A stretch of DNA of 64,000 nt from an uncultured Mollicutes bacterium (GTDB taxonomy: Bacteria > Bacillota_I > Bacilli_A > Acholeplasmatales > JAEDCM01), in the NCBI GenBank assembly GCA_947166335.1, contig CAMVDS010000003.1, forward strand, positions 1 through 64,000, given 5' to 3'. Positions 1-64,000 of this stretch are shown piece by piece (position 1 is the first letter of the stretch; each line of letters starts with the position of its first letter). A model generated the notes under the pieces. It was given only the letters and a program-made list of their open reading frames with translations, ran no database searches and had not been told where the DNA came from. The position numbers and the translations under genes were made by a program.

Positions 1-123
1 GTATTTATTAAGTCCTCTTACTCTAAATTCATCTACTTTAAAATTATAATCAGACAATGAAAATTTTTTCTTTATATCTGAATAATTATTTATTCCATCA
101 TCTAAATCAGATTTTTTACTCAT
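1..123 (-). CDS. Leftward gene, product unknown (partial)
   Basis: The complement has 41 open codons from an ATG at 123 down to base 1, where the gene leaves the window. The visible peptide begins MSKKSDLDDG and is charged and hydrophilic, with no motif I recognise. An AGAGGT ribosome site sits 7 bases upstream of the start (complement of 131-136), and a near-consensus leftward promoter lies at 218-246. It is the only leftward gene I can support here and marks a transcriptional divide with the gene at 366. Confidence 0.7.
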   Translation of the reverse strand, partial: MSKKSDLDDGINNYSDIKKKFSLSDYNFKVDEFRVRGLNKY

Positions 124-217
124 AATATATACCTCTTATAATCCGTCTAAGATTATCTTATATCATCTATGTTTAACTATATATTGTATATATAGTACAA
201 AGTACCCAACTATATAA

Positions 218-246
218 AGTATATCATAATAATATATTTATGTCAA
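218..246 (-). promoter_or_regulatory. Leftward SigA-type promoter
   Basis: On the minus strand TTGACA (246-241), a 17-base spacer and TATACT (223-218) match the vegetative bacterial consensus closely. It points at the leftward gene starting at 123. The roughly 90-base leader carries AT-rich palindromes around 176-215 that could be operator sites; that part is inference. Confidence 0.65.
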
Positions 247-365
247 CGCATAATTATATTTACTAAATAACTTTTTTATGGTATAGTTTATTTCAGTAAG
301 ATTTTAGTTTAACTAGAATTACTCCCTCTAAATTTTAATAGGAAAAAGCATAGGAGATAAAAATT

Positions 366-1535
366 ATGACATTAGAAGAAAAAATTAAAAATAAATTATA
401 TGAAGGACAGATAATAAAAAATGAAACAGAACTTTATAGGCTATTAGATCTTATTCCGTCTGATAATAAGACTATTAAAGGAAATGAACGTAAAAAAATT
501 AAAAATACAATACAGGCTTTTATTAATTATGAGAGAGTAGATAATTCTAATTCTATACGTATCCTTGAAATATTTGAAGATCCTTTTCCTATCATAGATA
601 AAAGAAAAGAAGGTATATATGTTACTTATATAGAAACATTATTACTTAGTCATTTATTTAATGAGTCTCCTGAACCTTTATATATTACTTATAAAGGATT
701 ATTTGATTTATTAGGTATGATAAATAATAATTATTATAATACAGATAATCGTGTTAAGTTACAAAAAATAGATAAAAGGATTACTAAATTTGAAGCTACT
801 AATTTTTTCTTACGTAGTTATAGTCTTATGAGAAGAATAATAGATAGAGCATTAAAGAGTCTTATGGATCGTAGTAAAATATGGGTTGAAAAGAATATAA
901 TAATTGAAGGTGATTTTTATAATGAATATATGGAAAAACAAGAAAAACATATAGCAACTAAAGAAGAAATATCTATAATACTTGATATTGAAACTGAAGT
1001 ATTAAATAAGTTAAATATTCAAAGCAAGAACCAAGTATTCTGGAGAGGTAAATCAGCAGATTTTTATGAAGAAGTAAAATATATATTAAAAGAAAAATAT
1101 GGCTGGTGGGATTATTATAAAGAATTTTATATTATACCAGGTCAAAAAATGAATCTTAAAAAAGCTATAGAAGAAAATCTTATAGAATTAAACAGAAGTA
1201 CTTTAAATAAAAATATAATTAATAGTGTAAATAAAGATGCTGATAATAAATATAAATTACAAGAAAAAGAGTATAAAAAAGAATGGGAGTTATATAAAGA
1301 AACTAAAGAGTGTTCTTATAATATAGGATTATGTAATGATTATGATACTTTTGTAAAAATGATTCAAAGTAAAACTTCTCATTATCCTGATAATTATTTA
1401 GAAATACAAGAATTACTTTCTAAATATTTTTTAAGTATAGTTCCAGAAGATCAACAGGCTTTAATTGATTATATTGAAAATAATAAAGATAAATTAAAAG
1501 ATATTCAAGAAAAAATTACAGAAATCCCAGATTAA
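366..1535 (+). CDS. Unknown 389-aa protein
   Basis: A GGAG ribosome site lies 8-10 bases before the ATG. The protein is Lys/Glu/Asn-rich and mostly helical, without signal peptide, membrane segment or nucleotide-binding motif. Residues 60-180 alternate hydrophobic and basic stretches that could be winged-helix DNA-binding domains, and the last 40 residues look like a charged helix. Standing alone beside a divergent promoter and followed by large inverted repeats, it could be a replication or partition initiator, but no motif proves this. Confidence 0.8.
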   Translation: MTLEEKIKNKLYEGQIIKNETELYRLLDLIPSDNKTIKGNERKKIKNTIQAFINYERVDNSNSIRILEIFEDPFPIIDKRKEGIYVTYIETLLLSHLFNESPEPLYITYKGLFDLLGMINNNYYNTDNRVKLQKIDKRITKFEATNFFLRSYSLMRRIIDRALKSLMDRSKIWVEKNIIIEGDFYNEYMEKQEKHIATKEEISIILDIETEVLNKLNIQSKNQVFWRGKSADFYEEVKYILKEKYGWWDYYKEFYIIPGQKMNLKKAIEENLIELNRSTLNKNIINSVNKDADNKYKLQEKEYKKEWELYKETKECSYNIGLCNDYDTFVKMIQSKTSHYPDNYLEIQELLSKYFLSIVPEDQQALIDYIENNKDKLKDIQEKITEIPD

Positions 1536-1583
1536 ATTATTTTTTAGCAGGAGCGTTAATGTTCTACATGTTATAGAAAAAGG

Positions 1584-1656
1584 AAAAGGTGTCCAAATTG
1601 GTGTATAGTAAAGAGATATATATATTATATATTATGCACTGATTTGGACACCTTTT
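1584..1656 (+). terminator. Long hairpin, probable two-way terminator
   Basis: The 15-base arms 1584-1598 (AAAAGGTGTCCAAAT) and 1642-1656 are perfect complements, and the pairing continues inward with mismatches. The right arm runs into a T-rich stretch (CTTTTTATT). The left arm begins with A residues, so the hairpin could end transcription from both sides. The loop is about 43 bases of AT repeats. It follows the 389-aa gene by 50 bases. Confidence 0.6.
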
Positions 1657-2011
1657 TATTGTTGCACAAAAAATAGAGGTAAATGTATATAAAAATTGTG
1701 CATAATATATAAATAAAATATGTAAAATTGAACAGGAAAATTTTAAATAGGACGGATCAAAAGTGGCTTCAATCCCAGTAAACACAGGGGGTTCGGAGTT
1801 TTTTAGTCTTACAATTTTTGTAAAAAAATGGATTTATGTTTTTTGTGGAAAGTAAAGTTCTATATACGTTGTGTAGGTGACACCTTTTATATTATCACTT
1901 TTAAATGCCCCAAATATTTTTTTAATAATTCTTTAATAATTCTTTTTAATAATTTTTTCTAATAATTTTTTTAATTTTCTTTTAATAGTTCTTTTATTTC
2001 TTGTCCACGTA
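1657..2011. other. AT-rich stretch without a gene
   Basis: I see no open frame with a ribosome site here. An open leftward frame at 1564-1785 has no ribosome site and lies over the hairpin, so I reject it. Bases 1910-2000 repeat the pattern TTTTAATAATT several times, a low-complexity run like the AT-rich part of an origin, though no initiator boxes are clear. Confidence 0.4.
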
Positions 2012-2073
2012 GAAACACTTATCATTTTACTGTCACTCCGCTGCGCTCCGTTCCGTAAAATGATAAGTGTTTC
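2012..2073. repeat. Perfect 19-bp inverted repeat with GC-rich loop
   Basis: Arm 2012-2030 (GAAACACTTATCATTTTAC) and arm 2055-2073 are exact reverse complements. The 24-base loop carries the short repeat CTCCG three times (CACTCCGCTGCGCTCCG). There is no T-run, so a simple terminator is not obvious. It sits 4 bases before a second structure of the same design. Confidence 0.75.
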
Positions 2074-2077
2074 AGTG

Positions 2078-2141
2078 TTTACTTCAAAAAAAATTCACTC
2101 CGTTCACTTCGTTCACTCCGTTCATTTTTTTTTGAAGTAAA
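2078..2141. repeat. 16-bp inverted repeat with three 9-base direct repeats in the loop
   Basis: Arm 2078-2093 (TTTACTTC then eight A) pairs exactly with 2126-2141. The loop holds TTCACTCCG, TTCACTTCG and TTCACTCCG in tandem at 2094-2120. The A8/T9 arms mean that either strand ends in a U-run, so it can work as a two-way terminator. The tandem loop repeats shared with the neighbouring palindrome could instead be a protein-binding or single-strand origin site. Confidence 0.7.
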
Positions 2142-2610
2142 GTAGTTTATGAAAGTATTAAGAAAATATTAGAAGTTATTGTTTATTTTTTTAAGTCTTT
2201 TTTATGATTCTAAGTGTTATAAGATAAGAATCGTGAGAAAGGCTTATTTTATTAGGGTTTGAAAGAGATAAACTATTTATGATACTGAAATTAAAAGATT
2301 TTTTATTAAGGGAGAGAAATAAGATTTATATTGATGGAAGTGGAGATGAACGATGAGAGTTACGATTGGAAAAAATTATTATAAGGGTGATTTATTAGAC
2401 AGTGTGTGGATGGACTAGCATCCTGGTCCTCAGCAGCGGTAAGCCTGGGATCCGCTAAAAATACCCCGTGGATCACGCTAAAATCCTTTAAAATAAGCAC
2501 TTTTAACTTTTTTTATAGAAAAACTGTATTTATTGTTTTGTGTTATATAATGGCATTGTAAACAAGCGGTTCATCGCAAAAACCACTTGAATATAAAAGC
2601 ACATTGATAA
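2142..2610 (+). other. Leader region of the RNA unit
   Basis: No solid gene is present. A 21-codon frame at 2353-2418 (starting MRVTIGKNYY, GGAG 7 bases upstream) could be a leader peptide. Bases 2435-2456 form an AGCGG/CCGCT hairpin. A near-direct repeat GGATC(A)CGCTAAAA occurs at 2448-2460 and 2470-2483. A TATAAT hexamer at 2546-2551 is a plausible -10 box for the next unit, but its -35 is poor. Confidence 0.35.
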
Positions 2611-2690
2611 TTGAATATAGCAAACTGGATATTATAACAACTCAATTATTTTATAATATCGGTTTATATCTCAAAAAGGAGGGATTTATT

Positions 2691-3347
2691 ATGAGTAAAA
2701 ATATCCAGTTTAATGCAACAACAGGCAAGGCTTTCCGTACTAAGCTCGAAAAATACTATAATGCTATGCACTCAATTGCTGACCTTATTAATGAGTGTAA
2801 CGATACCGTGTCACGCTATAGTGGTATTATTGACACTAATAAAGATCTTATAGTAAAAATCGAGTCTGGTGAAAAGGTACGCTATACGAAGGCTCAGCTC
2901 GAAACTGAGATTAAGTCCGCCGAGCAGAAAATAGCTGATGCTCGTACTGACCGTGACGAGGCTAAGTCTAAGTTTGACAAGGCTATAGCTGAGGCTCAGT
3001 GTTTCTATACTGAAGCTATGCACAAGGGTGCAGAGACTGTTGTCAAGACTTCTGGCACTGACCTTACCGAGTGGCACTCTGCCCTTGCTGATATGCTCAA
3101 AAAGAACGGTTTTGCTGACGCTACATCTGACAATGTTTTACGGTTTGACTATCTCGTTGGAGTGCGTACTAATTCAGCTAAAAACACATACAAGGCTAAC
3201 TCGCTCGTTGGTATAGGCTCAGCTAAGTCTTGTGCAAAAACGTTCTTGTGCGCTTTTTCCGAGTATATGGTATCTGAGAAAATCATCAGCCCTTTCAAGC
3301 ACAAGTATGTACCCGTGTCTATGCGTAAAGATAAAAACAAAAAGTGA
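2691..3347 (+). CDS. Unknown 218-aa protein embedded in the structured-RNA unit
   Basis: A strong AAAAAGGAGGG site precedes ATG 2691; the frame is open from 2604 but that start has no ribosome site. The protein begins MSKNIQFNATTGKAF. Residues about 70-115 form a charged coiled coil, and the C-terminus is Lys-rich (RKDKNKK). No family is recognised. The gene is less AT-rich than its neighbours, resembling the non-coding RNA that follows, and it lies between bases 2611-2630 and 3372-3391, which pair as a 20-bp helix. It may be an RNA-binding partner of that RNA; this is inference from position. Confidence 0.85.
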   Translation: MSKNIQFNATTGKAFRTKLEKYYNAMHSIADLINECNDTVSRYSGIIDTNKDLIVKIESGEKVRYTKAQLETEIKSAEQKIADARTDRDEAKSKFDKAIAEAQCFYTEAMHKGAETVVKTSGTDLTEWHSALADMLKKNGFADATSDNVLRFDYLVGVRTNSAKNTYKANSLVGIGSAKSCAKTFLCAFSEYMVSEKIISPFKHKYVPVSMRKDKNKK

Positions 3348-4811
3348 TACTACGCTTTGTAACCCGTTGGCATCCAGTTTGCTATATTTAAAACTCGACT
3401 ATGCGAGTATAAACAGGCTTTAGGCATAGTGCGTGTGTACCCTTTTTGGGTACACGGTAGTAGTACAACTTTATATTGATGTTATGTAAGTGTCATTACG
3501 TGATGTCACCGCAATAGGCGGAATGTATCACACTATGGCAAGCCCAACAGGGTGAAGTCTACCTGTTCAGTCGGGGCAAGTTTCATACTGGGGCATTTGT
3601 GGACGCATAACGTTATTCTTGCTTAATGACTTTTTGAGTTGTCTACTAGGTGTACTTTGACAAATATATATGTGCGTGGGTTAGACGTGTATGCACTGGG
3701 TGTAGTATGCATACTCGAAAAGTACCATAACCGCCGAGAGGAGGGTGAAGTGTGACGATGCCTCATCATGGGTAAAGTCTGGAGTGTTTCGTGTCCTCAA
3801 ACACGACCTCTAAGCACAGCACAACGTTAGTAGTCTGTCTATATGTATCTTTACGTGTAGTCTACGTAGGGGTATTGGGTGAAAACGACCAACTACCAGT
3901 GTTGGATTATAGCAGGTATGCGTGAATATTATGTCATGTCGAGCTAAAGGTTGGATTAGAAGTAAGCATCTAATGACTGACTGTATATGGTTATACGTGT
4001 AAAAACGTATAAGGATTGCAGTGTGTCTTGTGACACGAGAAGAACCTCCAGTGTAATAATGCGTATATTCGCTTGAAGTCCGTAAATCCGCAAAGGTATG
4101 GCAGAGGATACGCTTAACGTGTATGGGTGAGATATGTGTTCCAGGCACATTTCAATATATGTTCCCGACATCAGCGAATAAAGCGAGTTGGGTAGGATGA
4201 ATAAACGCATACAACATGTTAAACTGGTTAGAAGTAATACGTTACTTCTATGCTCGATCCGCAAGGGTCTATGGCTTGAATTTTACACAGCCGTGTGTAA
4301 ATACTTGTTCTTAGTTAGAATGAGTCTATCTCCTACGGTTAGGAAGGCAGTGTCAATAAGTCCTTTAAAATGAGCAACGACAGCTATATCCATGAGCAGT
4401 GGGTAAACTTTGAGCATACATAAAATCCTTAGAGTTTTTGTGTACAAAGAATCCAACGGCGAAGATCCGTTCTTATAACCCTATCTATCATGGGGGATAA
4501 GTAATAGTCTATTTAAGACTAAAACTCGAATGACACTACGTAGCATCTGTCTATGTTACGTGTTACCCAACACCGAGTATAAAGTCAATAAAAGGCGTGT
4601 AAGCATTTGTGTTTACAAAAGTGGGATAATAATGATAGAATGACGTAATAGGTCATGGTGGCACATAGACAATATAAGTACGTTAACTCCGCATGTAGGG
4701 TGATAGTATGCCCTTAGTGTCTCTCTATGAGGTGCTTGTGAGTGTACTTATATTGTTTAGTATGTGGCTTAACCACATCTTAGTGTATAGGTTCGATTCC
4801 TATGCCTATTA
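3348..4811 (+). ncRNA. Giant structured non-coding RNA (about 1.46 kb)
   Basis: About 1.5 kb has no gene with a ribosome site but is dense in perfect hairpins: 3393-3397/3404-3408, 3435-3442/3448-3455, 3509-3512/3518-3521, 3546-3551/3562-3567, 3689-3695/3708-3714, 3789-3794/3801-3806, 3852-3856/3864-3868, 3889-3893/3901-3905, 3991-3998/4005-4012, 4023-4027/4032-4036, 4134-4138/4146-4150, 4229-4237/4242-4250 (9 bp), 4283-4289/4294-4300, 4505-4510/4516-4521. Its 5' part pairs back across the preceding gene (2611-2630 with 3372-3391). The 3' end is a tRNA-like domain. It recalls GOLLD and ROOL, known large phage RNAs often next to tRNAs, but it is longer than either and I cannot confirm membership. 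Ends are approximate. Confidence 0.75.
4647..4811 (+). ncRNA. tRNA-like 3' domain of the giant RNA
   Basis: Bases 4647-4653 (AATAGGT) pair with 4804-4810 (GCCTATT) as a 7-bp acceptor-like stem. Next to it 4787-4791/4799-4803 form a perfect T-arm with loop TTCGATT. Between them a perfect 13-bp helix joins 4669-4681 to 4744-4756, flanked by CACATA/TATGTG, and a small ATGTG/CACAT hairpin replaces the anticodon arm with a loop lacking U33. No CCA is encoded. It has no G3-U70 pair, so it is not a tmRNA of the usual kind. Confidence 0.6.
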
Positions 4812-4857
4812 TTCCTTTTTATAAGGGAAATCTAAGAAAGGAAAAGGGAAAATAAAT

Positions 4858-5055
4858 ATGTTATATGATCTAACTCCTACACAAGGTCTATGTGAATTAC
4901 TCCGTATAGCCCGTGACTATCAGCAGATTCTAGGTATTGACGCTACGACTACGGCTACTGAAGATCTTATAACACACGAGTTATGGTGTGATTATGAGGA
5001 TTTATTGTCTGCAATCTGGATTATAACATATCAGCTTTTTGATGAAATGAGGTGA
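4858..5055 (+). CDS. Unknown 65-aa protein
   Basis: First gene after the giant RNA, about 45 bases past its tRNA-like end, with an AGGAAAAGGG ribosome site. The product is Leu-rich, helical and mildly acidic, with two Trp and no motif. It probably shares the RNA unit's transcript, since no promoter separates them and the first good terminator is at 5368. Confidence 0.7.
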   Translation: MLYDLTPTQGLCELLRIARDYQQILGIDATTTATEDLITHELWCDYEDLLSAIWIITYQLFDEMR

Positions 5056-5060
5056 TTATT

Positions 5061-5252
5061 ATGATTACTATGCAACAAACTTCAATCTCTGGTAAACTCA
5101 TCACGTTTGAATATGTAGATGATGTACCATTTCGTAACGATGAGCTACGACTTGTAAAAGGTTTCCGTGTCACTTATGATGGAAATACAATAATAGAATG
5201 TCAAGATTCATATTATGCAAAACAAGTGTATAAAAACTTGAAATATTTATAA
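5061..5252 (+). CDS. Unknown 63-aa protein
   Basis: GAGGTG six bases upstream favours ATG 5061 over a GTG at 5052. The small protein alternates hydrophobic and polar residues, suggesting a beta sheet, and ends in a basic helix (KQVYKNLKYL). It lies 5 bases after the preceding gene and is the last one before the terminator. Confidence 0.7.
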   Translation: MITMQQTSISGKLITFEYVDDVPFRNDELRLVKGFRVTYDGNTIIECQDSYYAKQVYKNLKYL

Positions 5253-5367
5253 TCACGTCACTGCCAGAACTTGTGGCTACGTGTCAAAGCGAAGTGACGT
5301 TTTCCATCAGTAGGTGACTTCATCCCTATATGATGCCACGTTTTAAGACTCACACGGACTGGGAAGA

Positions 5368-5394
5368 GTGTTTGCAAAGGCAAGCACTTTTTTT
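5368..5394 (+). terminator. Rho-independent terminator of the RNA unit
   Basis: GTGTTTGC (5368-5375) pairs with GCAAGCAC (5380-5387, one G-U) over an AAAG loop, followed by seven T. An extra hairpin ACGTCAC/GTGACGT spans 5255-5300 upstream. Together they close the transcript carrying the giant RNA and the two small genes. Confidence 0.8.
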
Positions 5395-5479
5395 GGTTGC
5401 AAGTCTTTTATCGTGGGTAAGGGTAACTGATGTAAGCGAAAACTAATTGACAAAAGTATTATGTATGGAGGTAAGCGAA

Positions 5480-5644
5480 ATGGCTTGTTTAATTAAGGAT
5501 GCGCTTACAGGTGAGATTCTTGGGTATAAGAACTTCACCAAAGCACAGAGAGAACAGATAAACGCAGAAGGGAATGTAAAAGTTACTCCCTTTTACGACA
5601 CAGAAACTTGCAAACGTGTAATGGAAAACCTTGAAAGGAGATAA
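5480..5644 (+). CDS. Unknown 54-aa protein
   Basis: GGAGG at 5466-5470 fixes ATG 5480 rather than the TTG further upstream. The sequence begins MACLIKDALTGEILG; the -TGE- pattern is like a short beta hairpin. Two Cys occur, at residues 3 and 45. First gene of the long small-gene array after the terminator. Confidence 0.65.
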   Translation: MACLIKDALTGEILGYKNFTKAQREQINAEGNVKVTPFYDTETCKRVMENLERR

Positions 5645-5649
5645 AGCAA

Positions 5650-5823
5650 ATGGCACTTTATAAACATACATTTTCGCTCCAAACGAAGCGGTTAGTCGAG
5701 TGGTTCCGTGATACAAACGGAAACCACAAAGTGCGTGTTACTATAGGCGATAAATATACAGACTTCTTCTTCGATGCTATGTGCTATGCCAATCGTCAGT
5801 ATGAAAAACTGGCAGCTATGTGA
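5650..5823 (+). CDS. Unknown 57-aa basic protein
   Basis: Five bases after the previous stop, with AAAGGAG upstream. The product is basic at the N-terminus (KRLVEWFRD) and aromatic-rich, without a known motif. Codon choice resembles the neighbours. Confidence 0.7.
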   Translation: MALYKHTFSLQTKRLVEWFRDTNGNHKVRVTIGDKYTDFFFDAMCYANRQYEKLAAM

Positions 5824-5841
5824 TAGGGAAAGGAGGATCAC

Positions 5842-6036
5842 ATGAGTAAGAAACAGGAACGCTTACGGTTTGTACAACAGAAAATAGAAGAACAGGAGAA
5901 CGCAATAATCACCTGTTCCGAAAGGGAATTTCCCACTCATAATTATCTATTACAAAAACTAACAAATGAGTGGTGTAAACTCATAAAGGAGCTTTCTCCC
6001 GAACAGGTATACGAAGCACTTGGTTTTGAAGAGTAA
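5842..6036 (+). CDS. Unknown 64-aa helical protein
   Basis: AAAGGAGGATCAC precedes the ATG. The sequence is Gln/Glu/Lys-rich and probably one or two helices, with a possible coiled coil over residues 3-20 and ending in -ALGFEE. No family assigned. Confidence 0.72.
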   Translation: MSKKQERLRFVQQKIEEQENAIITCSEREFPTHNYLLQKLTNEWCKLIKELSPEQVYEALGFEE

Positions 6037-6066
6037 AACATAATAACATTGACGGAGGTAAAGGAA

Positions 6067-6270
6067 ATGGATAACATAATAAGCGAAAGGGAAACCTATA
6101 ATGCAGAGACATTTGCTTTGTTTTCACATCGCCCTGATGTGAAAGCAAAACGAAATTATATATCATCTACTCCTAAGCGAAAAGGAAACGAGGTAAACGC
6201 CGATGCAATACTGGCATTCCTCAGTGCTGTTATCTTATTCATAACTTACGTTTGTATGTTTTTCTTTTAA
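6067..6270 (+). CDS. Small tail-anchored membrane protein (67 aa)
   Basis: GGAGG with good spacing selects ATG 6067. The first 45 residues are charged. Residues about 47-67 form one hydrophobic membrane segment rich in Ile, Leu, Val and Phe at the very C-terminus, giving a tail-anchored topology with the N-terminus probably in the cytoplasm. Function unknown. Confidence 0.7.
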   Translation: MDNIISERETYNAETFALFSHRPDVKAKRNYISSTPKRKGNEVNADAILAFLSAVILFITYVCMFFF

Positions 6271-6389
6271 GGGAAAAGTAAAACAAACTAAGTTCCACGT
6301 GAAACATAATACTTTTATAAAGTCCATAAGCGAAAGCTTGTGGACTTCAATAAGGGTATTAACTAATAAACGAAAGGAGAATAAGGCAA

Positions 6390-6608
6390 ATGAAAAACTG
6401 GAATGAAAGAGGACTTGCAGACCTTATGAGAAGTTTCCATGATGCTTCTCAGATTCTGGAAGAGAAGTGCGATGGAGATTTGAGTAAATTGAGTAAAGTA
6501 GATAAGTGGTCATTTGAGTTTACAAATATGCTCTTGGCATACTCAGATGTATGTTGTGCTTTGGGAGATTTGTTCAAGATAGACCCAATGGAAATAGTCT
6601 TTGAGTGA
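6390..6608 (+). CDS. Unknown 72-aa helical protein
   Basis: GAAAGGAGAATAAGGCAA lies upstream. The product looks all-helical, with three Cys (residues 27, 55 and 56) and an acidic end. About 120 bases of leader precede it, with a short hairpin (GTCCATAAGC...GCTTGTGGAC) that pairs 10 bp at 6321-6343, possibly an attenuator or processing site. Confidence 0.72.
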   Translation: MKNWNERGLADLMRSFHDASQILEEKCDGDLSKLSKVDKWSFEFTNMLLAYSDVCCALGDLFKIDPMEIVFE

Positions 6609-6685
6609 ATGAAATCTGTCTTTTATCTAAAAACGAATGGAACTGTTCAACCTCAACAGGTAAAGGAAAAGGAGGTAAAGATGAT

Positions 6686-6985
6686 ATGAGTACACCTATT
6701 TTTCGCTATGTTGGTTTAACTACTGGACTTCGTGGTGATTGTCATGCAAGGGAATTTGAAATCAACCACATTATGTTTCTGGGTAATCAGATAACAATTT
6801 ATGATGAAGATGACAATGCAACTTATAACTACCGTATCTTACGGATTGAGGGAACTGTAAATAATAAATCCTCAAATGAAATTGAACACAAGACAACTTC
6901 AAACCTTTTCGTAGTCAAGAAATGCTATGAGAACAATGTTGCTCAGAACTGGGCAGAAGAGAGAAGGGAGGTGAAAGTCGCATGA
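6686..6985 (+). CDS. Unknown 99-aa protein
   Basis: The frame is open from 6605, but GGAGG at 6671-6675 selects ATG 6686. Beta-rich and polar; residues 28-60 (HIMFLGNQIT, then YNYRILRIEG) resemble a small barrel. Its stop overlaps the next start (ATGA). Confidence 0.68.
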   Translation: MSTPIFRYVGLTTGLRGDCHAREFEINHIMFLGNQITIYDEDDNATYNYRILRIEGTVNNKSSNEIEHKTTSNLFVVKKCYENNVAQNWAEERREVKVA

Positions 6986-7044
6986 TAGAAGCTAGTATGG
7001 CACAGATAATGGAAGCTTATAATGAAGCTAGAGAAGCAGAGTAA
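6982..7044 (+). CDS. Possible 20-aa peptide
   Basis: An ATGA overlap with the previous gene and GGGAGGTG eleven bases upstream support translation of a 20-residue acidic helix (MIEASMAQIM...). It is too short for comparison and could be chance. Confidence 0.3.
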   Translation: MIEASMAQIMEAYNEAREAE

Positions 7045-7110
7045 TTTTAAAAACTGAATATAGTATAACAAAATAACAATAATCATTTTAAATTTAAGGA
7101 GGAAAAAGAA

Positions 7111-7512
7111 ATGGCAGCTAACAAGATTTACATGGGAACTAAGGCAACTGAGAAGAAGAATGATGAGTTTACCTATGAGGTAAAACAGGAGTGCGGTACT
7201 CTTAGCACTAAAACTTACACTACCAGAAATGGTGAAGAGGTAACTGAAGAGAAAAAGTTACGGTTGATTTCCTGGAACGGAAACGAACCTAAGTATGATA
7301 TCAGACCTTGGAGAATAACCGCTGAGGGTGAGAAGTGTATGAAGCCTACTGGCTATACAGGTGAAGAGCTTATCAAACTTGGCGAGATCATTAATGAGAT
7401 GGTTAAGGCAAGTGAGCCTAAGCCTAAGGCTTGTAGAGCTAAGGCAAATGCAACTTTGACTCAGAAGGTAAGCAAGGCAAAGACCACTACAAAGAAAGGG
7501 GCTAAGAAGTAA
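7111..7512 (+). CDS. PC4/YdbC-like single-stranded DNA-binding protein
   Basis: AAGGAGGAAAAAGAA precedes the ATG. Residues about 48-70 (LRLISWNGNEPKYDIRPW) match the hallmark of the YdbC branch of the PC4/p15 family, whose curved beta sheet binds single-stranded DNA or RNA. The last 30 residues are Ala/Lys-rich (KAKTTTKKGAKK), a basic tail that YdbC normally lacks. Downstream, AAAGGGGCT/AGCCCTTT forms a hairpin across the stop codon. Likely role: covering or remodelling phage single strands or modulating transcription. Confidence 0.75.
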   Translation: MAANKIYMGTKATEKKNDEFTYEVKQECGTLSTKTYTTRNGEEVTEEKKLRLISWNGNEPKYDIRPWRITAEGEKCMKPTGYTGEELIKLGEIINEMVKASEPKPKACRAKANATLTQKVSKAKTTTKKGAKK

Positions 7513-7564
7513 TAGCCCTTTATTATTCACTATACACTATTAAAAATGAAAAGGAGATAAATAA

Positions 7565-7708
7565 ATGAGCAGAAGCAGAAGTTGGAAAGACAATGTAAGT
7601 ACAAAGGAAAAGAGAAACGCTAGACGTTACGGTAAGAGAAACAACGCAAAGTATAACACACTTTTCATGATAGCTGACGAGCAGATATTCGGAAAGGAGG
7701 AGGACTGA
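7565..7708 (+). CDS. Unknown 47-aa basic protein
   Basis: AAAGGAGATAAATA leads into the ATG. The N-terminal 30 residues are Arg/Lys/Ser/Asn-rich (MSRSRSWKDN, RRYGKRNN) and could bind nucleic acid; the end is acidic (GKEED). A 12-codon frame at 7710-7748 follows with a ribosome site but is too short to call. Confidence 0.6.
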   Translation: MSRSRSWKDNVSTKEKRNARRYGKRNNAKYNTLFMIADEQIFGKEED

Positions 7709-7764
7709 TATGATACCCGAAGTTCTTGATCCTGTATTACGGTTTTGAGTAGCACACAAACATA

Positions 7765-7786
7765 GGGCTACTGAAATATGTAGCCC
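7765..7786 (+). terminator. Hairpin, possible weak terminator
   Basis: GGGCTAC (7765-7771) pairs perfectly with GTAGCCC (7780-7786) and is followed by only three T then A. It lies in the gap before the gene at 7814 and may cut transcription partly. Confidence 0.4.
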
Positions 7787-7813
7787 TTTATAAGAGAAAC
7801 GGAGGAATATAGC

Positions 7814-8263
7814 ATGAAAAAAGAATATAAGTTGGCTAAAACAAAAGGTAAGTTTGCGAAACTGAATAATCTTACACCCGCTGAAAGCAAATACTATTCT
7901 GGAAATGATTTGTATTACGACTTCTCACTACTGGATAATATAAAGTTCATTGATGATGATAGGGAAATCATAACAAAAGATTTTATGGAACATCATGCAG
8001 TAGCATGGTTTGAACAGCCTTTGCCTACTATTTATCCATATGGAAAATGGATTGATTATACAGGACAGATAAGAACAGCACCACATAGAGTATATAAGGC
8101 AGATGGAAAACGGATGTGTGTGGTTATTGAAATAACTGGAATAAAAATTGAACGTAGAACGAGAAAAGATGTTTGGTCTGAGTATGACATAGTTGAAGCT
8201 GTATATGAAGCTAAGAATGGAAACTATGAATATGATATAGAGTTAAAGGAGGAAATTGCATGA
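7814..8263 (+). CDS. Unknown 149-aa protein
   Basis: GGAGG lies 7 bases upstream. Residues 1-20 are basic (KKEYKLAKTKGKFAKL); the rest is mixed and aromatic-rich, with an acidic C-terminus. No catalytic motif seen. Its stop overlaps the next start. Confidence 0.78.
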   Translation: MKKEYKLAKTKGKFAKLNNLTPAESKYYSGNDLYYDFSLLDNIKFIDDDREIITKDFMEHHAVAWFEQPLPTIYPYGKWIDYTGQIRTAPHRVYKADGKRMCVVIEITGIKIERRTRKDVWSEYDIVEAVYEAKNGNYEYDIELKEEIA

Positions 8264-8310
8264 AACATATTTTTAAACGCAGATGGAAAGCAATATTCAA
8301 GGGATTATAG
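8260..8310 (+). CDS. Possible 16-aa basic peptide
   Basis: AAAGGAGGAAATTGC directly precedes ATG 8260, and the frame gives MKHIFKRRWKAIFKGL, an amphipathic cationic helix. The strong ribosome site argues for translation; the size prevents any family test. Confidence 0.4.
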   Translation: MKHIFKRRWKAIFKGL

Positions 8311-8328
8311 TAAAAGGAGGTAAACGAA

Positions 8329-8580
8329 ATGTATACAGTATTCAGAAAGTGTTGGGGATTGGATCAAGATGTATGTTGGGATGAAGGATATGACTATTTT
8401 GAAAGCGAAAAAGAAGCTCAGAAGTTCGCAAGGGAGTTGGAATACTCCTATACAGATGAATCAGGATGTCCTCCTGAGCATCCTTGGTATAGAAGCAAGT
8501 TCTATGTACAAGAAATAAGTGAAGAGTACATTCGATCAAAGCGAAACACATATGCGAACTGGATGGCAAATATGATGTAG
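8329..8580 (+). CDS. Unknown 83-aa acidic protein
   Basis: AAAGGAGGTAAACGAA upstream. Contains a pattern common in small phage proteins, a beta strand then FESEKEAQKFARELE, a helix that typically follows a two-strand hairpin. Two Cys are near the N-terminus and one at residue 45. Confidence 0.72.
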   Translation: MYTVFRKCWGLDQDVCWDEGYDYFESEKEAQKFARELEYSYTDESGCPPEHPWYRSKFYVQEISEEYIRSKRNTYANWMANMM

Positions 8581-8600
8581 AAACAAAGGGGGTAAACGAA

Positions 8601-8780
8601 ATGGAAATTGAAGTATTGGAAGAATTTATTGGTATTGATCCTGATTTTTTTGAAAAGGAAATGACGCCTTGTGATTTTCCAGACGAAAATGGACAGTACC
8701 ATTGTCCTTATGAAGATACATACAGCGGTTATGAAAGCGAAATGTGCCGTAACTGTTGTGGATTGGGGGTAGATGAATGA
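8601..8780 (+). CDS. Unknown 59-aa Cys-containing protein
   Basis: GGGGGTAAACGAA upstream of ATG 8601. Five Cys: one at 23, one at 35 and a CRNCC cluster near residues 49-53, spaced as for one zinc site. Acidic, otherwise featureless. The ATGA overlap with the next gene suggests coupled translation. Confidence 0.65.
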   Translation: MEIEVLEEFIGIDPDFFEKEMTPCDFPDENGQYHCPYEDTYSGYESEMCRNCCGLGVDE

Positions 8781-9019
8781 TTCTCACAAAGGAAACGAGG
8801 GATTATGTAAGAGATGGAACACTCTTACGGTCTCAATATGAGTCCTATATGGTAACAGGAATATGGGAACAAGGCAAAGGAAAATGTATAACATTTATGA
8901 TTATGGAAGTGAGTGATCCTAATCATAAATGTTGGGTTGGTCATAGAGTATATGGACAGCCACTGAGTAACTACTATGGTTGTGAGATAGTGAATTATGG
9001 AATTAGTAAAGGAGATTAA
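8777..9019 (+). CDS. Unknown 80-aa protein
   Basis: Starts inside the previous stop (ATGA). Mixed alpha/beta with a glycine-rich middle (GIWEQGKGKCITF). No family recognised. Confidence 0.68.
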   Translation: MILTKETRDYVRDGTLLRSQYESYMVTGIWEQGKGKCITFMIMEVSDPNHKCWVGHRVYGQPLSNYYGCEIVNYGISKGD

Positions 9020-9020
9020 C

Positions 9021-9206
9021 ATGAAAAATAAAGTAACAAGATATACAGCTATAGTAAAGGAAAATGGAGATAGCTTTCGTAGTTTTAATCTTAGACGTGT
9101 AAACGAATGGTGTAATCAATACGAAGATAATTGTTTGAATCAAGACGAATCTTGGCAGCCACATTTTGAAATTACCGAGAAAGAGTTAGAGAGAGAAAGT
9201 AAATAA
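9021..9206 (+). CDS. Unknown 61-aa protein
   Basis: AAAGGAGATTAAC fixes ATG 9021, one base after the previous stop codon. The product reads as two strands and a helix with NLRRVNEWCNQ in the centre. No motif. Confidence 0.68.
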   Translation: MKNKVTRYTAIVKENGDSFRSFNLRRVNEWCNQYEDNCLNQDESWQPHFEITEKELERESK

Positions 9207-9239
9207 AATAAAGCTTTATAGAAAGAGAGGTAAGTCAAA

Positions 9240-9467
9240 ATGAAAAATGCAACGCTTGCTTATTGTGAGAAGTATGGAATATATGAAGTCCATTCCGAAA
9301 AAGGAAATGTGATTACATATTATTCTTATTTTGGATCTGAGGGGTTTTACAAGATAATATGCAATATAAAGACAGGAAAAGAAATCCGTAAGAGTTTGCG
9401 GTATAAAAAATGTCCTAAGTTCTTACGGACTGAAAAAGGTGTAAGATATAACTATTTTGTAGGGTAG
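9240..9467 (+). CDS. Unknown 75-aa basic protein
   Basis: GAGAGGTAAGTCAAA upstream. Tyr-rich and basic at the C-terminal half (GKEIRKSLRYKKCPKF). Probably a small beta-rich fold; function unknown. Confidence 0.68.
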   Translation: MKNATLAYCEKYGIYEVHSEKGNVITYYSYFGSEGFYKIICNIKTGKEIRKSLRYKKCPKFLRTEKGVRYNYFVG

Positions 9468-9479
9468 GAGGAAAACGAA

Positions 9480-10418
9480 ATGAATAAGGAACTGGAGCAG
9501 AAGATAAGGGACATACTTGAAAAGGAAACTTGCATTGACACTAGAAATGGAAACGAAATAGGTTATGAAATCTCCTTGGATTATGACGAAGAGTTAAGTG
9601 AAACAGAGCTTGCAAAGATATCACGGTCTGATGATCCAGAAGAAACCTTTTATGATATTGAAGGGAATTGGGTAACAAACGCTGAAGATTACTACTATCC
9701 TGAGTTAATGGAAACAATCAGAAAAAACATGGAAGATGAAGAGTTTGACGAAAACGAAGATGATATTATAGAGTGGGTAAGAGATAATGTTTACTGGTAT
9801 CTTCCAGACAGTTTTGGAAAGCAAACAGTAGATGTTGTAATTGCTTTAGATACTGGTGATGCAAACACAGACTTTACGGAAAGTAACATATTGAACTGGT
9901 ATGGGAGAGATGGTGGCTATAATCCAAAGGGAACTATACCAGAAAAATCACCTATACGCTTTATAGCACAATCACAAGGTAAGCTTGAAGAAGTAGAAAA
10001 GGCAATAAGTCTTGAGCTTGATCCTTATGTTGAAAAATATAACGGAGATATGTTTAGTAAATTTACACGTTCTATTGTTCAAGAATTAGAAAACGGAAGT
10101 AGTCATATGCTTACCTATGTATTCTTACTTCAGATGGATTTACAAGATTTCATACAGTTAAGAGAAAAGATAAAAACTAAAGAGGGAACTATCACAATAG
10201 ACAAGCGAACTGAAAGTGGTCTGTATGATATATGGAATGGTGGTGGTTCAGTTCTGGAAGTTGAGCTTGAAAAGGATATAGAGATACCAATGAGCATGAT
10301 ATTTGATGCATGGATTGAGTGCAGAGGTTGTAAGGCAAACGGCAGAGGATATGATGTAAAAGAAGTGTATAGTATAGGTAGTAGTTGTTTCAGAAATGGT
10401 AGTGTTAAAGTAGCATAG
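9480..10418 (+). CDS. Unknown 312-aa acidic protein
   Basis: The largest gene of this stretch, with GGAGG eight bases upstream. The first 115 residues are very acidic (EDEEFDENEDD and similar) and Tyr/Trp-rich. The middle contains a helix-rich part around residues 160-240, and the end has Cys 281, 284 and 302. Strong acidity can mimic DNA, but no known anti-restriction motif is visible. Confidence 0.8.
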   Translation: MNKELEQKIRDILEKETCIDTRNGNEIGYEISLDYDEELSETELAKISRSDDPEETFYDIEGNWVTNAEDYYYPELMETIRKNMEDEEFDENEDDIIEWVRDNVYWYLPDSFGKQTVDVVIALDTGDANTDFTESNILNWYGRDGGYNPKGTIPEKSPIRFIAQSQGKLEEVEKAISLELDPYVEKYNGDMFSKFTRSIVQELENGSSHMLTYVFLLQMDLQDFIQLREKIKTKEGTITIDKRTESGLYDIWNGGGSVLEVELEKDIEIPMSMIFDAWIECRGCKANGRGYDVKEVYSIGSSCFRNGSVKVA

Positions 10419-10455
10419 ATAAAACAAGAATTTTAAAAAGGAAAGGAGAAATAAA

Positions 10456-10602
10456 ATGAAAGAGGTAAATTTATATCAAGTGTATTTAATGTTGGTTGGC
10501 TTCATTTATGAAACTCAAGCAAATGAAGTAGTTAAGGCAACTATGAGATCGGCTGTAGTAGAATTATATAAAGCAGCTAAAGAAAATAGTGAGAAAGAAT
10601 AA
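10456..10602 (+). CDS. Unknown 48-aa helical protein
   Basis: GGAAAGGAGAAATAAA upstream of the ATG. One hydrophobic N-terminal helix (YLMLVGFIYE) is too short and polar for a clear membrane span; the rest is a charged helix. Confidence 0.6.
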   Translation: MKEVNLYQVYLMLVGFIYETQANEVVKATMRSAVVELYKAAKENSEKE

Positions 10603-10628
10603 AACATATATTTTAAGGAGAATAAGAT

Positions 10629-11174
10629 ATGGATTTAGGTGCTTATACACAAATTAATGATTTGAATGAAATAGCAAAGGAAAATAATATAGAAGTACCA
10701 CGTTTACGTGGATATAGACTTATGAAAAACGAAGAATATGTAGACTATTCAGAAATGTTTGTAAATGTAGATATAGAATGCGTAGAAGATTTATGCGAAG
10801 CTAGTCCGTTTTGGTCTAATCATCCCGAATATTGGACTAGCAATAATTATATTGATTATCTTAAACATTTCTTTTTGGAATACAAGGATGGTGAGCCGAT
10901 AAAAGTGAGATGGGAACGTATACATGGATGGAAGAAAAAAAGATTAAAGCTTGCTATTCACAATAAAAAGAAGCGTATAGCTTCACAGTTCGAAACATGG
11001 AATAAATATGTGGGGCGAAATGATATATTATATATCCATTCTCGAATAGGCGGTTTTAATTGGTCTTATTATTTTCGTGAAGTAGTGGAAAAACCGTGGT
11101 TTATTGAGAAAGTAGATGATTGTTTCGATAGTACATACTGTGATATCTATGCAAAGATAAAACCAATGGAATAA
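10629..11174 (+). CDS. Unknown 181-aa protein
   Basis: AAGGAGAATAAGAT upstream. Rich in Tyr, Trp and Phe; residues 92-125 are basic (KKKRLKLAIHNKKKR), flanked by acidic ends, so it may touch nucleic acid. No family assigned. Confidence 0.75.
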   Translation: MDLGAYTQINDLNEIAKENNIEVPRLRGYRLMKNEEYVDYSEMFVNVDIECVEDLCEASPFWSNHPEYWTSNNYIDYLKHFFLEYKDGEPIKVRWERIHGWKKKRLKLAIHNKKKRIASQFETWNKYVGRNDILYIHSRIGGFNWSYYFREVVEKPWFIEKVDDCFDSTYCDIYAKIKPME

Positions 11175-11201
11175 AATACAAATTTTATAGGAGGTGATAA
11201 T

Positions 11202-11492
11202 GTGACAAAAAATGAATTTATTGAACGGTGTGTTCCATATGATATTTGGAAGATAAAACATGACGCTTATATAGCAGAATGCTTTAAGAATATGGAAAAA
11301 TATTTTGATATTAAAGGTTTTCTAAATAAGTATGAAGGCGTTAAGGCAGATCGAAAAGTACTTGAAACAATACTATATGATGCTTTTGAGAATAATAATT
11401 ATGAAGAATATGAAAGGGATGATCAAATAGCAAGGATGCTTTATATACCAATTGAAGAAGTAATGAAATTTGAAAAATGGGAAGGTAAATAA
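11202..11492 (+). CDS. Unknown 96-aa protein, GTG start
   Basis: GGAGGTGATAAT places a GTG start at 11202. The product is helical with many charged residues (MEKYFDIKGFLNKYEG). One of the few accepted non-ATG starts in the array. Confidence 0.7.
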   Translation: MTKNEFIERCVPYDIWKIKHDAYIAECFKNMEKYFDIKGFLNKYEGVKADRKVLETILYDAFENNNYEEYERDDQIARMLYIPIEEVMKFEKWEGK

Positions 11493-11520
11493 AACCAGAG
11501 TTTCATTGAAAGGAAAAAGC

Positions 11521-11688
11521 ATGAAAGAAGAGAAACATTATTACAAATTTGTGTCTTATACTGATGGGTCAGGGTACTGCAAAGGCTTGAAAATAAGGCT
11601 ACTCACGCCAAGCGAAGTCGAAAGGAAAAGAAAATGTGGGATAATATATGAAAGAGTAGATAAAAAAGATAAAAAAGAGGAAAAATAG
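11521..11688 (+). CDS. Unknown 55-aa basic protein
   Basis: An in-frame TTG at 11470 overlaps the previous gene; GAAAGGAAAAAGC supports ATG 11521 instead. The C-terminus is Lys-rich (VDKKDKKEEK). Confidence 0.6.
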   Translation: MKEEKHYYKFVSYTDGSGYCKGLKIRLLTPSEVERKRKCGIIYERVDKKDKKEEK

Positions 11689-11741
11689 TATAAATAAAAG
11701 ATACATTTTATTTAAAACAAAATAACAAGGAGGTAAGTGAA

Positions 11742-12161
11742 ATGAATTACACAAAAGAAGTAAAGGCAGATGGAGTTTGGTTACAGTATGAAACACAGAA
11801 TGTAAAGGGAGAAACACTTGTAGTGAATATTCAGAAAGTAAGTCATGACCTTACCTATAAGAAGTCACTTATGAATTTATGGGTGAAAAATGGTTGGCTT
11901 CCTAAAGCACTTGAAAGTTTCTGGTCTATAGATACTTATGTAACAGATACTGAAGGGAATTGTTATAGCAGATACAATCCACAGACAATATGGTATCAAC
12001 AGTTTGATAGTAAAGGAAAGGTAATACAGAACAGAAACATAATTAACTTTGAATGGATTTTAGAAGCAACACTTGAGAATTATGAAAAAATAGTAGCAGA
12101 AGTTGAACGGAGATTTATGGAAATGATACCTACAGAAAAGAAAACGGAGGTGACAGCATGA
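11742..12161 (+). CDS. Unknown 139-aa protein
   Basis: CAAGGAGGTAAGTGAA upstream. Beta-rich first half with several Trp (DGVWLQYE, NLWVKNGWLP), helical acidic end. Overlaps the next start by ATGA, so the pair is probably co-translated. Confidence 0.75.
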   Translation: MNYTKEVKADGVWLQYETQNVKGETLVVNIQKVSHDLTYKKSLMNLWVKNGWLPKALESFWSIDTYVTDTEGNCYSRYNPQTIWYQQFDSKGKVIQNRNIINFEWILEATLENYEKIVAEVERRFMEMIPTEKKTEVTA

Positions 12162-12598
12162 ATTACGCAAGTAGAATAGAAATGGAAAAAGCACATCAGA
12201 AAGAAATAAACGAATTCCCTTTAGTATTTGCTTTTAGCAACCAGCAGTTTGAAGAGGGAATAAAAGAGGAATGGGGACTGGATGCAAATAATAAAGAAGA
12301 TTTGAAGAAGATAATTTCAATCGGATATGGTGGTTATGTTTTAGAAGCAGATGCTAAAAGATATATTGAAATGTTAAAGCGACATGCAAAGGAAAAGAAA
12401 GAATTTAATGCAGACTTTAAGAACTTGGTAGAACAGATTAAGTATGAAATGTATAACCACGAATACACTTACGTTCCTTATGAAGTTGAAGAAGAAATAA
12501 GAGATGCATTATATATTTATCAGGACCATCCTAGATTTGAAGAAGCATGGAAAAAGGCAAAGAAAGAAGTGTTAAAGAAAGCAGGTTATGTAGTTTAA
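12158..12598 (+). CDS. Unknown 146-aa helical protein
   Basis: Starts within the previous stop. Predominantly helical and Glu/Lys-rich, with a Gly/Tyr stretch (SIGYGGYVLEAD) around residues 53-64. No motif identified. Confidence 0.75.
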   Translation: MNYASRIEMEKAHQKEINEFPLVFAFSNQQFEEGIKEEWGLDANNKEDLKKIISIGYGGYVLEADAKRYIEMLKRHAKEKKEFNADFKNLVEQIKYEMYNHEYTYVPYEVEEEIRDALYIYQDHPRFEEAWKKAKKEVLKKAGYVV

Positions 12599-12616
12599 GA
12601 CAAAGGAGGAAAATAA

Positions 12617-13300
12617 ATGAAGCGTTATGATAACTGGTTCAGAGCAGATGAAGGTTTTAGATTTGTACTTACAGAGTTAGGGAAAATGGAAGTAGCAAGT
12701 TATAGAGATATGACAGTTGGTGAACCTGTAAGTGAATATGAAGATGAAGCTACAATAAGTTTTGTAGAGCAGGGATATTTAAGGGAAGAGAGAGATCCGA
12801 ATTATGTAGAGCTTACTGGTTGGAAAGCAGTTTATAATCACAAAGGTTATCAGTTATATGCTGGCAATCCTATTATATATCATGATAGAGAAATGGCAGA
12901 GCTTGCAGCTGAAGAATTTAATAACAGACCTTGGAACAATGGAGATAAAGCTTTTGTAATCAAAGATATTTACAGAGGACAGAAACCTGTTCCTTGTAGA
13001 ACTTTTGAGGGAAAGACAGTTTATAACAGATCTTACTGGACTTATAACAGACCTGTTGGCTCTTTGGTTGAAGAAGAGATAGTTGATGATCTTATGAATT
13101 GTGTTCCACCACTGACAATGAGAAGTAATTGTATGCAGACAAGCGAACCTCATAATCACAAAGAAGATGAAAAGACAGGGCAAGTTAAAGCAACATATGC
13201 CACATTTAAGAAAGTAGCTGAGGGGATATATGAGTATTGTGGTGATTGCTTTAAGGGAGAAAATGAAATGCGTGGTAAAGAAATACAATATGTGGCTTAA
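12617..13300 (+). CDS. Unknown 227-aa protein
   Basis: AAAGGAGGAAAATAA upstream. Alpha/beta, with Cys at about 135, 171 and 182 and a C-terminal YEYCGDCF pair that could bind zinc. Central part (PWNNGDKAFVIKDI) looks like a small beta domain. No family recognised. Confidence 0.75.
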   Translation: MKRYDNWFRADEGFRFVLTELGKMEVASYRDMTVGEPVSEYEDEATISFVEQGYLREERDPNYVELTGWKAVYNHKGYQLYAGNPIIYHDREMAELAAEEFNNRPWNNGDKAFVIKDIYRGQKPVPCRTFEGKTVYNRSYWTYNRPVGSLVEEEIVDDLMNCVPPLTMRSNCMQTSEPHNHKEDEKTGQVKATYATFKKVAEGIYEYCGDCFKGENEMRGKEIQYVA

Positions 13301-13314
13301 GGAGGTAAAAGCAA

Positions 13315-13548
13315 ATGACAAAAGCAGAAGCAGTAAAGCAGTTCAAAAGAGAATATAGAAAGCTCTATATTGAAAGAGCTGATTATTGGAAAGCTCACTT
13401 AGCTTGGTCAGAGTTCACTGATTATCTGAACAGAGAGGGAGAGATAACTGATAAACAGTTCCAGAACTGGTCAACACCATTCCCTTATGGTGAGCCTTTG
13501 AAACCGTCAAGGGAACAGTTAGAAATGGAGGTATATAATAATGACTGA
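13315..13548 (+). CDS. Small phage protein of the KxEYRKLYxxRxDYxxAxxAWSxF type (77 aa)
   Basis: AAGGAGGTAAAAGCAA upstream. Two helices with a Tyr/Trp signature (YWKAHLAWSEF), then a second helix and QFQNWSTPFPYG. I recall similar short proteins in many Firmicutes phages and plasmids, always uncharacterised. Overlaps the next gene by 8 bases. Confidence 0.72.
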   Translation: MTKAEAVKQFKREYRKLYIERADYWKAHLAWSEFTDYLNREGEITDKQFQNWSTPFPYGEPLKPSREQLEMEVYNND

Positions 13549-13885
13549 TTATATAGTAAAGGAAGTTACAACAAGAGAAGAAATTGAAGAGCTTGGCTCA
13601 GCTCTTACACTTGAGGGACTTGCAGAAGAGAGCTTTGGTGAGTTCATTAAGTGGATAGAGAAATATACAAAATTGTGTAACAAAATAATTTATGTTATTA
13701 AGGGAAGTACAATGAATAGCATATACAACTTAACAGGAAATAACAAATATCCTAGTGATTGTACGATAGCTAGTGTGAAGTTGTCGGACATGGAAAATTA
13801 CTCAAGTATAATTCTTCCCCGATTTAACATTGGTGGCAGATGGCTAGATGATATAATAGCCAACAACCTTGATAGAGAAAGATAA
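13541..13885 (+). CDS. Unknown 114-aa protein
   Basis: The ribosome site (GGAGG) lies inside the end of the previous gene. N-terminal half helical and acidic; the C-terminal half mixes Ser/Asn-rich segments with hydrophobic strands. No motif. Confidence 0.7.
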   Translation: MTDYIVKEVTTREEIEELGSALTLEGLAEESFGEFIKWIEKYTKLCNKIIYVIKGSTMNSIYNLTGNNKYPSDCTIASVKLSDMENYSSIILPRFNIGGRWLDDIIANNLDRER

Positions 13886-13912
13886 GATGAAGATAATGAA
13901 AGGAGAAAAGAA

Positions 13913-14320
13913 ATGGGATACACAAATTATTGGTACAGAACAGAGAAGCCTATAACAGAGAGATTTGTAAGAAAAGTAGAAAAGATTATAGAAGATAGTA
14001 TTAATAAGGGAATTAAGATTTGTGGTTGGGATGGAACAGGAGAACCTGAAATAACAACGGAAGTGATAGCTTTTAATGGTGATGCTTCAATAAATGCAGA
14101 TCATGAGTCGTTTGTAATTGATGAAAGACTTGATTTTAACTTCTGTAAGACAGCTGAAAAACCTTATGATTATACAGTAAAGGAAGTACTTAAAGTAGCT
14201 TTAGAAGAAGGGTTAGTTAAAAATGTAAGTGATGACGGTGAAGTACCTGTAATAAATGACAGTGATTGGATTGCACATAGGGAAGAAATGAAGAGAAGAT
14301 ATCCGACACTTTATAAATGA
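13913..14320 (+). CDS. MGYTxYW-type small phage protein (135 aa)
   Basis: Begins MGYTNYWYR, the opening of an uncharacterised family I know from phages and plasmids. An alpha/beta core follows, with INGDASINADHESF-like central residues where members keep Asp and His. AAAGGAG upstream. It may act on a nucleotide or peptide, but no activity is established to my knowledge. Confidence 0.72.
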   Translation: MGYTNYWYRTEKPITERFVRKVEKIIEDSINKGIKICGWDGTGEPEITTEVIAFNGDASINADHESFVIDERLDFNFCKTAEKPYDYTVKEVLKVALEEGLVKNVSDDGEVPVINDSDWIAHREEMKRRYPTLYK

Positions 14321-14332
14321 AAGGAGAGTTTT

Positions 14333-14602
14333 ATGAAAGTAAATGATTCAAGCTTTGGTTTATTTACACCAGACGAAAACGCTATTGATTACTATGCAAA
14401 TGATGATATGTATGTACAGATTGTTATCTATACGGAAACATATTATGTAGAAGCACTTAGTTATGACGAAAGCTTAGAAGTTGGAGAAAGCTATTCTGAT
14501 TATGAAACAGCAAAGAAATTGTTTGATTTTGTACAAGAGAATTACAATGATACTCCACCTCATGAAGAGTTACAAGAGTTTATTGATAGCTTAGCAGCTT
14601 AA
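14333..14602 (+). CDS. Unknown 89-aa acidic protein
   Basis: GAAAGGAG 5 bases before the ATG. Strands with Tyr/Val then an acidic helix (YETAKKLFDFVQEN). Very acidic overall. Confidence 0.7.
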   Translation: MKVNDSSFGLFTPDENAIDYYANDDMYVQIVIYTETYYVEALSYDESLEVGESYSDYETAKKLFDFVQENYNDTPPHEELQEFIDSLAA

Positions 14603-14619
14603 AAGAAAAGGAGAAAAAA

Positions 14620-15027
14620 ATGGAAAGAAATGCGTCAACAGATAGAATAAAAAAGATTGTAGATTTTTTTGAAGAGGTAATAGCGAAGTACAATATTCCT
14701 AAAAATAATTTAGAACGAAATGGTGCCATTTTTTATATGAATGAAAACGATAGTACTGATTTCGATTGGCAAATGAATGATAGGTTGTGTGAGTTTGGAA
14801 TTGGTGTAGCAGATGGAAGTGTATATGCTTTTAAACTTCTGATAGATAAATCAGGAGAAGCCACAATGTACTGTTACCCTAATGGAGAGCAGCATCCTGT
14901 TGAAACAATTACAAAGCAATTATTTTATGGACTTGAAACAGCGAGGTTAAAAGACCAGATGGAAATGGTAGCAGATGACAGAGGTGAATGGAATAAAACA
15001 TTGGAGGAGCTTGGATATGAAATATAA
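14620..15027 (+). CDS. Unknown 135-aa protein
   Basis: AAAGGAGAAAAAA upstream. Alpha/beta; an N-terminal helix, a central strand region (FGIGVADGSVYAF) and a C-terminal helix. Overlaps the next start by 11 bases. Confidence 0.72.
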   Translation: MERNASTDRIKKIVDFFEEVIAKYNIPKNNLERNGAIFYMNENDSTDFDWQMNDRLCEFGIGVADGSVYAFKLLIDKSGEATMYCYPNGEQHPVETITKQLFYGLETARLKDQMEMVADDRGEWNKTLEELGYEI

Positions 15028-15280
15028 ATACATTTATAAAGTAGTGGGTAATAGTTTCTGGGTTTATTCAGATATTGCTAATGTAGATTATTTAATTACA
15101 GTTGAAGATTTTAGTAAAGTAGAAGAAGCGAAAGAGATAGCTGAAAAAGAAATAACAAAATGGCTTGGAGCAGAGAGTGAAGAAGATGAATACTTTGGTT
15201 TGGGTTACGTGGAAGTAGTAAAGGAAGCTTATAAAGAGAAAGGAATTGAAGCAAAGTTCTATATAGAAATGGAGGGATAA
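15017..15280 (+). CDS. Unknown 87-aa protein
   Basis: GGAGG at 15003-15007 selects ATG 15017. Begins MKYKYIYKVVG, then an acidic helix (SKVEEAKEIAEKEI) and a Glu-rich end. Strand-helix design like several neighbours. Confidence 0.66.
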   Translation: MKYKYIYKVVGNSFWVYSDIANVDYLITVEDFSKVEEAKEIAEKEITKWLGAESEEDEYFGLGYVEVVKEAYKEKGIEAKFYIEMEG

Positions 15281-15283
15281 AGA

Positions 15284-15523
15284 ATGATAAGAGATCTTGA
15301 TATAAGAGAAGATAAAGGGTTTGAGGTTCAATGGTACGATGACGAGGGAGACAATAGTAGAGTAGTACAGTGTGATACAGTTGAAGAACTTGCACAGTAT
15401 CTTGCAAGATGCTTGTGGGGTTCTGTTAGGGGATTTAAGAATAACCCTGGAGTATTTCACAATGGAAAACGGTGGTGTTTAAATGAATATACACCAGTAA
15501 ATGAAGATGGAAAGGAATACTGA
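15284..15523 (+). CDS. Unknown 79-aa protein
   Basis: Four bases after the previous stop; GGAGGGATAAAGA upstream. Strands in the first half (GFEVQWYDDEG), one helix (TVEELAQYLARC), then a Trp-containing end. Confidence 0.68.
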   Translation: MIRDLDIREDKGFEVQWYDDEGDNSRVVQCDTVEELAQYLARCLWGSVRGFKNNPGVFHNGKRWCLNEYTPVNEDGKEY

Positions 15524-15540
15524 TATGGAGGTAAAAGAAA

Positions 15541-15816
15541 ATGGCAAACAATACATTTACATTGGTTAATTATTTTGATGTGTGGGGAAATGAAGAAGAT
15601 GGTTATGAAGTAAATAATGCTTGTGTAGAAGCTGAAGACGTAGTGATAACTGATGAAACAACAGATGAAGATATAATTGATTATTTATTCCAGAATGAAT
15701 ACATAACAGATGATGATTATAGTTTATACGAAATAGAAAGTAATGGAGACTTCATAGAGATATTTGTTAGGGAAACGGGAATGCCATTATATAGTTTAAG
15801 GAGGAATGCAGCATGA
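15541..15816 (+). CDS. Small phage protein with NYFDVWGNEEDGYEVN motif (91 aa)
   Basis: GGAGGTAAAAGAAA upstream. The signature at residues 9-24 recalls an uncharacterised family found in phages and conjugative elements. Two strands, an acidic middle (DETTDEDIIDYL) and a short C-terminal strand follow. ATGA overlap with the next gene. Confidence 0.7.
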   Translation: MANNTFTLVNYFDVWGNEEDGYEVNNACVEAEDVVITDETTDEDIIDYLFQNEYITDDDYSLYEIESNGDFIEIFVRETGMPLYSLRRNAA

Positions 15817-16172
15817 GAGTAGAAGGGAATTGGAGTGTACCATTATTTGAAAAAGAACCTTGTTGGAATTTAAATTACTCAGATATTCTTACAACGCTTA
15901 TTCAGTATGCTGGTAGATTTTGTGAGAGTTATGCAAGTGACTTATTTATCATATGGAAATATGACGTAGAAAATAAACTTAAAGATCCTGATCTTGAAAG
16001 TTATACACTGTGGTTTGGTTTTAGAGAAAGTGGAGTTGATAATGATAAGAGTACAGATGAAGAAAGAATAGTAGTAAGGAAGAATATGAAAGATAATCCT
16101 TATTATTATAGAAAGGTAGCAAGATTAGACGTTATAGTTGAGGGAAACAAAATAGCAATGGAGCTTAAATAA
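15813..16172 (+). CDS. Unknown 119-aa protein
   Basis: GGAGG lies within the end of the previous gene. Trp-rich beginning (NWSVPLFEKEPCW), helical centre, basic end. No motif. Confidence 0.7.
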   Translation: MRVEGNWSVPLFEKEPCWNLNYSDILTTLIQYAGRFCESYASDLFIIWKYDVENKLKDPDLESYTLWFGFRESGVDNDKSTDEERIVVRKNMKDNPYYYRKVARLDVIVEGNKIAMELK

Positions 16173-16188
16173 GAAAGGAGATTAAAGA

Positions 16189-16527
16189 ATGAGAAGTTTT
16201 AAGGATGACGTAACATTGGTACTTGCACAGAATGATTTAAAGGGAACTCAGTTAACATTCCCCACATGGTTCACACAGGAATTTAAAGATACTTCTATTG
16301 AAGTAATGAGCCTGAATGTAAGAGCAAGTAACAGTCTTAAACATGGAAATATATTTACAATGGGAACGTTACTGGAAAAACTTAATGATCTGCCTAAGCT
16401 TCGCAATTGTGGGGCTGGGTCAGTAAAAGAAATTAAGAACGCATTTTTACAGGCTTGGTATGAAACGCTTGAACCTGAAGAAGTAACAGAGTTTTGGGAA
16501 GAGTTCATTAGAGAGAACTGTGTGTAA
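16189..16527 (+). CDS. RNA polymerase alpha C-terminal-domain-like protein (112 aa)
   Basis: Residues about 40-90 read as the alpha-CTD helix-hairpin-helix fold: LNVRASNSLKHGNIFTMGTL, then LNDLPKLRNCGAGSVKEI. They align by eye with the host alpha pattern LSVRxxNxLKxxGIxTVxDL ... LxxIRNLGxKSLxEI. In RNA polymerase this domain binds UP-element DNA and activators. Here it stands alone, without the alpha N-terminal domain, with short extra ends. It could compete with or redirect host alpha-CTD, or be a DNA-binding adaptor; this is inference. GAAAGGAGATTAAAGA upstream. Confidence 0.72.
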   Translation: MRSFKDDVTLVLAQNDLKGTQLTFPTWFTQEFKDTSIEVMSLNVRASNSLKHGNIFTMGTLLEKLNDLPKLRNCGAGSVKEIKNAFLQAWYETLEPEEVTEFWEEFIRENCV

Positions 16528-16543
16528 GAAAGGAGATAAGAAC

Positions 16544-16936
16544 ATGAGTGAGTGGTCAAGCTTTAAAGAACAGGTAAGAGAACAGATTAGATTCCTTAAG
16601 AGGTCTAAACCCGAAGAGGGTTGGACTTCTTATGTAACGCTTTACACTGATAGTTTTAAAGAGAGATGGGCAATAGTAATGGCTTGGATGGATTATGACA
16701 ATAATGGAAACTGGAAAATTTATGGAAAGATAGCAAGTCAGCCTACTAATTCACTTATGCAAGAATATGATATTGATTGGTTAATGCCTATTGAAGAGAG
16801 TTATGGATTTGATGGAGATACAGAGATACAGATTGAAAGCGAAGTTGATATAGATTGGTTATTTAAAGAATGGGAATGGATATATGAAGAGATAAGAAAG
16901 CTTGAAGACGATATGGATGAAAGTGAAGAGTATTGA
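16544..16936 (+). CDS. Unknown 130-aa acidic protein
   Basis: AAAGGAGATAAGAAC selects ATG 16544; the open frame extends 8 codons upstream into the previous gene. N-terminal basic helix (EQVREQIRFLKRSK), Trp-rich strands, and a long acidic C-terminal helix. Confidence 0.72.
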   Translation: MSEWSSFKEQVREQIRFLKRSKPEEGWTSYVTLYTDSFKERWAIVMAWMDYDNNGNWKIYGKIASQPTNSLMQEYDIDWLMPIEESYGFDGDTEIQIESEVDIDWLFKEWEWIYEEIRKLEDDMDESEEY

Positions 16937-16949
16937 AAGGAGATAAGAA

Positions 16950-17210
16950 ATGACGGGACTTAAACAAGATCCGGTACAGGTACATTTTGAAGAGATAGCA
17001 AATGAGATAGATACTTATAGTGAGGGAGATCAAGCTTTTATGTTATGGTATCTCTTACAGGATTATATAGAAGACGCAGAAGAGAAATTAAAGTCAGATG
17101 ATATAGACGATTATAGTGGTGTTAAAGAGTATGCTCTTGATTGTATGATAAGAGAACATATTAAAGTAGCAAAGCAAATGAGAGAAGTATTGTTTTACGA
17201 ATGGTCATAA
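16950..17210 (+). CDS. Unknown 86-aa helical protein
   Basis: AAAGGAGATAAGAA upstream. All-helical, acidic in the middle (EDAEEKLKSDDIDD). No motif. Confidence 0.7.
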   Translation: MTGLKQDPVQVHFEEIANEIDTYSEGDQAFMLWYLLQDYIEDAEEKLKSDDIDDYSGVKEYALDCMIREHIKVAKQMREVLFYEWS

Positions 17211-17222
17211 GGAGGGAAAGAA

Positions 17223-17606
17223 ATGAATAAGATTGGTGATTTAGGAGTAATGAATGGAACTTATGATGGCTTTATAGTTGTAGAAAGATTTCCTGAAATA
17301 GATTATGTATTACTTAAAAGAAATAGTAAATATGAACCTTGGATAGCTGCTTGGGCTTATGATGAAGATAATCAGTGTTGGGGTCAAGGGCATTATTTTG
17401 ATAGTTTTATAGAAGCTGCAAGGTATATAATAGATAGTAAGATAAGACCTATGCCTTATGATAGAGTTGCAGAGATAGCTTCAAGATTGATGGACATGGT
17501 AAAGGAAACAGACGATATAGATGAAACGCTTTATGAATATGACATTGAACTTGATGATGATGAAAAGGAATGGTTCTGTATTGAGACAGGTGAAGAGGAG
17601 GAATAA
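17223..17606 (+). CDS. Unknown 127-aa acidic protein
   Basis: AAGGAGGGAAAGAA upstream. Residues 14-75 form a strand-rich region with Trp and Tyr (PWIAAWAYDED); the C-terminal half is a highly acidic helix. Confidence 0.7.
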   Translation: MNKIGDLGVMNGTYDGFIVVERFPEIDYVLLKRNSKYEPWIAAWAYDEDNQCWGQGHYFDSFIEAARYIIDSKIRPMPYDRVAEIASRLMDMVKETDDIDETLYEYDIELDDDEKEWFCIETGEEEE

Positions 17607-17609
17607 GAA

Positions 17610-17774
17610 ATGGAAAATGAAATGAAAAAGAATTGCAAAACTTGTCAGTATTACGACAAGGGGAAATGCACCTTTTATATATGGTATCCCAAAGGTAAAA
17701 GAAAAGGTGTTATTGATAAAAAAGAAAGTGATAGTTGTATATATTATAAAGTAAATAAAACTAAGATATTATAA
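17610..17774 (+). CDS. Small zinc-site protein (54 aa)
   Basis: GAGGAGGAATAAGAA upstream. Cys at 9, 12, 20 and 43 (CKTCQYYDKGKC) suit one zinc ion, and CKxCxYxxxGKC resembles small phage zinc ribbons. A basic segment (KGKRKG) follows. Confidence 0.65.
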   Translation: MENEMKKNCKTCQYYDKGKCTFYIWYPKGKRKGVIDKKESDSCIYYKVNKTKIL

Positions 17775-17790
17775 GAGAAAGGAGATAATT

Positions 17791-18141
17791 ATGGGATACA
17801 GAAGTGAAGTAGCAATCAGATGTCAAGATAAGGCTTTTGAAATGTTTCAAAAGTCTTGGGGGGAATTAATACCTGATAAAGTGTTTCATAAGGAGAATGA
17901 TCATTTAATTTATTGGGATTGGGTAAAATGGTATGAAGATTATCCTGATGTTTCCGCTATAGAGAATGTAATGTCAGAGTTAAATGAGCTAGAAAATGAT
18001 GAAGCTACAGAAAAGAAAATGGGATATAGTTTTATGCGATTGGGTGAAGACGATACGGATATAGAGACAAAAAATAATACATATGATATTGAACTTTGGA
18101 TGATTCGCAAAATAGATTTGAGCGATTTTGAAAATGAATAA
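17791..18141 (+). CDS. MGYRSEVAI-type small protein (116 aa)
   Basis: The opening MGYRSEVAI is typical of an uncharacterised family in phages, plasmids and integrative elements. A central helix, an HLIYWDWVKWYEDY segment and an acidic end follow, as in other members. AAAGGAGATAATT upstream. Confidence 0.72.
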   Translation: MGYRSEVAIRCQDKAFEMFQKSWGELIPDKVFHKENDHLIYWDWVKWYEDYPDVSAIENVMSELNELENDEATEKKMGYSFMRLGEDDTDIETKNNTYDIELWMIRKIDLSDFENE

Positions 18142-18171
18142 AATCAAGATTTGACGGAAAGGAGATTTAAT

Positions 18172-18339
18172 ATGACAAAGGAAGAAGGGTTGGAAGTAAT
18201 AAAGAAATCTATGGAATGTCATGATAGAAAAGTGTGTGATCTTGCAGAAGATTGTGAAGACTGTCCCTTATATGTTGATAAGGATACAGAATATGAAGCA
18301 CATAAAGTATTACTTCCATTATTGTCAAAAGAAATATAA
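18172..18339 (+). CDS. Unknown 55-aa Cys-rich protein
   Basis: GAAAGGAG 9 bases upstream selects ATG 18172 over an in-frame TTG. Cys at 16, 22, 28 and 31 (CDLAEDCEDC) may hold a metal; the rest is helical and acidic. Confidence 0.62.
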   Translation: MTKEEGLEVIKKSMECHDRKVCDLAEDCEDCPLYVDKDTEYEAHKVLLPLLSKEI

Positions 18340-18367
18340 AACAAGGTTTTCATAAGGAGGTAATAAC

Positions 18368-18589
18368 ATGATTAAATTTAAAACTTTGAACGCAGACGGA
18401 AAAGAAATTCAATACAAATATAAAAATGCAAAGGAGCTTGAAACAATATGGCGTTCTGATGATATTGAAATGAATGTGCCTGAGAATGATGCTCCGATTT
18501 ATGATGTAGAGATTGATGGTAAATCTGATATAAGAGAAGCTACATTGTTTGAAGATTTACTGACATATTTAGGAATAGAAATATGGTGA
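18368..18589 (+). CDS. Unknown 73-aa acidic protein
   Basis: AAGGAGGTAATAAC upstream. Strands with Lys then a long acidic part (DDIEMNVPENDAP). No known motif. Confidence 0.68.
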   Translation: MIKFKTLNADGKEIQYKYKNAKELETIWRSDDIEMNVPENDAPIYDVEIDGKSDIREATLFEDLLTYLGIEIW

Positions 18590-18623
18590 TGAAAATAATG
18601 TTTTTATGGAAAGGAGATAAAAA

Positions 18624-19007
18624 ATGAGTACAAGAGCAATTATTGGAGTGAGAAATAATCAAGGTGGAATTACAGGAGCTTGGTGTTGGAATGACGGATA
18701 TGACATCTTTAATGATTTAAAAAAAGATTTTTGTTCAGACGAAGGAATTGATTATATTCTTAATATGGGAATGTTTAATACTATTTTTTCAAAAAAAGAA
18801 GCAGCAGAACATAAATCTTGGAGAAAGGAAAACGAAATCGAAGTTGATGAAACTGAATTCTTTAATTATGGAAATTCTGTGATATTGCAAGATAAGAGAT
18901 ATCGTGATAGAGAAGCAGAACATTATAAAGATTTAGACGAAGTGCTTGGTCAAGATATAAATGTGGCTTATATATATGAGAATGGAAAATACGAGATATA
19001 TAAATAA
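18624..19007 (+). CDS. MSTRAIIG-type small protein (127 aa)
   Basis: The start MSTRAIIGVRNNQGGITGAW is the hallmark of an uncharacterised family widespread in phages and megaplasmids. The Thr/Arg start resembles N-terminal nucleophile enzymes once the Met is removed, but that is speculation. Later residues are helical and acidic. AAAGGAGATAAAAA upstream. Confidence 0.74.
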   Translation: MSTRAIIGVRNNQGGITGAWCWNDGYDIFNDLKKDFCSDEGIDYILNMGMFNTIFSKKEAAEHKSWRKENEIEVDETEFFNYGNSVILQDKRYRDREAEHYKDLDEVLGQDINVAYIYENGKYEIYK

Positions 19008-19090
19008 AATAACTTGTTTATCATGAAAATAGTATCTATAAGAAAATGAAAAGAGTAATAAAAACTAAAATTAATAAGGAGGTAAATGTT

Positions 19091-19399
19091 ATGGTAAAAG
19101 TATTTACAAGAGAAGATTGTGTACGGCTTAAGGATGGAGAGAATTATGTAGGTAAGTTTGTAATTATCTCAACGGAACAGTTCAAGCCAGAATATCAAAA
19201 CGCAAAGAATCAGTTGTTCTTGGCTGAAGGTGGTTTTGGTTGCTACCCCGAAAAACTTGGTGGAAAAGTATTTGGTAAGCTGTTTGATGAACCTTATCAA
19301 ACAAGAAGAGAATATATATTAGGTGTTGCAAAAGAAGAAGCTATAGCAGAGTGGGAAAAAGAATATGGAATGTCAAGGGAAATATTTAAGAGTGTGTAA
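19091..19399 (+). CDS. Small phage/plasmid protein of the KPEYxxAxNQLFLAxGGFGCxP type (102 aa)
   Basis: AAGGAGGTAAATGTT fixes ATG 19091; an ATG at 19046 has no site. The middle (FKPEYQNAKNQLFLAEGGFG) and the later YILGVAKEEAIAEW are conserved hallmarks of an uncharacterised family common in mobile elements. Confidence 0.7.
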   Translation: MVKVFTREDCVRLKDGENYVGKFVIISTEQFKPEYQNAKNQLFLAEGGFGCYPEKLGGKVFGKLFDEPYQTRREYILGVAKEEAIAEWEKEYGMSREIFKSV

Positions 19400-19414
19400 T
19401 GAAAGGAGACAAAT

Positions 19415-19777
19415 ATGACACTTACAGAGTTTAATAAGTACAACGAAACAGAAACGATGCCTTATGAATGGATCGGACAGGGATATGGTTATAAATATAC
19501 TGAAAAAGATTGGGAAGATATAGATAATGATGAAATAATTTATATCCCTGAATATGGATATGAAGATGAAGTCGATGGTTTTGTAGTAAATAGAGAAAAT
19601 GCTTATAACAAGAGAGATTTAAGAGAAGTGGTAAAAAATAAATACCCTAAAGTAAAGGGAGAATTACTTGATAGGTTAGCTTGTTTGTTATTTGACGCTA
19701 TAGACTGGCAGTTTCCAGAAACAGCTATTGAAGAAGAGTGGTTATATAATGAAGAAGATTTAGAGGAGGTAAAATAA
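19415..19777 (+). CDS. Unknown 120-aa acidic protein
   Basis: AAAGGAGACAAAT upstream. Tyr-rich and strongly acidic, a charged helical middle, and DAIDWQFPETAIEEEW near the end. The next gene starts on the base after its stop. Confidence 0.7.
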   Translation: MTLTEFNKYNETETMPYEWIGQGYGYKYTEKDWEDIDNDEIIYIPEYGYEDEVDGFVVNRENAYNKRDLREVVKNKYPKVKGELLDRLACLLFDAIDWQFPETAIEEEWLYNEEDLEEVK

Positions 19778-19990
19778 ATGTATTACTTAGCATGTTGTGA
19801 TGATACTGGTCAGTGCTTTGGATTTTTACGGAATGATAAAACAGTTTGTAAAGATCCAGATAATGAAATGAAAAACTTAATGAGTTTTAAGAAAAAGAAA
19901 GATAGCAATGAAATAGTATTACAAATTAATTTAAGCAAAATGTTAATGCCTAATGGTTATCCATTTAGGGTTGTAGCTGTTAAAGGATGA
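19778..19990 (+). CDS. Unknown 70-aa protein
   Basis: Starts immediately after the previous stop, with GAGGAGG inside that gene. Begins MYYLACCDDTGQ; mixed strands, C-terminal hydrophobic strand. Confidence 0.68.
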   Translation: MYYLACCDDTGQCFGFLRNDKTVCKDPDNEMKNLMSFKKKKDSNEIVLQINLSKMLMPNGYPFRVVAVKG

Positions 19991-20002
19991 AAGGAGAATA
20001 AC

Positions 20003-20398
20003 ATGATAATAGAGGGAAATAAGATTTACGGTACTTTAAAAGAATGTGTAGAAGAATTATTTAAGCGAATAGAAAATTGTGGTGGTATATTTCCTGAATT
20101 TGATTTTTGTGCTGATTGTCTAGAAGAGGCGAAATCAATGAAAGAAGCTTATAATAGTTCTTCTGGTTGGTTTGGTTGTAAGGATATAAGCGAATTATTT
20201 GATAATACTCAGAGCTATAGTTTAGTACTTGATTATTACGGTGGTGGAGCAACAGAAAGTGCAGATCTCGATATGACTGATAGAGAAGATATGGAAATAA
20301 TAATATCAAGAATTGGTAGTTGTACTGATAACATAGGATATGGAGTACTTAATCCTAATGACTATACAATATTTGAATTTAAAGAAAGGAAAGAATAA
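20003..20398 (+). CDS. Unknown 131-aa protein
   Basis: GAAAGGAGAATAAC upstream. First 40 residues helical with Cys at 28, 36 and 39; a Gly-rich centre (YYGGGATESADL) and an acidic end follow. No family assigned. Confidence 0.7.
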   Translation: MIIEGNKIYGTLKECVEELFKRIENCGGIFPEFDFCADCLEEAKSMKEAYNSSSGWFGCKDISELFDNTQSYSLVLDYYGGGATESADLDMTDREDMEIIISRIGSCTDNIGYGVLNPNDYTIFEFKERKE

Positions 20399-20400
20399 TT

Positions 20401-20604
20401 ATGTACATGGCTGTAATTCGAGGTTGGTATGAAGTTAGGGCTTTTTCTGAAGATAAAGAGAAAGCTAAACAACTAGCGGTAAGAAAAAAGAAAAGATATT
20501 GTAAAGACGATTTAGAAGAATGGAATTGGAAAGAATGTGAAGAGTATTATGGAGCTTATGTAGAAAAAATTAAAGAAGGTATGGTATTAATTGATGGAGT
20601 ATAA
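20401..20604 (+). CDS. Unknown 67-aa protein
   Basis: AAGAAAGGAAAGAATAATT upstream. Strand, then a basic helix (KAKQLAVRKKKRY), then an acidic part. The strand-helix opening matches several neighbours. Confidence 0.66.
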   Translation: MYMAVIRGWYEVRAFSEDKEKAKQLAVRKKKRYCKDDLEEWNWKECEEYYGAYVEKIKEGMVLIDGV

Positions 20605-20628
20605 AGGAGATAAGAAAGGAGATCAAAC

Positions 20629-20874
20629 ATGAGTATTAAAGAGGGAAAGATAACTGGTTATAGTTATGAAGTTTATTTTGAAGGTGCTTGGATTCATACT
20701 TCAGATGAAGAGTTTGATACGGAAGAAGAAGCAAGGGAAGATGCAGAGAGTTATATAGAGCAGAAGATTGAAGATTATAAGGCAGATGGAGCTTGGTATG
20801 AAGATGATAGCAGAGAGCTTTTTGAAATCGACATTATTGACATTATAGAAGAGGAGGACGAAGAAGATGACTAA
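20629..20874 (+). CDS. Unknown 81-aa very acidic protein
   Basis: Two ribosome sites (AAGGAGATAAGAAAGGAG) precede it. A beta hairpin (GYSYEVYFEGAW), an acidic helix and a tail of almost only Asp, Glu and Ile. Overlaps the next gene by 8 bases. Confidence 0.68.
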   Translation: MSIKEGKITGYSYEVYFEGAWIHTSDEEFDTEEEAREDAESYIEQKIEDYKADGAWYEDDSRELFEIDIIDIIEEEDEEDD

Positions 20875-21112
20875 AAAAGAAACAATGAAAGTACTTGAAG
20901 ATCACTTCAATAGTTGCTTACGGTATTGGGAAAGAGAATTAAAAGTAAATAGTGATATAGATAAAGCTCCTTATATAGAAGCTATAAGGGAGATTGCAAC
21001 GACAGATCCTAGAAGTCCTTATGGTGAGAAGTTAAATGAAGAATGGGTAGCTGAGTTTAGAAAGTATAGGCTGATGGATTGTTATGGTAAGGATTGGGAG
21101 AAATATATATAA
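20867..21112 (+). CDS. Unknown 81-aa protein
   Basis: The ribosome site (GAGGAGG) lies in the acidic tail of the previous gene. Helical, with a helix LEDHFNSCLRYWERELK and a mixed end. Confidence 0.67.
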   Translation: MTKKETMKVLEDHFNSCLRYWERELKVNSDIDKAPYIEAIREIATTDPRSPYGEKLNEEWVAEFRKYRLMDCYGKDWEKYI

Positions 21113-21125
21113 GAAAGGAGAAAAA

Positions 21126-21284
21126 ATGCAAACATATAAAATTAGATGGACAGTAGTAGAAAGTGAAGTATATGAAATAGAAGCTGATTCATATGAAGAA
21201 GCTTGTAAGATATTAGATGAAGATTTTGAATTACCAGATGAAATAGTAGATATAAAAATGGAAGAAGTAAAGGAGGGTAAGTAA
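21126..21284 (+). CDS. DpnD/PcfM-like small protein (52 aa)
   Basis: AAAGGAGAAAAA selects ATG 21126. The order MxTYKIRWTVVESEVYEIEA, then SYEEACKIL, follows the short DpnD/PcfM-like pattern (strand, strand, helix) found in plasmids and phages. Role unknown. Confidence 0.6.
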   Translation: MQTYKIRWTVVESEVYEIEADSYEEACKILDEDFELPDEIVDIKMEEVKEGK

Positions 21285-21638
21285 ATGAGTATAACACCTA
21301 GAGAAAAAGAAATAGTAAAAAGAGCTTTAGATAATGGAATTGTTACAGAAGAAGAATTGGATGATATAGGTTACTTTTCTTATGAAGTGGAAGAGATAAA
21401 GAGTGATAAAAATTGGTTTACTTTGTATACTGGACTTGATGATACTGGAATGGTTACTAGACATAAACATGCAATTGAACTTGTACTTGGGTTATCATGG
21501 AAAGACAAATATGATTATTCGGAAAAAAGAAAGAGAGGTAGATATAGTTTAGATATCTGTGTTACTGATAGTGAGTTTAATAAAATTTGTGAAGCATATA
21601 TGAAAGGGAACATAATTAACTTGGTTCTAGGGGATTAA
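21285..21638 (+). CDS. Unknown 117-aa protein
   Basis: The start follows the previous stop directly, with GGAGG 9 bases upstream. Acidic N-terminal half, a GLSWKDKYDYSEKRKRG basic segment, and a hydrophobic C-terminus. Confidence 0.7.
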   Translation: MSITPREKEIVKRALDNGIVTEEELDDIGYFSYEVEEIKSDKNWFTLYTGLDDTGMVTRHKHAIELVLGLSWKDKYDYSEKRKRGRYSLDICVTDSEFNKICEAYMKGNIINLVLGD

Positions 21639-21663
21639 CCTTAGACGGAAAGGAGAGAGTGGT

Positions 21664-21795
21664 ATGGTCACTTTTAAGCTTATGAACAAGGGCTATGGAT
21701 GGCAGTACTACAACGTCTATCTCGATGGAGAACTGGTTGGGACCTGTGATCTTGGAGAGAGAAGCGAAGTAGAAGCTGACATCAAAGCCCAGTAA
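21664..21795 (+). CDS. Unknown 43-aa protein
   Basis: GGAAAGGAG upstream of ATG 21664. Begins MVTFKLMNKGYGWQYY and reads like a beta hairpin plus helix (SEVEADIKAQ). Base use is less AT-rich than its neighbours, suggesting a different origin. A terminator follows. Confidence 0.65.
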   Translation: MVTFKLMNKGYGWQYYNVYLDGELVGTCDLGERSEVEADIKAQ

Positions 21796-21819
21796 GTTCA
21801 AGTAGTATTGTACCACAAA

Positions 21820-21847
21820 GAGGTTGGATAGTCAAATATCCAACCTC
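21820..21847 (+). terminator. Strong hairpin, probable terminator
   Basis: GAGGTTGGATA (21820-21830) pairs perfectly over 11 bp with 21837-21847 around a GTCAAA loop. The tail ACCTTTTCC has only four T. It divides the long array about 40 bases before the next ribosome site. Confidence 0.65.
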
Positions 21848-21897
21848 ACCTTTTCCAAATAAATAAAAAAAACGGTTATTTTATAGGAGGATAAGAA

Positions 21898-22155
21898 ATG
21901 GATTTGAAATTAGTTACATTTAACAGAGATCAAGAACAGTTTCTTGTTAATGCTATAGGAAAAGAAACAGCAATAGAATTAGCAATTGAAGCTAATAAGA
22001 AAATTGGAAATTTTAATGAACCTGAATGGAATGCTGAAATGGAAGATAAATCACGATATGAAGTTGAGGATGTAGATTTTGATTTGCTTTGCGAAATCAT
22101 AAAGCGAGACGATTGGTTATTCAATGAAACATATGTGATGGCTTTTAGAGATTAA
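21898..22155 (+). CDS. Unknown 85-aa acidic protein
   Basis: ATAGGAGGATAAGAA upstream. Helical; residues 25-40 contain a helix typical of small DNA-mimic-like proteins, but no known motif. First gene after the terminator. Confidence 0.7.
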   Translation: MDLKLVTFNRDQEQFLVNAIGKETAIELAIEANKKIGNFNEPEWNAEMEDKSRYEVEDVDFDLLCEIIKRDDWLFNETYVMAFRD

Positions 22156-22185
22156 AATATTGTTTAATAGAAAGGAGACAAGACA

Positions 22186-22380
22186 ATGTTTACTGATGAA
22201 GAATTAGAAGAGAAATGGAGAGAGCTTGAAGATGTAGCAACTTATGAAGATGAATATGGTTGTTTACGGTTAAAAGAAAAATGGTTTTGTTTTGATAAAG
22301 ACGAAGATATAGAAACTATCTGGTATTGGTTTGACGATAGACATAGCAAAGGTGTTGGTTGGTTATATGAAAATATATAA
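22186..22380 (+). CDS. Unknown 64-aa acidic protein
   Basis: AAAGGAGACAAGACA upstream. Trp-rich and acidic (WRELEDVATYEDEYG, TIWYWFDDRH). No motif. Confidence 0.68.
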   Translation: MFTDEELEEKWRELEDVATYEDEYGCLRLKEKWFCFDKDEDIETIWYWFDDRHSKGVGWLYENI

Positions 22381-22415
22381 ATAAAAACATCGTTTCATAA
22401 AAAGGAGATTAAGTT

Positions 22416-22643
22416 ATGATGACATCTAAAGGATTTAAAAAAGTTGTTGATGAATGGAAAAGAACTATTAGTATTCCTAACAGAGCAAGTGTTACATATA
22501 TGACATTATTTGTAAGAGATTTATTAAAAGAAGCTGGTTATGAAGAAGCTGCTAGTTTTACAGATAAATTCGCTAATGAATTAGAGAATATGGATACGAG
22601 TGAATTAGTAAAAGAACAGATATGGATAGGAAAGGGAGAATAA
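22416..22643 (+). CDS. Unknown 75-aa helical protein
   Basis: AAAGGAGATTAAGTT upstream; two adjacent ATG codons make the start uncertain by one residue. Three helices, basic N-terminus (KGFKKVVDEWKR), acidic end. Confidence 0.68.
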   Translation: MMTSKGFKKVVDEWKRTISIPNRASVTYMTLFVRDLLKEAGYEEAASFTDKFANELENMDTSELVKEQIWIGKGE

Positions 22644-22644
22644 T

Positions 22645-22833
22645 ATGGAAAGATTTAAAGGATATACTCCAAAGATGCTAAGAGAACTTGGGGCAGATGA
22701 AAATAAACCAATAGTTGTAATATGCGGTGGTACTCAATATATAGTTGAACATGCTTTTATTGTAACAGAAGATGATAAAGATGAATTCCATGAACATGAA
22801 TGTGGAAGTTTGGTAATAGATATGGATGTTTAA
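22645..22833 (+). CDS. Unknown 62-aa protein
   Basis: One base after the previous stop, with GGAAAGGGAG upstream. Alpha/beta; ends in several acidic and His residues (DEFHEHECGS), which could bind a metal. Confidence 0.66.
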   Translation: MERFKGYTPKMLRELGADENKPIVVICGGTQYIVEHAFIVTEDDKDEFHEHECGSLVIDMDV

Positions 22834-22866
22834 ATAAAAACTTCATTTAATGGAAAGGAGAATAAA

Positions 22867-23088
22867 ATGGAAGGAAGAAAGAGAAAATATTATAGAGTAA
22901 AGGTTCATAGAATACCGTCATATAGCGCAGTAAATGGTTCATATGATTATGAAGAAGATGTTTTTGCTTATTCAAAAGAGGGGGCAATTAAATCTGTAGA
23001 ACGGTATCATAGTAAGGGATATGGATTAAATATCCCTATTGAAGCTATTGAAATTACAAAAGAAGAGTTTAAAGGAAATCATAAATAA
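22867..23088 (+). CDS. Unknown 73-aa protein
   Basis: AAAGGAGAATAAA upstream. Basic start (GRKRKYYRVKVHR), then a strand-helix unit like its neighbours and ITKEEFKGNHK at the end. Confidence 0.68.
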   Translation: MEGRKRKYYRVKVHRIPSYSAVNGSYDYEEDVFAYSKEGAIKSVERYHSKGYGLNIPIEAIEITKEEFKGNHK

Positions 23089-23119
23089 AAGTATTATTTA
23101 ATGGAAAGGAGATTAAAAT

Positions 23120-23548
23120 ATGGGATATTATATGGATCAGACAGATAGTAAATTTGTAATTAAGAAAGAGAATTTTGGAAAAGCTTTACAGGCTTTAAAG
23201 AAAGTCTTTATTCCTGAGAATATGACTTGTAAAGATTATATATATGGAAAAGAATATCCTCATTTTTCCTGGGTAGACACTAATGTAGTATTAAAAGCAG
23301 AAACTATAGAAGAAGCATTGGAAGAAATAAGATATGAATCAGAACATGATGATGAAGGAAATATAGTAAATGTAGAATTTATTGGTGAGAAGTTAGGAGA
23401 TGAAGAGATTTTCTTTATGGCTTTAGCTCCTTATATAGAAAAAGGTTCTTACATATCTTTTGAAGGAGAAGATGGTTGTGAATGGACATGGTTTTTTAAT
23501 GGAAAGAAAGTTAAATATTTAGGAGGAGAATATTTAGGAGGAGTTTAA
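23120..23548 (+). CDS. MGYYMDQTDSKFxI-type small protein (142 aa)
   Basis: The opening MGYYMDQTDSKFVIKKENF marks a family I know from phages and plasmids of Firmicutes. A central FSWVDT segment and a C-terminal GEDGCEWTWFFNGKKVKYL follow, the latter conserved in members. It may be a small enzyme or inhibitor; no function is known to me. GGAGATTAAAAT upstream. Confidence 0.72.
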   Translation: MGYYMDQTDSKFVIKKENFGKALQALKKVFIPENMTCKDYIYGKEYPHFSWVDTNVVLKAETIEEALEEIRYESEHDDEGNIVNVEFIGEKLGDEEIFFMALAPYIEKGSYISFEGEDGCEWTWFFNGKKVKYLGGEYLGGV

Positions 23549-23587
23549 ATCAAAGAGAAATTTCATAGAAGAAAGGAGAATGAAAAA

Positions 23588-23806
23588 ATGGAAATGAGTT
23601 CATATGAAAAGATTTCAAGGTGCTATAATTTAGTGATTGCTATTTATGAAATGGAAAAGTTGTGTGGAAATGAGTCGAATATAGATGATATTATTAGCGA
23701 TCTGGTTGATGATGTTCATGAAAAATTACACCTTAAGCATGAAGAGGTAGCTACATTAAAGGAAGCGGTCAAGAAAAAATTTGAAATGTATAACGAAAAG
23801 GGTTGA
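23588..23806 (+). CDS. Unknown 72-aa helical protein
   Basis: AAAGGAGAATGAAAAA upstream. All-helical with two Cys; a coiled coil is likely at the end. Its stop codon lies inside the promoter for the following cassette. Confidence 0.68.
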   Translation: MEMSSYEKISRCYNLVIAIYEMEKLCGNESNIDDIISDLVDDVHEKLHLKHEEVATLKEAVKKKFEMYNEKG

Positions 23807-23831
23807 CAAATTATGTAAAGTAAAATAAAAT
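23803..23831 (+). promoter_or_regulatory. SigA-type promoter of the HicA-like cassette
   Basis: TTGACA (23803-23808), 17 bases, TAAAAT (23826-23831). Good match in -35 and five of six in -10. It is one of the few internal promoters in the array and points at the small gene at 23862. Confidence 0.55.
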
Positions 23832-23861
23832 AACATGAAAGGAGTAATAAGACGAATATAG

Positions 23862-24011
23862 ATGAACGATAGTAAACCAAGTGTAATGCTTATTAAAAAA
23901 CCAGTAAGGTTAAATGAACCTGTAACAAATGTTACGAAAGACAGAAAGGTGGTAAACTTTAATGAGTTTAAGAGGAAGTTAGAAAGAAAACGAAACGGAG
24001 GTAAAGGTTGA
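23862..24011 (+). CDS. 49-aa partner gene upstream of the HicA-like gene
   Basis: ATG 23862 opens a 49-codon frame whose stop (24009-24011) overlaps the next start. The product is basic and polar (starts MNDSKPSVML, ends RKRNGGKG) and is not like HicB. GGAG lies 17-20 bases upstream, rather far. It may be a leader, an antitoxin fragment or a separate small protein. Confidence 0.5.
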   Translation: MNDSKPSVMLIKKPVRLNEPVTNVTKDRKVVNFNEFKRKLERKRNGGKG

Positions 24012-24196
24012 AACAGTACACAGTAAAGCAGTTTAAAAAGATACTTAAAGATAACGGTTATAGTTATGATAGAACAAAAGGGGATCATGAAGTTTATATA
24101 AAGGAAAATAAGAATCCTATCTCAATCCCTGTTGTAAGAATGAAATCAGTTGTAGCTTTACGGCTAATAAAGGAAAACAATCTGGTAGAAAAATAA
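24008..24196 (+). CDS. HicA-like mRNA interferase (62 aa)
   Basis: TTG start with GGAGG (23997-24001) six bases upstream and a 4-base overlap with the previous gene. The layout KQFKKILKDNGYSYDRTKGDHEVYIKE, then ISIPVV, is the HicA/YcfA double-stranded-RNA-binding fold. The catalytic His normally follows GS or GD, and here GDHEVY fits. Family members cleave mRNA and are silenced by HicB, normally encoded next door. No HicB-like gene is visible downstream, where the next gene is a DUF262 protein. Confidence 0.65.
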   Translation: MKQYTVKQFKKILKDNGYSYDRTKGDHEVYIKENKNPISIPVVRMKSVVALRLIKENNLVEK

Positions 24197-24260
24197 GACG
24201 AATATAGATAAGTAAAAGAAGAGAATTAAGAAGAATATAGTTAAGTAAAAGAAACCAATA
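24195..24260 (+). repeat. 33-bp tandem repeat after the HicA-like gene
   Basis: Two imperfect 33-base copies begin at 24195 and 24228 (AAGACGAATATAGAT... and AAGAAGAATATAGTT...). The first 15 bases also occur exactly at 23849-23863, directly before the cassette. The repeats therefore bracket the 49-aa gene and the HicA-like gene. Confidence 0.65.
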
Positions 24261-24293
24261 ACAAAAACAAATAAAATTTTAGGAGGAAAAAGC

Positions 24294-25319
24294 ATGTTAA
24301 ACAAAGCAAACATTACTTGGAGTGTAAAGCAGGTTGTTAAGATGATCGGCAATGGAAAGATCAGTTTTGAGAACAGTGTACAGCGTGGTTTTGTATGGAA
24401 TAAATCCAGACAGAGTTTACTCATTCATTCTTTAATCACAAATTATCCTGTGCCGCCCTGTTATTGCCGTAAGGGAGAAGATGGTATCTATGATATGCTT
24501 GATGGAAAGCAGAGATTCACTACTCTTAAGAGATTTTGCTCAAACGAATTCGAACTGAGTGGACTCCCTATGATAACTATCCAGGAAAATGGAGAGGATG
24601 TTCTGGTTGATCTGAATGGCTGCAAGTATGAAGATCTTCCTAATGATATCAAGGATGACTTTGATAGCGCTTCTCTTACTATCTACTACTTTGAGGGAAT
24701 TACAGATGATGAAGTTGCTGAAATGTTCTTCCGCTTGAATAACGGTCAGCCTGTTTCAACACCTTGTCTGGTTAGAGTAAGAGCATTGTCAAAGGGAGTT
24801 ATAAGAGAACTTGGTCAGCACTCTATCTTCCAGATAGCACTTACTGATAAGGCACGTGAGAACTATGTTAATGAAGATATGGTTATCAAGGCAGCTTATC
24901 TTCTCAGTGGTCATGATAATCTGGAAACTAAGAATGTACAGGAATGGATTACTGATACTGAGATAGATCGGAAACTTCAGAATAAGGTTTATAGTGCTAT
25001 GGGTCGGTTAGAAACAGTTGCTAAGAAACTTAGTGAAGATGAAGAGAATAAGAAAACTGTTAAGAAGATTCTTACTAAGACTCACTTCCTGTCACTTCTT
25101 CCTATTATTGATAAGGCAACTGATGATAAGGTAAAGGATGATGTTCTTACCGACTGGATCAACAAATTCTTCGGAGTAGACAATAAAACTTCCATTTCAT
25201 CTAAATATAATGACGCTTGTGGTTCAGGATCTGCTAAGAAAGAAGCTGTTACTACTAGATATAATGAACTTGAAAAGTCTTATAATAAGGCAATTGAAAA
25301 GGTAACTGAAGCTGCTTAA
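24294..25319 (+). CDS. DUF262 (ParB/GmrS-N-like) protein (341 aa)
   Basis: The N-terminal half has the DUF262 signature: SFENSVQRGFVWNKSRQSLL (QR-W motif, residues 26-45) and YDMLDGKQRFTTLKRF (residues 67-82, the DGxQR nucleotide site). These domains share the ParB/Srx fold, bind NTP, and occur in GmrSD type IV restriction enzymes and abortive-infection proteins. The C-terminal GmrD HNH nuclease is absent; the second half is helical. AGGAGGAAAAAGC upstream. Likely an NTP-sensing regulator or defence-related protein. Base use is less AT-rich than the flanks. Confidence 0.8.
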   Translation: MLNKANITWSVKQVVKMIGNGKISFENSVQRGFVWNKSRQSLLIHSLITNYPVPPCYCRKGEDGIYDMLDGKQRFTTLKRFCSNEFELSGLPMITIQENGEDVLVDLNGCKYEDLPNDIKDDFDSASLTIYYFEGITDDEVAEMFFRLNNGQPVSTPCLVRVRALSKGVIRELGQHSIFQIALTDKARENYVNEDMVIKAAYLLSGHDNLETKNVQEWITDTEIDRKLQNKVYSAMGRLETVAKKLSEDEENKKTVKKILTKTHFLSLLPIIDKATDDKVKDDVLTDWINKFFGVDNKTSISSKYNDACGSGSAKKEAVTTRYNELEKSYNKAIEKVTEAA

Positions 25320-25384
25320 TTGGTGGGAAAAATTGCACACCGCATGTGTACGACATTAATATATTAACGCTTTCTTTTTTCTGC

Positions 25385-25442
25385 GTCAACACTTTTTTAA
25401 AAAAGTTGTTGACAAGGAAGAAAGGAGGTGATAATATATAAT
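25385..25442 (+). promoter_or_regulatory. Near-palindromic operator with promoter-like elements
   Basis: GTCAACACTTTTTT/AAAAAAGTTGTTGAC (25385-25413) is almost a perfect palindrome. Its right arm contains TTGACA (25409-25414), and TAATAT follows after 17 bases (25432-25437). A repressor binding the palindrome would cover the -35. A 7-codon frame at 25441 is too short to call. Confidence 0.4.
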
Positions 25443-25533
25443 GAGAATAGGTATAACCTATTGACATTGGTGTTCTATTGTCTTATAATCTCTATAAAGA
25501 ATCCCAAAGGAAATAACAACAGGAGGTACAGAG

Positions 25534-25761
25534 ATGATAAGCTTAGTAGAAATCAATGGTCAGAATACAACAGTTAGTCTTTATACCACTATGGATAAAG
25601 CTTTGGAAGACATGCTAAATTTTTACAAAGAGAAAATGAAAACGATTAAACGGTTGAACTGGAACAATAGTTGGATTGATCTCTTTGAGGGTTTTGCGAA
25701 GATAGACGATTGGGAAACTATAATTGAATGGAGGGTTACTGAAAAGGTAACTCTCCTTTAA
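25534..25761 (+). CDS. Unknown 75-aa protein
   Basis: ACAGGAGGTACAGAG upstream. Strand opening (ISLVEINGQNTTVSLY), then a helix (MDKALEDMLNFYKEKM) and Trp-rich end. Same strand-helix design as many neighbours. Confidence 0.7.
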   Translation: MISLVEINGQNTTVSLYTTMDKALEDMLNFYKEKMKTIKRLNWNNSWIDLFEGFAKIDDWETIIEWRVTEKVTLL

Positions 25762-25796
25762 TAGTTAAAGTAAATAATATGAAAGGAGAGTGTAAT

Positions 25797-26564
25797 ATGT
25801 TCGGTCTTATAATGGGAATTGCTTTAGGAATAGGTGGTATAGTTACTGGGGTTAAACATATATCTCAGAATAGTAGTTCTGAAAAGAGGGCTTTACGGAA
25901 TTATCTGAATGGTAACAATCCTTCTCAGACATATTATGATAACTTTGTTGGTTCAGACATTGATCTGTTTTCTGGAAGAAAAGTAACCAGAAAAAATCTT
26001 GATTGGTCTGGAGATGAATATATAGTTGATGATAGAACTGGAAAAATTCTTCGTAATGCTACTATGGAAAGAAGAATTAGCGAAGCAAATTATCAGCGTT
26101 CTTGTTTTGGGAAGAGAGATATTTGTGCATATAGTTATGGAAAGCTTCAGAAAATGTGGGGCGAAAAAGCTTTTAATAGAGTTCCTGGATATACAATAGG
26201 GAATCATCCTCAAGATATAACTGATATTCGTATGCATTGTAAAACTAAAAAGTTAGGATATATAATAATGCCTTATCAGATTAAAGGATTAGAAGAAAGA
26301 ATAATATTTAATGCAAAAGAAATATTTGATTTTGATAAGATAAATATCGGGTTTAATCTTCGTTGTTTATTTGACTTATACACAGGAAACTTAATAGATT
26401 TTACATGGTATAAAAAAGAATATTCAATAGAAGCAATTATAGGAGAAGAGAAAAGATTTTTAACAGACTATGAGATAGAAGAAATAGTGAAAAAGATTAA
26501 TGAAGATTTTAAGAAGGGAATATTAAAAAGGAAACTTAGCGGTTGGGAAGTGTTGTTTCAGTAA
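25797..26564 (+). CDS. Membrane-anchored protein, unknown (255 aa)
   Basis: GAAAGGAG nine bases upstream selects ATG 25797. Residues 2-21 (FGLIMGIALGIGGIVTGV...) are one Gly-rich membrane anchor without a signal-peptidase site. The rest is soluble and cytoplasmic by the positive-inside rule, with repeated aromatic/basic segments. Not a known family. Confidence 0.72.
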   Translation: MFGLIMGIALGIGGIVTGVKHISQNSSSEKRALRNYLNGNNPSQTYYDNFVGSDIDLFSGRKVTRKNLDWSGDEYIVDDRTGKILRNATMERRISEANYQRSCFGKRDICAYSYGKLQKMWGEKAFNRVPGYTIGNHPQDITDIRMHCKTKKLGYIIMPYQIKGLEERIIFNAKEIFDFDKINIGFNLRCLFDLYTGNLIDFTWYKKEYSIEAIIGEEKRFLTDYEIEEIVKKINEDFKKGILKRKLSGWEVLFQ

Positions 26565-26578
26565 GAAAGGAGAAGAGC

Positions 26579-26845
26579 ATGAATAAAGAGCGTAGATCAG
26601 AAATTAAAAAGGCAAATAATAAATTAAAACTTGTGACAGAATTATTAGAAAGTTATAAAAATAGTATAGAAGATATACAAATGGATGAAGAATTTGCATT
26701 TGACAATCTTCCCGAAAGTTTTCAAGACGGATTAAAAGGAGACGCAATGCAAGACGCTATAGATGAATTGGAAGATACGGTTGATAAAATAAATAATATG
26801 ATAAAGGAAATAGAAGATATTAAAGATAGTTTATCAGTATTATAA
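26579..26845 (+). CDS. Unknown 88-aa coiled-coil protein
   Basis: AAAGGAGAAGAGC selects ATG 26579. Heptad-like helices throughout (MIKEIEDIKDSLSVL at the end). Resembles small phage scaffold or chaperone-like proteins only in general character. Confidence 0.7.
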   Translation: MNKERRSEIKKANNKLKLVTELLESYKNSIEDIQMDEEFAFDNLPESFQDGLKGDAMQDAIDELEDTVDKINNMIKEIEDIKDSLSVL

Positions 26846-26859
26846 AGGAGGTACAAAAT

Positions 26860-27849
26860 ATGAATGGACAGCAGCAGTATATTAATAATTATAATAGAAT
26901 GATAAATAAGATAATAAATGAACATGTTGGGGAACAGAAAGAGTTATTAAAAGGATATCTTAATCATCTTCGTGATGCTTTTTCTATTTCAACAAAGTAT
27001 ACTTACCTTGCTACTATTAAACGATTTTTAATATATATAAATAAGATGGCAAAAGAAATAACTTATGAAGATTATACTTCTTTTTTAAATGAAATTGAAG
27101 GTAAATCTAGCACATATAAAATAGCAACATATTCTGCTTTAAAACTTTTTTCTGAATATCTTTTAGCTAGTAGAAGAAATCTTGAAAACTCCATGCAATA
27201 TGTTAAAATATCAAAAACTAATAAAGTAAAAGAAATAGAGAAGAAGGAAAAAAGATTAAAGAATGTTCTACATGAAGATGAAATTAAGCACTATCTTAAA
27301 AATGTAGAATCAGGAGTCGGTAGTCATAGAGCAAAAGCAAGACAAGAGTTATGGAAAGAAAGAGATCGTTGTATGATAGAACTTTTTTTAACTACTGGTA
27401 TGAGATGTTCTGCTATGTATCGTCTTAATGTAAAGGATATTAATTTAAAAGAAAAGTATTTAGTTACAATAGAAAAGAGAGATAAGAAAAGAGTGTTTTA
27501 TTTCTCTGATAATGTAAGAATAAATATTGAGGAATGGTTAATAAGACGTTCTGAAATATTAGATGGAGAAGAAGAAGACGCTTTATTTATTTCAAACAGA
27601 AAAAGAAGATTAGATACAAGTTGTATAGTTGATATTACTCATAAGTATGGTTTAGATATTAAAAATATTACTCCTCATAAATTAAGAGCTACATTTGGAA
27701 CTCAGCTTTTGGAAAAGACAAATGGAGATCTTGATAAGGTCCGTATAGCTATGGGTCATGAATCTATTAATACTACCGAACTTTATATGAGAAGAGATGA
27801 AACTAAGATAGGAAAAGAAATAGCAGAGTTAATGGAGTTTATAGCATGA
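26860..27849 (+). CDS. Tyrosine recombinase (329 aa)
   Basis: The N-terminal SAM-like domain (residues 20-110) is followed by a catalytic domain with the conserved set: TGMRCSAM (Arg I, about 176), Lys in the beta hairpin (EKRDKKR), PHKLRATF (HxLR, about 275-282), GHESINTTELY (His, then the Tyr nucleophile). The length suits a XerC/D- or Tn916-type enzyme. AAGGAGGTACAAAAT upstream. It cuts and rejoins DNA for integration, dimer resolution or inversion. No adjacent att repeat is evident. Its stop overlaps the start of the disrupted gene at 27846. Confidence 0.9.
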   Translation: MNGQQQYINNYNRMINKIINEHVGEQKELLKGYLNHLRDAFSISTKYTYLATIKRFLIYINKMAKEITYEDYTSFLNEIEGKSSTYKIATYSALKLFSEYLLASRRNLENSMQYVKISKTNKVKEIEKKEKRLKNVLHEDEIKHYLKNVESGVGSHRAKARQELWKERDRCMIELFLTTGMRCSAMYRLNVKDINLKEKYLVTIEKRDKKRVFYFSDNVRINIEEWLIRRSEILDGEEEDALFISNRKRRLDTSCIVDITHKYGLDIKNITPHKLRATFGTQLLEKTNGDLDKVRIAMGHESINTTELYMRRDETKIGKEIAELMEFIA

Positions 27850-27980
27850 GTTATTATAACTATCACGCAAAGGCAAAACATCTAATAGCAACAGGTCATT
27901 TAGTTAAGATGGAAATAGGTCAACTACCCCGACTTACGACTAATGTCTTAGAAGTCGGAGCTTGTAAAAGCTCTGATTGA
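27846..27980 (+). pseudogene. Small phage gene cut short by the IscB element
   Basis: An ATG overlapping the integrase stop opens MSYYNYHAKAKHLIATGHLV, the N-terminus of a short phage family (typically Y-HAKAK-LI--G-L followed by PALVL-F---PMPIR). After about 24 residues the frame runs into the HEARO RNA and ends at a TGA in it. The expected C-terminal part is missing, so the gene was interrupted by insertion. Confidence 0.65.
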
Positions 27981-28200
27981 CTACTTTAAGTTCTTAGAGA
28001 ACTACGTTATTTGTGTTATCACACCTACGGATGGTTCCCAAGTCTGTAGCAACTGTGGAGGCTCTGTAAACAGTTCTGATGGGTAGGAACAGTCAACCTC
28101 AAATGACCGATTACGGCAAGCACTTATAACATTGAGGAAGGGAAACAAACTTTCATAAGAAAGGGATGCCACCTGAGGGTAGGCATCAAAGGTAATAGTT
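27911..28200 (+). ncRNA. HEARO / omega RNA of IscB
   Basis: The 290 bases before iscB carry the expected hairpins: CCGACTT/AAGTCGG (27929-27935/27952-27958), AGCTT/AAGCT next to it, and the conserved stretch CAACCTCAAATGACCGATTA, then GGAAGGGAAACAAAC. The end GGATGCC...GGCATC abuts the iscB ATG, as in known HEARO RNAs. IscB uses this RNA as guide scaffold, with the guide being the roughly 16 bases just upstream of its 5' end, here flanking phage DNA near 27890-27911. Confidence 0.85.
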
Positions 28201-29484
28201 ATGAAACAGGGGAATAGAATATTTGTACTCAATATGCGAGGTGAACCACTAATGCCTTGCAGTCAAAGAAAAGCTCGTATTCTATTAAAAGAGAATAAAG
28301 CTGTAATCAATAAATATAATCCGTTTACCATTCAGCTAACTTATGCTACAGGGGAAACAAAACAGGATTGTCATATAGGAGTAGATACAGGCGCTAAGCA
28401 TGTTGGTATCGCAATTACATCAGAAGATAAGGTTCTTTACAAGGCAGAAATAGAATTAAGACAGGATATTAGTTCTAACCTTGATTCTAAACGCATTTAT
28501 CGTAGAAGTCGCAGGAATCGTAAATGCAGGTATCGTAAGCCACGTTTTCTTAATCGTAAACGTACAGATAAATGGCTTCCACCAAGTCTACAGAATAGAA
28601 TTAACCATACTTTTACATGGATAGATAAGTTCACTGCATTAGTTCCAATCCCCGTATTGCATATAGAAGTTGGTAAATTCGATACGGTAAAAATGATTAA
28701 TCCTGACATTAACGGTGTGGATTATCAGCATGGTCAGACATACGGTTTCTTTGATGAAAGGTACTTCGTTTTTGCAAGGGATAATTACACTTGTCAGGTA
28801 TGCGGTAAATCTAAAAATAAGATTTTGCGAACGCATCATATCATATACCGTGGTAATGGTGGTACAGATAGAGTAGATAATCTCATCACAGTATGCACTG
28901 ATTGTCATACATCAGCAAACCATAAGAAAGGCGGTATTCTTTATAAATGGCAGGAAGAACATAAAAAAGTAAAACAGTACAAAGAACCGCCATTTATGAA
29001 TGCGTTGCGTAAAAAGATTTTTATGAAATACTCCAATGCGGTAATTACTTATGGCTCAGAGACTACACCGAAACGTAAGAATATTGGTTTAGAGAAAACT
29101 CATTACAATGACGCAATTGTAATAAGTGGTATTAAAACCATAAAAGAAAATCCTAATGAGTGGTTATTAATAAGACAATTTCGCAAGAAAAAGCGTTCAT
29201 TACATGAAGCTACAGCTCGTAAAGGGCGTAAAGAACCTAATCACACACAGAAGCGCAATAGTAAAAATACGCCATATTATAAAGGATTTTGGCTTAATGA
29301 TAAGGTTTCCGTATTGGGACAGATTGGCTACATAACAGGATTCACTTCTGGTGGTGCTTATGTCAAAAATTCAGATGACGAATATATCACGCTATCAGGT
29401 AAATCTTATAAGCAGGTTTCTATTGCTAATTTGAGACTGGTTTCTCATAACAATAATTGGCAATACATAAATAATTCCGTGTAA
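28201..29484 (+). CDS. iscB: IscB RNA-guided nuclease (427 aa)
   Basis: PLMP domain at the start (MRGEPLMPC), RuvC-I GVDTGAKHVGIAI (Asp near residue 62), Arg-rich bridge helix RRSRRNRKCRYRKPRF, RuvC-II HIEVGKFD, HNH domain YTCQVCGKSKN, then RTHHIIYRGNGGTDRVDNL, and RuvC-III THYNDAIVI. All catalytic residues I can check are present, and the length is normal for IscB, the ancestor group of Cas9. It starts directly after its omega RNA. In host elements IscB cuts DNA that matches the guide, helping the element to persist. Confidence 0.93.
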   Translation: MKQGNRIFVLNMRGEPLMPCSQRKARILLKENKAVINKYNPFTIQLTYATGETKQDCHIGVDTGAKHVGIAITSEDKVLYKAEIELRQDISSNLDSKRIYRRSRRNRKCRYRKPRFLNRKRTDKWLPPSLQNRINHTFTWIDKFTALVPIPVLHIEVGKFDTVKMINPDINGVDYQHGQTYGFFDERYFVFARDNYTCQVCGKSKNKILRTHHIIYRGNGGTDRVDNLITVCTDCHTSANHKKGGILYKWQEEHKKVKQYKEPPFMNALRKKIFMKYSNAVITYGSETTPKRKNIGLEKTHYNDAIVISGIKTIKENPNEWLLIRQFRKKKRSLHEATARKGRKEPNHTQKRNSKNTPYYKGFWLNDKVSVLGQIGYITGFTSGGAYVKNSDDEYITLSGKSYKQVSIANLRLVSHNNNWQYINNSV

Positions 29485-29593
29485 ACTGCAATTCATCCCA
29501 CCATCTACGCATTGCTTAGAGGTGAGGGATTTCTTGCTTATAGCTCGTTAAAGTATTTTGATTTAGATTTTGATTCAGATATATAATAAATAG

Positions 29594-29821
29594 AAATCGA
29601 ATTTTATCAATGAGTGGAAACCATATATAGATGCTATGGCAACTGGTATCGCCTCTTCTGGATGTACAATTGAGGGCGATAAAGAACTTGCAGAAGTAAT
29701 TAAAAAAGAAATAGAAGAACATAATAGCAATCAAGAAGAACTTAAAGAAGAATTAGAAGACTATCAGATAGAATGGTTAGTAGAGGAAATTAGAGAAACG
29801 GAAAGGGGGATTAAAGGTTGA
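29594..29821 (+). pseudogene. 5'-truncated phage gene right of the IscB element
   Basis: An open frame from about 29594 reads NEWKPYIDAMATGIASSGCT without a start or ribosome site. The first ATG (29636) falls in the middle of a conserved-looking stretch. From there 61 residues remain, helical and acidic. The lost N-terminus fits loss during insertion of the neighbouring element. It may still be made from 29636. Confidence 0.55.
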
Positions 29822-30072
29822 AAAAATATCAAGTAATAGGTGGTCAATATGAATATTATTGGTACGGAGAAAGCGCTAGTTTAAGAGGGGCAAAGATAAT
29901 TGCAGGTAAACATAAAGAGTATTGGGACAATTGGCAAGGCTGGCAGACACCCAAGATCTATAAGGCAGAGGATTGTGAGGAGATAGAGGCTAAGGGATGG
30001 GTAACAAAAGTTGATGGTACAAGGATAATAGTACCTAAAGAATATGTGTTACCTGTTGAAATTGCAGCTTAA
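29818..30072 (+). CDS. Unknown 84-aa protein, TTG start
   Basis: AAAGGGGGATTAAAGG precedes TTG 29818, overlapping the previous stop. Begins MKKYQVIGGQYEYYWYGES; a Trp-rich helix (YWDNWQGWQTP) and strands follow. This type recurs in Firmicutes phages, uncharacterised. Confidence 0.7.
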   Translation: MKKYQVIGGQYEYYWYGESASLRGAKIIAGKHKEYWDNWQGWQTPKIYKAEDCEEIEAKGWVTKVDGTRIIVPKEYVLPVEIAA

Positions 30073-30100
30073 AAAGAGTTATTTTATTGGGAGGTAAACT

Positions 30101-30382
30101 ATGACTATTGAAAAAGAAATAGAATTAATGAATGAAATTATTGTTCAAGCAATTATTCATGGTGGAGATTTTGGTGGACCTTATTATACTAATGAGATTG
30201 GATTATATAAAGCGATAAAAAAATGGTTTGATGAGAAGGGAATATCTAGTTGTTATAAGATTGTTCGAAAAGAATATATAGATTATGATAATAGAGTGTC
30301 ATATGGAAATATATTTATGATTGTTCCAGTAGATGACGAAACAGAAACCTATCATATACCAAAATTAGAAATTACTTTTTAA
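30101..30382 (+). CDS. Unknown 93-aa protein
   Basis: GGGAGGTAAACT upstream. N-terminal helix with a Gly-rich loop (IHGGDFGGPYY), then strands. The Gly/His loop could bind a ligand. No family assigned. Confidence 0.7.
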   Translation: MTIEKEIELMNEIIVQAIIHGGDFGGPYYTNEIGLYKAIKKWFDEKGISSCYKIVRKEYIDYDNRVSYGNIFMIVPVDDETETYHIPKLEITF

Positions 30383-30454
30383 TAACGATTTTATTTAAAG
30401 GAGATAAAATTACAGCTTAATGAAGAACAAAGATATTTAAGAGGAGAAAAAAGA

Positions 30455-30775
30455 ATGGGTATGAATCTTCACTGGGAATATTATCCGAAAGAATGTAATA
30501 ACAAATTAATTCTTCCGTTTCTTACATATGAGACAGGAAGATGGTTGAATGGTAAGAGTGTATCAAAGGAATTCTATGCTTCTTGTGATGAATTAGGGAA
30601 GTGGGATGATGATAATAAGTGCTGGATATTTACTGACGTAACTAATCTGTTTAAGTTTGCAGCGAGAACAGAAGTTCCAGCTATTATATCAGATTTTATA
30701 ACAGAATGTGATTATCTTTTGTATTCAGGAATAAAACATAAAGAAGATGATATATTTATAATATGGAAAATATAG
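30455..30775 (+). CDS. Unknown 106-aa protein
   Basis: AGAGGAGAAAAAAGA upstream. Begins MGMNLHWEYYP and is rich in Trp, Tyr and Cys. The frame continues open upstream without a start. No motif. Confidence 0.7.
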   Translation: MGMNLHWEYYPKECNNKLILPFLTYETGRWLNGKSVSKEFYASCDELGKWDDDNKCWIFTDVTNLFKFAARTEVPAIISDFITECDYLLYSGIKHKEDDIFIIWKI

Positions 30776-30785
30776 GGGGATATGT

Positions 30786-30965
30786 ATGAAAAAACGCTTG
30801 TATTCTGAGTTTTATAATGGTATTATAGAAATATTAATAGTATAACTAAATAACTTACCCAATAAAGCAAGATATAAATATACAGATGATGAACGGAGAT
30901 TAGATATTTATCTGTACGAAAACATCAATGAGGGAACTGAGGAATTCTTTGGAGTGGAGTGGTAA
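30786..30965 (+). pseudogene. Small gene split by an in-frame TAA
   Basis: ATG 30786 gives 19 codons (MKKRLYSEFYNGIIEILIV) then TAA at 30843-30845. The same frame continues for 39 good codons (NLPNKARYKYTDDERRLDI...) to a second TAA at 30963-30965. A CAA-to-TAA change would explain it. The alternative is readthrough. Confidence 0.55.
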
Positions 30966-30983
30966 GAAAGGAAATAATATTTA

Positions 30984-31175
30984 ATGGATAATTTTAAAGA
31001 AATAGTAGATTATCTTGAGACTTGCTATGTAGGAGCAAGAGCAATGAATGATACCGAATTACAGAAAAGAATATCAAATGCATTAGCAGCTTTTAAAGCC
31101 GACACAGATATGGATATATTCACGATTGATTTTATAAGATGGTATTATGATAAGGAAACAAAGGTAGAAATATAA
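30984..31175 (+). CDS. Unknown 63-aa protein
   Basis: GAAAGGAAATAATATTTA upstream. Helical, with an aromatic C-terminus (FIRWYYDKE). No motif. Confidence 0.68.
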   Translation: MDNFKEIVDYLETCYVGARAMNDTELQKRISNALAAFKADTDMDIFTIDFIRWYYDKETKVEI

Positions 31176-31199
31176 TTATTAAAAAAGGAGGAAAATCAA

Positions 31200-31577
31200 A
31201 TGAGTAGAGTATTAGGTCATCCTGGATTAGAAGATTTTAATGAAAGAATAAAAGAAGCAATGAAGCCTATTATTTGTGATGCTTATGATGAAGGGTTCAG
31301 AGATAGTCAGAAAATGAATAAAATAGAAACAAAGAAAACTCCTGAGAATATGAAAGCTTTCGCTCAAGGATTCTGTGAAGGTCGTGATACTATGTGGGAG
31401 ATAGCACGTTATATTACAACTGAAATGACAATGGCTCAGATTGCGGAAGTCTTTGGTAAAGACGTTTCTTTAATGGATATCTTCAATATTGAATCAAGGG
31501 AAGTGTTGGAAAAGATATCTTATTATCAAGAGGGAAATGATGAAGAAGATATAGACGAAGATGGGGAAGAAGATTAA
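31200..31577 (+). CDS. Unknown 125-aa acidic protein
   Basis: AAAGGAGGAAAATCAA upstream. Helical; residues 22-60 include GFRDSQKMNKIETKK, and the C-terminal 15 residues are nearly all Asp and Glu. Function unknown. Confidence 0.72.
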   Translation: MSRVLGHPGLEDFNERIKEAMKPIICDAYDEGFRDSQKMNKIETKKTPENMKAFAQGFCEGRDTMWEIARYITTEMTMAQIAEVFGKDVSLMDIFNIESREVLEKISYYQEGNDEEDIDEDGEED

Positions 31578-31600
31578 AAGATTAAAAAAGGAGATAAGGT

Positions 31601-31831
31601 ATGGGTACATATGGTAATATTTCATTAAGGGAATTTGGAAATATTAATTTAAATAATGATCTTGTAATAGATATTTTATATAACTGGAATGGAGCAGAAG
31701 AAAAATATATGTATAGGAAAGATAAAGTAGATTTTAGGGAACTACCAGATGAGATATTAAATGCTATTGTTCTGGATTGGTTTATAGTTAATGAGAATAC
31801 AGTTGAAGTGGGGATTGATTATTACGAATAA
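31601..31831 (+). CDS. Unknown 76-aa protein
   Basis: AAAGGAGATAAGGT upstream. Strand-rich with several Asn/Asp (GNISLREFGNINLNNDL). No family assigned. Confidence 0.68.
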   Translation: MGTYGNISLREFGNINLNNDLVIDILYNWNGAEEKYMYRKDKVDFRELPDEILNAIVLDWFIVNENTVEVGIDYYE

Positions 31832-31845
31832 ACAGGAGATTAAAA

Positions 31846-32151
31846 ATGGATAAAAAAGAAATAATAAGTTGGTTACAATTCTTAAGATTTTCTATAGATG
31901 AAGAGAATGATACTATATTAGTAAAAGATAATAAGCAATATTCAATAACTGAAATAATAACTGAAGCTATTGAGGAGCTTAATGAGCCTGAATATATAGA
32001 TAAGCAGGTAGCAATAAACGCTATAAAGAAAAGGAAAGAAACAATTAAAGGTGATGCTATTGGTGAAATGAATGTTAAATTAGGTATGTCTTATGCTATT
32101 GATGCTATAGAACAGATTTCACCTGTAAATGTAAATGTAAATAATAATTAA
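31846..32151 (+). CDS. Unknown 101-aa helical protein
   Basis: ACAGGAGATTAAAA upstream. The part NEPEYIDKQVAINAIKKRKE is the YIxxxxAIxAI helix seen in many small phage proteins of Firmicutes, usually next to zinc-ribbon partners as here. Function unknown. Confidence 0.7.
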   Translation: MDKKEIISWLQFLRFSIDEENDTILVKDNKQYSITEIITEAIEELNEPEYIDKQVAINAIKKRKETIKGDAIGEMNVKLGMSYAIDAIEQISPVNVNVNNN

Positions 32152-32176
32152 GAAATACAAAAGGAATTATATAAAA

Positions 32177-32374
32177 ATGGATTTCAAACCATATGAGAAT
32201 TTAGTACATATAGAACCATCGAAGTACAGGGGTGAATTAGATATAGCAACGGGTATTTTTACTGTTTATAGAGATGATAAAAATGGTTCAGTTAATTTTT
32301 TTGATTCACTAGGAGAAAGAATAGCTAAAGATGAAATTACAGTTGAATATATAGAAAAAAGAAGGAATAAATAA
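32177..32374 (+). CDS. Unknown 65-aa protein
   Basis: AAAAGGAATTATATAAAA upstream, a weak site. Strand-rich; ends in a basic helix (VEYIEKRRNK). Its stop shares a base with the next start. Confidence 0.65.
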   Translation: MDFKPYENLVHIEPSKYRGELDIATGIFTVYRDDKNGSVNFFDSLGERIAKDEITVEYIEKRRNK

Positions 32375-32790
32375 TGAGAACATATATAGCAAAATGTAAA
32401 ACGTCCCTAGGTGATGTTGAAATAGAATACAAAATATTTAATTTCAGAGAAGAATTAAATTCACTTTCAGATGAAGAAATACAACGAACAGCTAATATGT
32501 ATAATCATGCTAATTGTATTGAGTTAGATAGATGTCCTTTTTGTGGAACTGTTGGAATGTTGAATTGGGATACTATGGATGGTTGGTATGGTTGGTGCCG
32601 TGTATGCGGATGTAAAGGTCCTGATCATTATGATTGGATTAAAGCTTGTAGAATGTGGAATAATCGTAGTTTTAAAACAGTAATAGAAAATACTAATATA
32701 AATTTAAGTCGCCTAAAGGAATTAAAAAATAATACTAATTTATTATCTGAAGAAGCTAAAGAATATATTAAAGAACAGGAGGACAAATAA
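32374..32790 (+). CDS. Lar-like zinc-ribbon protein (138 aa)
   Basis: Residues 51-95 hold RCPFCG, then GWCRVCGCKGP, then ACRMWNNR. That is the order of the Lar restriction-alleviation family (CPFCG ... CxxCGxxGP ... AxxxWNxR). Lar of the Rac prophage lowers type I restriction of unmodified DNA. Here the domain has extra N-terminal strands and a helical tail. A role in evading host restriction is plausible from the family. Confidence 0.72.
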   Translation: MRTYIAKCKTSLGDVEIEYKIFNFREELNSLSDEEIQRTANMYNHANCIELDRCPFCGTVGMLNWDTMDGWYGWCRVCGCKGPDHYDWIKACRMWNNRSFKTVIENTNINLSRLKELKNNTNLLSEEAKEYIKEQEDK

Positions 32791-32791
32791 A

Positions 32792-32938
32792 ATGTTAGTA
32801 GTTAAAATATCAACACTTGTTTTAATAATAATTATAGCGTTTATACTTGGGTGTATTTTTAGTCCTATTGTAATGTTGATTGATAAGGTTAAGGATCATA
32901 AGAAAAATAAGGAGAATAAGGATGAAACTGATAATTGA
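32792..32938 (+). CDS. Single-span membrane protein (48 aa)
   Basis: GGAGGACAAATAA upstream. Residues 3-30 are a hydrophobic membrane helix containing one Cys, then a Lys/Asn-rich tail (KDHKKNKENKDE). Predicted N-out or N-in unclear. Overlaps the next gene by 17 bases. Confidence 0.68.
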   Translation: MLVVKISTLVLIIIIAFILGCIFSPIVMLIDKVKDHKKNKENKDETDN

Positions 32939-33332
32939 TATACCAGAAGAAATTTGGGAAAAGGAAAACTTTTGCGATTATTTTGGTGCGTGGAGTGAAA
33001 AATTACAAGAAATAATTAAGAGTGGTACTGTTGTATATGAATCAGAAGAATATAAAAATTATGTAAGTAGACAATCAGTAAAGGAGCTTATTAGAAGCGG
33101 TATTAGTACAGATATAGAGGTAGATCAAGATTATGTATGCGAATTAATTGACGAACTTCCGCCTGTTACGCCAGAGCCGAACAGATGTAATCAATGCAAG
33201 TATTATGAGGGAGTACACGATGTACAGGGACATGCACCTTGTTCTTTTCTAAAATGCGGGGGTGTATTGTGGGATTGGTATTGTTCAAACTATGAGTCGT
33301 ATAAGGAGGGTGAAGAAAATGGGATTAACTGA
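32922..33332 (+). CDS. Zinc-site protein of the IDIPEExY family (136 aa)
   Basis: AAGGAGAATAAGG fixes ATG 32922. Begins MKLIIDIPEEIWEK, an opening shared with the genes at 34528 and 34909. The middle ends with ELIDELPPV, and the C-terminus has NRCNQCKYYEG, then WDWYCSNYE, a four-Cys metal site typical of Firmicutes phages. Confidence 0.72.
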   Translation: MKLIIDIPEEIWEKENFCDYFGAWSEKLQEIIKSGTVVYESEEYKNYVSRQSVKELIRSGISTDIEVDQDYVCELIDELPPVTPEPNRCNQCKYYEGVHDVQGHAPCSFLKCGGVLWDWYCSNYESYKEGEENGIN

Positions 33333-33630
33333 TGGACATTTAGCATGGGGTGATGATATACCAACTGAATCGGAAAAGATATTTTACAGGCAGATAGCTG
33401 AACTTGAAAAGGAAAATGCAAGACTCCTGAAAGACTGTGAAGTTTATAAAAAGGCAATAGAGGATATTAAGAAAGAGATAAAATCTAAGAAGTTTAAGGG
33501 CTATGTAAATGATAATGGTAGTGTTGATTTGCCAGACCATCAAGCTCATTTCAACAGTGGATTGATTTTAGCACTTGAGATAATAGATAAACACACAAGC
33601 GGAGCAAAGATGGAGGAGGTGAAAGAATGA
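33319..33630 (+). CDS. Coiled-coil protein of the ALEIIDK family (103 aa)
   Basis: GGAGGGTGAAGAAA selects ATG 33319. A coiled coil spans residues 24-55 (AELEKENARLLKDCEVYKKA). The end FNSGLILALEIIDKHTSG is a motif that recurs in five genes nearby. ATGA overlap with the next gene. Confidence 0.7.
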   Translation: MGLTDGHLAWGDDIPTESEKIFYRQIAELEKENARLLKDCEVYKKAIEDIKKEIKSKKFKGYVNDNGSVDLPDHQAHFNSGLILALEIIDKHTSGAKMEEVKE

Positions 33631-33725
33631 AAAAATATTATTTTTGCAAACGCTGTAATCGATGGTGGTTGCTTGAAAGTTTAACAGCAGTTCATTGCCC
33701 TATATGTGGTCAGGATATAATATAG
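33627..33725 (+). CDS. 32-aa zinc ribbon
   Basis: MKKYYFCKRCNRWW, then HCPICGQDII, gives four Cys in two CxxC knuckles and nothing else: a minimal zinc ribbon. GGAGGTGAAAG lies in the end of the preceding gene. Such stand-alone ribbons are frequent in phages and too short for most annotators. Confidence 0.68.
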   Translation: MKKYYFCKRCNRWWLLESLTAVHCPICGQDII

Positions 33726-33774
33726 GAGGAAAGAAACATGGGTAGAGTCCGATAGGGGCAGATGGGAGTGAGGA

Positions 33775-33948
33775 ATGACAGCAGATGATGTTGTAGCCAT
33801 AAGTGGTAGAATCTGGAATGATGATACCAGAACAGTTGCCAATGTAGTGAATATTAATGCACGAATCTTAAAGGATGCATTGAATAGAATCGTAGAACTT
33901 GAAAAACGGATAGATGAGCTACAGGCAGAAAGTGAGGATAAGGAATGA
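33775..33948 (+). CDS. Unknown 57-aa coiled-coil protein
   Basis: GGGAGTGAGGA upstream of ATG 33775. A helical heptad pattern (RILKDALNRIVELEKRIDELQ) suggests oligomerisation. A short frame at 33738 directly upstream stops after five codons, so I reject it. ATGA overlap follows. Confidence 0.65.
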   Translation: MTADDVVAISGRIWNDDTRTVANVVNINARILKDALNRIVELEKRIDELQAESEDKE

Positions 33949-34259
33949 ATTTCAAATTAGGAAAAAAATATATCGTAAAGGTTTCTGAAGAAGGCATAAT
34001 TCCTATTGAAGAATTTAAATCAGACAGATTTTATGATAAAGACCATGATGATTTGGATTTTCTGACAGACGAAGAAAAGATAATTGTTATCAATGATGTG
34101 CTTGACAAGATAAGAGCCGAGTTTATCTCTTTATATCCTAAGAATTACGCAGGAGAACTTGAACTTGGCGGTCTAAGCTGTGTATTTTCACTTAATAGGG
34201 TATTAAACATCATTGACAAGTATGAGGCAAGCCCGACAGGTGAGGAGGATAAAGAATGA
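33945..34259 (+). CDS. Unknown 104-aa protein with LNIIDKYEA end
   Basis: Coupled to the previous gene by ATGA. Strands, an acidic middle (DKDHDDLDFLTDEEK), and the terminal helix RVLNIIDKYEASPTGEEDKE, a member of the recurring IIDKY family. Confidence 0.7.
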   Translation: MNFKLGKKYIVKVSEEGIIPIEEFKSDRFYDKDHDDLDFLTDEEKIIVINDVLDKIRAEFISLYPKNYAGELELGGLSCVFSLNRVLNIIDKYEASPTGEEDKE

Positions 34260-34531
34260 AATGGATAAGCGAAGAAGATTTAAGAAAACATATAATCAAT
34301 GATAATTGTGATGAAGGATGCGGATATATTGACGAAAGAGACATCATTGATATGGAGTGGGTAGAAGATGATAAGTTCATACCCTTATCCGTGATAAAAG
34401 GTATTAAGGCAGAAATAAATGAGCTGTCTGAATTAGATCACATAGAACCAACATATGAGGATTGCAAAAGGGATGTGCTGGAAATTATAAATAAACGCAC
34501 AAGAGGTGCAAAGATGGAGGGTGAAGAATGA
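34256..34531 (+). CDS. Unknown 91-aa protein of the LEIINKR family
   Basis: ATGA overlap at both ends. Contains VIKGIKAEINELSELDHIEPTYED, then CKRDVLEIINKRTRG, the same ending as its neighbours. Likely arisen by local duplication. Confidence 0.7.
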   Translation: MKWISEEDLRKHIINDNCDEGCGYIDERDIIDMEWVEDDKFIPLSVIKGIKAEINELSELDHIEPTYEDCKRDVLEIINKRTRGAKMEGEE

Positions 34532-34740
34532 AAATAATCATTGATATTCCGTATCGCATATATAGTAAAGGTTTAATCCCTACGAATCGGACAGATGTAG
34601 AGGTTGTAGCTTATGCTATAGCAGATTGTACGCCTATTGATAATCCTCTCATAGCTTTACGTGATGAATATGATAAAGAGATCGAAAGCAATAAAAAATT
34701 CACAAGCTCGATAGGGAGAGAAGGGAGTGATAAGGGATGA
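34528..34740 (+). CDS. Unknown 70-aa protein of the IDIPxxxY family
   Basis: MKIIIDIPYRIYSKGLIP parallels the genes at 32922 and 34909. ATGA overlap upstream and downstream. The C-terminus is short and polar. Confidence 0.68.
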   Translation: MKIIIDIPYRIYSKGLIPTNRTDVEVVAYAIADCTPIDNPLIALRDEYDKEIESNKKFTSSIGREGSDKG

Positions 34741-34907
34741 CAAAAATAAAATGGTCTAAAGAGCCTGATGAATGGTATTGCTCTTATGGTAAATGCTGTA
34801 ATTGTAATACTGAATTTATGTGTTCTAAAGCGCATTACTGTCCTGGATGTGGTGAAAAAATTGAATCCGAGGAATTTAATGTAAGTTACAAAGAAATGGA
34901 GGAATAA
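34737..34907 (+). CDS. Zinc-ribbon protein (56 aa)
   Basis: WYCSYGKCCNCNTEFMCSKA, then YCPGCGEKI, carries the CxxC...CPxCG knuckles of a zinc ribbon. Coupled to the previous gene (ATGA). Size below common cut-offs but the pattern is clear. Confidence 0.68.
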   Translation: MTKIKWSKEPDEWYCSYGKCCNCNTEFMCSKAHYCPGCGEKIESEEFNVSYKEMEE

Positions 34908-34908
34908 A

Positions 34909-35154
34909 ATGGCAGATATAGAATTGGTAATTAAGATACCTGAAGAAACCTATGAATATTGGAAGAACTATTCATATGAATATGTAATTGCAGAAGCAAT
35001 AGCTAAGAGTATACCGCTGCCTAAAGGTCATGGAGATTTAATTGATAGGAGTAAGTTATTAAAAGAACCTATGGATACAGCTAATTATCCAAGCAACTAT
35101 GTTAGGATTGCAAAGGCAGTCATAGAAGCAGATAAGGCAGAAAGCGAGGAATAA
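34909..35154 (+). CDS. Unknown 81-aa protein of the IPEExY family
   Basis: GGAGGAATAAA upstream. IELVIKIPEETYEYWKN, then IAKSIPLPKGHGDLIDRSKL; the GHGDLID phrase is typical of these Firmicutes phage proteins and often precedes zinc partners. Confidence 0.7.
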   Translation: MADIELVIKIPEETYEYWKNYSYEYVIAEAIAKSIPLPKGHGDLIDRSKLLKEPMDTANYPSNYVRIAKAVIEADKAESEE

Positions 35155-35156
35155 TA

Positions 35157-35543
35157 ATGATTATAACATTTATATTTGCAATTATGTTAGTTTTAGGAAT
35201 TATAATTTGGCGTAAGAGCAGTTATGACTTAGATATTATTGGAATTTTGTTAACCTTTGTTAGTTCAGTCGTATTGTGTATATCGTTGATCGTGATTATT
35301 GTAACTCATGCTACAGCCAACAACACTATTCAACAAAATAAAATTAATTATGATGGACTATGTAAGCGTTATGAGATTGCCAAATCAGAATATGAAGATG
35401 TCTCTAAATCCGATGTAATAGCTGATATAACCGCATGGAATATAAAGGTATATAACACAAAATATTGGGCAGAAAATCCATGGACAAATTGGTTTAATCC
35501 AAAAAGTATTGCTGATAATTTAGAATATATTCCAATGGAATAG
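35157..35543 (+). CDS. Two-span membrane protein (128 aa)
   Basis: Two hydrophobic stretches, residues 1-19 and about 24-56 (LTFVSSVVLCISLIVIIV), precede a soluble charged C-terminal domain (70-128). Likely a small inner-membrane protein. AAGCGAGGAATA upstream. Confidence 0.7.
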   Translation: MIITFIFAIMLVLGIIIWRKSSYDLDIIGILLTFVSSVVLCISLIVIIVTHATANNTIQQNKINYDGLCKRYEIAKSEYEDVSKSDVIADITAWNIKVYNTKYWAENPWTNWFNPKSIADNLEYIPME

Positions 35544-35554
35544 GAGGTGGAAGA

Positions 35555-35827
35555 ATGACAAGAGAAGAAAAATTAAAATTATTACTTGATATAGGAGAAT
35601 ATGATTTTATTAAATATATTCCTAAAGAAAATATGTGGAAGTTGATTTTTGCACTTGCATATATTGAAGATACTATACCTATGTCTGATATTGATGGCAT
35701 TAAGGAAGAAATAAAAACAGAAATCAGCGATTATGAAGGTTGTAATGATTTCAATGAGGGCATAAGATTTGGATTGCGAACGGCACTTGAAATTATCGAC
35801 AAGTATAAGGCAGAAAGTGAGGGATAA
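35555..35827 (+). CDS. Unknown 90-aa protein of the ALEIIDKY family
   Basis: GGAGGTGGAAGA upstream. Ends with FGLRTALEIIDKYKAESEG, again the shared helix. N-terminal helix and one hydrophobic strand before it. Confidence 0.7.
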   Translation: MTREEKLKLLLDIGEYDFIKYIPKENMWKLIFALAYIEDTIPMSDIDGIKEEIKTEISDYEGCNDFNEGIRFGLRTALEIIDKYKAESEG

Positions 35828-35829
35828 AT

Positions 35830-35997
35830 ATGACACCATATAAAATCACGGCAGAACTGAATCTGAAGAATATTATATCTGAATCAAGAGAAGTCGCACA
35901 AGCCTTAAATGAATTTGCCGATAATCTTGAACAAATTGAAAAGAAGTACGCAGAGCCACAGGAAAGTGAGGATAAAGAATGGTATTTCAGATTATAG
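35830..35997 (+). CDS. Unknown 55-aa helical protein
   Basis: ATG 35830 follows GGGATAAAT two bases after the previous stop. One amphipathic helix (IISESREVAQALNEFADNL), acidic end. Overlaps the next gene by 19 bases. Confidence 0.6.
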   Translation: MTPYKITAELNLKNIISESREVAQALNEFADNLEQIEKKYAEPQESEDKEWYFRL

Positions 35998-36335
35998 ATA
36001 GAAAAACAGGCAAAGAGCCTACAGATCGTGTTATTAAAAATATAGCCAAAAGAGGCGGTTTAATGGAAATGGATATAGACGGGTTTTATGTCAGTGAGGA
36101 TGGTCTAATAGTGTTAGTTGATGATTGCGGTAATGCCACATGGGTTGATATGGGGAGATTTAAAGTGGAGGTGCAGGATGTAGATAGTAATATATCATTT
36201 TCGAAAGAAATAAATAGTTTTATTTCATGTTTAAAATGTGAAAATTTTAGTAAAGAAGATAACTATTGTAAGTTGTTGCAAATCAATTGGCTTCCTGATA
36301 ATTTTGGATGTAACAACGGAAAGGAAAAGGTATGA
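35979..36335 (+). CDS. Zinc-site protein (118 aa)
   Basis: GAGGATAAAGA upstream, within the previous gene. Residues 1-60 read as strands (LIVLVDDCGNATW). The C-terminal part CLKCENF, then DNYCKLL and NFGC, is a four-Cys site of the same style as the gene at 32922. Confidence 0.7.
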   Translation: MVFQIIDRKTGKEPTDRVIKNIAKRGGLMEMDIDGFYVSEDGLIVLVDDCGNATWVDMGRFKVEVQDVDSNISFSKEINSFISCLKCENFSKEDNYCKLLQINWLPDNFGCNNGKEKV

Positions 36336-37387
36336 ATTATCAACAGATAAGAGAGAAACTGAATACAGAAGAATATAGTTTTTTACGTACTAATCCTCAC
36401 CTAGGAGATAATATTATTCTCCTGGGGTTGGGTGGATCTTATGCATATGGAACTAATAATGAGAATAGCGATATAGATATTCGTGGTATTTATCTTCCCT
36501 CAAAGGAAGAAATACTTTGTGGTGGTTTTGGTGGGATATCTGAACAGGTAGTAAATGAAGCTACTGATACTACTATTTATGGGTTAGGGAAAATAGCCAA
36601 TTTATTAAGTAATACTAATCCTAATGTAATTGAAATGATGGGTCTTGATGAAGATCAATATCTATATTTAAAACCAGAAGGTAAATTACTAATAGATAAT
36701 GCTCATTTATTCTTATCTAAGAAGTGTGCTAATTCTTTTGGTGGATATGCTAACGCTCAGCTTTATAGATTAACTCAAAAATCAGCTCATAGTATGACTC
36801 AAGAAGGTCTTGAGAAGCATATTCTTAAAACAATGGAATTTATGAGAACAGATTTTACTAAAAGATATTCTACTATGCCAGAAGATTCTATCAATTTATA
36901 TATAGATAAATCTGATCAAGAAAATATGGAAACGGAAATATATATGGATATCTCTTTGCATCATTACCCTTTAAGAGATTATTGTGGAATGTGGAACGAA
37001 TTAAAAAATGTCACTTCTGAATACACAAAAATAGGGAAACGAAATCAAAAGGCTCTTGAACATGCAAAAATCGGTAAACATATGATGCATCTAGTAAGAT
37101 TATATCTTATGTGCTTTGATATCTTGGAGAAGGAACAGATAATAACTCACCGTGTAAAAGAGCATGATATGCTCATGGATATAAGAAACGGCATATATAT
37201 TACCGAGAACAATGATGTCCGTCCTGAGTTCTTTGAGATGGTAAATGAGTATGAGAAGCACCTACAGGATTCAATAAAGCATACCTCTCTACCAGATAAG
37301 CCTGATTATAAAAAAATCAGGGAGCTGGTCAGTGAGATAAATCTCAGAGTTATTAAGGATCTTGTCATATTTGGGCAAAAGATGTAG
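36332..37387 (+). CDS. DNA polymerase beta-superfamily nucleotidyltransferase (351 aa)
   Basis: The motif GGSYAYGTNNENSDIDIRGI (residues 34-53) has the GS...DxD active site of minimal nucleotidyltransferases. The long helical C-terminal region and length fit the RlaP/YcgL-type predicted nucleotidyltransferases found with RNA ligases in phages and bacteria. The enzyme transfers nucleotides to RNA or another acceptor, and a role in repairing cut tRNAs is plausible given the tRNA island downstream. ATGA overlap with the previous gene; GGAAAGG upstream. Confidence 0.82.
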   Translation: MNYQQIREKLNTEEYSFLRTNPHLGDNIILLGLGGSYAYGTNNENSDIDIRGIYLPSKEEILCGGFGGISEQVVNEATDTTIYGLGKIANLLSNTNPNVIEMMGLDEDQYLYLKPEGKLLIDNAHLFLSKKCANSFGGYANAQLYRLTQKSAHSMTQEGLEKHILKTMEFMRTDFTKRYSTMPEDSINLYIDKSDQENMETEIYMDISLHHYPLRDYCGMWNELKNVTSEYTKIGKRNQKALEHAKIGKHMMHLVRLYLMCFDILEKEQIITHRVKEHDMLMDIRNGIYITENNDVRPEFFEMVNEYEKHLQDSIKHTSLPDKPDYKKIRELVSEINLRVIKDLVIFGQKM

Positions 37388-37403
37388 AAAGGAGTGATAA
37401 GGA

Positions 37404-37778
37404 ATGAACGCAAGGCAGACGAAGAAATGCCTGAAAAAGAGGATAAATCGTCTTGAATCAGATAACGATTTAATGCGTAGAATTATTGCGGATAGTCCTA
37501 ATATGCAGAGATTATATGACTTGTACAATGAGCCACATAAGGTTCGATATACAACAATGCCGTTCCAAGAGTTTAAGGCAAAAAGAATGATTCCTGATTC
37601 TATTGGAGGAAAAATTCCTATTTATGTTGGAGATATTGATGAAATTATTGAATATACAGAATGGGCGTTAGCAAAAGATTTATTTGAGTGCATCAAGAAT
37701 AACATAACTTATGAGGTTGATACTGAATGTATGACGCCAACAATCACGGCAAGTATCTTTCTTGGCAGAAGGGAGTGA
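37404..37778 (+). CDS. Unknown 124-aa protein (MNARQxKKxLKKxI type)
   Basis: AAAGGAGTGATAAGGA upstream. The basic helical opening (RQTKKCLKKRINRLESDN) is typical of an uncharacterised Firmicutes phage family. The second half is alpha/beta with EVDTECMTPTITASIFLGRR. Confidence 0.72.
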   Translation: MNARQTKKCLKKRINRLESDNDLMRRIIADSPNMQRLYDLYNEPHKVRYTTMPFQEFKAKRMIPDSIGGKIPIYVGDIDEIIEYTEWALAKDLFECIKNNITYEVDTECMTPTITASIFLGRRE

Positions 37779-37791
37779 TGAGGTACACAGC

Positions 37792-37998
37792 ATGATTGAT
37801 AACATAGCAATGGTTGACAATGGAGAAATGAAAACTTTTGCAAGAATAGATGATGAATGTACTTTTTCACACTATGAAACGGTAAAAGATATTAAAGGAT
37901 ATTTCCAGATGCAGAATTATCCAAAATGCATGAATGGTTATCAACTTAATTTATTAGGTGGTACAGATGCAGAGGGAGGCTCACAGCATGACAATTGA
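37792..37998 (+). CDS. Unknown 68-aa protein
   Basis: An in-frame TTG at 37762 is possible, but GAGG nine bases upstream favours ATG 37792. Mixed sequence ending in a Gly-rich tail. Overlaps the next start by 11 bases. Confidence 0.58.
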   Translation: MIDNIAMVDNGEMKTFARIDDECTFSHYETVKDIKGYFQMQNYPKCMNGYQLNLLGGTDAEGGSQHDN

Positions 37999-38515
37999 CA
38001 GATATTTTGAAATGCCCGAAATGACGATTGAATTAGCTGTTGATCGTATGAATCGAATAATAGAATATAAAAAGTTAGGAATGTCAGAGTATGAGGTCGC
38101 TTTAGATACAGAGGCTTTAACTATGGCGATTAAAAGTCTTGAAGCCTGGAGAAAGGTGAAAGAGCAAATAAAAGATGAAGCGGAATTTGCTTATGCTAAT
38201 TTTGACGAGTACAAGTATGAGGTGTTGGGTGTTGATGATGTTGATGATTTACCAAATGACGATTTTAGATACGGCATGGAAAGGACTTTAGAAATTATAA
38301 ATAAATATAAGGAAGAAGAAAAGGTAGAAGTTCCTAAGAAAGATATTATTCCTATTGAATCACATAAAGTAACTCCTAATATTACTAATAGTGATGATGT
38401 ACAGATCAGAGATAAGAAGCTTACATTCCAGGATGGTCAGTACTTTGAAGAATATACAGAAGTCAGAGTTGTAAGAAGAGCTATAACTAGAGAACAGTTT
38501 TTGGCAGCAGTATAA
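37988..38515 (+). CDS. Unknown 175-aa protein with ALEI-like helix
   Basis: GAGGGAGGCTCACAGC selects ATG 37988. Residues 90-108 contain YGMERTLEIINKYKEEEK, the local family helix. The extension beyond it is beta-rich and basic (VRVVRRAITREQFLAAV), perhaps a fusion. Confidence 0.72.
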   Translation: MTIDRYFEMPEMTIELAVDRMNRIIEYKKLGMSEYEVALDTEALTMAIKSLEAWRKVKEQIKDEAEFAYANFDEYKYEVLGVDDVDDLPNDDFRYGMERTLEIINKYKEEEKVEVPKKDIIPIESHKVTPNITNSDDVQIRDKKLTFQDGQYFEEYTEVRVVRRAITREQFLAAV

Positions 38516-38525
38516 AAAATATCCT

Positions 38526-38576
38526 ATCTAATTTTCGGTAAAGTCAATAAAATAGGGCTTTACCGAAGATTTAGAT
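38526..38576 (+). terminator. Large stem-loop at the end of the second array
   Basis: ATCTAA (38526-38531) pairs with TTAGAT (38571-38576), and inside it TTCGGTAAAG (38534-38543) pairs with CTTTACCGAA (38558-38567). No T-run follows, so it may block or process transcripts rather than be a classical terminator. The following 190 bases hold no gene. Confidence 0.5.
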
Positions 38577-38767
38577 AAGGCAAAAATAGTAAAGAACAGA
38601 GTATCTAAATAGTAAACATAAGTAGTAAAATGACTATTAAAGTCAATACATAGTTAAACTTAATATAATAGTGCATAAAAATTATTGATTTTTAGGACTT
38701 CCCATTGTATTATATTTATAGTAATATATCTAGGTAATAGTATTAGTATAAATGGGAGGGCTATAAT
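38577..38767 (+). promoter_or_regulatory. Non-coding leader before the DGQHR gene
   Basis: AT-rich and gene-free. Several TATAAT-like hexamers (for example TATAAT at 38664-38669) occur without a clear -35. CCCAT (38701-38705) can pair with ATGGG (38752-38756) next to the GGGAGG ribosome site, which could hide it. This marks the start of a new unit. Confidence 0.35.
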
Positions 38768-40015
38768 ATGGAAAATACTAATCTTATTACAGGTCTTCGA
38801 ACGACCTGTGACAAAGTAGCTCTAAACAGAAAGCTAATGTTAGCTGTTACTGATTATTGCTATCAGGAGTTTGGAGTGCCACAAGCTGAAACAATGGATG
38901 TAATTAATGATAGAGTACCTTTAGATCAGAAACCTAAAGATTTCTTATTTTTTCTTGCGTCTGCATTAACAAAGAATGTAACTGAGTTTACATTATCTAC
39001 TTATTATTCTTTAGAAGATATCCAAAAACTGAGTAAAAGTAAATATTTGACAGAAGAGAATTATCGTATAGCTATTCCTTGTATAGCTGTTGTACCTAAT
39101 AAACAGTGGATAGGAGCTGTAGATGCACGTTTCTTTCTGGAATTAGATAGGAATAATAAAATAAAATATAATTTTGAAAAGCAAAGAGTAAGACAAAAGA
39201 TAGTTAAAGGGAATGAAGTAATCTTTAAGACTAAAATAAATATGAGATCTGTTAATCAAATAGCTAAACTCATGCAAAGTGGTGAGTATATTTCAGATTA
39301 TATCACATTGGATATCCCATATGAAAATCAGAAAAATATATTTATGTACAGTGAAAATAATAGAGAGCTAGTTTTTGATAACTTAGATTCTTTTGATATT
39401 ACTGACGGTTATCATAGATTAGAAGCTATGCGAAAATGTTATGAAGCTGATAAGACTTTTAATTATCCAATGGGAATACAGATTACTCAATTTTCATTAC
39501 AAAAGACTCAGCAATTTATATATCAGTCAGATCAGAAGAACAAGATGACTACTATTGAAAGTAATTCATTTGATGCTTTAAGACCTTCTAATGAAGTATG
39601 CAATTTCTTGAATGAAGATGGTGGGTGTATATATAATAAGTTAATTAAGCGTGGTAGTGATAAGGCGATAGATTATACAGCATTATCTGATATTATAGAA
39701 TATTATTGGTTTGGTCCTTGGTTAGGAGATAAAAAGAAAAAGGATTATGGAAGACAGGATATATTATCAGCTACTAAAGAAGTAAAAGAATTATTAAATT
39801 CTTATGCAGAGGAGAATCCAACATCAATAGGAAGATATATAGGATTCCCAGAGTTGATACTATACTTCTATTTAATAAAAAATAAAGGAGAGAAACCTGG
39901 AAGAGCAGCTAAGAAAGTTATTAAATATGTTGAGAATGAAAAGATAAATAATATAAAATTAAGGGGTATGAGGAAACCTTTATTTGATCAGATAGAACAA
40001 CTTGGGTTTAATTAA
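38768..40015 (+). CDS. DGQHR-motif ParB-like protein (415 aa)
   Basis: FDITDGYHRLEAM (residues about 213-225) is the DGQHR motif, here DGYHR, of ParB/Srx-fold proteins such as DndB-like regulators. Around it are strands (IPCIAVVPNKQW) and QSDQKNKMTTIESN, a conserved stretch of this group. The last 150 residues are helical and basic. Members bind nucleotides and DNA, and several regulate operons. GGGAGG upstream. It is paired 12 bases from the recombinase-fold gene. Confidence 0.7.
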   Translation: MENTNLITGLRTTCDKVALNRKLMLAVTDYCYQEFGVPQAETMDVINDRVPLDQKPKDFLFFLASALTKNVTEFTLSTYYSLEDIQKLSKSKYLTEENYRIAIPCIAVVPNKQWIGAVDARFFLELDRNNKIKYNFEKQRVRQKIVKGNEVIFKTKINMRSVNQIAKLMQSGEYISDYITLDIPYENQKNIFMYSENNRELVFDNLDSFDITDGYHRLEAMRKCYEADKTFNYPMGIQITQFSLQKTQQFIYQSDQKNKMTTIESNSFDALRPSNEVCNFLNEDGGCIYNKLIKRGSDKAIDYTALSDIIEYYWFGPWLGDKKKKDYGRQDILSATKEVKELLNSYAEENPTSIGRYIGFPELILYFYLIKNKGEKPGRAAKKVIKYVENEKINNIKLRGMRKPLFDQIEQLGFN

Positions 40016-40027
40016 GGGGGTGATAGT

Positions 40028-40996
40028 ATGGCTAGAGCTAAGATAACTGGAGTACAATTTTATAACCCTGAGATTAAAGAAAAGTTTTTATCTGAACAAA
40101 AAGATACTATGAAAAGCAATCTGATAATTCTTTTCCGTAATACTAAATCTTTTGAAGAGCAGAAAAAGAAAGATTTATATGAATTTTCATTTCAAGAGAT
40201 AGAAGAATATTACAGATATTTAAATAAAACTTCTGTAAAAGGTATTATGATGGTCCATAATAATGTTAGAAGATATATCAGATGGGCTTATTCTAAAGGT
40301 TTAATTAATTATTATGAAGTCAGACTTGAAGATATAATGGAAGGTAATATAGGCCAGTATTGTAATCAGGTTATGATGAAAGCTGTCGTAATAGATAGGG
40401 AAACTATTGTAGATTGGACTGAGAGATTACGAAAAGATTATGATTATTATAATCCCAGAGACAGTTTTCTGGTATTAGCTCCTTATGAAGGAATAGCAGG
40501 TTATATGCTTAATGAATTAACTTCTATTCAACGTACTGATATCATTAAAGACGGTGATAAGTTTTATGCTAAACTCCCTAATAGAACGATTCCCATATCT
40601 AAAGAATTATATAAAATAGCTCAAGAAGCTATTGAAGAAGAATTGTATTATGCTAATAGAAGAGAAGGATCATTAAAAGCTTATACATTAGAAAAAAATA
40701 ATAATATAGTCAGATTAATACAAGGACGTAACTCTAAACATTTTGGATATAATAATATAGTTAAACAAGTTAAACAGGCATTGGTTATGGTGGATGCTGG
40801 ACATATAACTGTTAAGCATATTATAACCAGCGGAAAAATACATATGATCCGTCAGAAAGCTAAAGAGCATGGATTATCTGAAAGAGATTATATGCGATCA
40901 CAGTTCTTTAAAGATGAAGTCTGTTATCAATTTCATATGGATAGTGAAAATGCTACTAACCATTTTAATAGTTTTAAAATTCTTATGGGGCTGTAA
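40028..40996 (+). CDS. Tyrosine-recombinase-fold protein, probably inactive (322 aa)
   Basis: An N-terminal SAM-like domain (residues 40-110) and a C-terminal domain with YEGIAGYMLNELTSIQRTDI and SGKIHMIRQKAKEHG follow the layout of tyrosine recombinases. But the HxxR appears as KIHMIR, no GH motif is clear, and the end (NHFNSFKILMGL) lacks a Tyr nucleophile. SPbeta MrpR is a known lytic repressor built on this inactive fold. I infer a DNA-binding regulator of that type. GGGGGTGATAGT upstream. Confidence 0.65.
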   Translation: MARAKITGVQFYNPEIKEKFLSEQKDTMKSNLIILFRNTKSFEEQKKKDLYEFSFQEIEEYYRYLNKTSVKGIMMVHNNVRRYIRWAYSKGLINYYEVRLEDIMEGNIGQYCNQVMMKAVVIDRETIVDWTERLRKDYDYYNPRDSFLVLAPYEGIAGYMLNELTSIQRTDIIKDGDKFYAKLPNRTIPISKELYKIAQEAIEEELYYANRREGSLKAYTLEKNNNIVRLIQGRNSKHFGYNNIVKQVKQALVMVDAGHITVKHIITSGKIHMIRQKAKEHGLSERDYMRSQFFKDEVCYQFHMDSENATNHFNSFKILMGL

Positions 40997-41040
40997 TCAC
41001 GGCTCTATTTTCAATAGTAAAAGAAAATAACAATAAACAC

Positions 41041-41069
41041 TTGACATAATATCTCATTTATGGTAATAT
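41041..41069 (+). promoter_or_regulatory. SigA-type promoter
   Basis: TTGACA (41041-41046), 17 bases, TAATAT (41064-41069): one of the best promoter matches here. It should start transcription near 41076 for the zinc-ribbon, SSB-like and RecA-like genes. Confidence 0.7.
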
Positions 41070-41075
41070 TTACAA

Positions 41076-41165
41076 CGTAAGGACATGGATATGTTCATGC
41101 GGATTTATCCCATAGTCAGTTACATTATCATTAAAGAAAGGGCATAAATTATGGGATAGTACATC
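41076..41165 (+). promoter_or_regulatory. Structured 5' leader hiding a ribosome site
   Basis: TATCCCATA (41106-41114) pairs perfectly with TATGGGATA (41150-41158), whose GGGA is the only ribosome-site-like sequence before ATG 41166. Folding would block translation of the zinc-ribbon gene and could be opened by a protein or RNA. Pairing is seen; control is inferred. Confidence 0.45.
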
Positions 41166-41363
41166 ATGAGAAACAGAAAGCAATGTATTAAATGTGAGGA
41201 AGATTTCTGGTATTCTTCGGAAGATTGCCAGTGGGATTATAAGGGAATAACCCCTGTTAAAGTTACAAAATGCCCTCAATGTAAATGCATTCAAGCTGTT
41301 AAGTTCGAAAAGATTTATAATGTAAATACAGATACAAAATTTTATACTTATAATGGAAAGTAA
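41166..41363 (+). CDS. Zinc-ribbon protein (65 aa)
   Basis: CIKCEEDF at residues 7-14 and TKCPQCKCIQ at 34-43 give two CxxC knuckles. Trp/Tyr between them suggests a nucleic-acid-binding ribbon. First gene of the SSB/RecA unit, behind a strong promoter. Confidence 0.72.
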   Translation: MRNRKQCIKCEEDFWYSSEDCQWDYKGITPVKVTKCPQCKCIQAVKFEKIYNVNTDTKFYTYNGK

Positions 41364-41409
41364 AACAAAATAACAATATATATAATAAAGAAAAGGAGTT
41401 AAAAAAATC

Positions 41410-42282
41410 ATGGAAACCAATTTAAGACAATCAAAAACAGCAGTGAACATTGAAGGTATTTTAAGTAGTATGAACCTTGAAGAAACTACTACTCCTAATG
41501 GTGGTAAGGCTATCAAGGGTAATCTGGTCATTAAGGTTGATGATACCAACAGTATTTCAGTTGGTGTGTATTGTGCGGAAATGACTAGTGCAGGTGAAAA
41601 GAATAAGGCATATGACGGTATCATGACAGTTAAGAATGAATATAAGTCTATTGCTGAAGTTGGTGAAGAAGCAGCTGATCGTATACATACTAAGGCTGAT
41701 TTTAACACCTATAGAAATCAGGAAAATAAAGACGTTGTAAATTATAAGAGTAACTTCTTTACTAGAGTTACTAGAGAGCTTAAGCCTCAGAGAACTTTTA
41801 AGTGTGAAGCTTTTATCACTTCTAAATCATGGGAAATAGTTAATGATGAACAGACAGGTAGACTTAAGGTTACTGGTATAGTTCCTGGATATAACGGAAC
41901 TATTAATATCCTTAATATGATTTGTCCTGTATCTAGCGAGTTTGATGAAAACTTCGCAGAAAATGCAAACGATCTTTTTGAAGTAGGACAGACTTATGAG
42001 CTTAATGGAGAGATTGTAAACGCTAGAGTAGAAAAGAAGAAACAGGCAGCTCTTGGTCAGCTCCAGAGTGAAGTAAGCTATAAGAATGAGTTGATTATAA
42101 CTGGATCTGGTAATGCTTATCCTGAAGAAATCGCTTATAGTGCAGAAGCTATTAAGCTTGCTATGACTGAGTATGAAACTACTCAGAAACAGAATAGAGA
42201 TAAGGCTACTGCTAATAAGGATGACTTACCTTTCGGTAAGAAGCCTAGTGCGGCTGGTTCTGGCAGAACAATGAATTTTTAA
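41410..42282 (+). CDS. SSB-like OB-fold protein (290 aa)
   Basis: The first 210 residues read as long beta strands with Gly turns (GGKAIKGNLVIKVDD, FKCEAFITSKSWEIV), as in OB-fold single-strand binders. Near the end KDDLPFGKK contains the DDLPF core of the SSB tail that contacts partner proteins, though here it is followed by 14 more residues. Position between a zinc ribbon and a RecA-like ATPase supports a role in recombination-dependent replication. AAAAGGAGTT upstream. Confidence 0.7.
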   Translation: METNLRQSKTAVNIEGILSSMNLEETTTPNGGKAIKGNLVIKVDDTNSISVGVYCAEMTSAGEKNKAYDGIMTVKNEYKSIAEVGEEAADRIHTKADFNTYRNQENKDVVNYKSNFFTRVTRELKPQRTFKCEAFITSKSWEIVNDEQTGRLKVTGIVPGYNGTINILNMICPVSSEFDENFAENANDLFEVGQTYELNGEIVNARVEKKKQAALGQLQSEVSYKNELIITGSGNAYPEEIAYSAEAIKLAMTEYETTQKQNRDKATANKDDLPFGKKPSAAGSGRTMNF

Positions 42283-43998
42283 ATAGTATCTCCTTTCGTG
42301 CTAGTAATATAGCATGGATTTGATAGGTTACATTGGTACTTTTGAGGAGAGCTTCGGGTTAGTCAGCAGTTACCGAAAACTTAGAAATTGTTGGAAAAAC
42401 TCTAATAATGTTGTGGACTTTAGAGAGCATGATTGCTAGGATAGAGTTTTACATGAACAGCTAATAGATAAACTTAAGGTCTATCTTACGTGGGGATTAG
42501 ATACTATAGAGCATTTTGATGAAAAGGTCTGATTATGCTTATTGGAAAGAAAGTCTGTTTACAACCGAATAAAGAACAGGAACAGGATTTCTTTAAGTTT
42601 GCAGGTACGAGTCGTTTTGCCTGGAATCAGAGTAAGGATTTTTATGAAACTCTGTTTAAGGATAAAGGCGAGTATGCAAAATTATCAGACCTTATGCACC
42701 ATTTACAAGACATGAAACATAACAATCCTGATTATGCTTGGTTAAACACTATTCCTGAAGCAATTACCAAACAGGCTATGAAAGATTTACTTAAAGCATA
42801 TAAGGGATTTTATAAGAAACGTAAGTCTGATTATGATGCAAAAAATCCTGATAAGTATAAGCCTAAATTCAAGAAACGAGGCAAATGTATAGAATCGTTC
42901 TATCAAAGGACTGATAATATACATAAGACTGATGATAGTCACATTAAAATAACTGGCATCAAAAAGCCTGTTAAATGTAGTCAGTTAAAAGACATTGATT
43001 TACCAAAGAATATACAGAATCCTCGTATTACATTTGATGGTAAGTATTGGTATTTGTCTTATTCTTATGAGATTGCAGAAGAAGATATTGTTGATTATGA
43101 AAATGATGTTCTCGGTATTGACCTCGGAATAAAAGATTTAGCAATATTTTCTAATGGTGAACATCATAGGAATATCAACAAAGATAAAGAGATTAAGCGT
43201 CTTGTCAAAAGATTGAAACGACTGCAAAGACAATTATCTCGTAAATATGAGGATAATGTATCATATGATAGCGAAGGTAAGAAAATATATCATAAAACTA
43301 ACAATATAAAGAAACTTGAACAACAGATAAGACTAATCCACAGACGGATTGTAAATATACGAAAGGCATATATGTACGAAGTAATAAAGTCAGCGATGAA
43401 AACCAAATCAAAGACTATTGTACTGGAAGATTTGAATATTAAAGGTATGTTGCAAAATCCGAAACTGGCAAAGTCTATACAGGAAGAAAATCTGTCAGAG
43501 TTCCGTAGGATATTAACTTATAAATGTGAGAAGAATGGTACGGAACTGATAATAACAGACAGATGGTATCCTTCCAGTAAAATGTGTTCTTGTTGCGGTA
43601 ATATAAAGCATAACTTGAAATTGTCAGACAGAATATATAAATGTGATGCCTGTGGTTTGGTAATGGACAGGGATGAAAACGCAGCGAGGAATTTAGAGAA
43701 ATATCCAAAGATAAAGTACAAAGCGAAAATAGCATAGATAAGTAATCAGTAGGTGTCTGTTACGCCGAATTAACGCTCTGGGAGAGTTACACCAATCTAA
43801 TTAGCTTATCTCGGTAAGTGAAAAGAGACTCGAAGAAAGGAGAAGTGACAAAGTTAGTAAGTTTCCAACTTTTTCTGACTTTTCACAAACGGTCGTACTG
43901 GCTCTCCTCATGAGTGCCGTAATATTAAGTGGAACTTTAAATGTAGTATAAAAATAATGTAAATATAGTGAAAATATTAAAGAAAAGGAGATAAAGAA
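42283..43998 (+). mobile_element. TnpB-carrying segment between ssb-like and recA-like genes
   Basis: About 250 bases before and 260 after the TnpB gene have no other gene. They carry hairpins (TGCTA/T AGCA near 42308-42322, CTCTAA/TTAGAG near 42400-42425). No TnpA gene is present. The 3' part presumably encodes the guide (omega/re) RNA that TnpB uses. I cannot place the ends exactly. Confidence 0.5.
42535..43737 (+). CDS. tnpB: TnpB RNA-guided nuclease (400 aa)
   Basis: Ends of the catalytic set are all visible: RuvC-I GIDLGIKDLAIF (Asp about 200), RuvC-II LEDLNIKGM (Glu about 302), zinc finger CSCCGN, then YKCDACG, and RuvC-III DRDENAARNL. N-terminal helical domain MLIGKKVCLQPNKEQE is normal. 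TnpB, the ancestor of Cas12, cuts DNA next to a short TAM with RNA from its own 3' end. Weak ribosome site (AAAGG) eight bases upstream. Active-looking. Confidence 0.92.
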   Translation: MLIGKKVCLQPNKEQEQDFFKFAGTSRFAWNQSKDFYETLFKDKGEYAKLSDLMHHLQDMKHNNPDYAWLNTIPEAITKQAMKDLLKAYKGFYKKRKSDYDAKNPDKYKPKFKKRGKCIESFYQRTDNIHKTDDSHIKITGIKKPVKCSQLKDIDLPKNIQNPRITFDGKYWYLSYSYEIAEEDIVDYENDVLGIDLGIKDLAIFSNGEHHRNINKDKEIKRLVKRLKRLQRQLSRKYEDNVSYDSEGKKIYHKTNNIKKLEQQIRLIHRRIVNIRKAYMYEVIKSAMKTKSKTIVLEDLNIKGMLQNPKLAKSIQEENLSEFRRILTYKCEKNGTELIITDRWYPSSKMCSCCGNIKHNLKLSDRIYKCDACGLVMDRDENAARNLEKYPKIKYKAKIA

Positions 43999-45006
43999 AT
44001 GGCAGTTAATGTTGATATTTTTGCACCTCAAGTTAGTGTTGTAGCAAAAGGTCTTAAAGGTAAGTGCTTGATGATATATGGAAAGAATAACTTAGGAAAA
44101 ACCTTTGTAGCTACGCATATGAGTAAACCTTTTGTTATAGCAGCTGAGTCTGGTCTTAATGCTCTTAGTGGTGTTAAGTATAATAGAGTAAATAGTTGGT
44201 CTGATGTTAAGAAAATTACCAAACAGTTTACAAGTAAAAGTACAGTAGATAAAGCTAGAGAGTTATATGATACTATAGTAATTGATGAAGTATATGCAAC
44301 TAGTATCTTATGCCAGGATTATGTAATGAGTACATATGGAGAAGGAGCATTAACTCTTAGTGATTCTAGTGATCCACGTAAAAATCTCTATCAATTGTAT
44401 GAAAAAGAATATTTTCGTGTAATTAATCAGCTTCTTTCATGTGATTATACTGTGGTATTTATAGCTCATGAACAAGCTGACAGTAAGACAGGATATATTA
44501 GTCCAAAAGGTGATAAACGTTGCCTTAATCCTATTATTGATAACTGTGATTTTGTTATTTATCTTACAAGTGGTGGGGTAGATGAAGATGGTAAAGTAGT
44601 TCTTTCTACAGCGCATTTTGCTCAGACAGACCAATTCTTTGCTAGATCTAGATTTACAGAATGTGCAACTGAGCTTTATCCGTTTACAGCTGAAGGACTT
44701 GAAAAAGTTATAGCTGATGCTATTGAAGCAGAGGAAAAGAAATCTGGTATAAAAGCGGTAGATTATGAAGTTCAGAAAGAACAGAATATTTCAGTAGTGA
44801 GGGATTATGATGAACTTATGAATGAAATTCAAGAACTTGGGCAGAAATTTGTAGAAGCAAATCAGATAGAAGCTCTTACTGAAGTAGTTGAAGAAGTTCT
44901 TGGTAAGGGTAAGAAAGTTTCTGAATGTACTAAAAAGCAGATAGACGCTATGGAAATAATACTTGATGGATTAAAAGATAAGGCAGAAGAATTGAATATT
45001 AAGTAA
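43999..45006 (+). CDS. RecA-like ATPase of the AAA_24/Sak4 type (335 aa)
   Basis: Walker A YGKNNLGKT (residues 26-34), PFVIAAESGLNALSGV, Walker B YDTIVIDEVYATS (about 93-105), and a FIAHEQ sensor strand. This matches phage Sak4-type RecA-fold recombinases/annealing ATPases. The helical C-terminal 90 residues may contact partners such as SSB. AAAGGAGATAAAGAA upstream. It likely loads on single strands with the SSB-like protein. Confidence 0.82.
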   Translation: MAVNVDIFAPQVSVVAKGLKGKCLMIYGKNNLGKTFVATHMSKPFVIAAESGLNALSGVKYNRVNSWSDVKKITKQFTSKSTVDKARELYDTIVIDEVYATSILCQDYVMSTYGEGALTLSDSSDPRKNLYQLYEKEYFRVINQLLSCDYTVVFIAHEQADSKTGYISPKGDKRCLNPIIDNCDFVIYLTSGGVDEDGKVVLSTAHFAQTDQFFARSRFTECATELYPFTAEGLEKVIADAIEAEEKKSGIKAVDYEVQKEQNISVVRDYDELMNEIQELGQKFVEANQIEALTEVVEEVLGKGKKVSECTKKQIDAMEIILDGLKDKAEELNIK

Positions 45007-45045
45007 GACGTATTCTTCCATCGACATACCTTCTCAATGTAAGGC

Positions 45046-45113
45046 AGGACTGGTTCTGGTGAACTTGGAACAATCATTCCCTTTCCAATCAGGTTCGATT
45101 CTCTGACAGTCCT
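45046..45113 (+). ncRNA. tRNA-like four-arm RNA with abnormal loops
   Basis: AGGACTG/CAGTCCT (45046-45052/45107-45113) is a perfect 7-bp acceptor. It encloses GTTC/GAAC (45053-45056/45061-45064, 4-base loop), TTGGAA/TTCCAA (45065-45070/45083-45088, 12-base loop) and TCAGG/C(T)CTGA with loop TTCGATT (45089-45106, one bulged T). There are no linkers between arms. The D arm is too short and the anticodon loop too long for a normal tRNA. Confidence 0.6.
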
Positions 45114-45370
45114 ATATAGCTGTTATTTATCAGCTAAATAACTACCTTTGCTTAGGTAGTATTGTAACTATAAGCTTTTTGACACACACACTGTACTTTG
45201 AAAATTGAATAATGATTTTATGAATATAAATATATGTAGACAAGCATTAAAAGTCAGTAAGAAAATAGAGCCTTAATCTGGAACAAGTGGGTACGTACCA
45301 CATTAAAAAGTAACTGAAATCCAGACAGGATGCGTGTGATTGAAACTGCACACCATATGTTTATATATTA
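45114..45370 (+). other. Gene-free stretch between tRNA-like RNAs
   Basis: Contains hairpins ACTACCT/AGGTAGT (45142-45161) and GTGG/CCAC around a GTAC palindrome (45288-45302). AATCCAG at 45318-45324 can pair exactly with the 3' acceptor strand of the Lys-like tRNA that follows. No open frame with a ribosome site is present. Part may be the left end of the TnpB element. Confidence 0.4.
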
Positions 45371-45444
45371 GATTCAGTAACTCAATAGGAAGAGTATTTA
45401 ACTTTTAAGTTAAAGAGTTGTGGGTTCGATTCCCATCTGGATTT
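45371..45444 (+). tRNA. tRNA-Lys(TTT)-like, eight-base anticodon loop
   Basis: Acceptor GATTCAG/CTGGATT (45371-45377/45437-45443, two G-U), D arm ACTC/GAGT, anticodon stem TTTAA/TTAAA (45397-45401/45410-45414), T arm GTGGG/CCCAT with TTCGATT. The anticodon loop CTTTTAAG has eight bases instead of seven, as in +1 frameshift suppressors. Alternatively, C and G pair and leave six. Discriminator T, no CCA encoded. Confidence 0.65.
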
Positions 45445-45478
45445 ATTTATAAGAATATATAAAGGTGGTAATTAATAT

Positions 45479-46633
45479 ATGTTTATAAGTTATAAAACTG
45501 AAATAGATCCAACAGAAGAGCAAAAATATAAAATAAATCAGACTATAGGTACTTGTAGATATATCTATAACTTTTATATAGCCACACAAAAAGAACGATA
45601 TGAAAATGGCGAAAAGTTTCAATCAGTTATAGATTTTAGTAAATGGTTAAACAACGAATATTTACCATATCACACAGAGTATTCTTGGATAAAAGAAGTC
45701 AGCAGTAAATCTGTAAAACAAAGTATAAACAATGCTTATGGAGCTTTTCTGAAGTTCTTTAAGAAACAAAGCAAGTTTCCAAGATTTAAGAAAAAGGGAA
45801 AGTCTGATGTAAAGATGTATTTTGTAAAAACAGATGCCAATTCAACCATATGGTGTGAACGACATAGAATAAAGATACCTACTCTTGGATGGGTTAGACT
45901 TAAAGAAAAAGGTTATATTCCTACTACAAAAAGTGGTTTAGTAATTAAAAGTGGAACAGTATCAGAAAAAGCAGGACGATATTATGTATCTGTTTTAATA
46001 GAAGTTTCAAATGCAAGTGTAAAACAGCCATCTAATCCAGGAATAGGTATTGACCTGGGAATTAAAGATTTAGCGATCTGTAGTGATGGAAATACTTACA
46101 GTAATATCAATAAAACGCAGGAAGTTAAGCGTTTAGAAAAGAAGCTAAAAAGAGAACAACGTAGTTTATCAAGAATGTATGAAAATAAAAAGAAAAGAGA
46201 GTCTACTCAAAAAAATATACAAAAACAAAAGAGAAAGATTCAGAAACTTTATCACAGACTTGATAACATCAGAACAGATTATATCAATAAAACAATAGCT
46301 GAGATAGTGAAAACCAAGCCATCTTATATAGCTATTGAAGATTTGAATGTATCTGGAATGATGAAAAACAGGCTTCTTTCCAAAGCAGTTGCTCAACAAA
46401 AATTATATGAATTTAGAACTAAAATAACTAATAAATGCCATCAGAATAATATTGAGTTGCGTATTATTAACAGATGGTTTCCCAGTTCTAAAATTTGTAA
46501 CTGTTGCGGTAATATCAAGAAAAACTTAAAACTATCTGATCGTATTTATAAGTGTGAGTGCGGTTATGAAGAAGACAGAGATTTCAATGCAAGTCTTAAT
46601 TTAAGAGATAGTAATGAATATCAGATAGCATAA
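45479..46633 (+). CDS. tnpB: TnpB RNA-guided nuclease, second copy (384 aa)
   Basis: RuvC-I GIDLGIKDLAIC, RuvC-II IEDLNVSGM, zinc finger CNCCGN then CECGYE, RuvC-III DRDFNASLNL: all key residues present. It differs widely from the first TnpB, especially in the N-terminal half (MFISYKTEIDPTEEQKYKI), so it is a separate arrival. AAAGGTGGT upstream. Located between a tRNA-Lys-like gene and a tRNA-Thr gene; no TnpA. Confidence 0.92.
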   Translation: MFISYKTEIDPTEEQKYKINQTIGTCRYIYNFYIATQKERYENGEKFQSVIDFSKWLNNEYLPYHTEYSWIKEVSSKSVKQSINNAYGAFLKFFKKQSKFPRFKKKGKSDVKMYFVKTDANSTIWCERHRIKIPTLGWVRLKEKGYIPTTKSGLVIKSGTVSEKAGRYYVSVLIEVSNASVKQPSNPGIGIDLGIKDLAICSDGNTYSNINKTQEVKRLEKKLKREQRSLSRMYENKKKRESTQKNIQKQKRKIQKLYHRLDNIRTDYINKTIAEIVKTKPSYIAIEDLNVSGMMKNRLLSKAVAQQKLYEFRTKITNKCHQNNIELRIINRWFPSSKICNCCGNIKKNLKLSDRIYKCECGYEEDRDFNASLNLRDSNEYQIA

Positions 46634-46900
46634 CTGATAATATATACTACCGATGGCTAATCGGAAAGTTACGCCTATGGACTATACAAGAACTTGTGAG
46701 TAGTTGAAATATAATGAAAGCATATAGGATGAAGTAGGAATTTTCTCAATGTGAATATGTTTTATCATATTTTGAGTAGCAGAGACACCTTTGGTATGGT
46801 TTATAAAGTAGTTCTTATAATAAGAATAGTACCTAAACTTTCTATGCAACCTATAGCTGAAGTGATTGATGGACATGCAATCTGAGTAGTTTTTATAACA
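46634..46900 (+). other. Right flank of the second TnpB, structured
   Basis: No gene is visible. The first 60 bases (CCGATGGCTAATCGG hairpin, CTATGG, ACAAGAACTTGTGAG) probably belong to the TnpB guide RNA. Further on, CTCAA...AATATG/CATATT...TTGAG (46753-46784) is a two-step hairpin, and TATAGG (46721-46726) can pair with CCTATA (46850-46855). Confidence 0.4.
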
Positions 46901-46972
46901 GCCAATGTAGTTCAATGGTAGAATAACTGATTTGTAATCAGTGGGTTAAGAGTTCAAATCTCTTCATTGGCT
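46901..46972 (+). tRNA. tRNA-Thr(TGT)
   Basis: Complete cloverleaf: acceptor GCCAATG/CATTGGC, D arm GTTC/GAAT, anticodon stem ACTGA/TCAGT with loop TTTGTAA (anticodon TGT), variable GGGTT, T arm AAGAG/CTCTT with TTCAAAT. Discriminator T; CCA not encoded. This is the best-formed tRNA here. Confidence 0.92.
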
Positions 46973-47012
46973 TTAAAATAAATTGTAGTTTTATTTAAAA
47001 CGGAGAAAAGAG

Positions 47013-47330
47013 ATGAAAAAGAATAAAGGTTATATTGACACATTTACAGTAGTATTTTTAGTTATAGTTTCTATTTTTATTTTATTTGCAATTTTAATGT
47101 TTTTTAGACCGCAATCAATGAGTAAGAGTATGGGTGGTACAACTACTATTACTTTAGATCCTGGTCTTAAGCTTGAAGAGATTACTTGGAAAGATAATGA
47201 CCTCTGGTACTTGACTAGACCTATGAGAGCTGATGAATATGCTGAAACTCATACTTTTCAGCAAAGCTCCAATCTTGGAATATTACAAGGAACTGTAATT
47301 ATAGTAGAACAAAACAGGAATAAAGAATAA
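47013..47330 (+). CDS. Membrane-anchored protein (105 aa)
   Basis: ACGGAGAAAAGAG upstream. Residues 12-30 form one strong membrane helix (VVFLVIVSIFILFAILMFF), then a soluble Thr-rich part (GGTTTITLDPGLKLEEI) and a basic end. The N-terminal KKNK favours N-in topology with the C-terminal domain outside. Function unknown. Confidence 0.72.
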   Translation: MKKNKGYIDTFTVVFLVIVSIFILFAILMFFRPQSMSKSMGGTTTITLDPGLKLEEITWKDNDLWYLTRPMRADEYAETHTFQQSSNLGILQGTVIIVEQNRNKE

Positions 47331-47334
47331 TAAA

Positions 47335-47453
47335 ATCACGGTGGCGGAATAGGGTAGACGCTTATCACTCTAAGGCAACGACAAAGAGAGAGATTGGAGT
47401 GCGATAACTCGTTGCTATGCAAGGTGACAGAAATTCAAATCCTTGCCCGTGAT
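47335..47453 (+). ncRNA. tRNA-Leu-like RNA with enlarged centre
   Basis: ATCACGG/CCGTGAT (47335-47341/47447-47453) is a perfect acceptor. The next bases TGGCGGAATAGGGTAGACGC are the classic tRNA-Leu D region. After that the fold departs: GCAACGA/TCGTTGC (47375-47381/47409-47415) and TTATC/GATAA compete, no 7-base anticodon loop closes, and the T stem CAAGG/CCTTG (47420-47424/47441-47445) carries a 16-base loop ending in TTCAAAT. It may be an intron-bearing, decayed or repurposed tRNA. Confidence 0.5.
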
Positions 47454-47474
47454 GTTTATAAAAAAGGAGAGTGT

Positions 47475-47714
47475 ATGAAAATTAATATGTCAGTTTATAC
47501 AGAACGTGGAAAGGTTTTTATTACTGAGGTTTTCTGGGATAAGATGAATGCAGCTGACTTGGGATACACTAAAAAATGTTTTCATTCAAGTAAGTGGAAT
47601 ATAGATATTTATAAGAACGTTAAGCACAAAGAAGCTAAACTTTATTGTGCAATAAGAAAATGTCCTCAGGATATTTTTACTGAGAGACTAAAAGAATTAT
47701 ACGGAGGAAATTAA
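47475..47714 (+). CDS. Unknown 79-aa protein
   Basis: AAAAAGGAGAGTGT fixes ATG 47475. Basic alpha/beta protein, Cys at 35, 58 and 63 (YCAIRKCPQ). Sits directly after the Leu-like RNA. Confidence 0.7.
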   Translation: MKINMSVYTERGKVFITEVFWDKMNAADLGYTKKCFHSSKWNIDIYKNVKHKEAKLYCAIRKCPQDIFTERLKELYGGN

Positions 47715-47715
47715 T

Positions 47716-47877
47716 ATGGCTGAATCTAATAAGAAGTACAGAAGAATACCTACCAGAGTTCATACAAGAGAACTCGATAGAGGAATAGCTAGAGAAAGAA
47801 TGCGTAAGGCTAAACTTAATAGAGTTGGTAAAGATTCTTTCTTTGCTGAGAACTGGAAGAAATTTGGCACAGATTGA
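47716..47877 (+). CDS. Unknown 53-aa basic protein
   Basis: ACGGAGGAAATTAAT upstream; one base after the previous stop. Arg/Lys-rich throughout (KKYRRIPTRVHTRELDRG, RERMRKAKLNR), so it may bind RNA or DNA. Confidence 0.65.
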   Translation: MAESNKKYRRIPTRVHTRELDRGIARERMRKAKLNRVGKDSFFAENWKKFGTD

Positions 47878-47888
47878 GTCGATATGAA

Positions 47889-48080
47889 ATGAGTAAGTTT
47901 AATCCGTGTACAGATTACTGCTACGTCAGATACAATAAACAATACTCAGATGATTGTATTGAAACTTGTGACTACGCTCAAGCAGTTCTGGAATTAAAAA
48001 AATGTAAAAATAATTATGAAAAGTTGAAAAAGAAATATAAAGAACTTCGTAATTTAATTGAAATTGATGATGGAAAGTGA
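47889..48080 (+). CDS. Cys-containing coiled-coil protein (63 aa)
   Basis: ATG 47889 or a TTG at 47874 overlapping the previous stop could be the start. Cys at 7, 11, 23, 27 and 39 (PCTDYCYV, CIETCDYAQ) resemble a zinc site; a coiled coil follows (NNYEKLKKKYKELRNL). Confidence 0.62.
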   Translation: MSKFNPCTDYCYVRYNKQYSDDCIETCDYAQAVLELKKCKNNYEKLKKKYKELRNLIEIDDGK

Positions 48081-48257
48081 CATATACTGTAGTCTTGTCT
48101 GCTTTTTATCCATATGACACTTCATGAAGAAGTCATCGGCTGATCCTTGATTAGTAATAATCTTGGCATAGGCTGCTTAGCCGTGAAAGAGCTTCGGGCA
48201 GCCCTCCTTTCTCTTTAGGAAAGGTAAATAATTATTATAATAGAAAGGAATAATGAT
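48081..48257 (+). other. Short structured gap
   Basis: GGCTGC/GCAGCC (48168-48173/48198-48203) encloses CCGTGAAAGAGCTTCGG, and CCTTTC/GAAAGG (48206-48224) follows, with GATTA/TAATC before. No gene. Could be a small RNA or a leader for the gene at 48258. Confidence 0.4.
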
Positions 48258-48545
48258 ATGAGATTCTTATCAGAAGACGGAAAGCTTTTTAATACAGAAG
48301 AAGAATGTAAAGAATATGAAGCTATATTAAAAAAGAGAAAACAAGATGAAGAAAAGAATAAAGAACAGGAAAATGATCTTAAGAATATTACTGAAATGAT
48401 GGCTGAAGTAACTGAGTTAATGGATAAAGTTAATAAAGCTACTGAAGCCTATGAGAAGAAGTGGGGAGTTAGTTTTGGTAATAATAAAATTAGATTAGAA
48501 AAGAAGAATGATGATCTTTCTTCACTTTTGAAGTTTTTTATATGA
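48258..48545 (+). CDS. Unknown 95-aa coiled-coil protein
   Basis: GAAAGGAATAATGAT upstream. Begins MRFLSEDGKLFNTEEECKEYE, an opening found in small phage proteins, then a long Lys/Glu-rich coiled coil. Ends in hydrophobic residues. Confidence 0.7.
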   Translation: MRFLSEDGKLFNTEEECKEYEAILKKRKQDEEKNKEQENDLKNITEMMAEVTELMDKVNKATEAYEKKWGVSFGNNKIRLEKKNDDLSSLLKFFI

Positions 48546-48554
48546 GGGGGAGTT

Positions 48555-48905
48555 ATGAATAATATATACACCAGAGAAGAGTTTATAAAAGTTATAGAGA
48601 AACTAGAAAAAATAAATAGATTTGATTCAGAACTTTATAAATTATTTTATGTTTTTGGTGAAGATGCTACTAGCCCTATGTATCCCAGTTTAGAGAATGA
48701 ATTGATAAACACTTTAAATAAAATGTTTATGTTAGAGTCAAATGATTATATGACAGATATAGAATATTTTTGTTATGACTTGGATTTCGGTAAAGATTGG
48801 GAATCTGGCATGTATGTATGTGATGGTGAAGATATAGATTTATCTGATGCTGGCAAACTTTATGATTGGATTACCAGAGATTTGGTAAAAGAAGAGGAAA
48901 CATGA
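48555..48905 (+). CDS. Unknown 116-aa acidic protein
   Basis: GAGGGGGAGTT upstream. Helical and acidic with FCYDLDFGKDWESG in the middle. No family recognised. Overlaps the next start. Confidence 0.7.
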   Translation: MNNIYTREEFIKVIEKLEKINRFDSELYKLFYVFGEDATSPMYPSLENELINTLNKMFMLESNDYMTDIEYFCYDLDFGKDWESGMYVCDGEDIDLSDAGKLYDWITRDLVKEEET

Positions 48906-49144
48906 GAACGATTTTAAATTATATAAGTTATTTCTTTGCTCTGTTTAATCATAAACCTTTAATAGAGAAAGATGGATATTACTTATATGTAAGAATATAT
49001 TATAGACACGGTAGAATTGTAGACTTCTTATCATATCCTATAGGAATTGCTAAAACTGGTATAGAAAATGGATTGATTAAAAAGATAAGATCCCTATCTG
49101 ATAGAGAAAGGGCTGACGCTATACGAAAGGAATATAAAAAGTAA
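48902..49144 (+). CDS. Unknown 80-aa basic protein
   Basis: ATGA overlap with the previous gene and GAGGAAAC upstream select ATG 48902. A hydrophobic beginning (ILNYISYFFALF) and strands (YYLYVRIYYRHG) precede a basic helix (RERADAIRKEYKK). Could sit on the membrane. Confidence 0.65.
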   Translation: MRTILNYISYFFALFNHKPLIEKDGYYLYVRIYYRHGRIVDFLSYPIGIAKTGIENGLIKKIRSLSDRERADAIRKEYKK

Positions 49145-49156
49145 TGGGGCAATATT

Positions 49157-49957
49157 ATGGGAGAATATCATTATAAACCAAAGATAGATTTAACTGGGCA
49201 AAAATTTGGAAGATTAACAGTAATAGGATTAAATCAAGAAGAAAGTGATAAACAGCATAAAGGAATATATATATGCAATTGTGATTGTGGCACTAAAAAT
49301 ATAAATGTAGATATGTATCTTTTACGAGAAGGTTTAAAAAAATCTTGTAACTGTTTAAGAAAAGAAACTACATTAAAAAGAATAAGCAAACATAATACAT
49401 ATGAATTTCATAAAGATTATGTTATAGGATATACAGATTGTAATCCACCTGCAAAAGCTAGTTATGATAGCCAAGGACGTAATTATTTTTATGTTGATAT
49501 AGAAGATTATGATAAAATAAAAGATTGTTATTGGAAATTCAATGATCAAGATTATGTAATTACTTCCACATTAAATGACGTAGAAAAATATGGTAAATAT
49601 CCTAGATTACATCGTATTATTATGGGACTAACAACAAATGATAAAATAGATGTCGATCATATAAAAGGAGACAAAACAAGAAATGATAATAGAAAAAGTA
49701 ATTTAAGATTAGGTTCAAGAACTGAAAATAATATGAATGCAAAAATAAGAGGTAATAATACTTCAGGTGTAACAGGTGTTAGCTATCGTAAAAAAGATAA
49801 ATTTTGGGAAGCTTATATTTCTAAAGATAAAAAGGTATATAAATTAGGTATTTTTAAAAATTATGAAGAAGCTGTAGAAGCTAGAAAAAAAGCGGAAGAA
49901 GAATTGTTTGGAAACTGGAGTTATATTAATTCTCAAAAACAGTTAGGAGTAAAATAA
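49157..49957 (+). CDS. HNH/AP2 homing endonuclease (266 aa)
   Basis: Residues 10-75 carry a Cys-containing N-terminal module (GRLTVIGLNQ, CNCDCGT, KSCNCL). An HNH core RLHRIIM, then DVDHIKGDKTRNDNRKSNLRL, lies about 150-185, and a C-terminal AP2-like DNA-binding domain reads SGVTGVSYRKKDKFWEAYI. This architecture is typical of free-standing phage homing endonucleases, which cut allelic sites. It lies within the tRNA island. Weak ribosome site. Confidence 0.85.
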   Translation: MGEYHYKPKIDLTGQKFGRLTVIGLNQEESDKQHKGIYICNCDCGTKNINVDMYLLREGLKKSCNCLRKETTLKRISKHNTYEFHKDYVIGYTDCNPPAKASYDSQGRNYFYVDIEDYDKIKDCYWKFNDQDYVITSTLNDVEKYGKYPRLHRIIMGLTTNDKIDVDHIKGDKTRNDNRKSNLRLGSRTENNMNAKIRGNNTSGVTGVSYRKKDKFWEAYISKDKKVYKLGIFKNYEEAVEARKKAEEELFGNWSYINSQKQLGVK

Positions 49958-49966
49958 AGTAATAAT

Positions 49967-50443
49967 ATGAAAGTAATATTTTTAGATATAGATGGGACTG
50001 TTAACGTTTATACAACCAAAGAAAGATTCCAAGGTTATATTGGAATAGATGATAAACGACTTGATTATTTAAAACAGATTATAGATGCTACTGGAGCCGT
50101 TATAGTTTTAAGTTCAACATGGAGACTAGGATATAACAAAGATGGACACCCTTTAAAGAATCATGGAGAATATGTAAAGAGAAAATTTGCTGAACATGGT
50201 ATGGAAATCTATGATGTAACTCCTGATTTAGGGCATAATGGAATATATAGAGGGCAAGAAATTAAACAATGGTTATCTGAGCATGAAGATGTTGAGAACT
50301 TTATAATTATTGATGATGAGAATTTTGATTTTAGCTATGAAAAGTTAGGATCTAGGTGGATTCAAACTCAGTATTTTAGAGGCGATGGTGGTATTCAACC
50401 TAAGCATGTAAAGAGAGCTATTAAGATGTTAAATAAAGAGTAA
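49967..50443 (+). CDS. HAD-fold hydrolase of the RNA-repair type (158 aa)
   Basis: DxDGT motif at the start (MKVIFLDIDGTVN), LSSTWRLG as motif II (Ser/Thr), a Lys/Arg-rich cap, and FIIIDDENFDF as motif IV. The IFLDIDGV...SSWR pattern is that of the HAD domain found in Swiss-army-knife RNA-repair proteins and many phages. It likely removes phosphates, perhaps from RNA or nucleotides. Fits a repair pairing with the nucleotidyltransferase at 36332; that link is inference. Confidence 0.78.
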   Translation: MKVIFLDIDGTVNVYTTKERFQGYIGIDDKRLDYLKQIIDATGAVIVLSSTWRLGYNKDGHPLKNHGEYVKRKFAEHGMEIYDVTPDLGHNGIYRGQEIKQWLSEHEDVENFIIIDDENFDFSYEKLGSRWIQTQYFRGDGGIQPKHVKRAIKMLNKE

Positions 50444-50487
50444 AAAATATCAATTATTATATTTAATTATTAAGGAGGAAACTTAAA

Positions 50488-51120
50488 ATGGCTGAAAAAA
50501 TGTTAGTAACACAGGGATTAAATGAATTGAAGACTCTTAATGCTCGTATTAACAGAGCAATTACTGATGCTTCATTCATTGTAGCTTCAAAAACAGTAGA
50601 TAAGAACGCTACTCCTGGAATTAGTAAGGAAGATTTTAATGCTAATGCTACCAGTGCTTTACAGTCTATTGAAGCTCTTATTGAAAGACGTGAAAAGATT
50701 AAGGCTGCTATTATAGCTTCTAATTCTATAACGGAAGTAGAGATAGCTGGTGAGAAGATGACTGTAGCTAAGGCTATTGATACTAAAGAAAGTATTAATT
50801 ATAAAGAACAACTTCTGTTTAAAATGAAAGATCAGTATGAAAGAGCTGTAGCTAATGTTAATAGAGCTAATCAGACTATAGATAAGAATATAGAAGCTCT
50901 TATTACTACTGCTTATGGTAAAGAGGGTAAGGAGAAAGTATCTGAGAGCGACTATGAATCTATTGCTAAGCCTTATAAGACTGCTAATGAAGTTTCTTTA
51001 GTAGATCCTCTTAAGCTTAAGGAGAAGATTGATGCTCTTGAAAAATATATAGAAGATTTTAGAGCTAATGTAGATGCTCAGCTTCAGATTAGTAACTGTA
51101 TTACAACTATAGAAATTTAA
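50488..51120 (+). CDS. Unknown 210-aa helical protein
   Basis: AAGGAGGAAACTTAAA upstream. Long helices with heptads (LNELKTLNARINRAITDA; EALIERREKIKAAI) recall phage proteins of the DIP1984 type, but I am not sure. Ala/Thr-rich and probably abundant, with a strong site. Its stop lies at the edge of the next structured RNA. Confidence 0.75.
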   Translation: MAEKMLVTQGLNELKTLNARINRAITDASFIVASKTVDKNATPGISKEDFNANATSALQSIEALIERREKIKAAIIASNSITEVEIAGEKMTVAKAIDTKESINYKEQLLFKMKDQYERAVANVNRANQTIDKNIEALITTAYGKEGKEKVSESDYESIAKPYKTANEVSLVDPLKLKEKIDALEKYIEDFRANVDAQLQISNCITTIEI

Positions 51121-51520
51121 TTTAAGGTTACTCATTAGTAATTATACGAAAACCAAGAACTTATATCCGTCCTTTATGGGTTAGGGTTGGGGTACGATAA
51201 ATAATTAACCTTAATCGTTGTATAACTATTTCCTTTTGAAGAGAGGAAAGTTTAGAAAATTGGATATAATGTTTTCAGCCAACTGTATAGGCAAGCGACT
51301 TTTAATCGCTTTATTATGGTTCATGAGATTGAAATGCTCAATGGTTAATATTCAATTTTCAATGCTTAATTGTGAATGTTTAATTCTGTGCGAAGTAGCA
51401 CATTTAATGATTAAGTATTAATTAAAAATCCTCGATAAAATCCACTAGTTATCGTTAGCAGCTCTAATATATATGGCTTTTGGTTTCCGATGTGGCTGTA
51501 TAGTTACTAATTTTGTAATA
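51121..51520 (+). ncRNA. Second large structured RNA (about 400 nt)
   Basis: Ends close by a 14-bp helix: ATTAGTAATTATAC (51134-51147) with 51498-51511 (one G-U). Inside it AAACCAA (51150-51156) pairs with TTGGTTT (51480-51486). TTAAGGTTA (51122-51130) also pairs with TAACCTTAA (51206-51214), crossing the long helix, so a pseudoknot is possible. Local hairpins: AAGCGA/TCGCTT (51292-51310), TGTGC/GCACA, AATGCTTAAT/ATTAAGTATT. The 67-codon frame at 51218 has no ribosome site. The RNA sits before tRNA-Gln. Confidence 0.65.
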
Positions 51521-51609
51521 ATAATGATAATAATAATGCTGTTATTATAAGTTTTAAGCTCTTGTTATATTTGAATATACCCTGTAGGGTGACTTACAGG
51601 GTATATTAT
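51521..51609 (+). other. Short gap with hairpin before tRNA-Gln
   Basis: ATATACCCTGTA (51576-51587) pairs with TACAGGGTATAT (51595-51606), a 12-bp hairpin directly before tRNA-Gln, possibly for RNA processing. Before it lie repeats of AATAAT. Confidence 0.5.
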
Positions 51610-51680
51610 AGGGGTATAGCCAAGCGGCAAGGCAGCAGAATTTGACTCTGCGAACATGTGTTCGAATCACATTACCCCTG
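51610..51680 (+). tRNA. tRNA-Gln(TTG)
   Basis: Acceptor AGGGGTA/TACCCCT, D arm GCC/GGC, anticodon stem GCAGA/TCTGC with loop ATTTGAC (anticodon TTG), T arm ATGTG/CACAT with TTCGAAT. Sequence closely follows bacterial tRNA-Gln. Discriminator G; no CCA encoded. Confidence 0.92.
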
Positions 51681-51907
51681 CTTGTTCTTACTATAGGTTT
51701 ATTCGCAACAATAAACTGACTCTAGCTAGTAGTAGGAATTTTGTTTGTTTTTATGTAGTTAAGATACCGATCAAATCTTAACTGACACTGTTGACGATTT
51801 GTTTTGTATTGCTTTTGAACCATGAACTTCGGTCTAAATTTTCTTAGTAAATAGGTTGCGATATTTACGATCCGTATTCTGATACGTAGCAGAATAAAAA
51901 GAAGAGT
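51681..51907 (+). other. Gene-free gap between tRNAs
   Basis: No gene with a ribosome site. Contains repeated GACTGT/CAGTCT-like short pairs and AT-rich segments. The leftward frame 51722-51934 is a shadow of the tRNA region. Confidence 0.35.
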
Positions 51908-51980
51908 AGCGGTATAGTTTAATTGGTAGAACATTTGGACAGTTCCCAGAGAGATGTAGGTTCGACTCCTACTACCGTGA
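51908..51980 (+). tRNA. tRNA with odd anticodon loop (isotype uncertain)
   Basis: Acceptor GCGGTA/TACCGT (six pairs plus an A-G end), D arm GTTT/GAAC, anticodon stem TTTGG/CCAGA, T arm GTAGG/CCTAC with TTCGACT and a 5-base variable loop: a good cloverleaf. But the anticodon loop ACAGTTC has C at position 33 and T at 37. The triplet would read AGT (Thr), doubtful. A changed or non-decoding tRNA is possible. Confidence 0.65.
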
Positions 51981-51985
51981 TCAGA

Positions 51986-52168
51986 CGAACTGAAAGATAA
52001 TTATGGCGAGAGATTATCTGGAAGTTCAGACTAAAGTTTGATAGACATGTTATACCTCCAGTTTTCATTGTCGGTACATTTTTTACATTTTGCCATTTCG
52101 TTTTTTACTTGCTATGTTTCGTTCTCCTTAAGAACAATGATGGGTTACAGTTACACTTTATCTCGCCA
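51986..52168 (+). ncRNA. Possible structured RNA after the tRNAs
   Basis: GAACT...GATAAT/ATTATC...AGTTC (51986-52028) is a two-step hairpin. TGGCGAGA (52003-52010) can instead pair over 8 bp with TCTCGCCA (52161-52168), closing about 165 bases, and GTTC/GAAC hairpins lie inside. No gene is present. Alternative pairings suggest a switch, but this is not proven. Confidence 0.35.
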
Positions 52169-52172
52169 CATT

Positions 52173-52206
52173 AAGTAGGTGGTTGGCTATCAGCCACCTA
52201 CTTTTT
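52173..52206 (+). terminator. Rho-independent terminator of the tRNA island
   Basis: AAGTAGGTGG (52173-52182) pairs with CCACCTACTT (52194-52203) over 10 bp with an 11-base loop; five T overlap and follow. Clear stop of the tRNA transcript. Confidence 0.85.
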
Positions 52207-52242
52207 GTTAAATAAAAAGATAATTTTATGGAAGGAATATAT

Positions 52243-52428
52243 ATGTTTAAAGAACATGAAAAGCATAGAGAAGAATTAATACATGAAGCGATTAGTGGAG
52301 AAACAAAATTAGATATATTATCAGATAATACAACTATGTCACTTTGCGGAGAAGCGGAAGCTATGTATTTTAAAACTGTTAGAGATTTTTTTAAAACTAG
52401 TTATGCAAAAATAATTATGAATAAATAA
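52243..52428 (+). CDS. Unknown 61-aa protein
   Basis: GGAAGG nine bases upstream selects ATG 52243; an upstream ATG at 52228 has no site. Helical, His/Glu-rich start (FKEHEKHREELIHE). Located between terminator and the next tRNA-like RNA. Confidence 0.65.
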   Translation: MFKEHEKHREELIHEAISGETKLDILSDNTTMSLCGEAEAMYFKTVRDFFKTSYAKIIMNK

Positions 52429-52435
52429 GTATTTT

Positions 52436-52587
52436 GGAAGGTTCCAGCTAGGGGAAGACTATGAAAGATGTTAACTACGTCATAGTCCTGAAAGTATATA
52501 GATATATAAGTAAGTGCGCATATCCTTATACAGATATATATGAGTAGGTAATCAAGAAAGATAGAGGTTCGACTCCTCCACCTTCCA
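52436..52587 (+). ncRNA. Long tRNA-like RNA with big variable arm
   Basis: GGAAGGT/ACCTTCC (52436-52442/52580-52586) is a perfect acceptor. A T arm GAGG/CCTC with TTCGACT (52564-52578) is next to it. The centre has TCC/GGA, a perfect 8-bp hairpin GACTATGA/TCATAGTC (52457-52464/52480-52487) with a 15-base loop, and a long AU hairpin around TATAAG/CTTATA. At about 150 bases and without a 7-base anticodon loop it is not a normal tRNA. Confidence 0.5.
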
Positions 52588-52619
52588 TTCATTATTATAA
52601 AAAGGAGAAAATAATAATC

Positions 52620-53342
52620 ATGGGAACAGTAACAATTCAAGAATATACAACTAAAGAGCCTTTACAAATGATTGGGAAAGAAGCAGGTATATGCGTTAAT
52701 GCAGATACTGAAAGTGCCATTAAAAACTTAAAAAGAGGTATAGATTGTGTTTTATCTGAGCATGGTAGGACTTGGGAATTTCCTCAAGTATATATGGAAA
52801 TAAAAGGTTATTCTGCCAGGGTTATGAGAGAGTTTTATACTCATATAGGTGGAGATCCTTCACGCTTGCAGAGCAGCACCCGTTATATAGATTATGAAAA
52901 AGGCTTTGATTATGTAATACCGTCTACAATAAAGACTAACGAAGAAGCTATTAAGATATATCAATCCACTATGGATATTATAAGGATTGGTATGCAAAAA
53001 CTTGAACAGTTAGAAATTCCCAGAGAAGATTGTGCTATGTTACTTCCTTTGGGAATGACTACAGAAGTTGTATGTAGGACTAATTTTAGGAATCTGGTAG
53101 ACATGTCACATCAAAGAATGTGTACTAGAGCATATTGGGAGTATAGACAATTATTCAAAAATATATCTGAAGCTTTATCAGCTTATTCTGATGAATGGAA
53201 ATGGCTTGTAGAAGAGTGCTTTAAGCCTAAATGTGAAGTGTTTGGATATTGTAAAGAAAAAAAATCTTGTGGAAGAATACCGAAACAGAATAATAAATCA
53301 GTTGAAGACGTTTTAACTGAATTATACAGTAAAACAAACTAA
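52620..53342 (+). CDS. thyX: Flavin-dependent thymidylate synthase ThyX (240 aa)
   Basis: Residues about 66-95 hold the substrate loop (MREFYTHIGGDPSRLQSSTRY, a phage variant of the RHR...SxxSxRY motif). LLPLGMTTEVVCRTNFRNLVDM is the second conserved region where Arg contacts dUMP/FAD. The enzyme makes dTMP from dUMP with CH2-THF and NADPH, and phages use it to raise dTMP for DNA synthesis. Extra C-terminal Cys (PKCEVFGYC, KSCG) may bind metal. AAAAAGGAGAAAATAATAATC upstream. Confidence 0.88.
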   Translation: MGTVTIQEYTTKEPLQMIGKEAGICVNADTESAIKNLKRGIDCVLSEHGRTWEFPQVYMEIKGYSARVMREFYTHIGGDPSRLQSSTRYIDYEKGFDYVIPSTIKTNEEAIKIYQSTMDIIRIGMQKLEQLEIPREDCAMLLPLGMTTEVVCRTNFRNLVDMSHQRMCTRAYWEYRQLFKNISEALSAYSDEWKWLVEECFKPKCEVFGYCKEKKSCGRIPKQNNKSVEDVLTELYSKTN

Positions 53343-53348
53343 CATAAG

Positions 53349-53377
53349 TTGACAATATGCTTATTATATGTTATACT
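53349..53377 (+). promoter_or_regulatory. SigA-type promoter
   Basis: TTGACA (53349-53354), 17 bases, TATACT (53372-53377). Strong match, placed just after thyX and ahead of the primosome genes. Confidence 0.7.
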
Positions 53378-53397
53378 AATGAGGTGATAGGATACTC

Positions 53398-53422
53398 TTC
53401 TGTCGGTTGACAGAATATTTTT
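53398..53422 (+). terminator. Attenuator-like hairpin in the leader
   Basis: TTCTGTC (53398-53404) pairs with GACAGAA (53409-53415) around GGTT, followed by TATTTTT. It sits between the promoter at 53349 and the gene at 53438, so it looks like a terminator in the leader, hence a possible attenuator. Confidence 0.6.
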
Positions 53423-53437
53423 ATGAGGAAATATAAA

Positions 53438-54019
53438 ATGAGACTTAAAAAGTGTACAGTGTGTGGAGACCCCATACCAGCTACTGAAGATCCTGTGCCT
53501 TTTAAGGGTAAATATGTTCATAGTAAATGTTTTGCACTTGCTATGAAGTTATTAAGTAATGAAAAACAGGAAAAATTAGCTAAAAAAGCTGAAGAAAAAC
53601 AGAATAATAAATCTAAAACTAAAAAAACTAAACCTGTAAATGAACTTAAAGACGGTTTATCAGATGAAGAATATAATGAAAAAATGCTCGTAGTTAATTA
53701 TGCTAAACAAATACTTGAAGTTGAAATATTACCTACGAGCTTTTTTGCTATCTTAAGTAATGAAATGACTAAGTATGGATATACTTATTTTGGAGTTTAT
53801 CAGACACTTAAATATCTTTATGATATTAAAGAGCGTGAAATCTCTGATAATATCTTAGGATTAGTACCTTACTATTATGATGAAGCTCAGGCTTTTTTTG
53901 TTGAAGTACAGAAAGTAGCCGAAAAAAATGCGGAAAAGAACGTAAATTCTATGTATAAAGAAAAGGTAGTTGTAATAAAACCTAAAGAAAGAGTGATTAA
54001 ACAACTGCCTTTTGACTAA
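53438..54019 (+). CDS. Zinc-finger protein before the helicase (193 aa)
   Basis: GAGGAAATATAAA selects ATG 53438, not 53423. Residues 6-35 hold CTVCGDPIPATEDPV, then HSKCF, a zinc knuckle. A Lys-rich linker (KTKKTKP) follows, then a helical domain (YGYTYFGVYQTLKYLYD). Two genes upstream of the helicase, this is a candidate helicase loader or primosome part, by position only. Confidence 0.7.
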   Translation: MRLKKCTVCGDPIPATEDPVPFKGKYVHSKCFALAMKLLSNEKQEKLAKKAEEKQNNKSKTKKTKPVNELKDGLSDEEYNEKMLVVNYAKQILEVEILPTSFFAILSNEMTKYGYTYFGVYQTLKYLYDIKEREISDNILGLVPYYYDEAQAFFVEVQKVAEKNAEKNVNSMYKEKVVVIKPKERVIKQLPFD

Positions 54020-54025
54020 GATATA

Positions 54026-54054
54026 GGGGTTATAAGGGGTTATAAGGGGTTATA
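54026..54054 (+). repeat. Three tandem 10-base repeats
   Basis: GGGGTTATAA occurs three times at 54026, 54036 and 54046 (last copy GGGGTTATAG). They are one helical turn apart on the same face, as a protein-binding iteron would be. They also place GGGG sites in front of the next gene. Confidence 0.7.
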
Positions 54055-54061
54055 GAAAGTT

Positions 54062-54667
54062 ATGGAATGTTTGTTTTGTCCTTTAATACAGGATGAATTA
54101 TTATCTAGACTAAATAATTATATAAGATTTGAAGATACTATTCCAGATAAAGACGATGCTTGGGATAGTATTTTGTCGTGTGAATGCGATAAAATAAGTA
54201 CGCTTGTATGGTTTGCTTACTGCGATAGGTGTAATGGATGGAATGGTATTACAGAAGAAGAATGGAAAGAATGGTGTAATGTCAATGAATTTCCTTATAG
54301 AGCTGCTGATTCTATAGTAAAAGATAATAATAAAGAAGATATCATGGATGATTATCTTTTGGTAAATGCTCCTGAACCTACTAAGAAACAGAAGAAAAGA
54401 GATAGAAAAGAAAGATATCAAAATCACCTTAAACAGATCCAAGAAAGAGGTAAGTATTGGATTAGTGGAGTATGGCCTGTTGATAAGAATGGTGATTATG
54501 TGAGAGATGATAGTCCAGATTTTGTAAGGTTTAAGAGGGGCTATAGAGGTAAGAGAAGTAAATACCTCAAACATGTAGGTAACAAAAAATTAAGAAGAAC
54601 GAAAGACACTCCATCTAAAGGCAATCATTATCGTAAATATTATGATTTTTGGTGGATGTTATGGTAA
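54062..54667 (+). CDS. Unknown 201-aa protein with Cys pairs
   Basis: MECLFCPLIQDELLS and SCECDK, then YCDRCNGW, give three Cys pairs in the first 60 residues, probably zinc. A very basic middle (KKQKKRDRKERYQNH) and C-terminus (GYRGKRSKYLKH) suggest nucleic-acid binding. Ribosome site weak, within the repeats. Confidence 0.7.
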   Translation: MECLFCPLIQDELLSRLNNYIRFEDTIPDKDDAWDSILSCECDKISTLVWFAYCDRCNGWNGITEEEWKEWCNVNEFPYRAADSIVKDNNKEDIMDDYLLVNAPEPTKKQKKRDRKERYQNHLKQIQERGKYWISGVWPVDKNGDYVRDDSPDFVRFKRGYRGKRSKYLKHVGNKKLRRTKDTPSKGNHYRKYYDFWWMLW

Positions 54668-54676
54668 GGAGATAAG

Positions 54677-56338
54677 ATGCAGGAATATGGTGGACTTTGT
54701 GATAAGAGAGCGTATCTTGCTGTCTTAGGATCATTAATGCAAGATCCAATACGTTGTGATGATACAGATAGACCTTTAAGTAAAGAAGATTTTTCAACTG
54801 AGAAATTTTACCAGATAATATATATTTCTATTTTTAATCTGTATCAACAAGGTGTGGAAAAGATAGATGAATATGCGATAGATTCATATTTAAGTAATTA
54901 TAGTGAACAGTATAAAATCTTTCAGGAAAATAACGGTCTTACTTGGGTGTCTGATGCTATACAAATGGCTCAGCTTGAAAACTATGAATATTATTATCAT
55001 AGAGTTAGGAAATTTTCTTTACTTCGCTATTATGAAAGTCAAGGATTAGATACTAGCTGTTTGTTTGACTGGAAAAAGTTTGATACTGCTGAAGAACAGA
55101 AGAAGTTTGATGATATTACTGAAGAAGAGATAGTCGATTTTATTGAGAATAAATATGTAGTAGAACCTAAAAACAATTTCTGTAAAGCTTATTCTGTTGT
55201 AAGTGCTCAGGCTGGTAAAGGTATGAGTGAAATGATAGATGAGTTAATGGAAGTTCCCGATTATGGGTATTCATTAGCTTCATTAGCATTTAATACTGCT
55301 GCTAGAGGTGGTAGGCTTGGAAAGTTATACTTCATTTCTGGAGGCACTGGATCAGGTAAGAGTAGAAATTTCTTAATGAATGCTTGTGCTGTATCCATAC
55401 CTTATAAATATGATAATGAAAATAAACAGTTTATTTATACAGGACAAGACACTCCTACTCTTTACATAGGATCGGAGGGCAGCATTCCTGAATTCCAATC
55501 TATTGTACTTGCTTGTGTATCTGGTGTAGCAGAGGATAAGATATTAATGGGTATGTATGAAGGAGATGAACTTGAAAGAGTAAGACAGGCTGAAGAATAT
55601 ATCAGTGCTTCTCCTTTATATCTTGTATATTGTGATGAATTTACTATTGCTGATATAGAGAATTTAATTAAATCTTATGTACTTCAAAAGGGTATAAGGA
55701 TAGCAATATTTGACTATATACAGACTACTGCAAAAATGATGGGAGATTTAACTTCCAAAGCAAGAATAAAACTTCAAGAATATCAAGTACTTGTGCAGTT
55801 TGCTGGTAGACTTAAAGCTTTAGCTGAGAAACTAGATATATTAGTTTTATCTGGTAGTCAATTACGTCCAGATGCTAAAGAATTGAGGTACAAAGATGAA
55901 ACAGCGTTAGCTGGTTGTAAGGGAATGGCTCAGAAATGTGATGTGGGTACTATAATTTCAAGACCAACTCCTACTGAAAAGAAAAAGATAGAAAAAATAA
56001 CAGACCATATGTTAGGTGTACCTGAAGTTAATATGCTTATGTGGGTATATAAGGTACGTAGAGGACGTTTGGTATCAATAATAATTTTACAACATATAGA
56101 TCTTGGAACAATGCGTGTAAAAGATATATGTGTTACTGATTTTGATTTTAATTTAATTGATATAGATTTTACTAAGATAGAGCAAATGGATAAGGTTGTA
56201 GAAGATAAGTCCAGAAAGTTAGACCTTAGTAAACTTGTTGATGTAAATCCTGGTCATGAGAACGATAGTGAAGATGACGAGGAAGATGATAAGGAAATAA
56301 AAGAAACAGAAGTTAAACCTACTAAAATTGTTTTTTAA
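54677..56338 (+). CDS. Replicative DnaB-family helicase (553 aa)
   Basis: N-terminal helical domain (residues 8-160) as in DnaB. RecA-fold core with Walker A FISGGTGSGKS (about 221-231), Walker B IAIFDYIQTTAKM (about 345-357), and LSGSQLRPD (Q motif). The C-terminal tail is very acidic (NDSEDDEEDDKEIKET), possibly an interaction tail. It unwinds DNA at the fork together with the primase at 57352. AAGGAGATAAG upstream. Confidence 0.9.
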   Translation: MQEYGGLCDKRAYLAVLGSLMQDPIRCDDTDRPLSKEDFSTEKFYQIIYISIFNLYQQGVEKIDEYAIDSYLSNYSEQYKIFQENNGLTWVSDAIQMAQLENYEYYYHRVRKFSLLRYYESQGLDTSCLFDWKKFDTAEEQKKFDDITEEEIVDFIENKYVVEPKNNFCKAYSVVSAQAGKGMSEMIDELMEVPDYGYSLASLAFNTAARGGRLGKLYFISGGTGSGKSRNFLMNACAVSIPYKYDNENKQFIYTGQDTPTLYIGSEGSIPEFQSIVLACVSGVAEDKILMGMYEGDELERVRQAEEYISASPLYLVYCDEFTIADIENLIKSYVLQKGIRIAIFDYIQTTAKMMGDLTSKARIKLQEYQVLVQFAGRLKALAEKLDILVLSGSQLRPDAKELRYKDETALAGCKGMAQKCDVGTIISRPTPTEKKKIEKITDHMLGVPEVNMLMWVYKVRRGRLVSIIILQHIDLGTMRVKDICVTDFDFNLIDIDFTKIEQMDKVVEDKSRKLDLSKLVDVNPGHENDSEDDEEDDKEIKETEVKPTKIVF

Positions 56339-56353
56339 TATGAAATCTAAATA

Positions 56354-57346
56354 ATGAGGTATAACATGGGAAGATATACATCAGTTGATAAAAAATATTT
56401 TGAAAAACAAAAAGAAGAACGTATAGGAATGACTAATATAAATCATCAAGGATTTAAAATGACAATAGTAGAATATTATTCTTCTACAAAAATTATGGTT
56501 GAATTTGAAGATGGATTTAGAAAACAAGGATCATATAAAAGTTTTCAACTAGGAACTATTTGTCATTCTGAATATAAATATAAACGCTTTAGACCTTTAG
56601 AAGAAGAAAGATTAAAAGAAATAAGAATAAATAAAGAAGGTTTTAAAATGTTTATTAAAGAATATAACGGAGCGAATGACATTGTTGTAGAATTTGAAGA
56701 TGAATTTCATACTCAGGTACATACAGCATATAAATGTTTTGATAAAGGTAATGTTAAAAATCCTAATAAACGTGGTAAATACGGAGAAGTAACAGGAAAT
56801 AAATATAAAACTAAAGAAGATGGGACTCATACAAAAGATTATTCTGTTTGGCGTGGAATTTTAAATAGAGTTTTTGAACCAGAAAAGCATAATAATACAA
56901 GAAGTTATAAAGAAGTAGCAATTGCTGAAGAATGGTTATTTTTTGATAATTTTGTAGAATGGCTTCATTCACAAGAAAATTATGAAAAATGGAAAAATGA
57001 TAAAGAATATAAATGGGATATTGATAAAGATATATTATCTAATTTAAATAATAAGATATATTCTCCTGAAACATGTTGTTTAGTTCCTGCTTATATAAAT
57101 AGAGGATTGATTAGACAAATCGAAGATAGTAGAGATTTACCAATAGGAGTTTATAAACAAGATAATAAATATTTTTGTCAGTTAGAAAAAAAGAAATATT
57201 TTGATACTATTCAAGAAGCTGAAACAGCATATAAAGAGTATAAAAACCGACATAGAAAAGAAGTAGCAGAATTAGCATATCAAAAAGGTGATATAACTAA
57301 AAGATGTTATGAAGCATTAATGGACGATAATTTTATATATAGGTAA
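56354..57346 (+). CDS. Homing-endonuclease-like protein with repeated N-terminal module (330 aa)
   Basis: Residues about 28-60 and 92-122 repeat a module: NHQGFKMTIVEYYSSTKIMV and NKEGFKMFIKEYNGANDIVV, each ending in EFED. A central domain (SVWRGILNRVFEP, FDNFVEWLHSQ, IDKDI, YSPETCCLVP) matches the HNH-like catalytic part of phage homing enzymes, and the C-terminus resembles an AP2 fragment (LPIGVYKQDNKYFCQL). It sits between helicase and primase, a usual site for such genes. Confidence 0.78.
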   Translation: MRYNMGRYTSVDKKYFEKQKEERIGMTNINHQGFKMTIVEYYSSTKIMVEFEDGFRKQGSYKSFQLGTICHSEYKYKRFRPLEEERLKEIRINKEGFKMFIKEYNGANDIVVEFEDEFHTQVHTAYKCFDKGNVKNPNKRGKYGEVTGNKYKTKEDGTHTKDYSVWRGILNRVFEPEKHNNTRSYKEVAIAEEWLFFDNFVEWLHSQENYEKWKNDKEYKWDIDKDILSNLNNKIYSPETCCLVPAYINRGLIRQIEDSRDLPIGVYKQDNKYFCQLEKKKYFDTIQEAETAYKEYKNRHRKEVAELAYQKGDITKRCYEALMDDNFIYR

Positions 57347-57351
57347 ATAAA

Positions 57352-58566
57352 ATGCCATACATAAATAAAGATGAATTACTTAATTCATTAACAGATCAAG
57401 AAATAATAAATATATGTACTGAACTTGGTAATGGAAATTATAAAAAAGATAGTCATGGTAATCTTTGTTTTAATACATGCTTATGTCATAAAGACGGAGA
57501 TTCACCATATAAACTTATATATTATAAGAATCCTACCAATGGAATATATAATGACTATAAAACTCCTGTGTGTCATTGTTTTACTTGTTCATTTACAGGC
57601 TCAATGGTTGAGTTGGTTATTAGAAGTTTTAAACTTAAGGGACGTGAGTTATCTTGGTATCAAGCTCTTAATTGGATAGCTAATTTTACTGGAAGAATTA
57701 ATCAAGTAACAGAAACAGGAGAGTTTATCCGTACAAAAAAGATTGAAGATTTTAGTTGGATAAATCCATTATTGGCTATTAAAAATCGTAGACAAAAAGG
57801 AATTCCACGTTTAAAAGAGATTCCTGAAACATATCTTGAATGCTTTACTTATCTCCCACATGAAGCTTGGTTAAATGATGGAGTAAGTGTCGAAGCAATG
57901 ACAAGATATGAAATAGGCTATTACAGTGAGTCTGATCAGATAACTATACCACATAGAGATAGTGATGGGCGATTAATAGGAATACGTGGCAGATATTTAA
58001 ATAAATATGATGTTGAAAATATTGGTAAATATGTTCCTATATTTTTAAACGGCTACTCCTTATCTCATTCATTAGGATCTGTTCTATACGGATTATGGGT
58101 AACTAAAGATAAGATTAAAGAATGTAAGAAAGCATTAATAGTCGAAGGTGAAAAATCCTGCCTTAAAGCTTATAGTATGTTTCATGATAATTCATATGTA
58201 GTAGCAACTTGTGGTAGTTCAATATCTCTTACTCATCAGAAGATACTTCTTAATGAGTTAGGAGTTGAAGAGATAATCTATATGCCTGATAAAGATTATA
58301 AAGGTGATGTAGATAGCTTAGCTGCTAAGGTCTGGTTTCAGAAACAGAAGAAAAAGGTTGCTCCATTCGTATCATATTGTAAGGTCTACATTATGATGGA
58401 TACTGATAATACTTGGGATTTTAAGAGTAATGCTTTTGATTTTAATGATAAAGAAAAGTTTATAGAAGAATATGATAAAAAAGTTTTGGTAACTATGGAT
58501 TCATTAAAAGAAGAAATTATTATAGAGAGAAAAGAGGAGGATGAAGATGGCAATAGTATGGAATGA
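57352..58566 (+). CDS. DnaG-type DNA primase (404 aa)
   Basis: N-terminal CHC2 zinc site: CLCHKDGDSPYKLIYY, then CHCFTCSFTGSMVELV (residues 40-90). The TOPRIM domain has ALIVEGEKSCLKAYS (Glu, about 260-275) and IYMPDKDYKGD and IMMDTD (acidic residues). This order is that of bacterial/phage primases. The C-terminal helicase-binding domain is short. It makes RNA primers for the helicase at 54677. Start with weak GGTAAATAAA. Confidence 0.9.
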   Translation: MPYINKDELLNSLTDQEIINICTELGNGNYKKDSHGNLCFNTCLCHKDGDSPYKLIYYKNPTNGIYNDYKTPVCHCFTCSFTGSMVELVIRSFKLKGRELSWYQALNWIANFTGRINQVTETGEFIRTKKIEDFSWINPLLAIKNRRQKGIPRLKEIPETYLECFTYLPHEAWLNDGVSVEAMTRYEIGYYSESDQITIPHRDSDGRLIGIRGRYLNKYDVENIGKYVPIFLNGYSLSHSLGSVLYGLWVTKDKIKECKKALIVEGEKSCLKAYSMFHDNSYVVATCGSSISLTHQKILLNELGVEEIIYMPDKDYKGDVDSLAAKVWFQKQKKKVAPFVSYCKVYIMMDTDNTWDFKSNAFDFNDKEKFIEEYDKKVLVTMDSLKEEIIIERKEEDEDGNSME

Positions 58567-58858
58567 AGATGATGAAAATAGTATAGAAGCATTAAAAATA
58601 TTACAAGAAAAAAAGGGTAAACATAGTTTATTAGTTTCTGAAGGAAATTTTTATTGTTTAAGTTTTAAAGTAATTGATGAATTAAAAGCTAATAATTTTT
58701 TATATCAAATTACTGATATAAATAATTCTGATAATATTTCAGAAATAACAGGAATAGATGTAAAAAAAATTAGTCAAGATAAAACTAATTCTGAAAAAAT
58801 TGAAGAAGCTATACAATATATTAATAATGCTAATATTTTATTACAAAATATATCATAA
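58547..58858 (+). CDS. Unknown 103-aa protein
   Basis: GAGGAGGATGAAG places the start at ATG 58547, overlapping primase by 20 bases. Alpha/beta; strands at residues 25-45, Asn/Ile/Lys-rich helices at the end. No motif. Confidence 0.7.
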   Translation: MAIVWNEDDENSIEALKILQEKKGKHSLLVSEGNFYCLSFKVIDELKANNFLYQITDINNSDNISEITGIDVKKISQDKTNSEKIEEAIQYINNANILLQNIS

Positions 58859-58875
58859 AAAGGAGAACGAAGATA

Positions 58876-59235
58876 ATGAAGAAACAGATTAGAATTGGAG
58901 TATTTGAAACTAATTCATCAAGTTGTCATACTCTCTGTATATGTACTAAAGAAGAATATGATAAGTGGGTTAAAGGTGAACTTATATTTGATTGTTATAA
59001 TGATAAATTGATAAAGAAGCCTGAAGGTTGGGATGAAGCTGTTGAAAAATATGACGATGCTATAGAAGATGAAGAAGAAATAGAATGGACTGGTTCAGAA
59101 GAATACGATAGAGAAGATCTTAAAACTTATGATGAATGGTATGAAGATGAATATCTTGAAACTTATGAAGAAAAATATACCAGTCCTTCTGGAGATGAAA
59201 TAGTTGTTTTTGGTAAGTATGGGAATGATTATTAA
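58876..59235 (+). CDS. FETNSSSCHTL-type small protein (119 aa)
   Basis: The start MKKQIRIGVFETNSSSCHTL is the hallmark of a widespread, uncharacterised phage family. Two further Cys at 22 and 24, Trp-rich middle, and an extremely acidic stretch (EDEEEIEWTGSEEYDRED). GGAGAACGAAGATA upstream. Confidence 0.75.
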   Translation: MKKQIRIGVFETNSSSCHTLCICTKEEYDKWVKGELIFDCYNDKLIKKPEGWDEAVEKYDDAIEDEEEIEWTGSEEYDREDLKTYDEWYEDEYLETYEEKYTSPSGDEIVVFGKYGNDY

Positions 59236-59251
59236 AAAGGGGGTGATCAAA

Positions 59252-59416
59252 ATGAATTCTTTATTTGGCCTTATGGGTATGATGAATAATTATTCAGAAA
59301 GAAAAATTTGTAATACTAAAAGAAAAAATTTTACATTAGATACAGCTTTAGTAACGGATAGATCTTGGACATATGAAACAGCGGTAACTCATAAAAATTT
59401 TAATGGCGGAGCATGA
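59252..59416 (+). CDS. Unknown 54-aa protein
   Basis: AAGGGGGTGATCAAA selects ATG 59252. Met-rich start (LFGLMGMMNNYSERK), then Thr-rich strands. Function unknown. Confidence 0.6.
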   Translation: MNSLFGLMGMMNNYSERKICNTKRKNFTLDTALVTDRSWTYETAVTHKNFNGGA

Positions 59417-59422
59417 ATTATA

Positions 59423-59560
59423 TTGGAAGGTTCTAATACTAAAGAAGAAGCCCAGAAAGTACATGATAAATGGTTAGAAGCTTTAGATAAAGAAGATTAT
59501 AATGTATTGTATGACTGTTATGAAGAACGTGGGTATCATAAACAGGTAAGTAAGAATTAA
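59423..59560 (+). CDS. Unknown 45-aa helical protein, TTG start
   Basis: An open frame from TTG 59423 gives one helical acidic protein (EGSNTKEEAQKVHDKWLEAL). GGAG lies 12 bases upstream, rather far, so the true start may be an earlier ATT or ATA. Confidence 0.45.
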   Translation: MEGSNTKEEAQKVHDKWLEALDKEDYNVLYDCYEERGYHKQVSKN

Positions 59561-59596
59561 ATAGAAAATTAATTTTATTAAGAAAAGGAGAACGAA

Positions 59597-60184
59597 ATGG
59601 GTAGAGAAATTTTTAATGAAGTATTAGAAAGTATTGAAAATGATGATATGAGAGAATTTGCTAAGGTATTACTTGATACTATACCGTCGTATTTTTATAA
59701 AGCTCCTGCTTCAAGTTCAGGACGTTATCATCCCTCATATTGTTTAGGTGAAGGTGGGCTAGTAAGACATACTTTAGCTGTTGTAAAAATACTTAATTAT
59801 ATATTTGAGGTAGAGTATTATAAAAATCAATTCACTTCTAGAGAAAGAGATATAATGAGAATAGCAGCTTTAATGCATGATAGCCGTAAATCTGGATCTC
59901 AAGAAGATTATGAAAAAAATCCTCAAACTAAATTTGAACATCCATTGTTAGCAGCTGAAATAATTGATACTTTTAATAATAGTGAATATCTTAATTATGA
60001 AGAATTACAAAAGATAAAATCTTGTATTATAAGTCATATGGGGAGTTGGTGTACTAGTAATTATTCAGATATAATTTTACCTAAACCTTTAACTAAAATG
60101 CAAGGATTAGTTCATTTAGCAGATTACTTAGCTTCTAGAAAAGATATTTTAATTGATTTTAACCTACCATTCGAGGGGAGATAA
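59597..60184 (+). CDS. HD-domain phosphohydrolase (195 aa)
   Basis: His/Asp metal residues in order: GGLVRHTLAVV (His about 57), AALMHDSRKSG (HD about 95-96), FEHPLLAA (His), SHMGSW. These fit the YqeK/KH-type HD fold cutting phosphate esters of nucleotides or RNA. Small single-domain HD proteins next to replication genes often act on dNTPs. AAAGGAGAACGAA upstream. Confidence 0.82.
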   Translation: MGREIFNEVLESIENDDMREFAKVLLDTIPSYFYKAPASSSGRYHPSYCLGEGGLVRHTLAVVKILNYIFEVEYYKNQFTSRERDIMRIAALMHDSRKSGSQEDYEKNPQTKFEHPLLAAEIIDTFNNSEYLNYEELQKIKSCIISHMGSWCTSNYSDIILPKPLTKMQGLVHLADYLASRKDILIDFNLPFEGR

Positions 60185-60189
60185 AAATT

Positions 60190-60603
60190 ATGAATGAAAT
60201 AAAAGAAACTAAATTTGATAAATTTATTTTTGAAGCTGGCAAGATTTTTATTAGTATAATTATTATACTTACTCCTGTGTTATATACTCAAAGTCTTAGT
60301 ACGGATTTTCATATAGCATATAAGATAGTTTTCTGTTTTTTATTTGTATTAGATTACACTTTTGTTCTATTCATCATTGACAGAGCTTGTAGTAAGAATT
60401 ATAATTATAAAGTAAAACAAAATAAGAACAAAGATGTAAACGAAGAAAAAGAAGAAGTACAAGAAATGTCTGAATATCAGAAAAAGATTTTAAAAGATTC
60501 AGACAATGCTTTTAAAGAAGTAGAAGATCAACAAATGACTATTAATGAATTTTTAAAAGAAGATTCGAATATTATTAATGATAAATATGCCAAAACGAGG
60601 TGA
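60190..60603 (+). CDS. Two-span membrane protein (137 aa)
   Basis: Helices at residues 16-32 (IFISIIIILTPVLYT) and 43-63 (IVFCFLFVLDYTFVLFIID) with a short loop between, then a long cytoplasmic Lys/Glu tail. GAGGGGAGATAAAAATT upstream. No family recognised. Confidence 0.72.
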   Translation: MNEIKETKFDKFIFEAGKIFISIIIILTPVLYTQSLSTDFHIAYKIVFCFLFVLDYTFVLFIIDRACSKNYNYKVKQNKNKDVNEEKEEVQEMSEYQKKILKDSDNAFKEVEDQQMTINEFLKEDSNIINDKYAKTR

Positions 60604-60654
60604 TATTCATTTTATAAAGAAAGAGTAAAACTCAGAAGAAAGGTTGCAATTGTT

Positions 60655-61419
60655 ATGAATTATCAAGGATCTAAGTCAAGATTAGCAAAATACATAGTGC
60701 CAATTATTCAAAAAGCTATTGATAATAACAACATTCATTATTATTTAGAACCTTGTGCTGGTGGATTGAATGTTATAGATAAGATTAAATGTGACAGAAA
60801 ATTTGCATATGATATTAATAAATATCTTATTTACTTATACATACATATTAAATCAGGTGGCAAACTTCCTGAAACAGTTACTAAAGAAACTTATGATAAA
60901 GCTAGAGCTGCTTGGTATAACAATAACACTAATAAAGAATTTGAAGACTGGGAGATAGGCTGTTATGGTTGGCTTTGTAGTTATAATGGCAGAGGTTATG
61001 CTGGTGGGTGGAGCTATGAAGGAGATGAACATCGTAAGGATGGAACAATAATTCATAGGAATTATTATCAAGAACGTAAGAATAATTTACTTAAACAATT
61101 TGAACAGTCTTTGTGTCAAGATATCATGTTCGGAATAAGTGATTATAAAGATTTACAATGTATGAGCAATTACGTAATTTACGTAGATCCTGTATATAAG
61201 AATACTAAAAAGATGGATTATTCACAGATTAATTACACAGAATTCTGGGATAAAATGCGTGAATGGTCTAAAGATAATATAGTATTTATTTCTGAATTGG
61301 AAGCACCTTCTGATTTTAAGGTTATTTGGGAACATGAAGTCAGTAGAAGCATTAATGTTAAAGATAAGGGTAAAGCTACAGAAAAATTATTTGTTTATAA
61401 GGAAGGTAGACAACCGTGA
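60655..61419 (+). CDS. D12-class adenine-N6 DNA methyltransferase (254 aa)
   Basis: Motif X MNYQGSKSRLAKYIVP, motif I YYLEPCAGGLNVID, and motif IV YVIYVDPVYKN (DPPY with P-to-V change), all in Dam order. The middle domain carries a target-recognition region with GYAGGWSYEGDEH. It would methylate adenine in the phage's own DNA, shielding it or marking strands. Ribosome site GAAAGGTTG is weak. Confidence 0.85.
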   Translation: MNYQGSKSRLAKYIVPIIQKAIDNNNIHYYLEPCAGGLNVIDKIKCDRKFAYDINKYLIYLYIHIKSGGKLPETVTKETYDKARAAWYNNNTNKEFEDWEIGCYGWLCSYNGRGYAGGWSYEGDEHRKDGTIIHRNYYQERKNNLLKQFEQSLCQDIMFGISDYKDLQCMSNYVIYVDPVYKNTKKMDYSQINYTEFWDKMREWSKDNIVFISELEAPSDFKVIWEHEVSRSINVKDKGKATEKLFVYKEGRQP

Positions 61420-61778
61420 TTTATGTAAAAGAAATAGAGTATGAAATAATTAATCCACATAATTATCAAGAAAGATACTTGTTGGTTCCTGATTGGAAAA
61501 ATTATTTTAATTCAGCTATTTTTTGTGAATATTTGACAAAACCTAAGATTGACTTGCCAATTACTTTTAAACTACTAACAAGCGATTGGGATGATCAAAG
61601 TTTTGTTGGAATATTTAGCACGACACATAAAGGTGTAGAGAGATACTTCATTCATATGTCAAGAGTAGTAGACAAGAAAAACATTCCTTATGATGTATAT
61701 ATTGCGGAAGTAAATTTTACAAAAAGAGAGGGCTTATTTTATGATGACGAAGGAGGATGCAATCAAGATAATAATTAG
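61416..61778 (+). CDS. Unknown 120-aa protein, GTG start
   Basis: GTG 61416 overlaps the methyltransferase stop and the ribosome site GGAAGG lies inside it. Alpha/beta, aromatic-rich (RYLLVPDWKNYFNSAIF). Possibly a helper of the neighbouring methyltransferase; evidence is only position. Confidence 0.65.
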   Translation: MIYVKEIEYEIINPHNYQERYLLVPDWKNYFNSAIFCEYLTKPKIDLPITFKLLTSDWDDQSFVGIFSTTHKGVERYFIHMSRVVDKKNIPYDVYIAEVNFTKREGLFYDDEGGCNQDNN

Positions 61779-62037
61779 AGAAAGTTTTTTAGATAAAGAT
61801 GAACCTTTATATAAGGCTTATCCAGATTATAGACAAGCTCTTATAATGGCTATCCAAGCTTTAAGGGGTTGGGATTCTGCTCCAGAAGAAATAGAAAGAT
61901 TAAAGATTCCTAATACATTCCAGTCTAAAGAATGGAACGAGGGTTTTCTTTGTGGGGTTGAAGCTGTAGAGAATGAAGTAGTTAGAATAAAAAATTTTGC
62001 TGTTGATCATGCTGTAAAGGATAGGATAGGACCATGA
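61741..62037 (+). CDS. Unknown 98-aa helical protein
   Basis: Overlaps the previous gene by 38 bases and the next by ATGA. Mostly helical, with YPDYRQALIMAIQALRGWD, a motif seen in small phage proteins. Function unknown. Confidence 0.68.
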   Translation: MMTKEDAIKIIIRESFLDKDEPLYKAYPDYRQALIMAIQALRGWDSAPEEIERLKIPNTFQSKEWNEGFLCGVEAVENEVVRIKNFAVDHAVKDRIGP

Positions 62038-62693
62038 CATATAATGAAATTTTCAATGAAGATTGTATAGAGTTTATGCAAAGATTAAATAAGAATGAAA
62101 TCAATATGACACTTACTGATATTCCTTATGGAGAAGTTAATAGGAATAGTAATGGATTAAGAAATCTTGATAAAAAAGAAGCTGATATAATGACTTTCGA
62201 TATGAATACATTTCTTAATGAATTATACAGGATAACTAAAAGCACAATCATTATTTTTTGTGGGAAAGAACAAATGAGTGAGATACATAAATTCTTTTCT
62301 GATAAACAGAAAAAAAATGAAGGTACTGTTAGACAGATAATATGGAAGAAAACTAATCCTTCACCTATGAATGGACAGAATATTTATCTTTCTGGAATAG
62401 AAAATGCTGTTTGGTTTAAAAAGAGGGGTGGAGTATTTAATGCATTTTGTAAGAATACTGTGTTTGAATATCCATGTGGAAGAAGTAAGATGCATCCTAC
62501 AGAAAAATCACATGGATTATTACAGGAGTTAATATTAGATAATTCTAATGAGGGTGATATAGTATTTGATCCTTGTGCTGGTAGTGGCGCTCATTTATTA
62601 GTTGCTAAAGAAAATAATAGAAGATATTTAGGTTGTGAATTAAATACAGAATGGTATGAAGTAGCGTTAGAAAGACTTAATAAAAAGGAGTGA
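62034..62693 (+). CDS. Beta-class DNA methyltransferase (219 aa)
   Basis: Motif IV comes first (LTDIPYGEVNRN, DIPYG variant of DPPY), then a target region, then RSKMHPTEKSHGLLQELI and FDPCAGSGAHLLVAKE (motif I), the order of beta N6A/N4C methyltransferases. It modifies adenine or cytosine amino groups. ATGA coupling with the previous gene. Confidence 0.88.
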   Translation: MTYNEIFNEDCIEFMQRLNKNEINMTLTDIPYGEVNRNSNGLRNLDKKEADIMTFDMNTFLNELYRITKSTIIIFCGKEQMSEIHKFFSDKQKKNEGTVRQIIWKKTNPSPMNGQNIYLSGIENAVWFKKRGGVFNAFCKNTVFEYPCGRSKMHPTEKSHGLLQELILDNSNEGDIVFDPCAGSGAHLLVAKENNRRYLGCELNTEWYEVALERLNKKE

Positions 62694-62702
62694 TGAGTAA
62701 AT

Positions 62703-63182
62703 ATGAATAAGATATGGGAAGAAGTACATGAAAATCTATTTACTCCAGGTGGAGATCCTGTTTGGCAGTGTCCTGTTTGTAAAGGTGGTAGGCATGTTTA
62801 TGGTGTTGAGAATGCTGATGAAGTACATGATGAATGTCCTGATTGTCATACTAAACTGATTTATCCTTGGGAAAATACAGGTATTCTGATATCTAATAGC
62901 CCAGAATTTTTTGCATATAATGCTTATGATTCTGGTTGGAACATGTTAGTTCAAAAAGAGTTACGTGAGAAGTATATGGTATTTTATCATGATGGAGTGT
63001 ATGGAGTAAGACTAATTCCTACCAGTAATAAATGGGCTAGACTTCAGCTTTTAGTAGAAGATGATGGTTTTCTTAAAACTACTAATAATAATTTTATTAT
63101 TAAATATGCTGATGAAATATGTGAGTTAATACAAGAAGCTAAGGAATATTGGATTAATTATAAAGTAATAGATACTAAATAA
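62703..63182 (+). CDS. Zinc-ribbon protein (159 aa)
   Basis: AAAAAGGAGTGATGAGTAAAT upstream. CPVCKGGRHVYGVENADEVH, then DECPDCHTK, is a zinc ribbon at residues 24-52; the remainder is alpha/beta with several Trp. May bind DNA. Confidence 0.75.
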   Translation: MNKIWEEVHENLFTPGGDPVWQCPVCKGGRHVYGVENADEVHDECPDCHTKLIYPWENTGILISNSPEFFAYNAYDSGWNMLVQKELREKYMVFYHDGVYGVRLIPTSNKWARLQLLVEDDGFLKTTNNNFIIKYADEICELIQEAKEYWINYKVIDTK

Positions 63183-63194
63183 AAGCGTGGTTTT

Positions 63195-63446
63195 ATGGAA
63201 AATAAAGAAGTAGTTGAAATATTAGAATGGATAATCAGACATGCTTCGGATTGGCATTTAAGTAAGACTGAAATATTCGGTATTAAGTTAGCTACTCGTG
63301 CTTATAAAGCTTGGGATAGAACTTTTAGTGAGATAGAACTTAAATGTTTAGAGTTAGGAGATATCGAAGAAAGTAAAGGGTTACATGAAGCTTTAGAAAT
63401 AATGAATAAAAATATATGTGAGGTGAAAATTAATGATGTCTTCTAA
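63195..63446 (+). CDS. Unknown 83-aa helical protein
   Basis: Weak site (GCGTGGTTTT). Helical with WHLSKTEIFGIKLATRAYKAW. Resembles the small phage helper proteins here without a named family. Confidence 0.65.
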   Translation: MENKEVVEILEWIIRHASDWHLSKTEIFGIKLATRAYKAWDRTFSEIELKCLELGDIEESKGLHEALEIMNKNICEVKINDVF

Positions 63447-63486
63447 TATGTCGAAAGAAACAGTTAATAATATATGGTAAACGAAA

Positions 63487-63591
63487 ATGAGAAGTATACT
63501 TAAAATTTTAGGATTTATTATTTATGGTTTTCTTTTGATGTGCTTAATAAGCGCCATAGATGATAAGACGGATCATAAAGATAATTTTTAA
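63487..63591 (+). CDS. Possible 34-aa membrane peptide
   Basis: One membrane helix (ILKILGFIIYGFLLMCLI) and a charged tail (DDKTDHKDNF). No good ribosome site, so translation is uncertain. A 15-codon frame at 63434 is rejected. Confidence 0.42.
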   Translation: MRSILKILGFIIYGFLLMCLISAIDDKTDHKDNF

Positions 63592-63631
63592 TTAGCATTA
63601 TAAGTAAAATAAAGTAACATGAGGATATATA

Positions 63632-64000
63632 ATGAATGATTTGAAGATACTTATTGCATGTGAAGAAAGTCAGCGTATTTCTACTCAATTTAGAGAACGT
63701 GGATTTGAAGCATATAGTTGTGATATACAGGAATGTTCTGGTGGTCATCCTGAATTTCATATAATGCAAGATGTTTTGCCTTTACTTAATGGTAATTGTG
63801 AATTTACAACTATGGACGGTATGAAACATAAGATAGAGGGTAAATGGGATCTTATAATAGCGCATCCAAATTGTCAGGATTTAAGCGTTAGTGGAGCTTT
63901 ACGTTTTGAGCAGAAGAGGAAAGATGGTAGACAAAGAGAATCAATTGAATTCTTCTGTAAGATGCTTACAGCTGATTGTAAACATATATGTGTAGAGAAT
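63632..64000 (+). CDS. Phage cytosine-methyltransferase-like protein (partial)
   Basis: ATG 63632 with GAGGATATATA upstream opens 123 codons that run off the window. KILIACEESQRISTQFRERG, CDIQECSGGHPEFHI, and LIIAHPNCQDLSVSG follow the phage family related to C5-cytosine methyltransferases, with HPNC in the place of PC motif IV (usually HPPC). Length missing is unknown. Third methylase gene here. Confidence 0.8.
   Translation, partial: MNDLKILIACEESQRISTQFRERGFEAYSCDIQECSGGHPEFHIMQDVLPLLNGNCEFTTMDGMKHKIEGKWDLIIAHPNCQDLSVSGALRFEQKRKDGRQRESIEFFCKMLTADCKHICVEN

Follow-up and report, generated by a model that had tools for sequence, protein, structure and literature searches.

The window, i.e., the whole analyzed stretch of 64,000 nucleotides of DNA, harbors a cassette in which a pistol ribozyme probably (at a rough probability of 0.6) frees a giant phage RNA of ~1,355 nt that likely works together with its co-encoded protein. 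Since a cassette of this layout is also present in the rumen bacterium Eubacterium ruminantium, the two loci likely represent an undescribed class of RNA working with a protein of its own. The features of the cassette and of the sequence behind it are as follows:

2611–2630, + strand: 5′ strand of the closing helix, pairing with 3372–3391
2691–3347, + strand: 218-aa gene (ORF), encoding a basic protein predicted to be all-helical
3372–3391, + strand: 3′ strand of the closing helix, pairing with 2611–2630
3393–3462, + strand: pistol ribozyme match (RF02679) with 65.7 bits, the gathering score being 34.5
3458–4812, + strand: predicted giant non-coding RNA of ~1,355 nt with inferred ends, holding no gene-sized frame; its body is homologous to and collinear with that of the relative
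4484–4491, + strand: 5′ strand of an 8-bp helix with 4632–4639, predicted as a pseudoknot or long-range pairing
4618–4632, + strand: AAAGTGGGATAATAA, the longest block identical in the RNA body of the relative (contig L006, 9784–9798)
4632–4639, + strand: 3′ strand of the predicted pseudoknot, pairing with 4484–4491 behind the most conserved block
4645–4812, + strand: tRNA-like 3′ domain, read from the sequence (acceptor-like stem, long arm, variable-type hairpin, T arm)
4858–5055, + strand: small 65-aa ORF 3′ of the RNA, without a family in the family searches
5061–5252, + strand: small ORF (63 aa; 66 aa if the GTG at 5052 is the start), likewise without a family
5361–5394, + strand: probable intrinsic terminator (15-bp fold with a U run, z −4.1)

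The window likely represents a phage genome, with a DnaB-type helicase, a Toprim domain, a phage integrase and an MrpR-type domain among the encoded proteins. Within the block at 2611–4812, the 5′ strand of the helix is followed by a ribosome site, the 218-aa gene, the 3′ strand of the helix, the pistol match, a gene-free stretch of ~1,355 nt and the acceptor/T-arm-like domain. The block had been described as less AT-rich in an initial annotation made from the sequence, and its GC content indeed amounts to 42% in the gene and 41% in the RNA, compared with 25% before the block and 35% behind it. The same annotation had presented the block as one two-kilobase unit and had missed the ribozyme at 3393–3462. 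Because the pistol match sits between gene and RNA, the idea of a single closed RNA unit comprising both is probably wrong.

The helix formed by 2611–2630 and 3372–3391 comprises 17 contiguous Watson–Crick pairs, or 20 if G–U pairs are counted, which agrees with the 20-bp long-range helix proposed initially. Among 1000 shuffles of the leader, the best helix reached 13 bp for the window and 10 bp for the E. ruminantium locus, compared with 17 bp in each of the actual sequences. Compared with the window, the 17 Watson–Crick pairs of the E. ruminantium helix include ten that are the same and seven that are changed on both sides, while none is broken. The helix had been believed to close the whole block; it encloses the gene only and stops 1 nt 5′ of the pistol match. 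With the pistol lying between gene and RNA and the cut predicted at G3457/U3458, the closing helix would therefore be part of the mRNA half. Regarding a common leader of the two loci, the upstream similarity was no better than that of shuffled sequences (65 of 500 as high), and no enrichment of the motif GCACATT...AATAT was found. In addition, a perfect 12-bp complement between the 5′ strand of the helix and the gene start (2622–2633 × 2700–2711) would hide the ribosome site and represents a possible switch; it is present in the window, and none was spotted by eye in L006.

The pistol match is complete and is nearly equaled in score by its counterpart in E. ruminantium (L006, 8684–8759; 65.6 bits, gathering score 34.5). 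P1 and P3 of the window ribozyme are paired in the covariance-model alignment, and the pistol pseudoknot, as read from the sequence, consists of CTATGC × GCATAG in the window and CAGAGC × GCTCTG in L006. From the 2-nt P3/P2 junction of the model alignment, the cut is predicted between G3457 and U3458. Two short database matches also concern the ribozyme, namely a 43-nt match of 86% on a Cellulosimicrobium phage, which falls on window positions 3392–3434 and does not mark a relative, and a 42-nt match on a Paenibacillus plasmid, where a pistol lies ahead of ordinary small genes.

The region behind the ribozyme appears to be non-coding, as had been proposed initially. The longest forward stop-free stretch within 3463–4784 measures 63 codons, and the ORF listing for both strands yields chance frames of 61–112 aa. 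No gene-sized frame was found there. A protein frame common to the RNA bodies of the two loci was searched for, and the best candidate (E 0.012 over 13 residues) was not convincing; a protein hidden behind the pistol was accordingly rejected on the basis of the 63-codon limit and this cross-locus value.

The relative was obtained as viral contig L006 (IMG/VR) and as NZ_FUXA01000016.1 of E. ruminantium ATCC 17233 (L008), and four further hits (L007, L009, L010 and L060) represent the same contig. It features the same order of helix, gene, pistol, ~1.17 kb of sequence and T arm, and comparisons of cassette DNA were made between these two loci. Its gene (7986–8657) encodes a protein that is 24% identical over the alignment and 27% in the best segment. 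Its pistol is followed by ~1,171 nt up to the point where the acceptor-like stem ends, and the 1,200 nt 3′ of the ribozyme contain no forward frame reaching 50 aa. The two genomes are not close relatives overall, since only 4 out of 72 length-picked open frames of the E. ruminantium contig have a counterpart among the window frames at E 1e-4, namely the cassette protein, an IscB-type protein and two small ones. The recurrence of the complete cassette, with a homologous, collinear RNA body and without a match to GOLLD, ROOL or OLE, supports the earlier proposal of a new large RNA linked with its own gene.

When ribozyme and T arm were removed, the two RNA bodies still aligned with a local score of 68, compared with a mean of 35 and a maximum of 49 for 200 dinucleotide shuffles, none of which was as good. 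Exact blocks occur in common order at AACTTTATA (window 3467, L006 8767), TGTGACACGAG (4029 and 9291), GCGAATAAAGC (4174 and 9544), TCGAATGAC (4526 and 9705) and AAAGTGGGATAATAA (4618 and 9784); the full list of 12 words common to both RNAs contains several that are out of order. As no better match than E 0.012 exists between translated frames of one body and those of the other, the similarity most likely resides at the RNA level.

Within the 3′ part, the predicted pseudoknot between 4484–4491, which we placed in a hairpin loop, and 4632–4639 is fully paired in both loci, with three two-sided changes and one one-sided change. A stem of like size and covariation was observed in 21 of 2000 column shuffles, a value that applies to a pseudoknot chosen after the fact. 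Counts of covarying stems in the 3′ part were 9 versus 6.5 in shuffles (41 of 200 as high), 12 versus 7.9 (24 of 200) and 5 versus 2.0 (12 of 200). Over the full length, where the alignment is off register at the pistol, the counts were 92 versus 83.6 (11 of 60), 66 versus 47.7 (2 of 60) and 33 versus 23.4 (7 of 60). In this comparison of two sequences, covarying stems therefore outnumber those in shuffles only moderately, which speaks against a strong claim of structure. The description of the region as hairpin-dense does not translate into unusual stability, because the folding energy was no stronger than that of coding controls: full-length z values were −4.2 for the window RNA and −3.9 for the relative, compared with −9.0 and −4.1 for the controls, and mean z values over 150-nt windows were −1.0 and −0.7 for the RNAs, while the genes that follow them gave −1.2 and −1.4.

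The tRNA-like end described initially was confirmed in part. A perfect T arm (4787–4803, ATAGG-TTCGATT-CCTAT, with TTCGATT as the 7-nt loop of the TTCRANY type) is identical in E. ruminantium and adjoins a possible acceptor-like stem of 9 bp (4645–4653 × 4804–4812); however, neither ARAGORN nor the Rfam tRNA model called a tRNA at the 3′ end, and the four tRNAs of the window lie elsewhere. ARAGORN likewise called no tmRNA in the window or L006. The acceptor-like stems of window and relative (9 and 10 bp, respectively) differ in their letters yet pair, each beside a 5-bp T arm. The domain is devoid of a D arm, and its acceptor-like stem would enclose a long arm plus a hairpin of the variable type. 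For the window segment 4648–4811, which began three bases into the stem, z was −3.8 and the minimum-energy fold lacked the acceptor stem, whereas the 3′ domain of the relative folds with its acceptor stem by itself (z −3.7).

Behind the cassette, both loci continue with a series of small frames directed rightward. The terminator noted initially near 5368 was retained as probable, since 5361–5394 folds as one; nevertheless, it lies beyond two small ORFs rather than directly at the RNA and was absent from the terminator pattern scan. In L006, a segment of ~150 nt past the T arm (9927–10080) is bounded by AGACAAGATG and CATCTTGTCT, with AATTTTT as its last bases; judged by eye, it may represent a further structured end.

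The 218-aa gene had been recognized correctly, and a putative ribosome site, AAGGAGGG, was located upstream of it at 2676–2683. Its product has a pI of 9.16, and the AlphaFold2 model reached a mean pLDDT of 93.8. Successive searches expanded the family from 7 to 65 proteins, the window's own included, and a last search added two more, P0066 and P0067; 60 of the 65 members have a pI above 8.5, and a single member is labeled with an organism, namely SAMN05660484_02224 of Eubacterium ruminantium. The family matches no known family. For the 218-aa protein, no curated family scored above its cut-off, and Pfam matches remained below theirs. PHROGs families each matched at most 2 of the 65 members, NCBIfam and PADLOC returned weak coiled-coil matches only, and the PDB sequence search gave a best E of 0.024. 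Foldseek found nothing at E 0.001 in the PDB or among viral models, and the structures nearest to the model were generic helical hairpins, with no RNA-binding fold among them. An OLE-associated protein was not found among the matches of the family search. Joint action of protein and RNA is plausible, given the basic family and the same gene order in both loci, and the protein likely binds the giant RNA. The initial suggestion of a packaging role gained no support.

To place the cassette among other pistol sites, a motif search of viral contigs was evaluated, which delivered 28 stretches including the E. ruminantium contig; two of them (L025 and L029) were dropped for want of an Rfam pistol match. 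The remaining 25 stretches together with the Paenibacillus plasmid site provided 28 control pistols, which do not count as 28 independent cases because they stem from one motif and include near-duplicates. The longest Watson–Crick helix that the 45 nt 5′ of the ribozyme can form with the sequence preceding them (at most 1,055 nt) measured 6–11 bp at these sites, compared with 17 bp in both the window and E. ruminantium. Forward frames of at least 50 aa covered a fraction of 0.15 (window) and 0.00 (E. ruminantium) of the 1,200 nt 3′ of the pistol (shorter where the sequence ends), but at least 0.63 at 24 of the 28 other sites. The other four sites are L017 (147 nt of sequence), L031 (491 nt), L033 and L019. 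L033 (12900–13435, minus strand) features a pistol followed by ~480 gene-poor nt with hairpins and is perhaps a second pistol-released phage RNA. In L019 (10140–11245, minus strand), the pistol lies directly 5′ of three tRNAs and ~770 gene-poor nt, a stretch in which no additional Rfam family reached its gathering score. A sequence profile built on the window and E. ruminantium RNAs found no match in L033 or L019. In view of these two sites, gene-poor sequence behind a pistol is not unique, whereas the present RNA and its helix are distinctive for the cassette among the sequences compared. Furthermore, the pistol of L023 (383–495) adjoins a type-P5 twister ribozyme, and in L026 (1443–2260) and L013 (11046–11517), two pistols flank an open frame.

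Searches for additional loci returned the E. ruminantium contig alone, both in viral contigs (by protein and by conserved RNA block) and in the scanned genome contigs. Neither phages, queried by DNA or protein, nor plasmids contained a relative, and whole-genome samples of 397, 391, 61, 392 and 398 genomes, each including that of E. ruminantium, held no other full-length match. Five partial protein matches (E 6.4e-5 to 3.4e-4; 63–109 residues in the coiled-coil part) on loci of 1.9–3.3 kb without Rfam match were set aside. The T-arm pattern, applied to viral contigs, retrieved L001–L005, which share one sequence context, enterobacterial as judged by CyaR matches in L002 and L004; they were rejected as having the motif alone in common with the giant RNA. 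A wider two-part pattern retrieved 16 stretches, one being the known contig and the other 15 mostly ordinary tRNA ends; these were rejected with local scores of 24–38 to the two RNAs, compared with 68 for the true pair as measured on slightly shorter stretches. Searches of the open-access PMC library listed no description of the locus.

Outside the cassette, a HEARO RNA (27919–28150, 124.5 bits) lies directly 5′ of an ORF at 28201–29484, so that the pair spans 27919–29484 of the window; L006 has the same pairing (HEARO at 5160–5374, ORF at 3854–5137), and both ORFs are presumably of the IscB type. RAGATH-18 RNA matches were detected at 43776–43844 and 46674–46740, each directly 3′ of an ORF that we take to be TnpB-like (42535–43737 and 45479–46633, respectively). 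As both matches directly follow such ORFs, RAGATH-18 may represent the guide RNA of the TnpB-like transposases in the window. A tRNA called by ARAGORN with undefined anticodon (tRNA-???; 45370–45445) adjoins one of the TnpB-like ORFs.

In the explanation that we favor, in which transcription, cleavage, RNA ends, protein binding and timing are inferred, a single transcript would start upstream of 2611. The pistol would cut it once, yielding a protein message along with a giant RNA whose end is tRNA-like. The closing helix likely holds both ends of the message in contact, separates the ribozyme from upstream sequence and shields the message after the cut. The freed RNA would adopt a compact fold that includes the predicted pseudoknot close to the 3′ end. 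Its acceptor/T-arm domain would serve as a signal for 3′ processing or protection and as a docking point. Since the protein likely binds the freed RNA, the product would be a phage-made ribonucleoprotein, comparable to GOLLD and ROOL particles but having its own protein. A bolder version, which we regard as doubtful, envisages a new phage ribonucleoprotein in which the helical protein grips the tRNA-shaped head of the RNA, and the RNA would scaffold a body or compartment in infected rumen bacteria. A parallel for such a grip is provided by the arm of seryl-tRNA synthetase, which grips the tRNA elbow.

Several other explanations have to be weighed against this scenario. The stretch behind the ribozyme could be a structured leader or spacer regulating small downstream genes, so that the pistol would merely trim a polycistronic message, as it does at other phage loci, and no giant RNA would be set free. 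This would be in line with the two small ORFs and the terminator behind the RNA, with the mostly open sequence directly behind 24 of the 28 other pistols and with the unremarkable folding energy. However, RNA homology over 1.1–1.3 kb and a T-arm end in both loci go far beyond the needs of a leader, and blastp of the open frames lists no common small gene directly behind the cassette, which makes this possibility an unlikely one. We consider it very improbable that the RNA is tmRNA-like or an aminoacylated tRNA mimic acting on the ribosome. The T arm beside an acceptor-like stem without a D arm, as seen in both loci, does recall such molecules, but ARAGORN calls neither a tRNA nor a tmRNA there in either locus, the stems measure 9–10 bp instead of 7 bp, and neither contains the G3–U70 pair that is the rule for tmRNA.

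It is also conceivable, albeit quite unlikely, that gene and RNA are neighbors without a joint function, the helix and the pistol processing the message only while the RNA acts alone in the manner of GOLLD and ROOL. The cages built by GOLLD and ROOL consist of RNA only, and ROOL has no known protein partner (PMC12286853); moreover, no RNA-binding fold was found for the protein. Nevertheless, the order of gene, pistol and RNA is kept in both of the two readable loci despite a protein identity of only 24–27% and changes in 7 of the 17 helix pairs, and the protein family is basic. Both points speak against independent action of the RNA.

The shapes of giant phage RNAs, among them GOLLD and ROOL, have been solved, but their jobs are unknown (PMC12286853). 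If our interpretation is true, a giant RNA accompanied by one dedicated protein and equipped with an integral cutting element would offer a direct handle on such molecules, because its ends are predictable, a candidate partner is named and a strain-collection isolate, E. ruminantium ATCC 17233, carries the locus. Pistol ribozymes would likewise gain a clear biological role.

Models of GOLLD, ROOL and OLE, a comparison already proposed in the initial annotation, and of group II introns found no match within 2300–5500 at E up to 5. The Rfam search of this region with the same limit returned, besides pistol, three families, all far below their gathering scores. T-large RNAs, i.e., circularly permuted group II introns, are large bacterial RNAs of ~900 nt on average (PMC8637638); in contrast, the cassette is without a group II intron match, and the general domain-5 pattern is absent from the window. 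OLE, a large bacterial RNA, works with dedicated Oap proteins (PMC12286853), and the present RNA differs in having no match to its model. Pistol RNAs are often found near phage genes (PMC4604425); at 24 of the 28 other sites studied here, mostly open sequence follows them, and a long closing helix occurs at none. HEARO RNA and its HNH (IscB-type) gene likewise unite RNA and gene in one mobile unit, although no HEARO match was obtained at the cassette. GOLLD and ROOL are not known to have a preceding gene of this sort. Both are large RNAs of phages and prophages, of unknown function and often located near tRNAs, GOLLD often exceeding 800 nt (PMC12286853). They are nearest in kind to the present RNA, which matches neither model and is distinguished from both by the ribozyme at its 5′ end, the T-arm domain at its 3′ end and the gene ahead of it.
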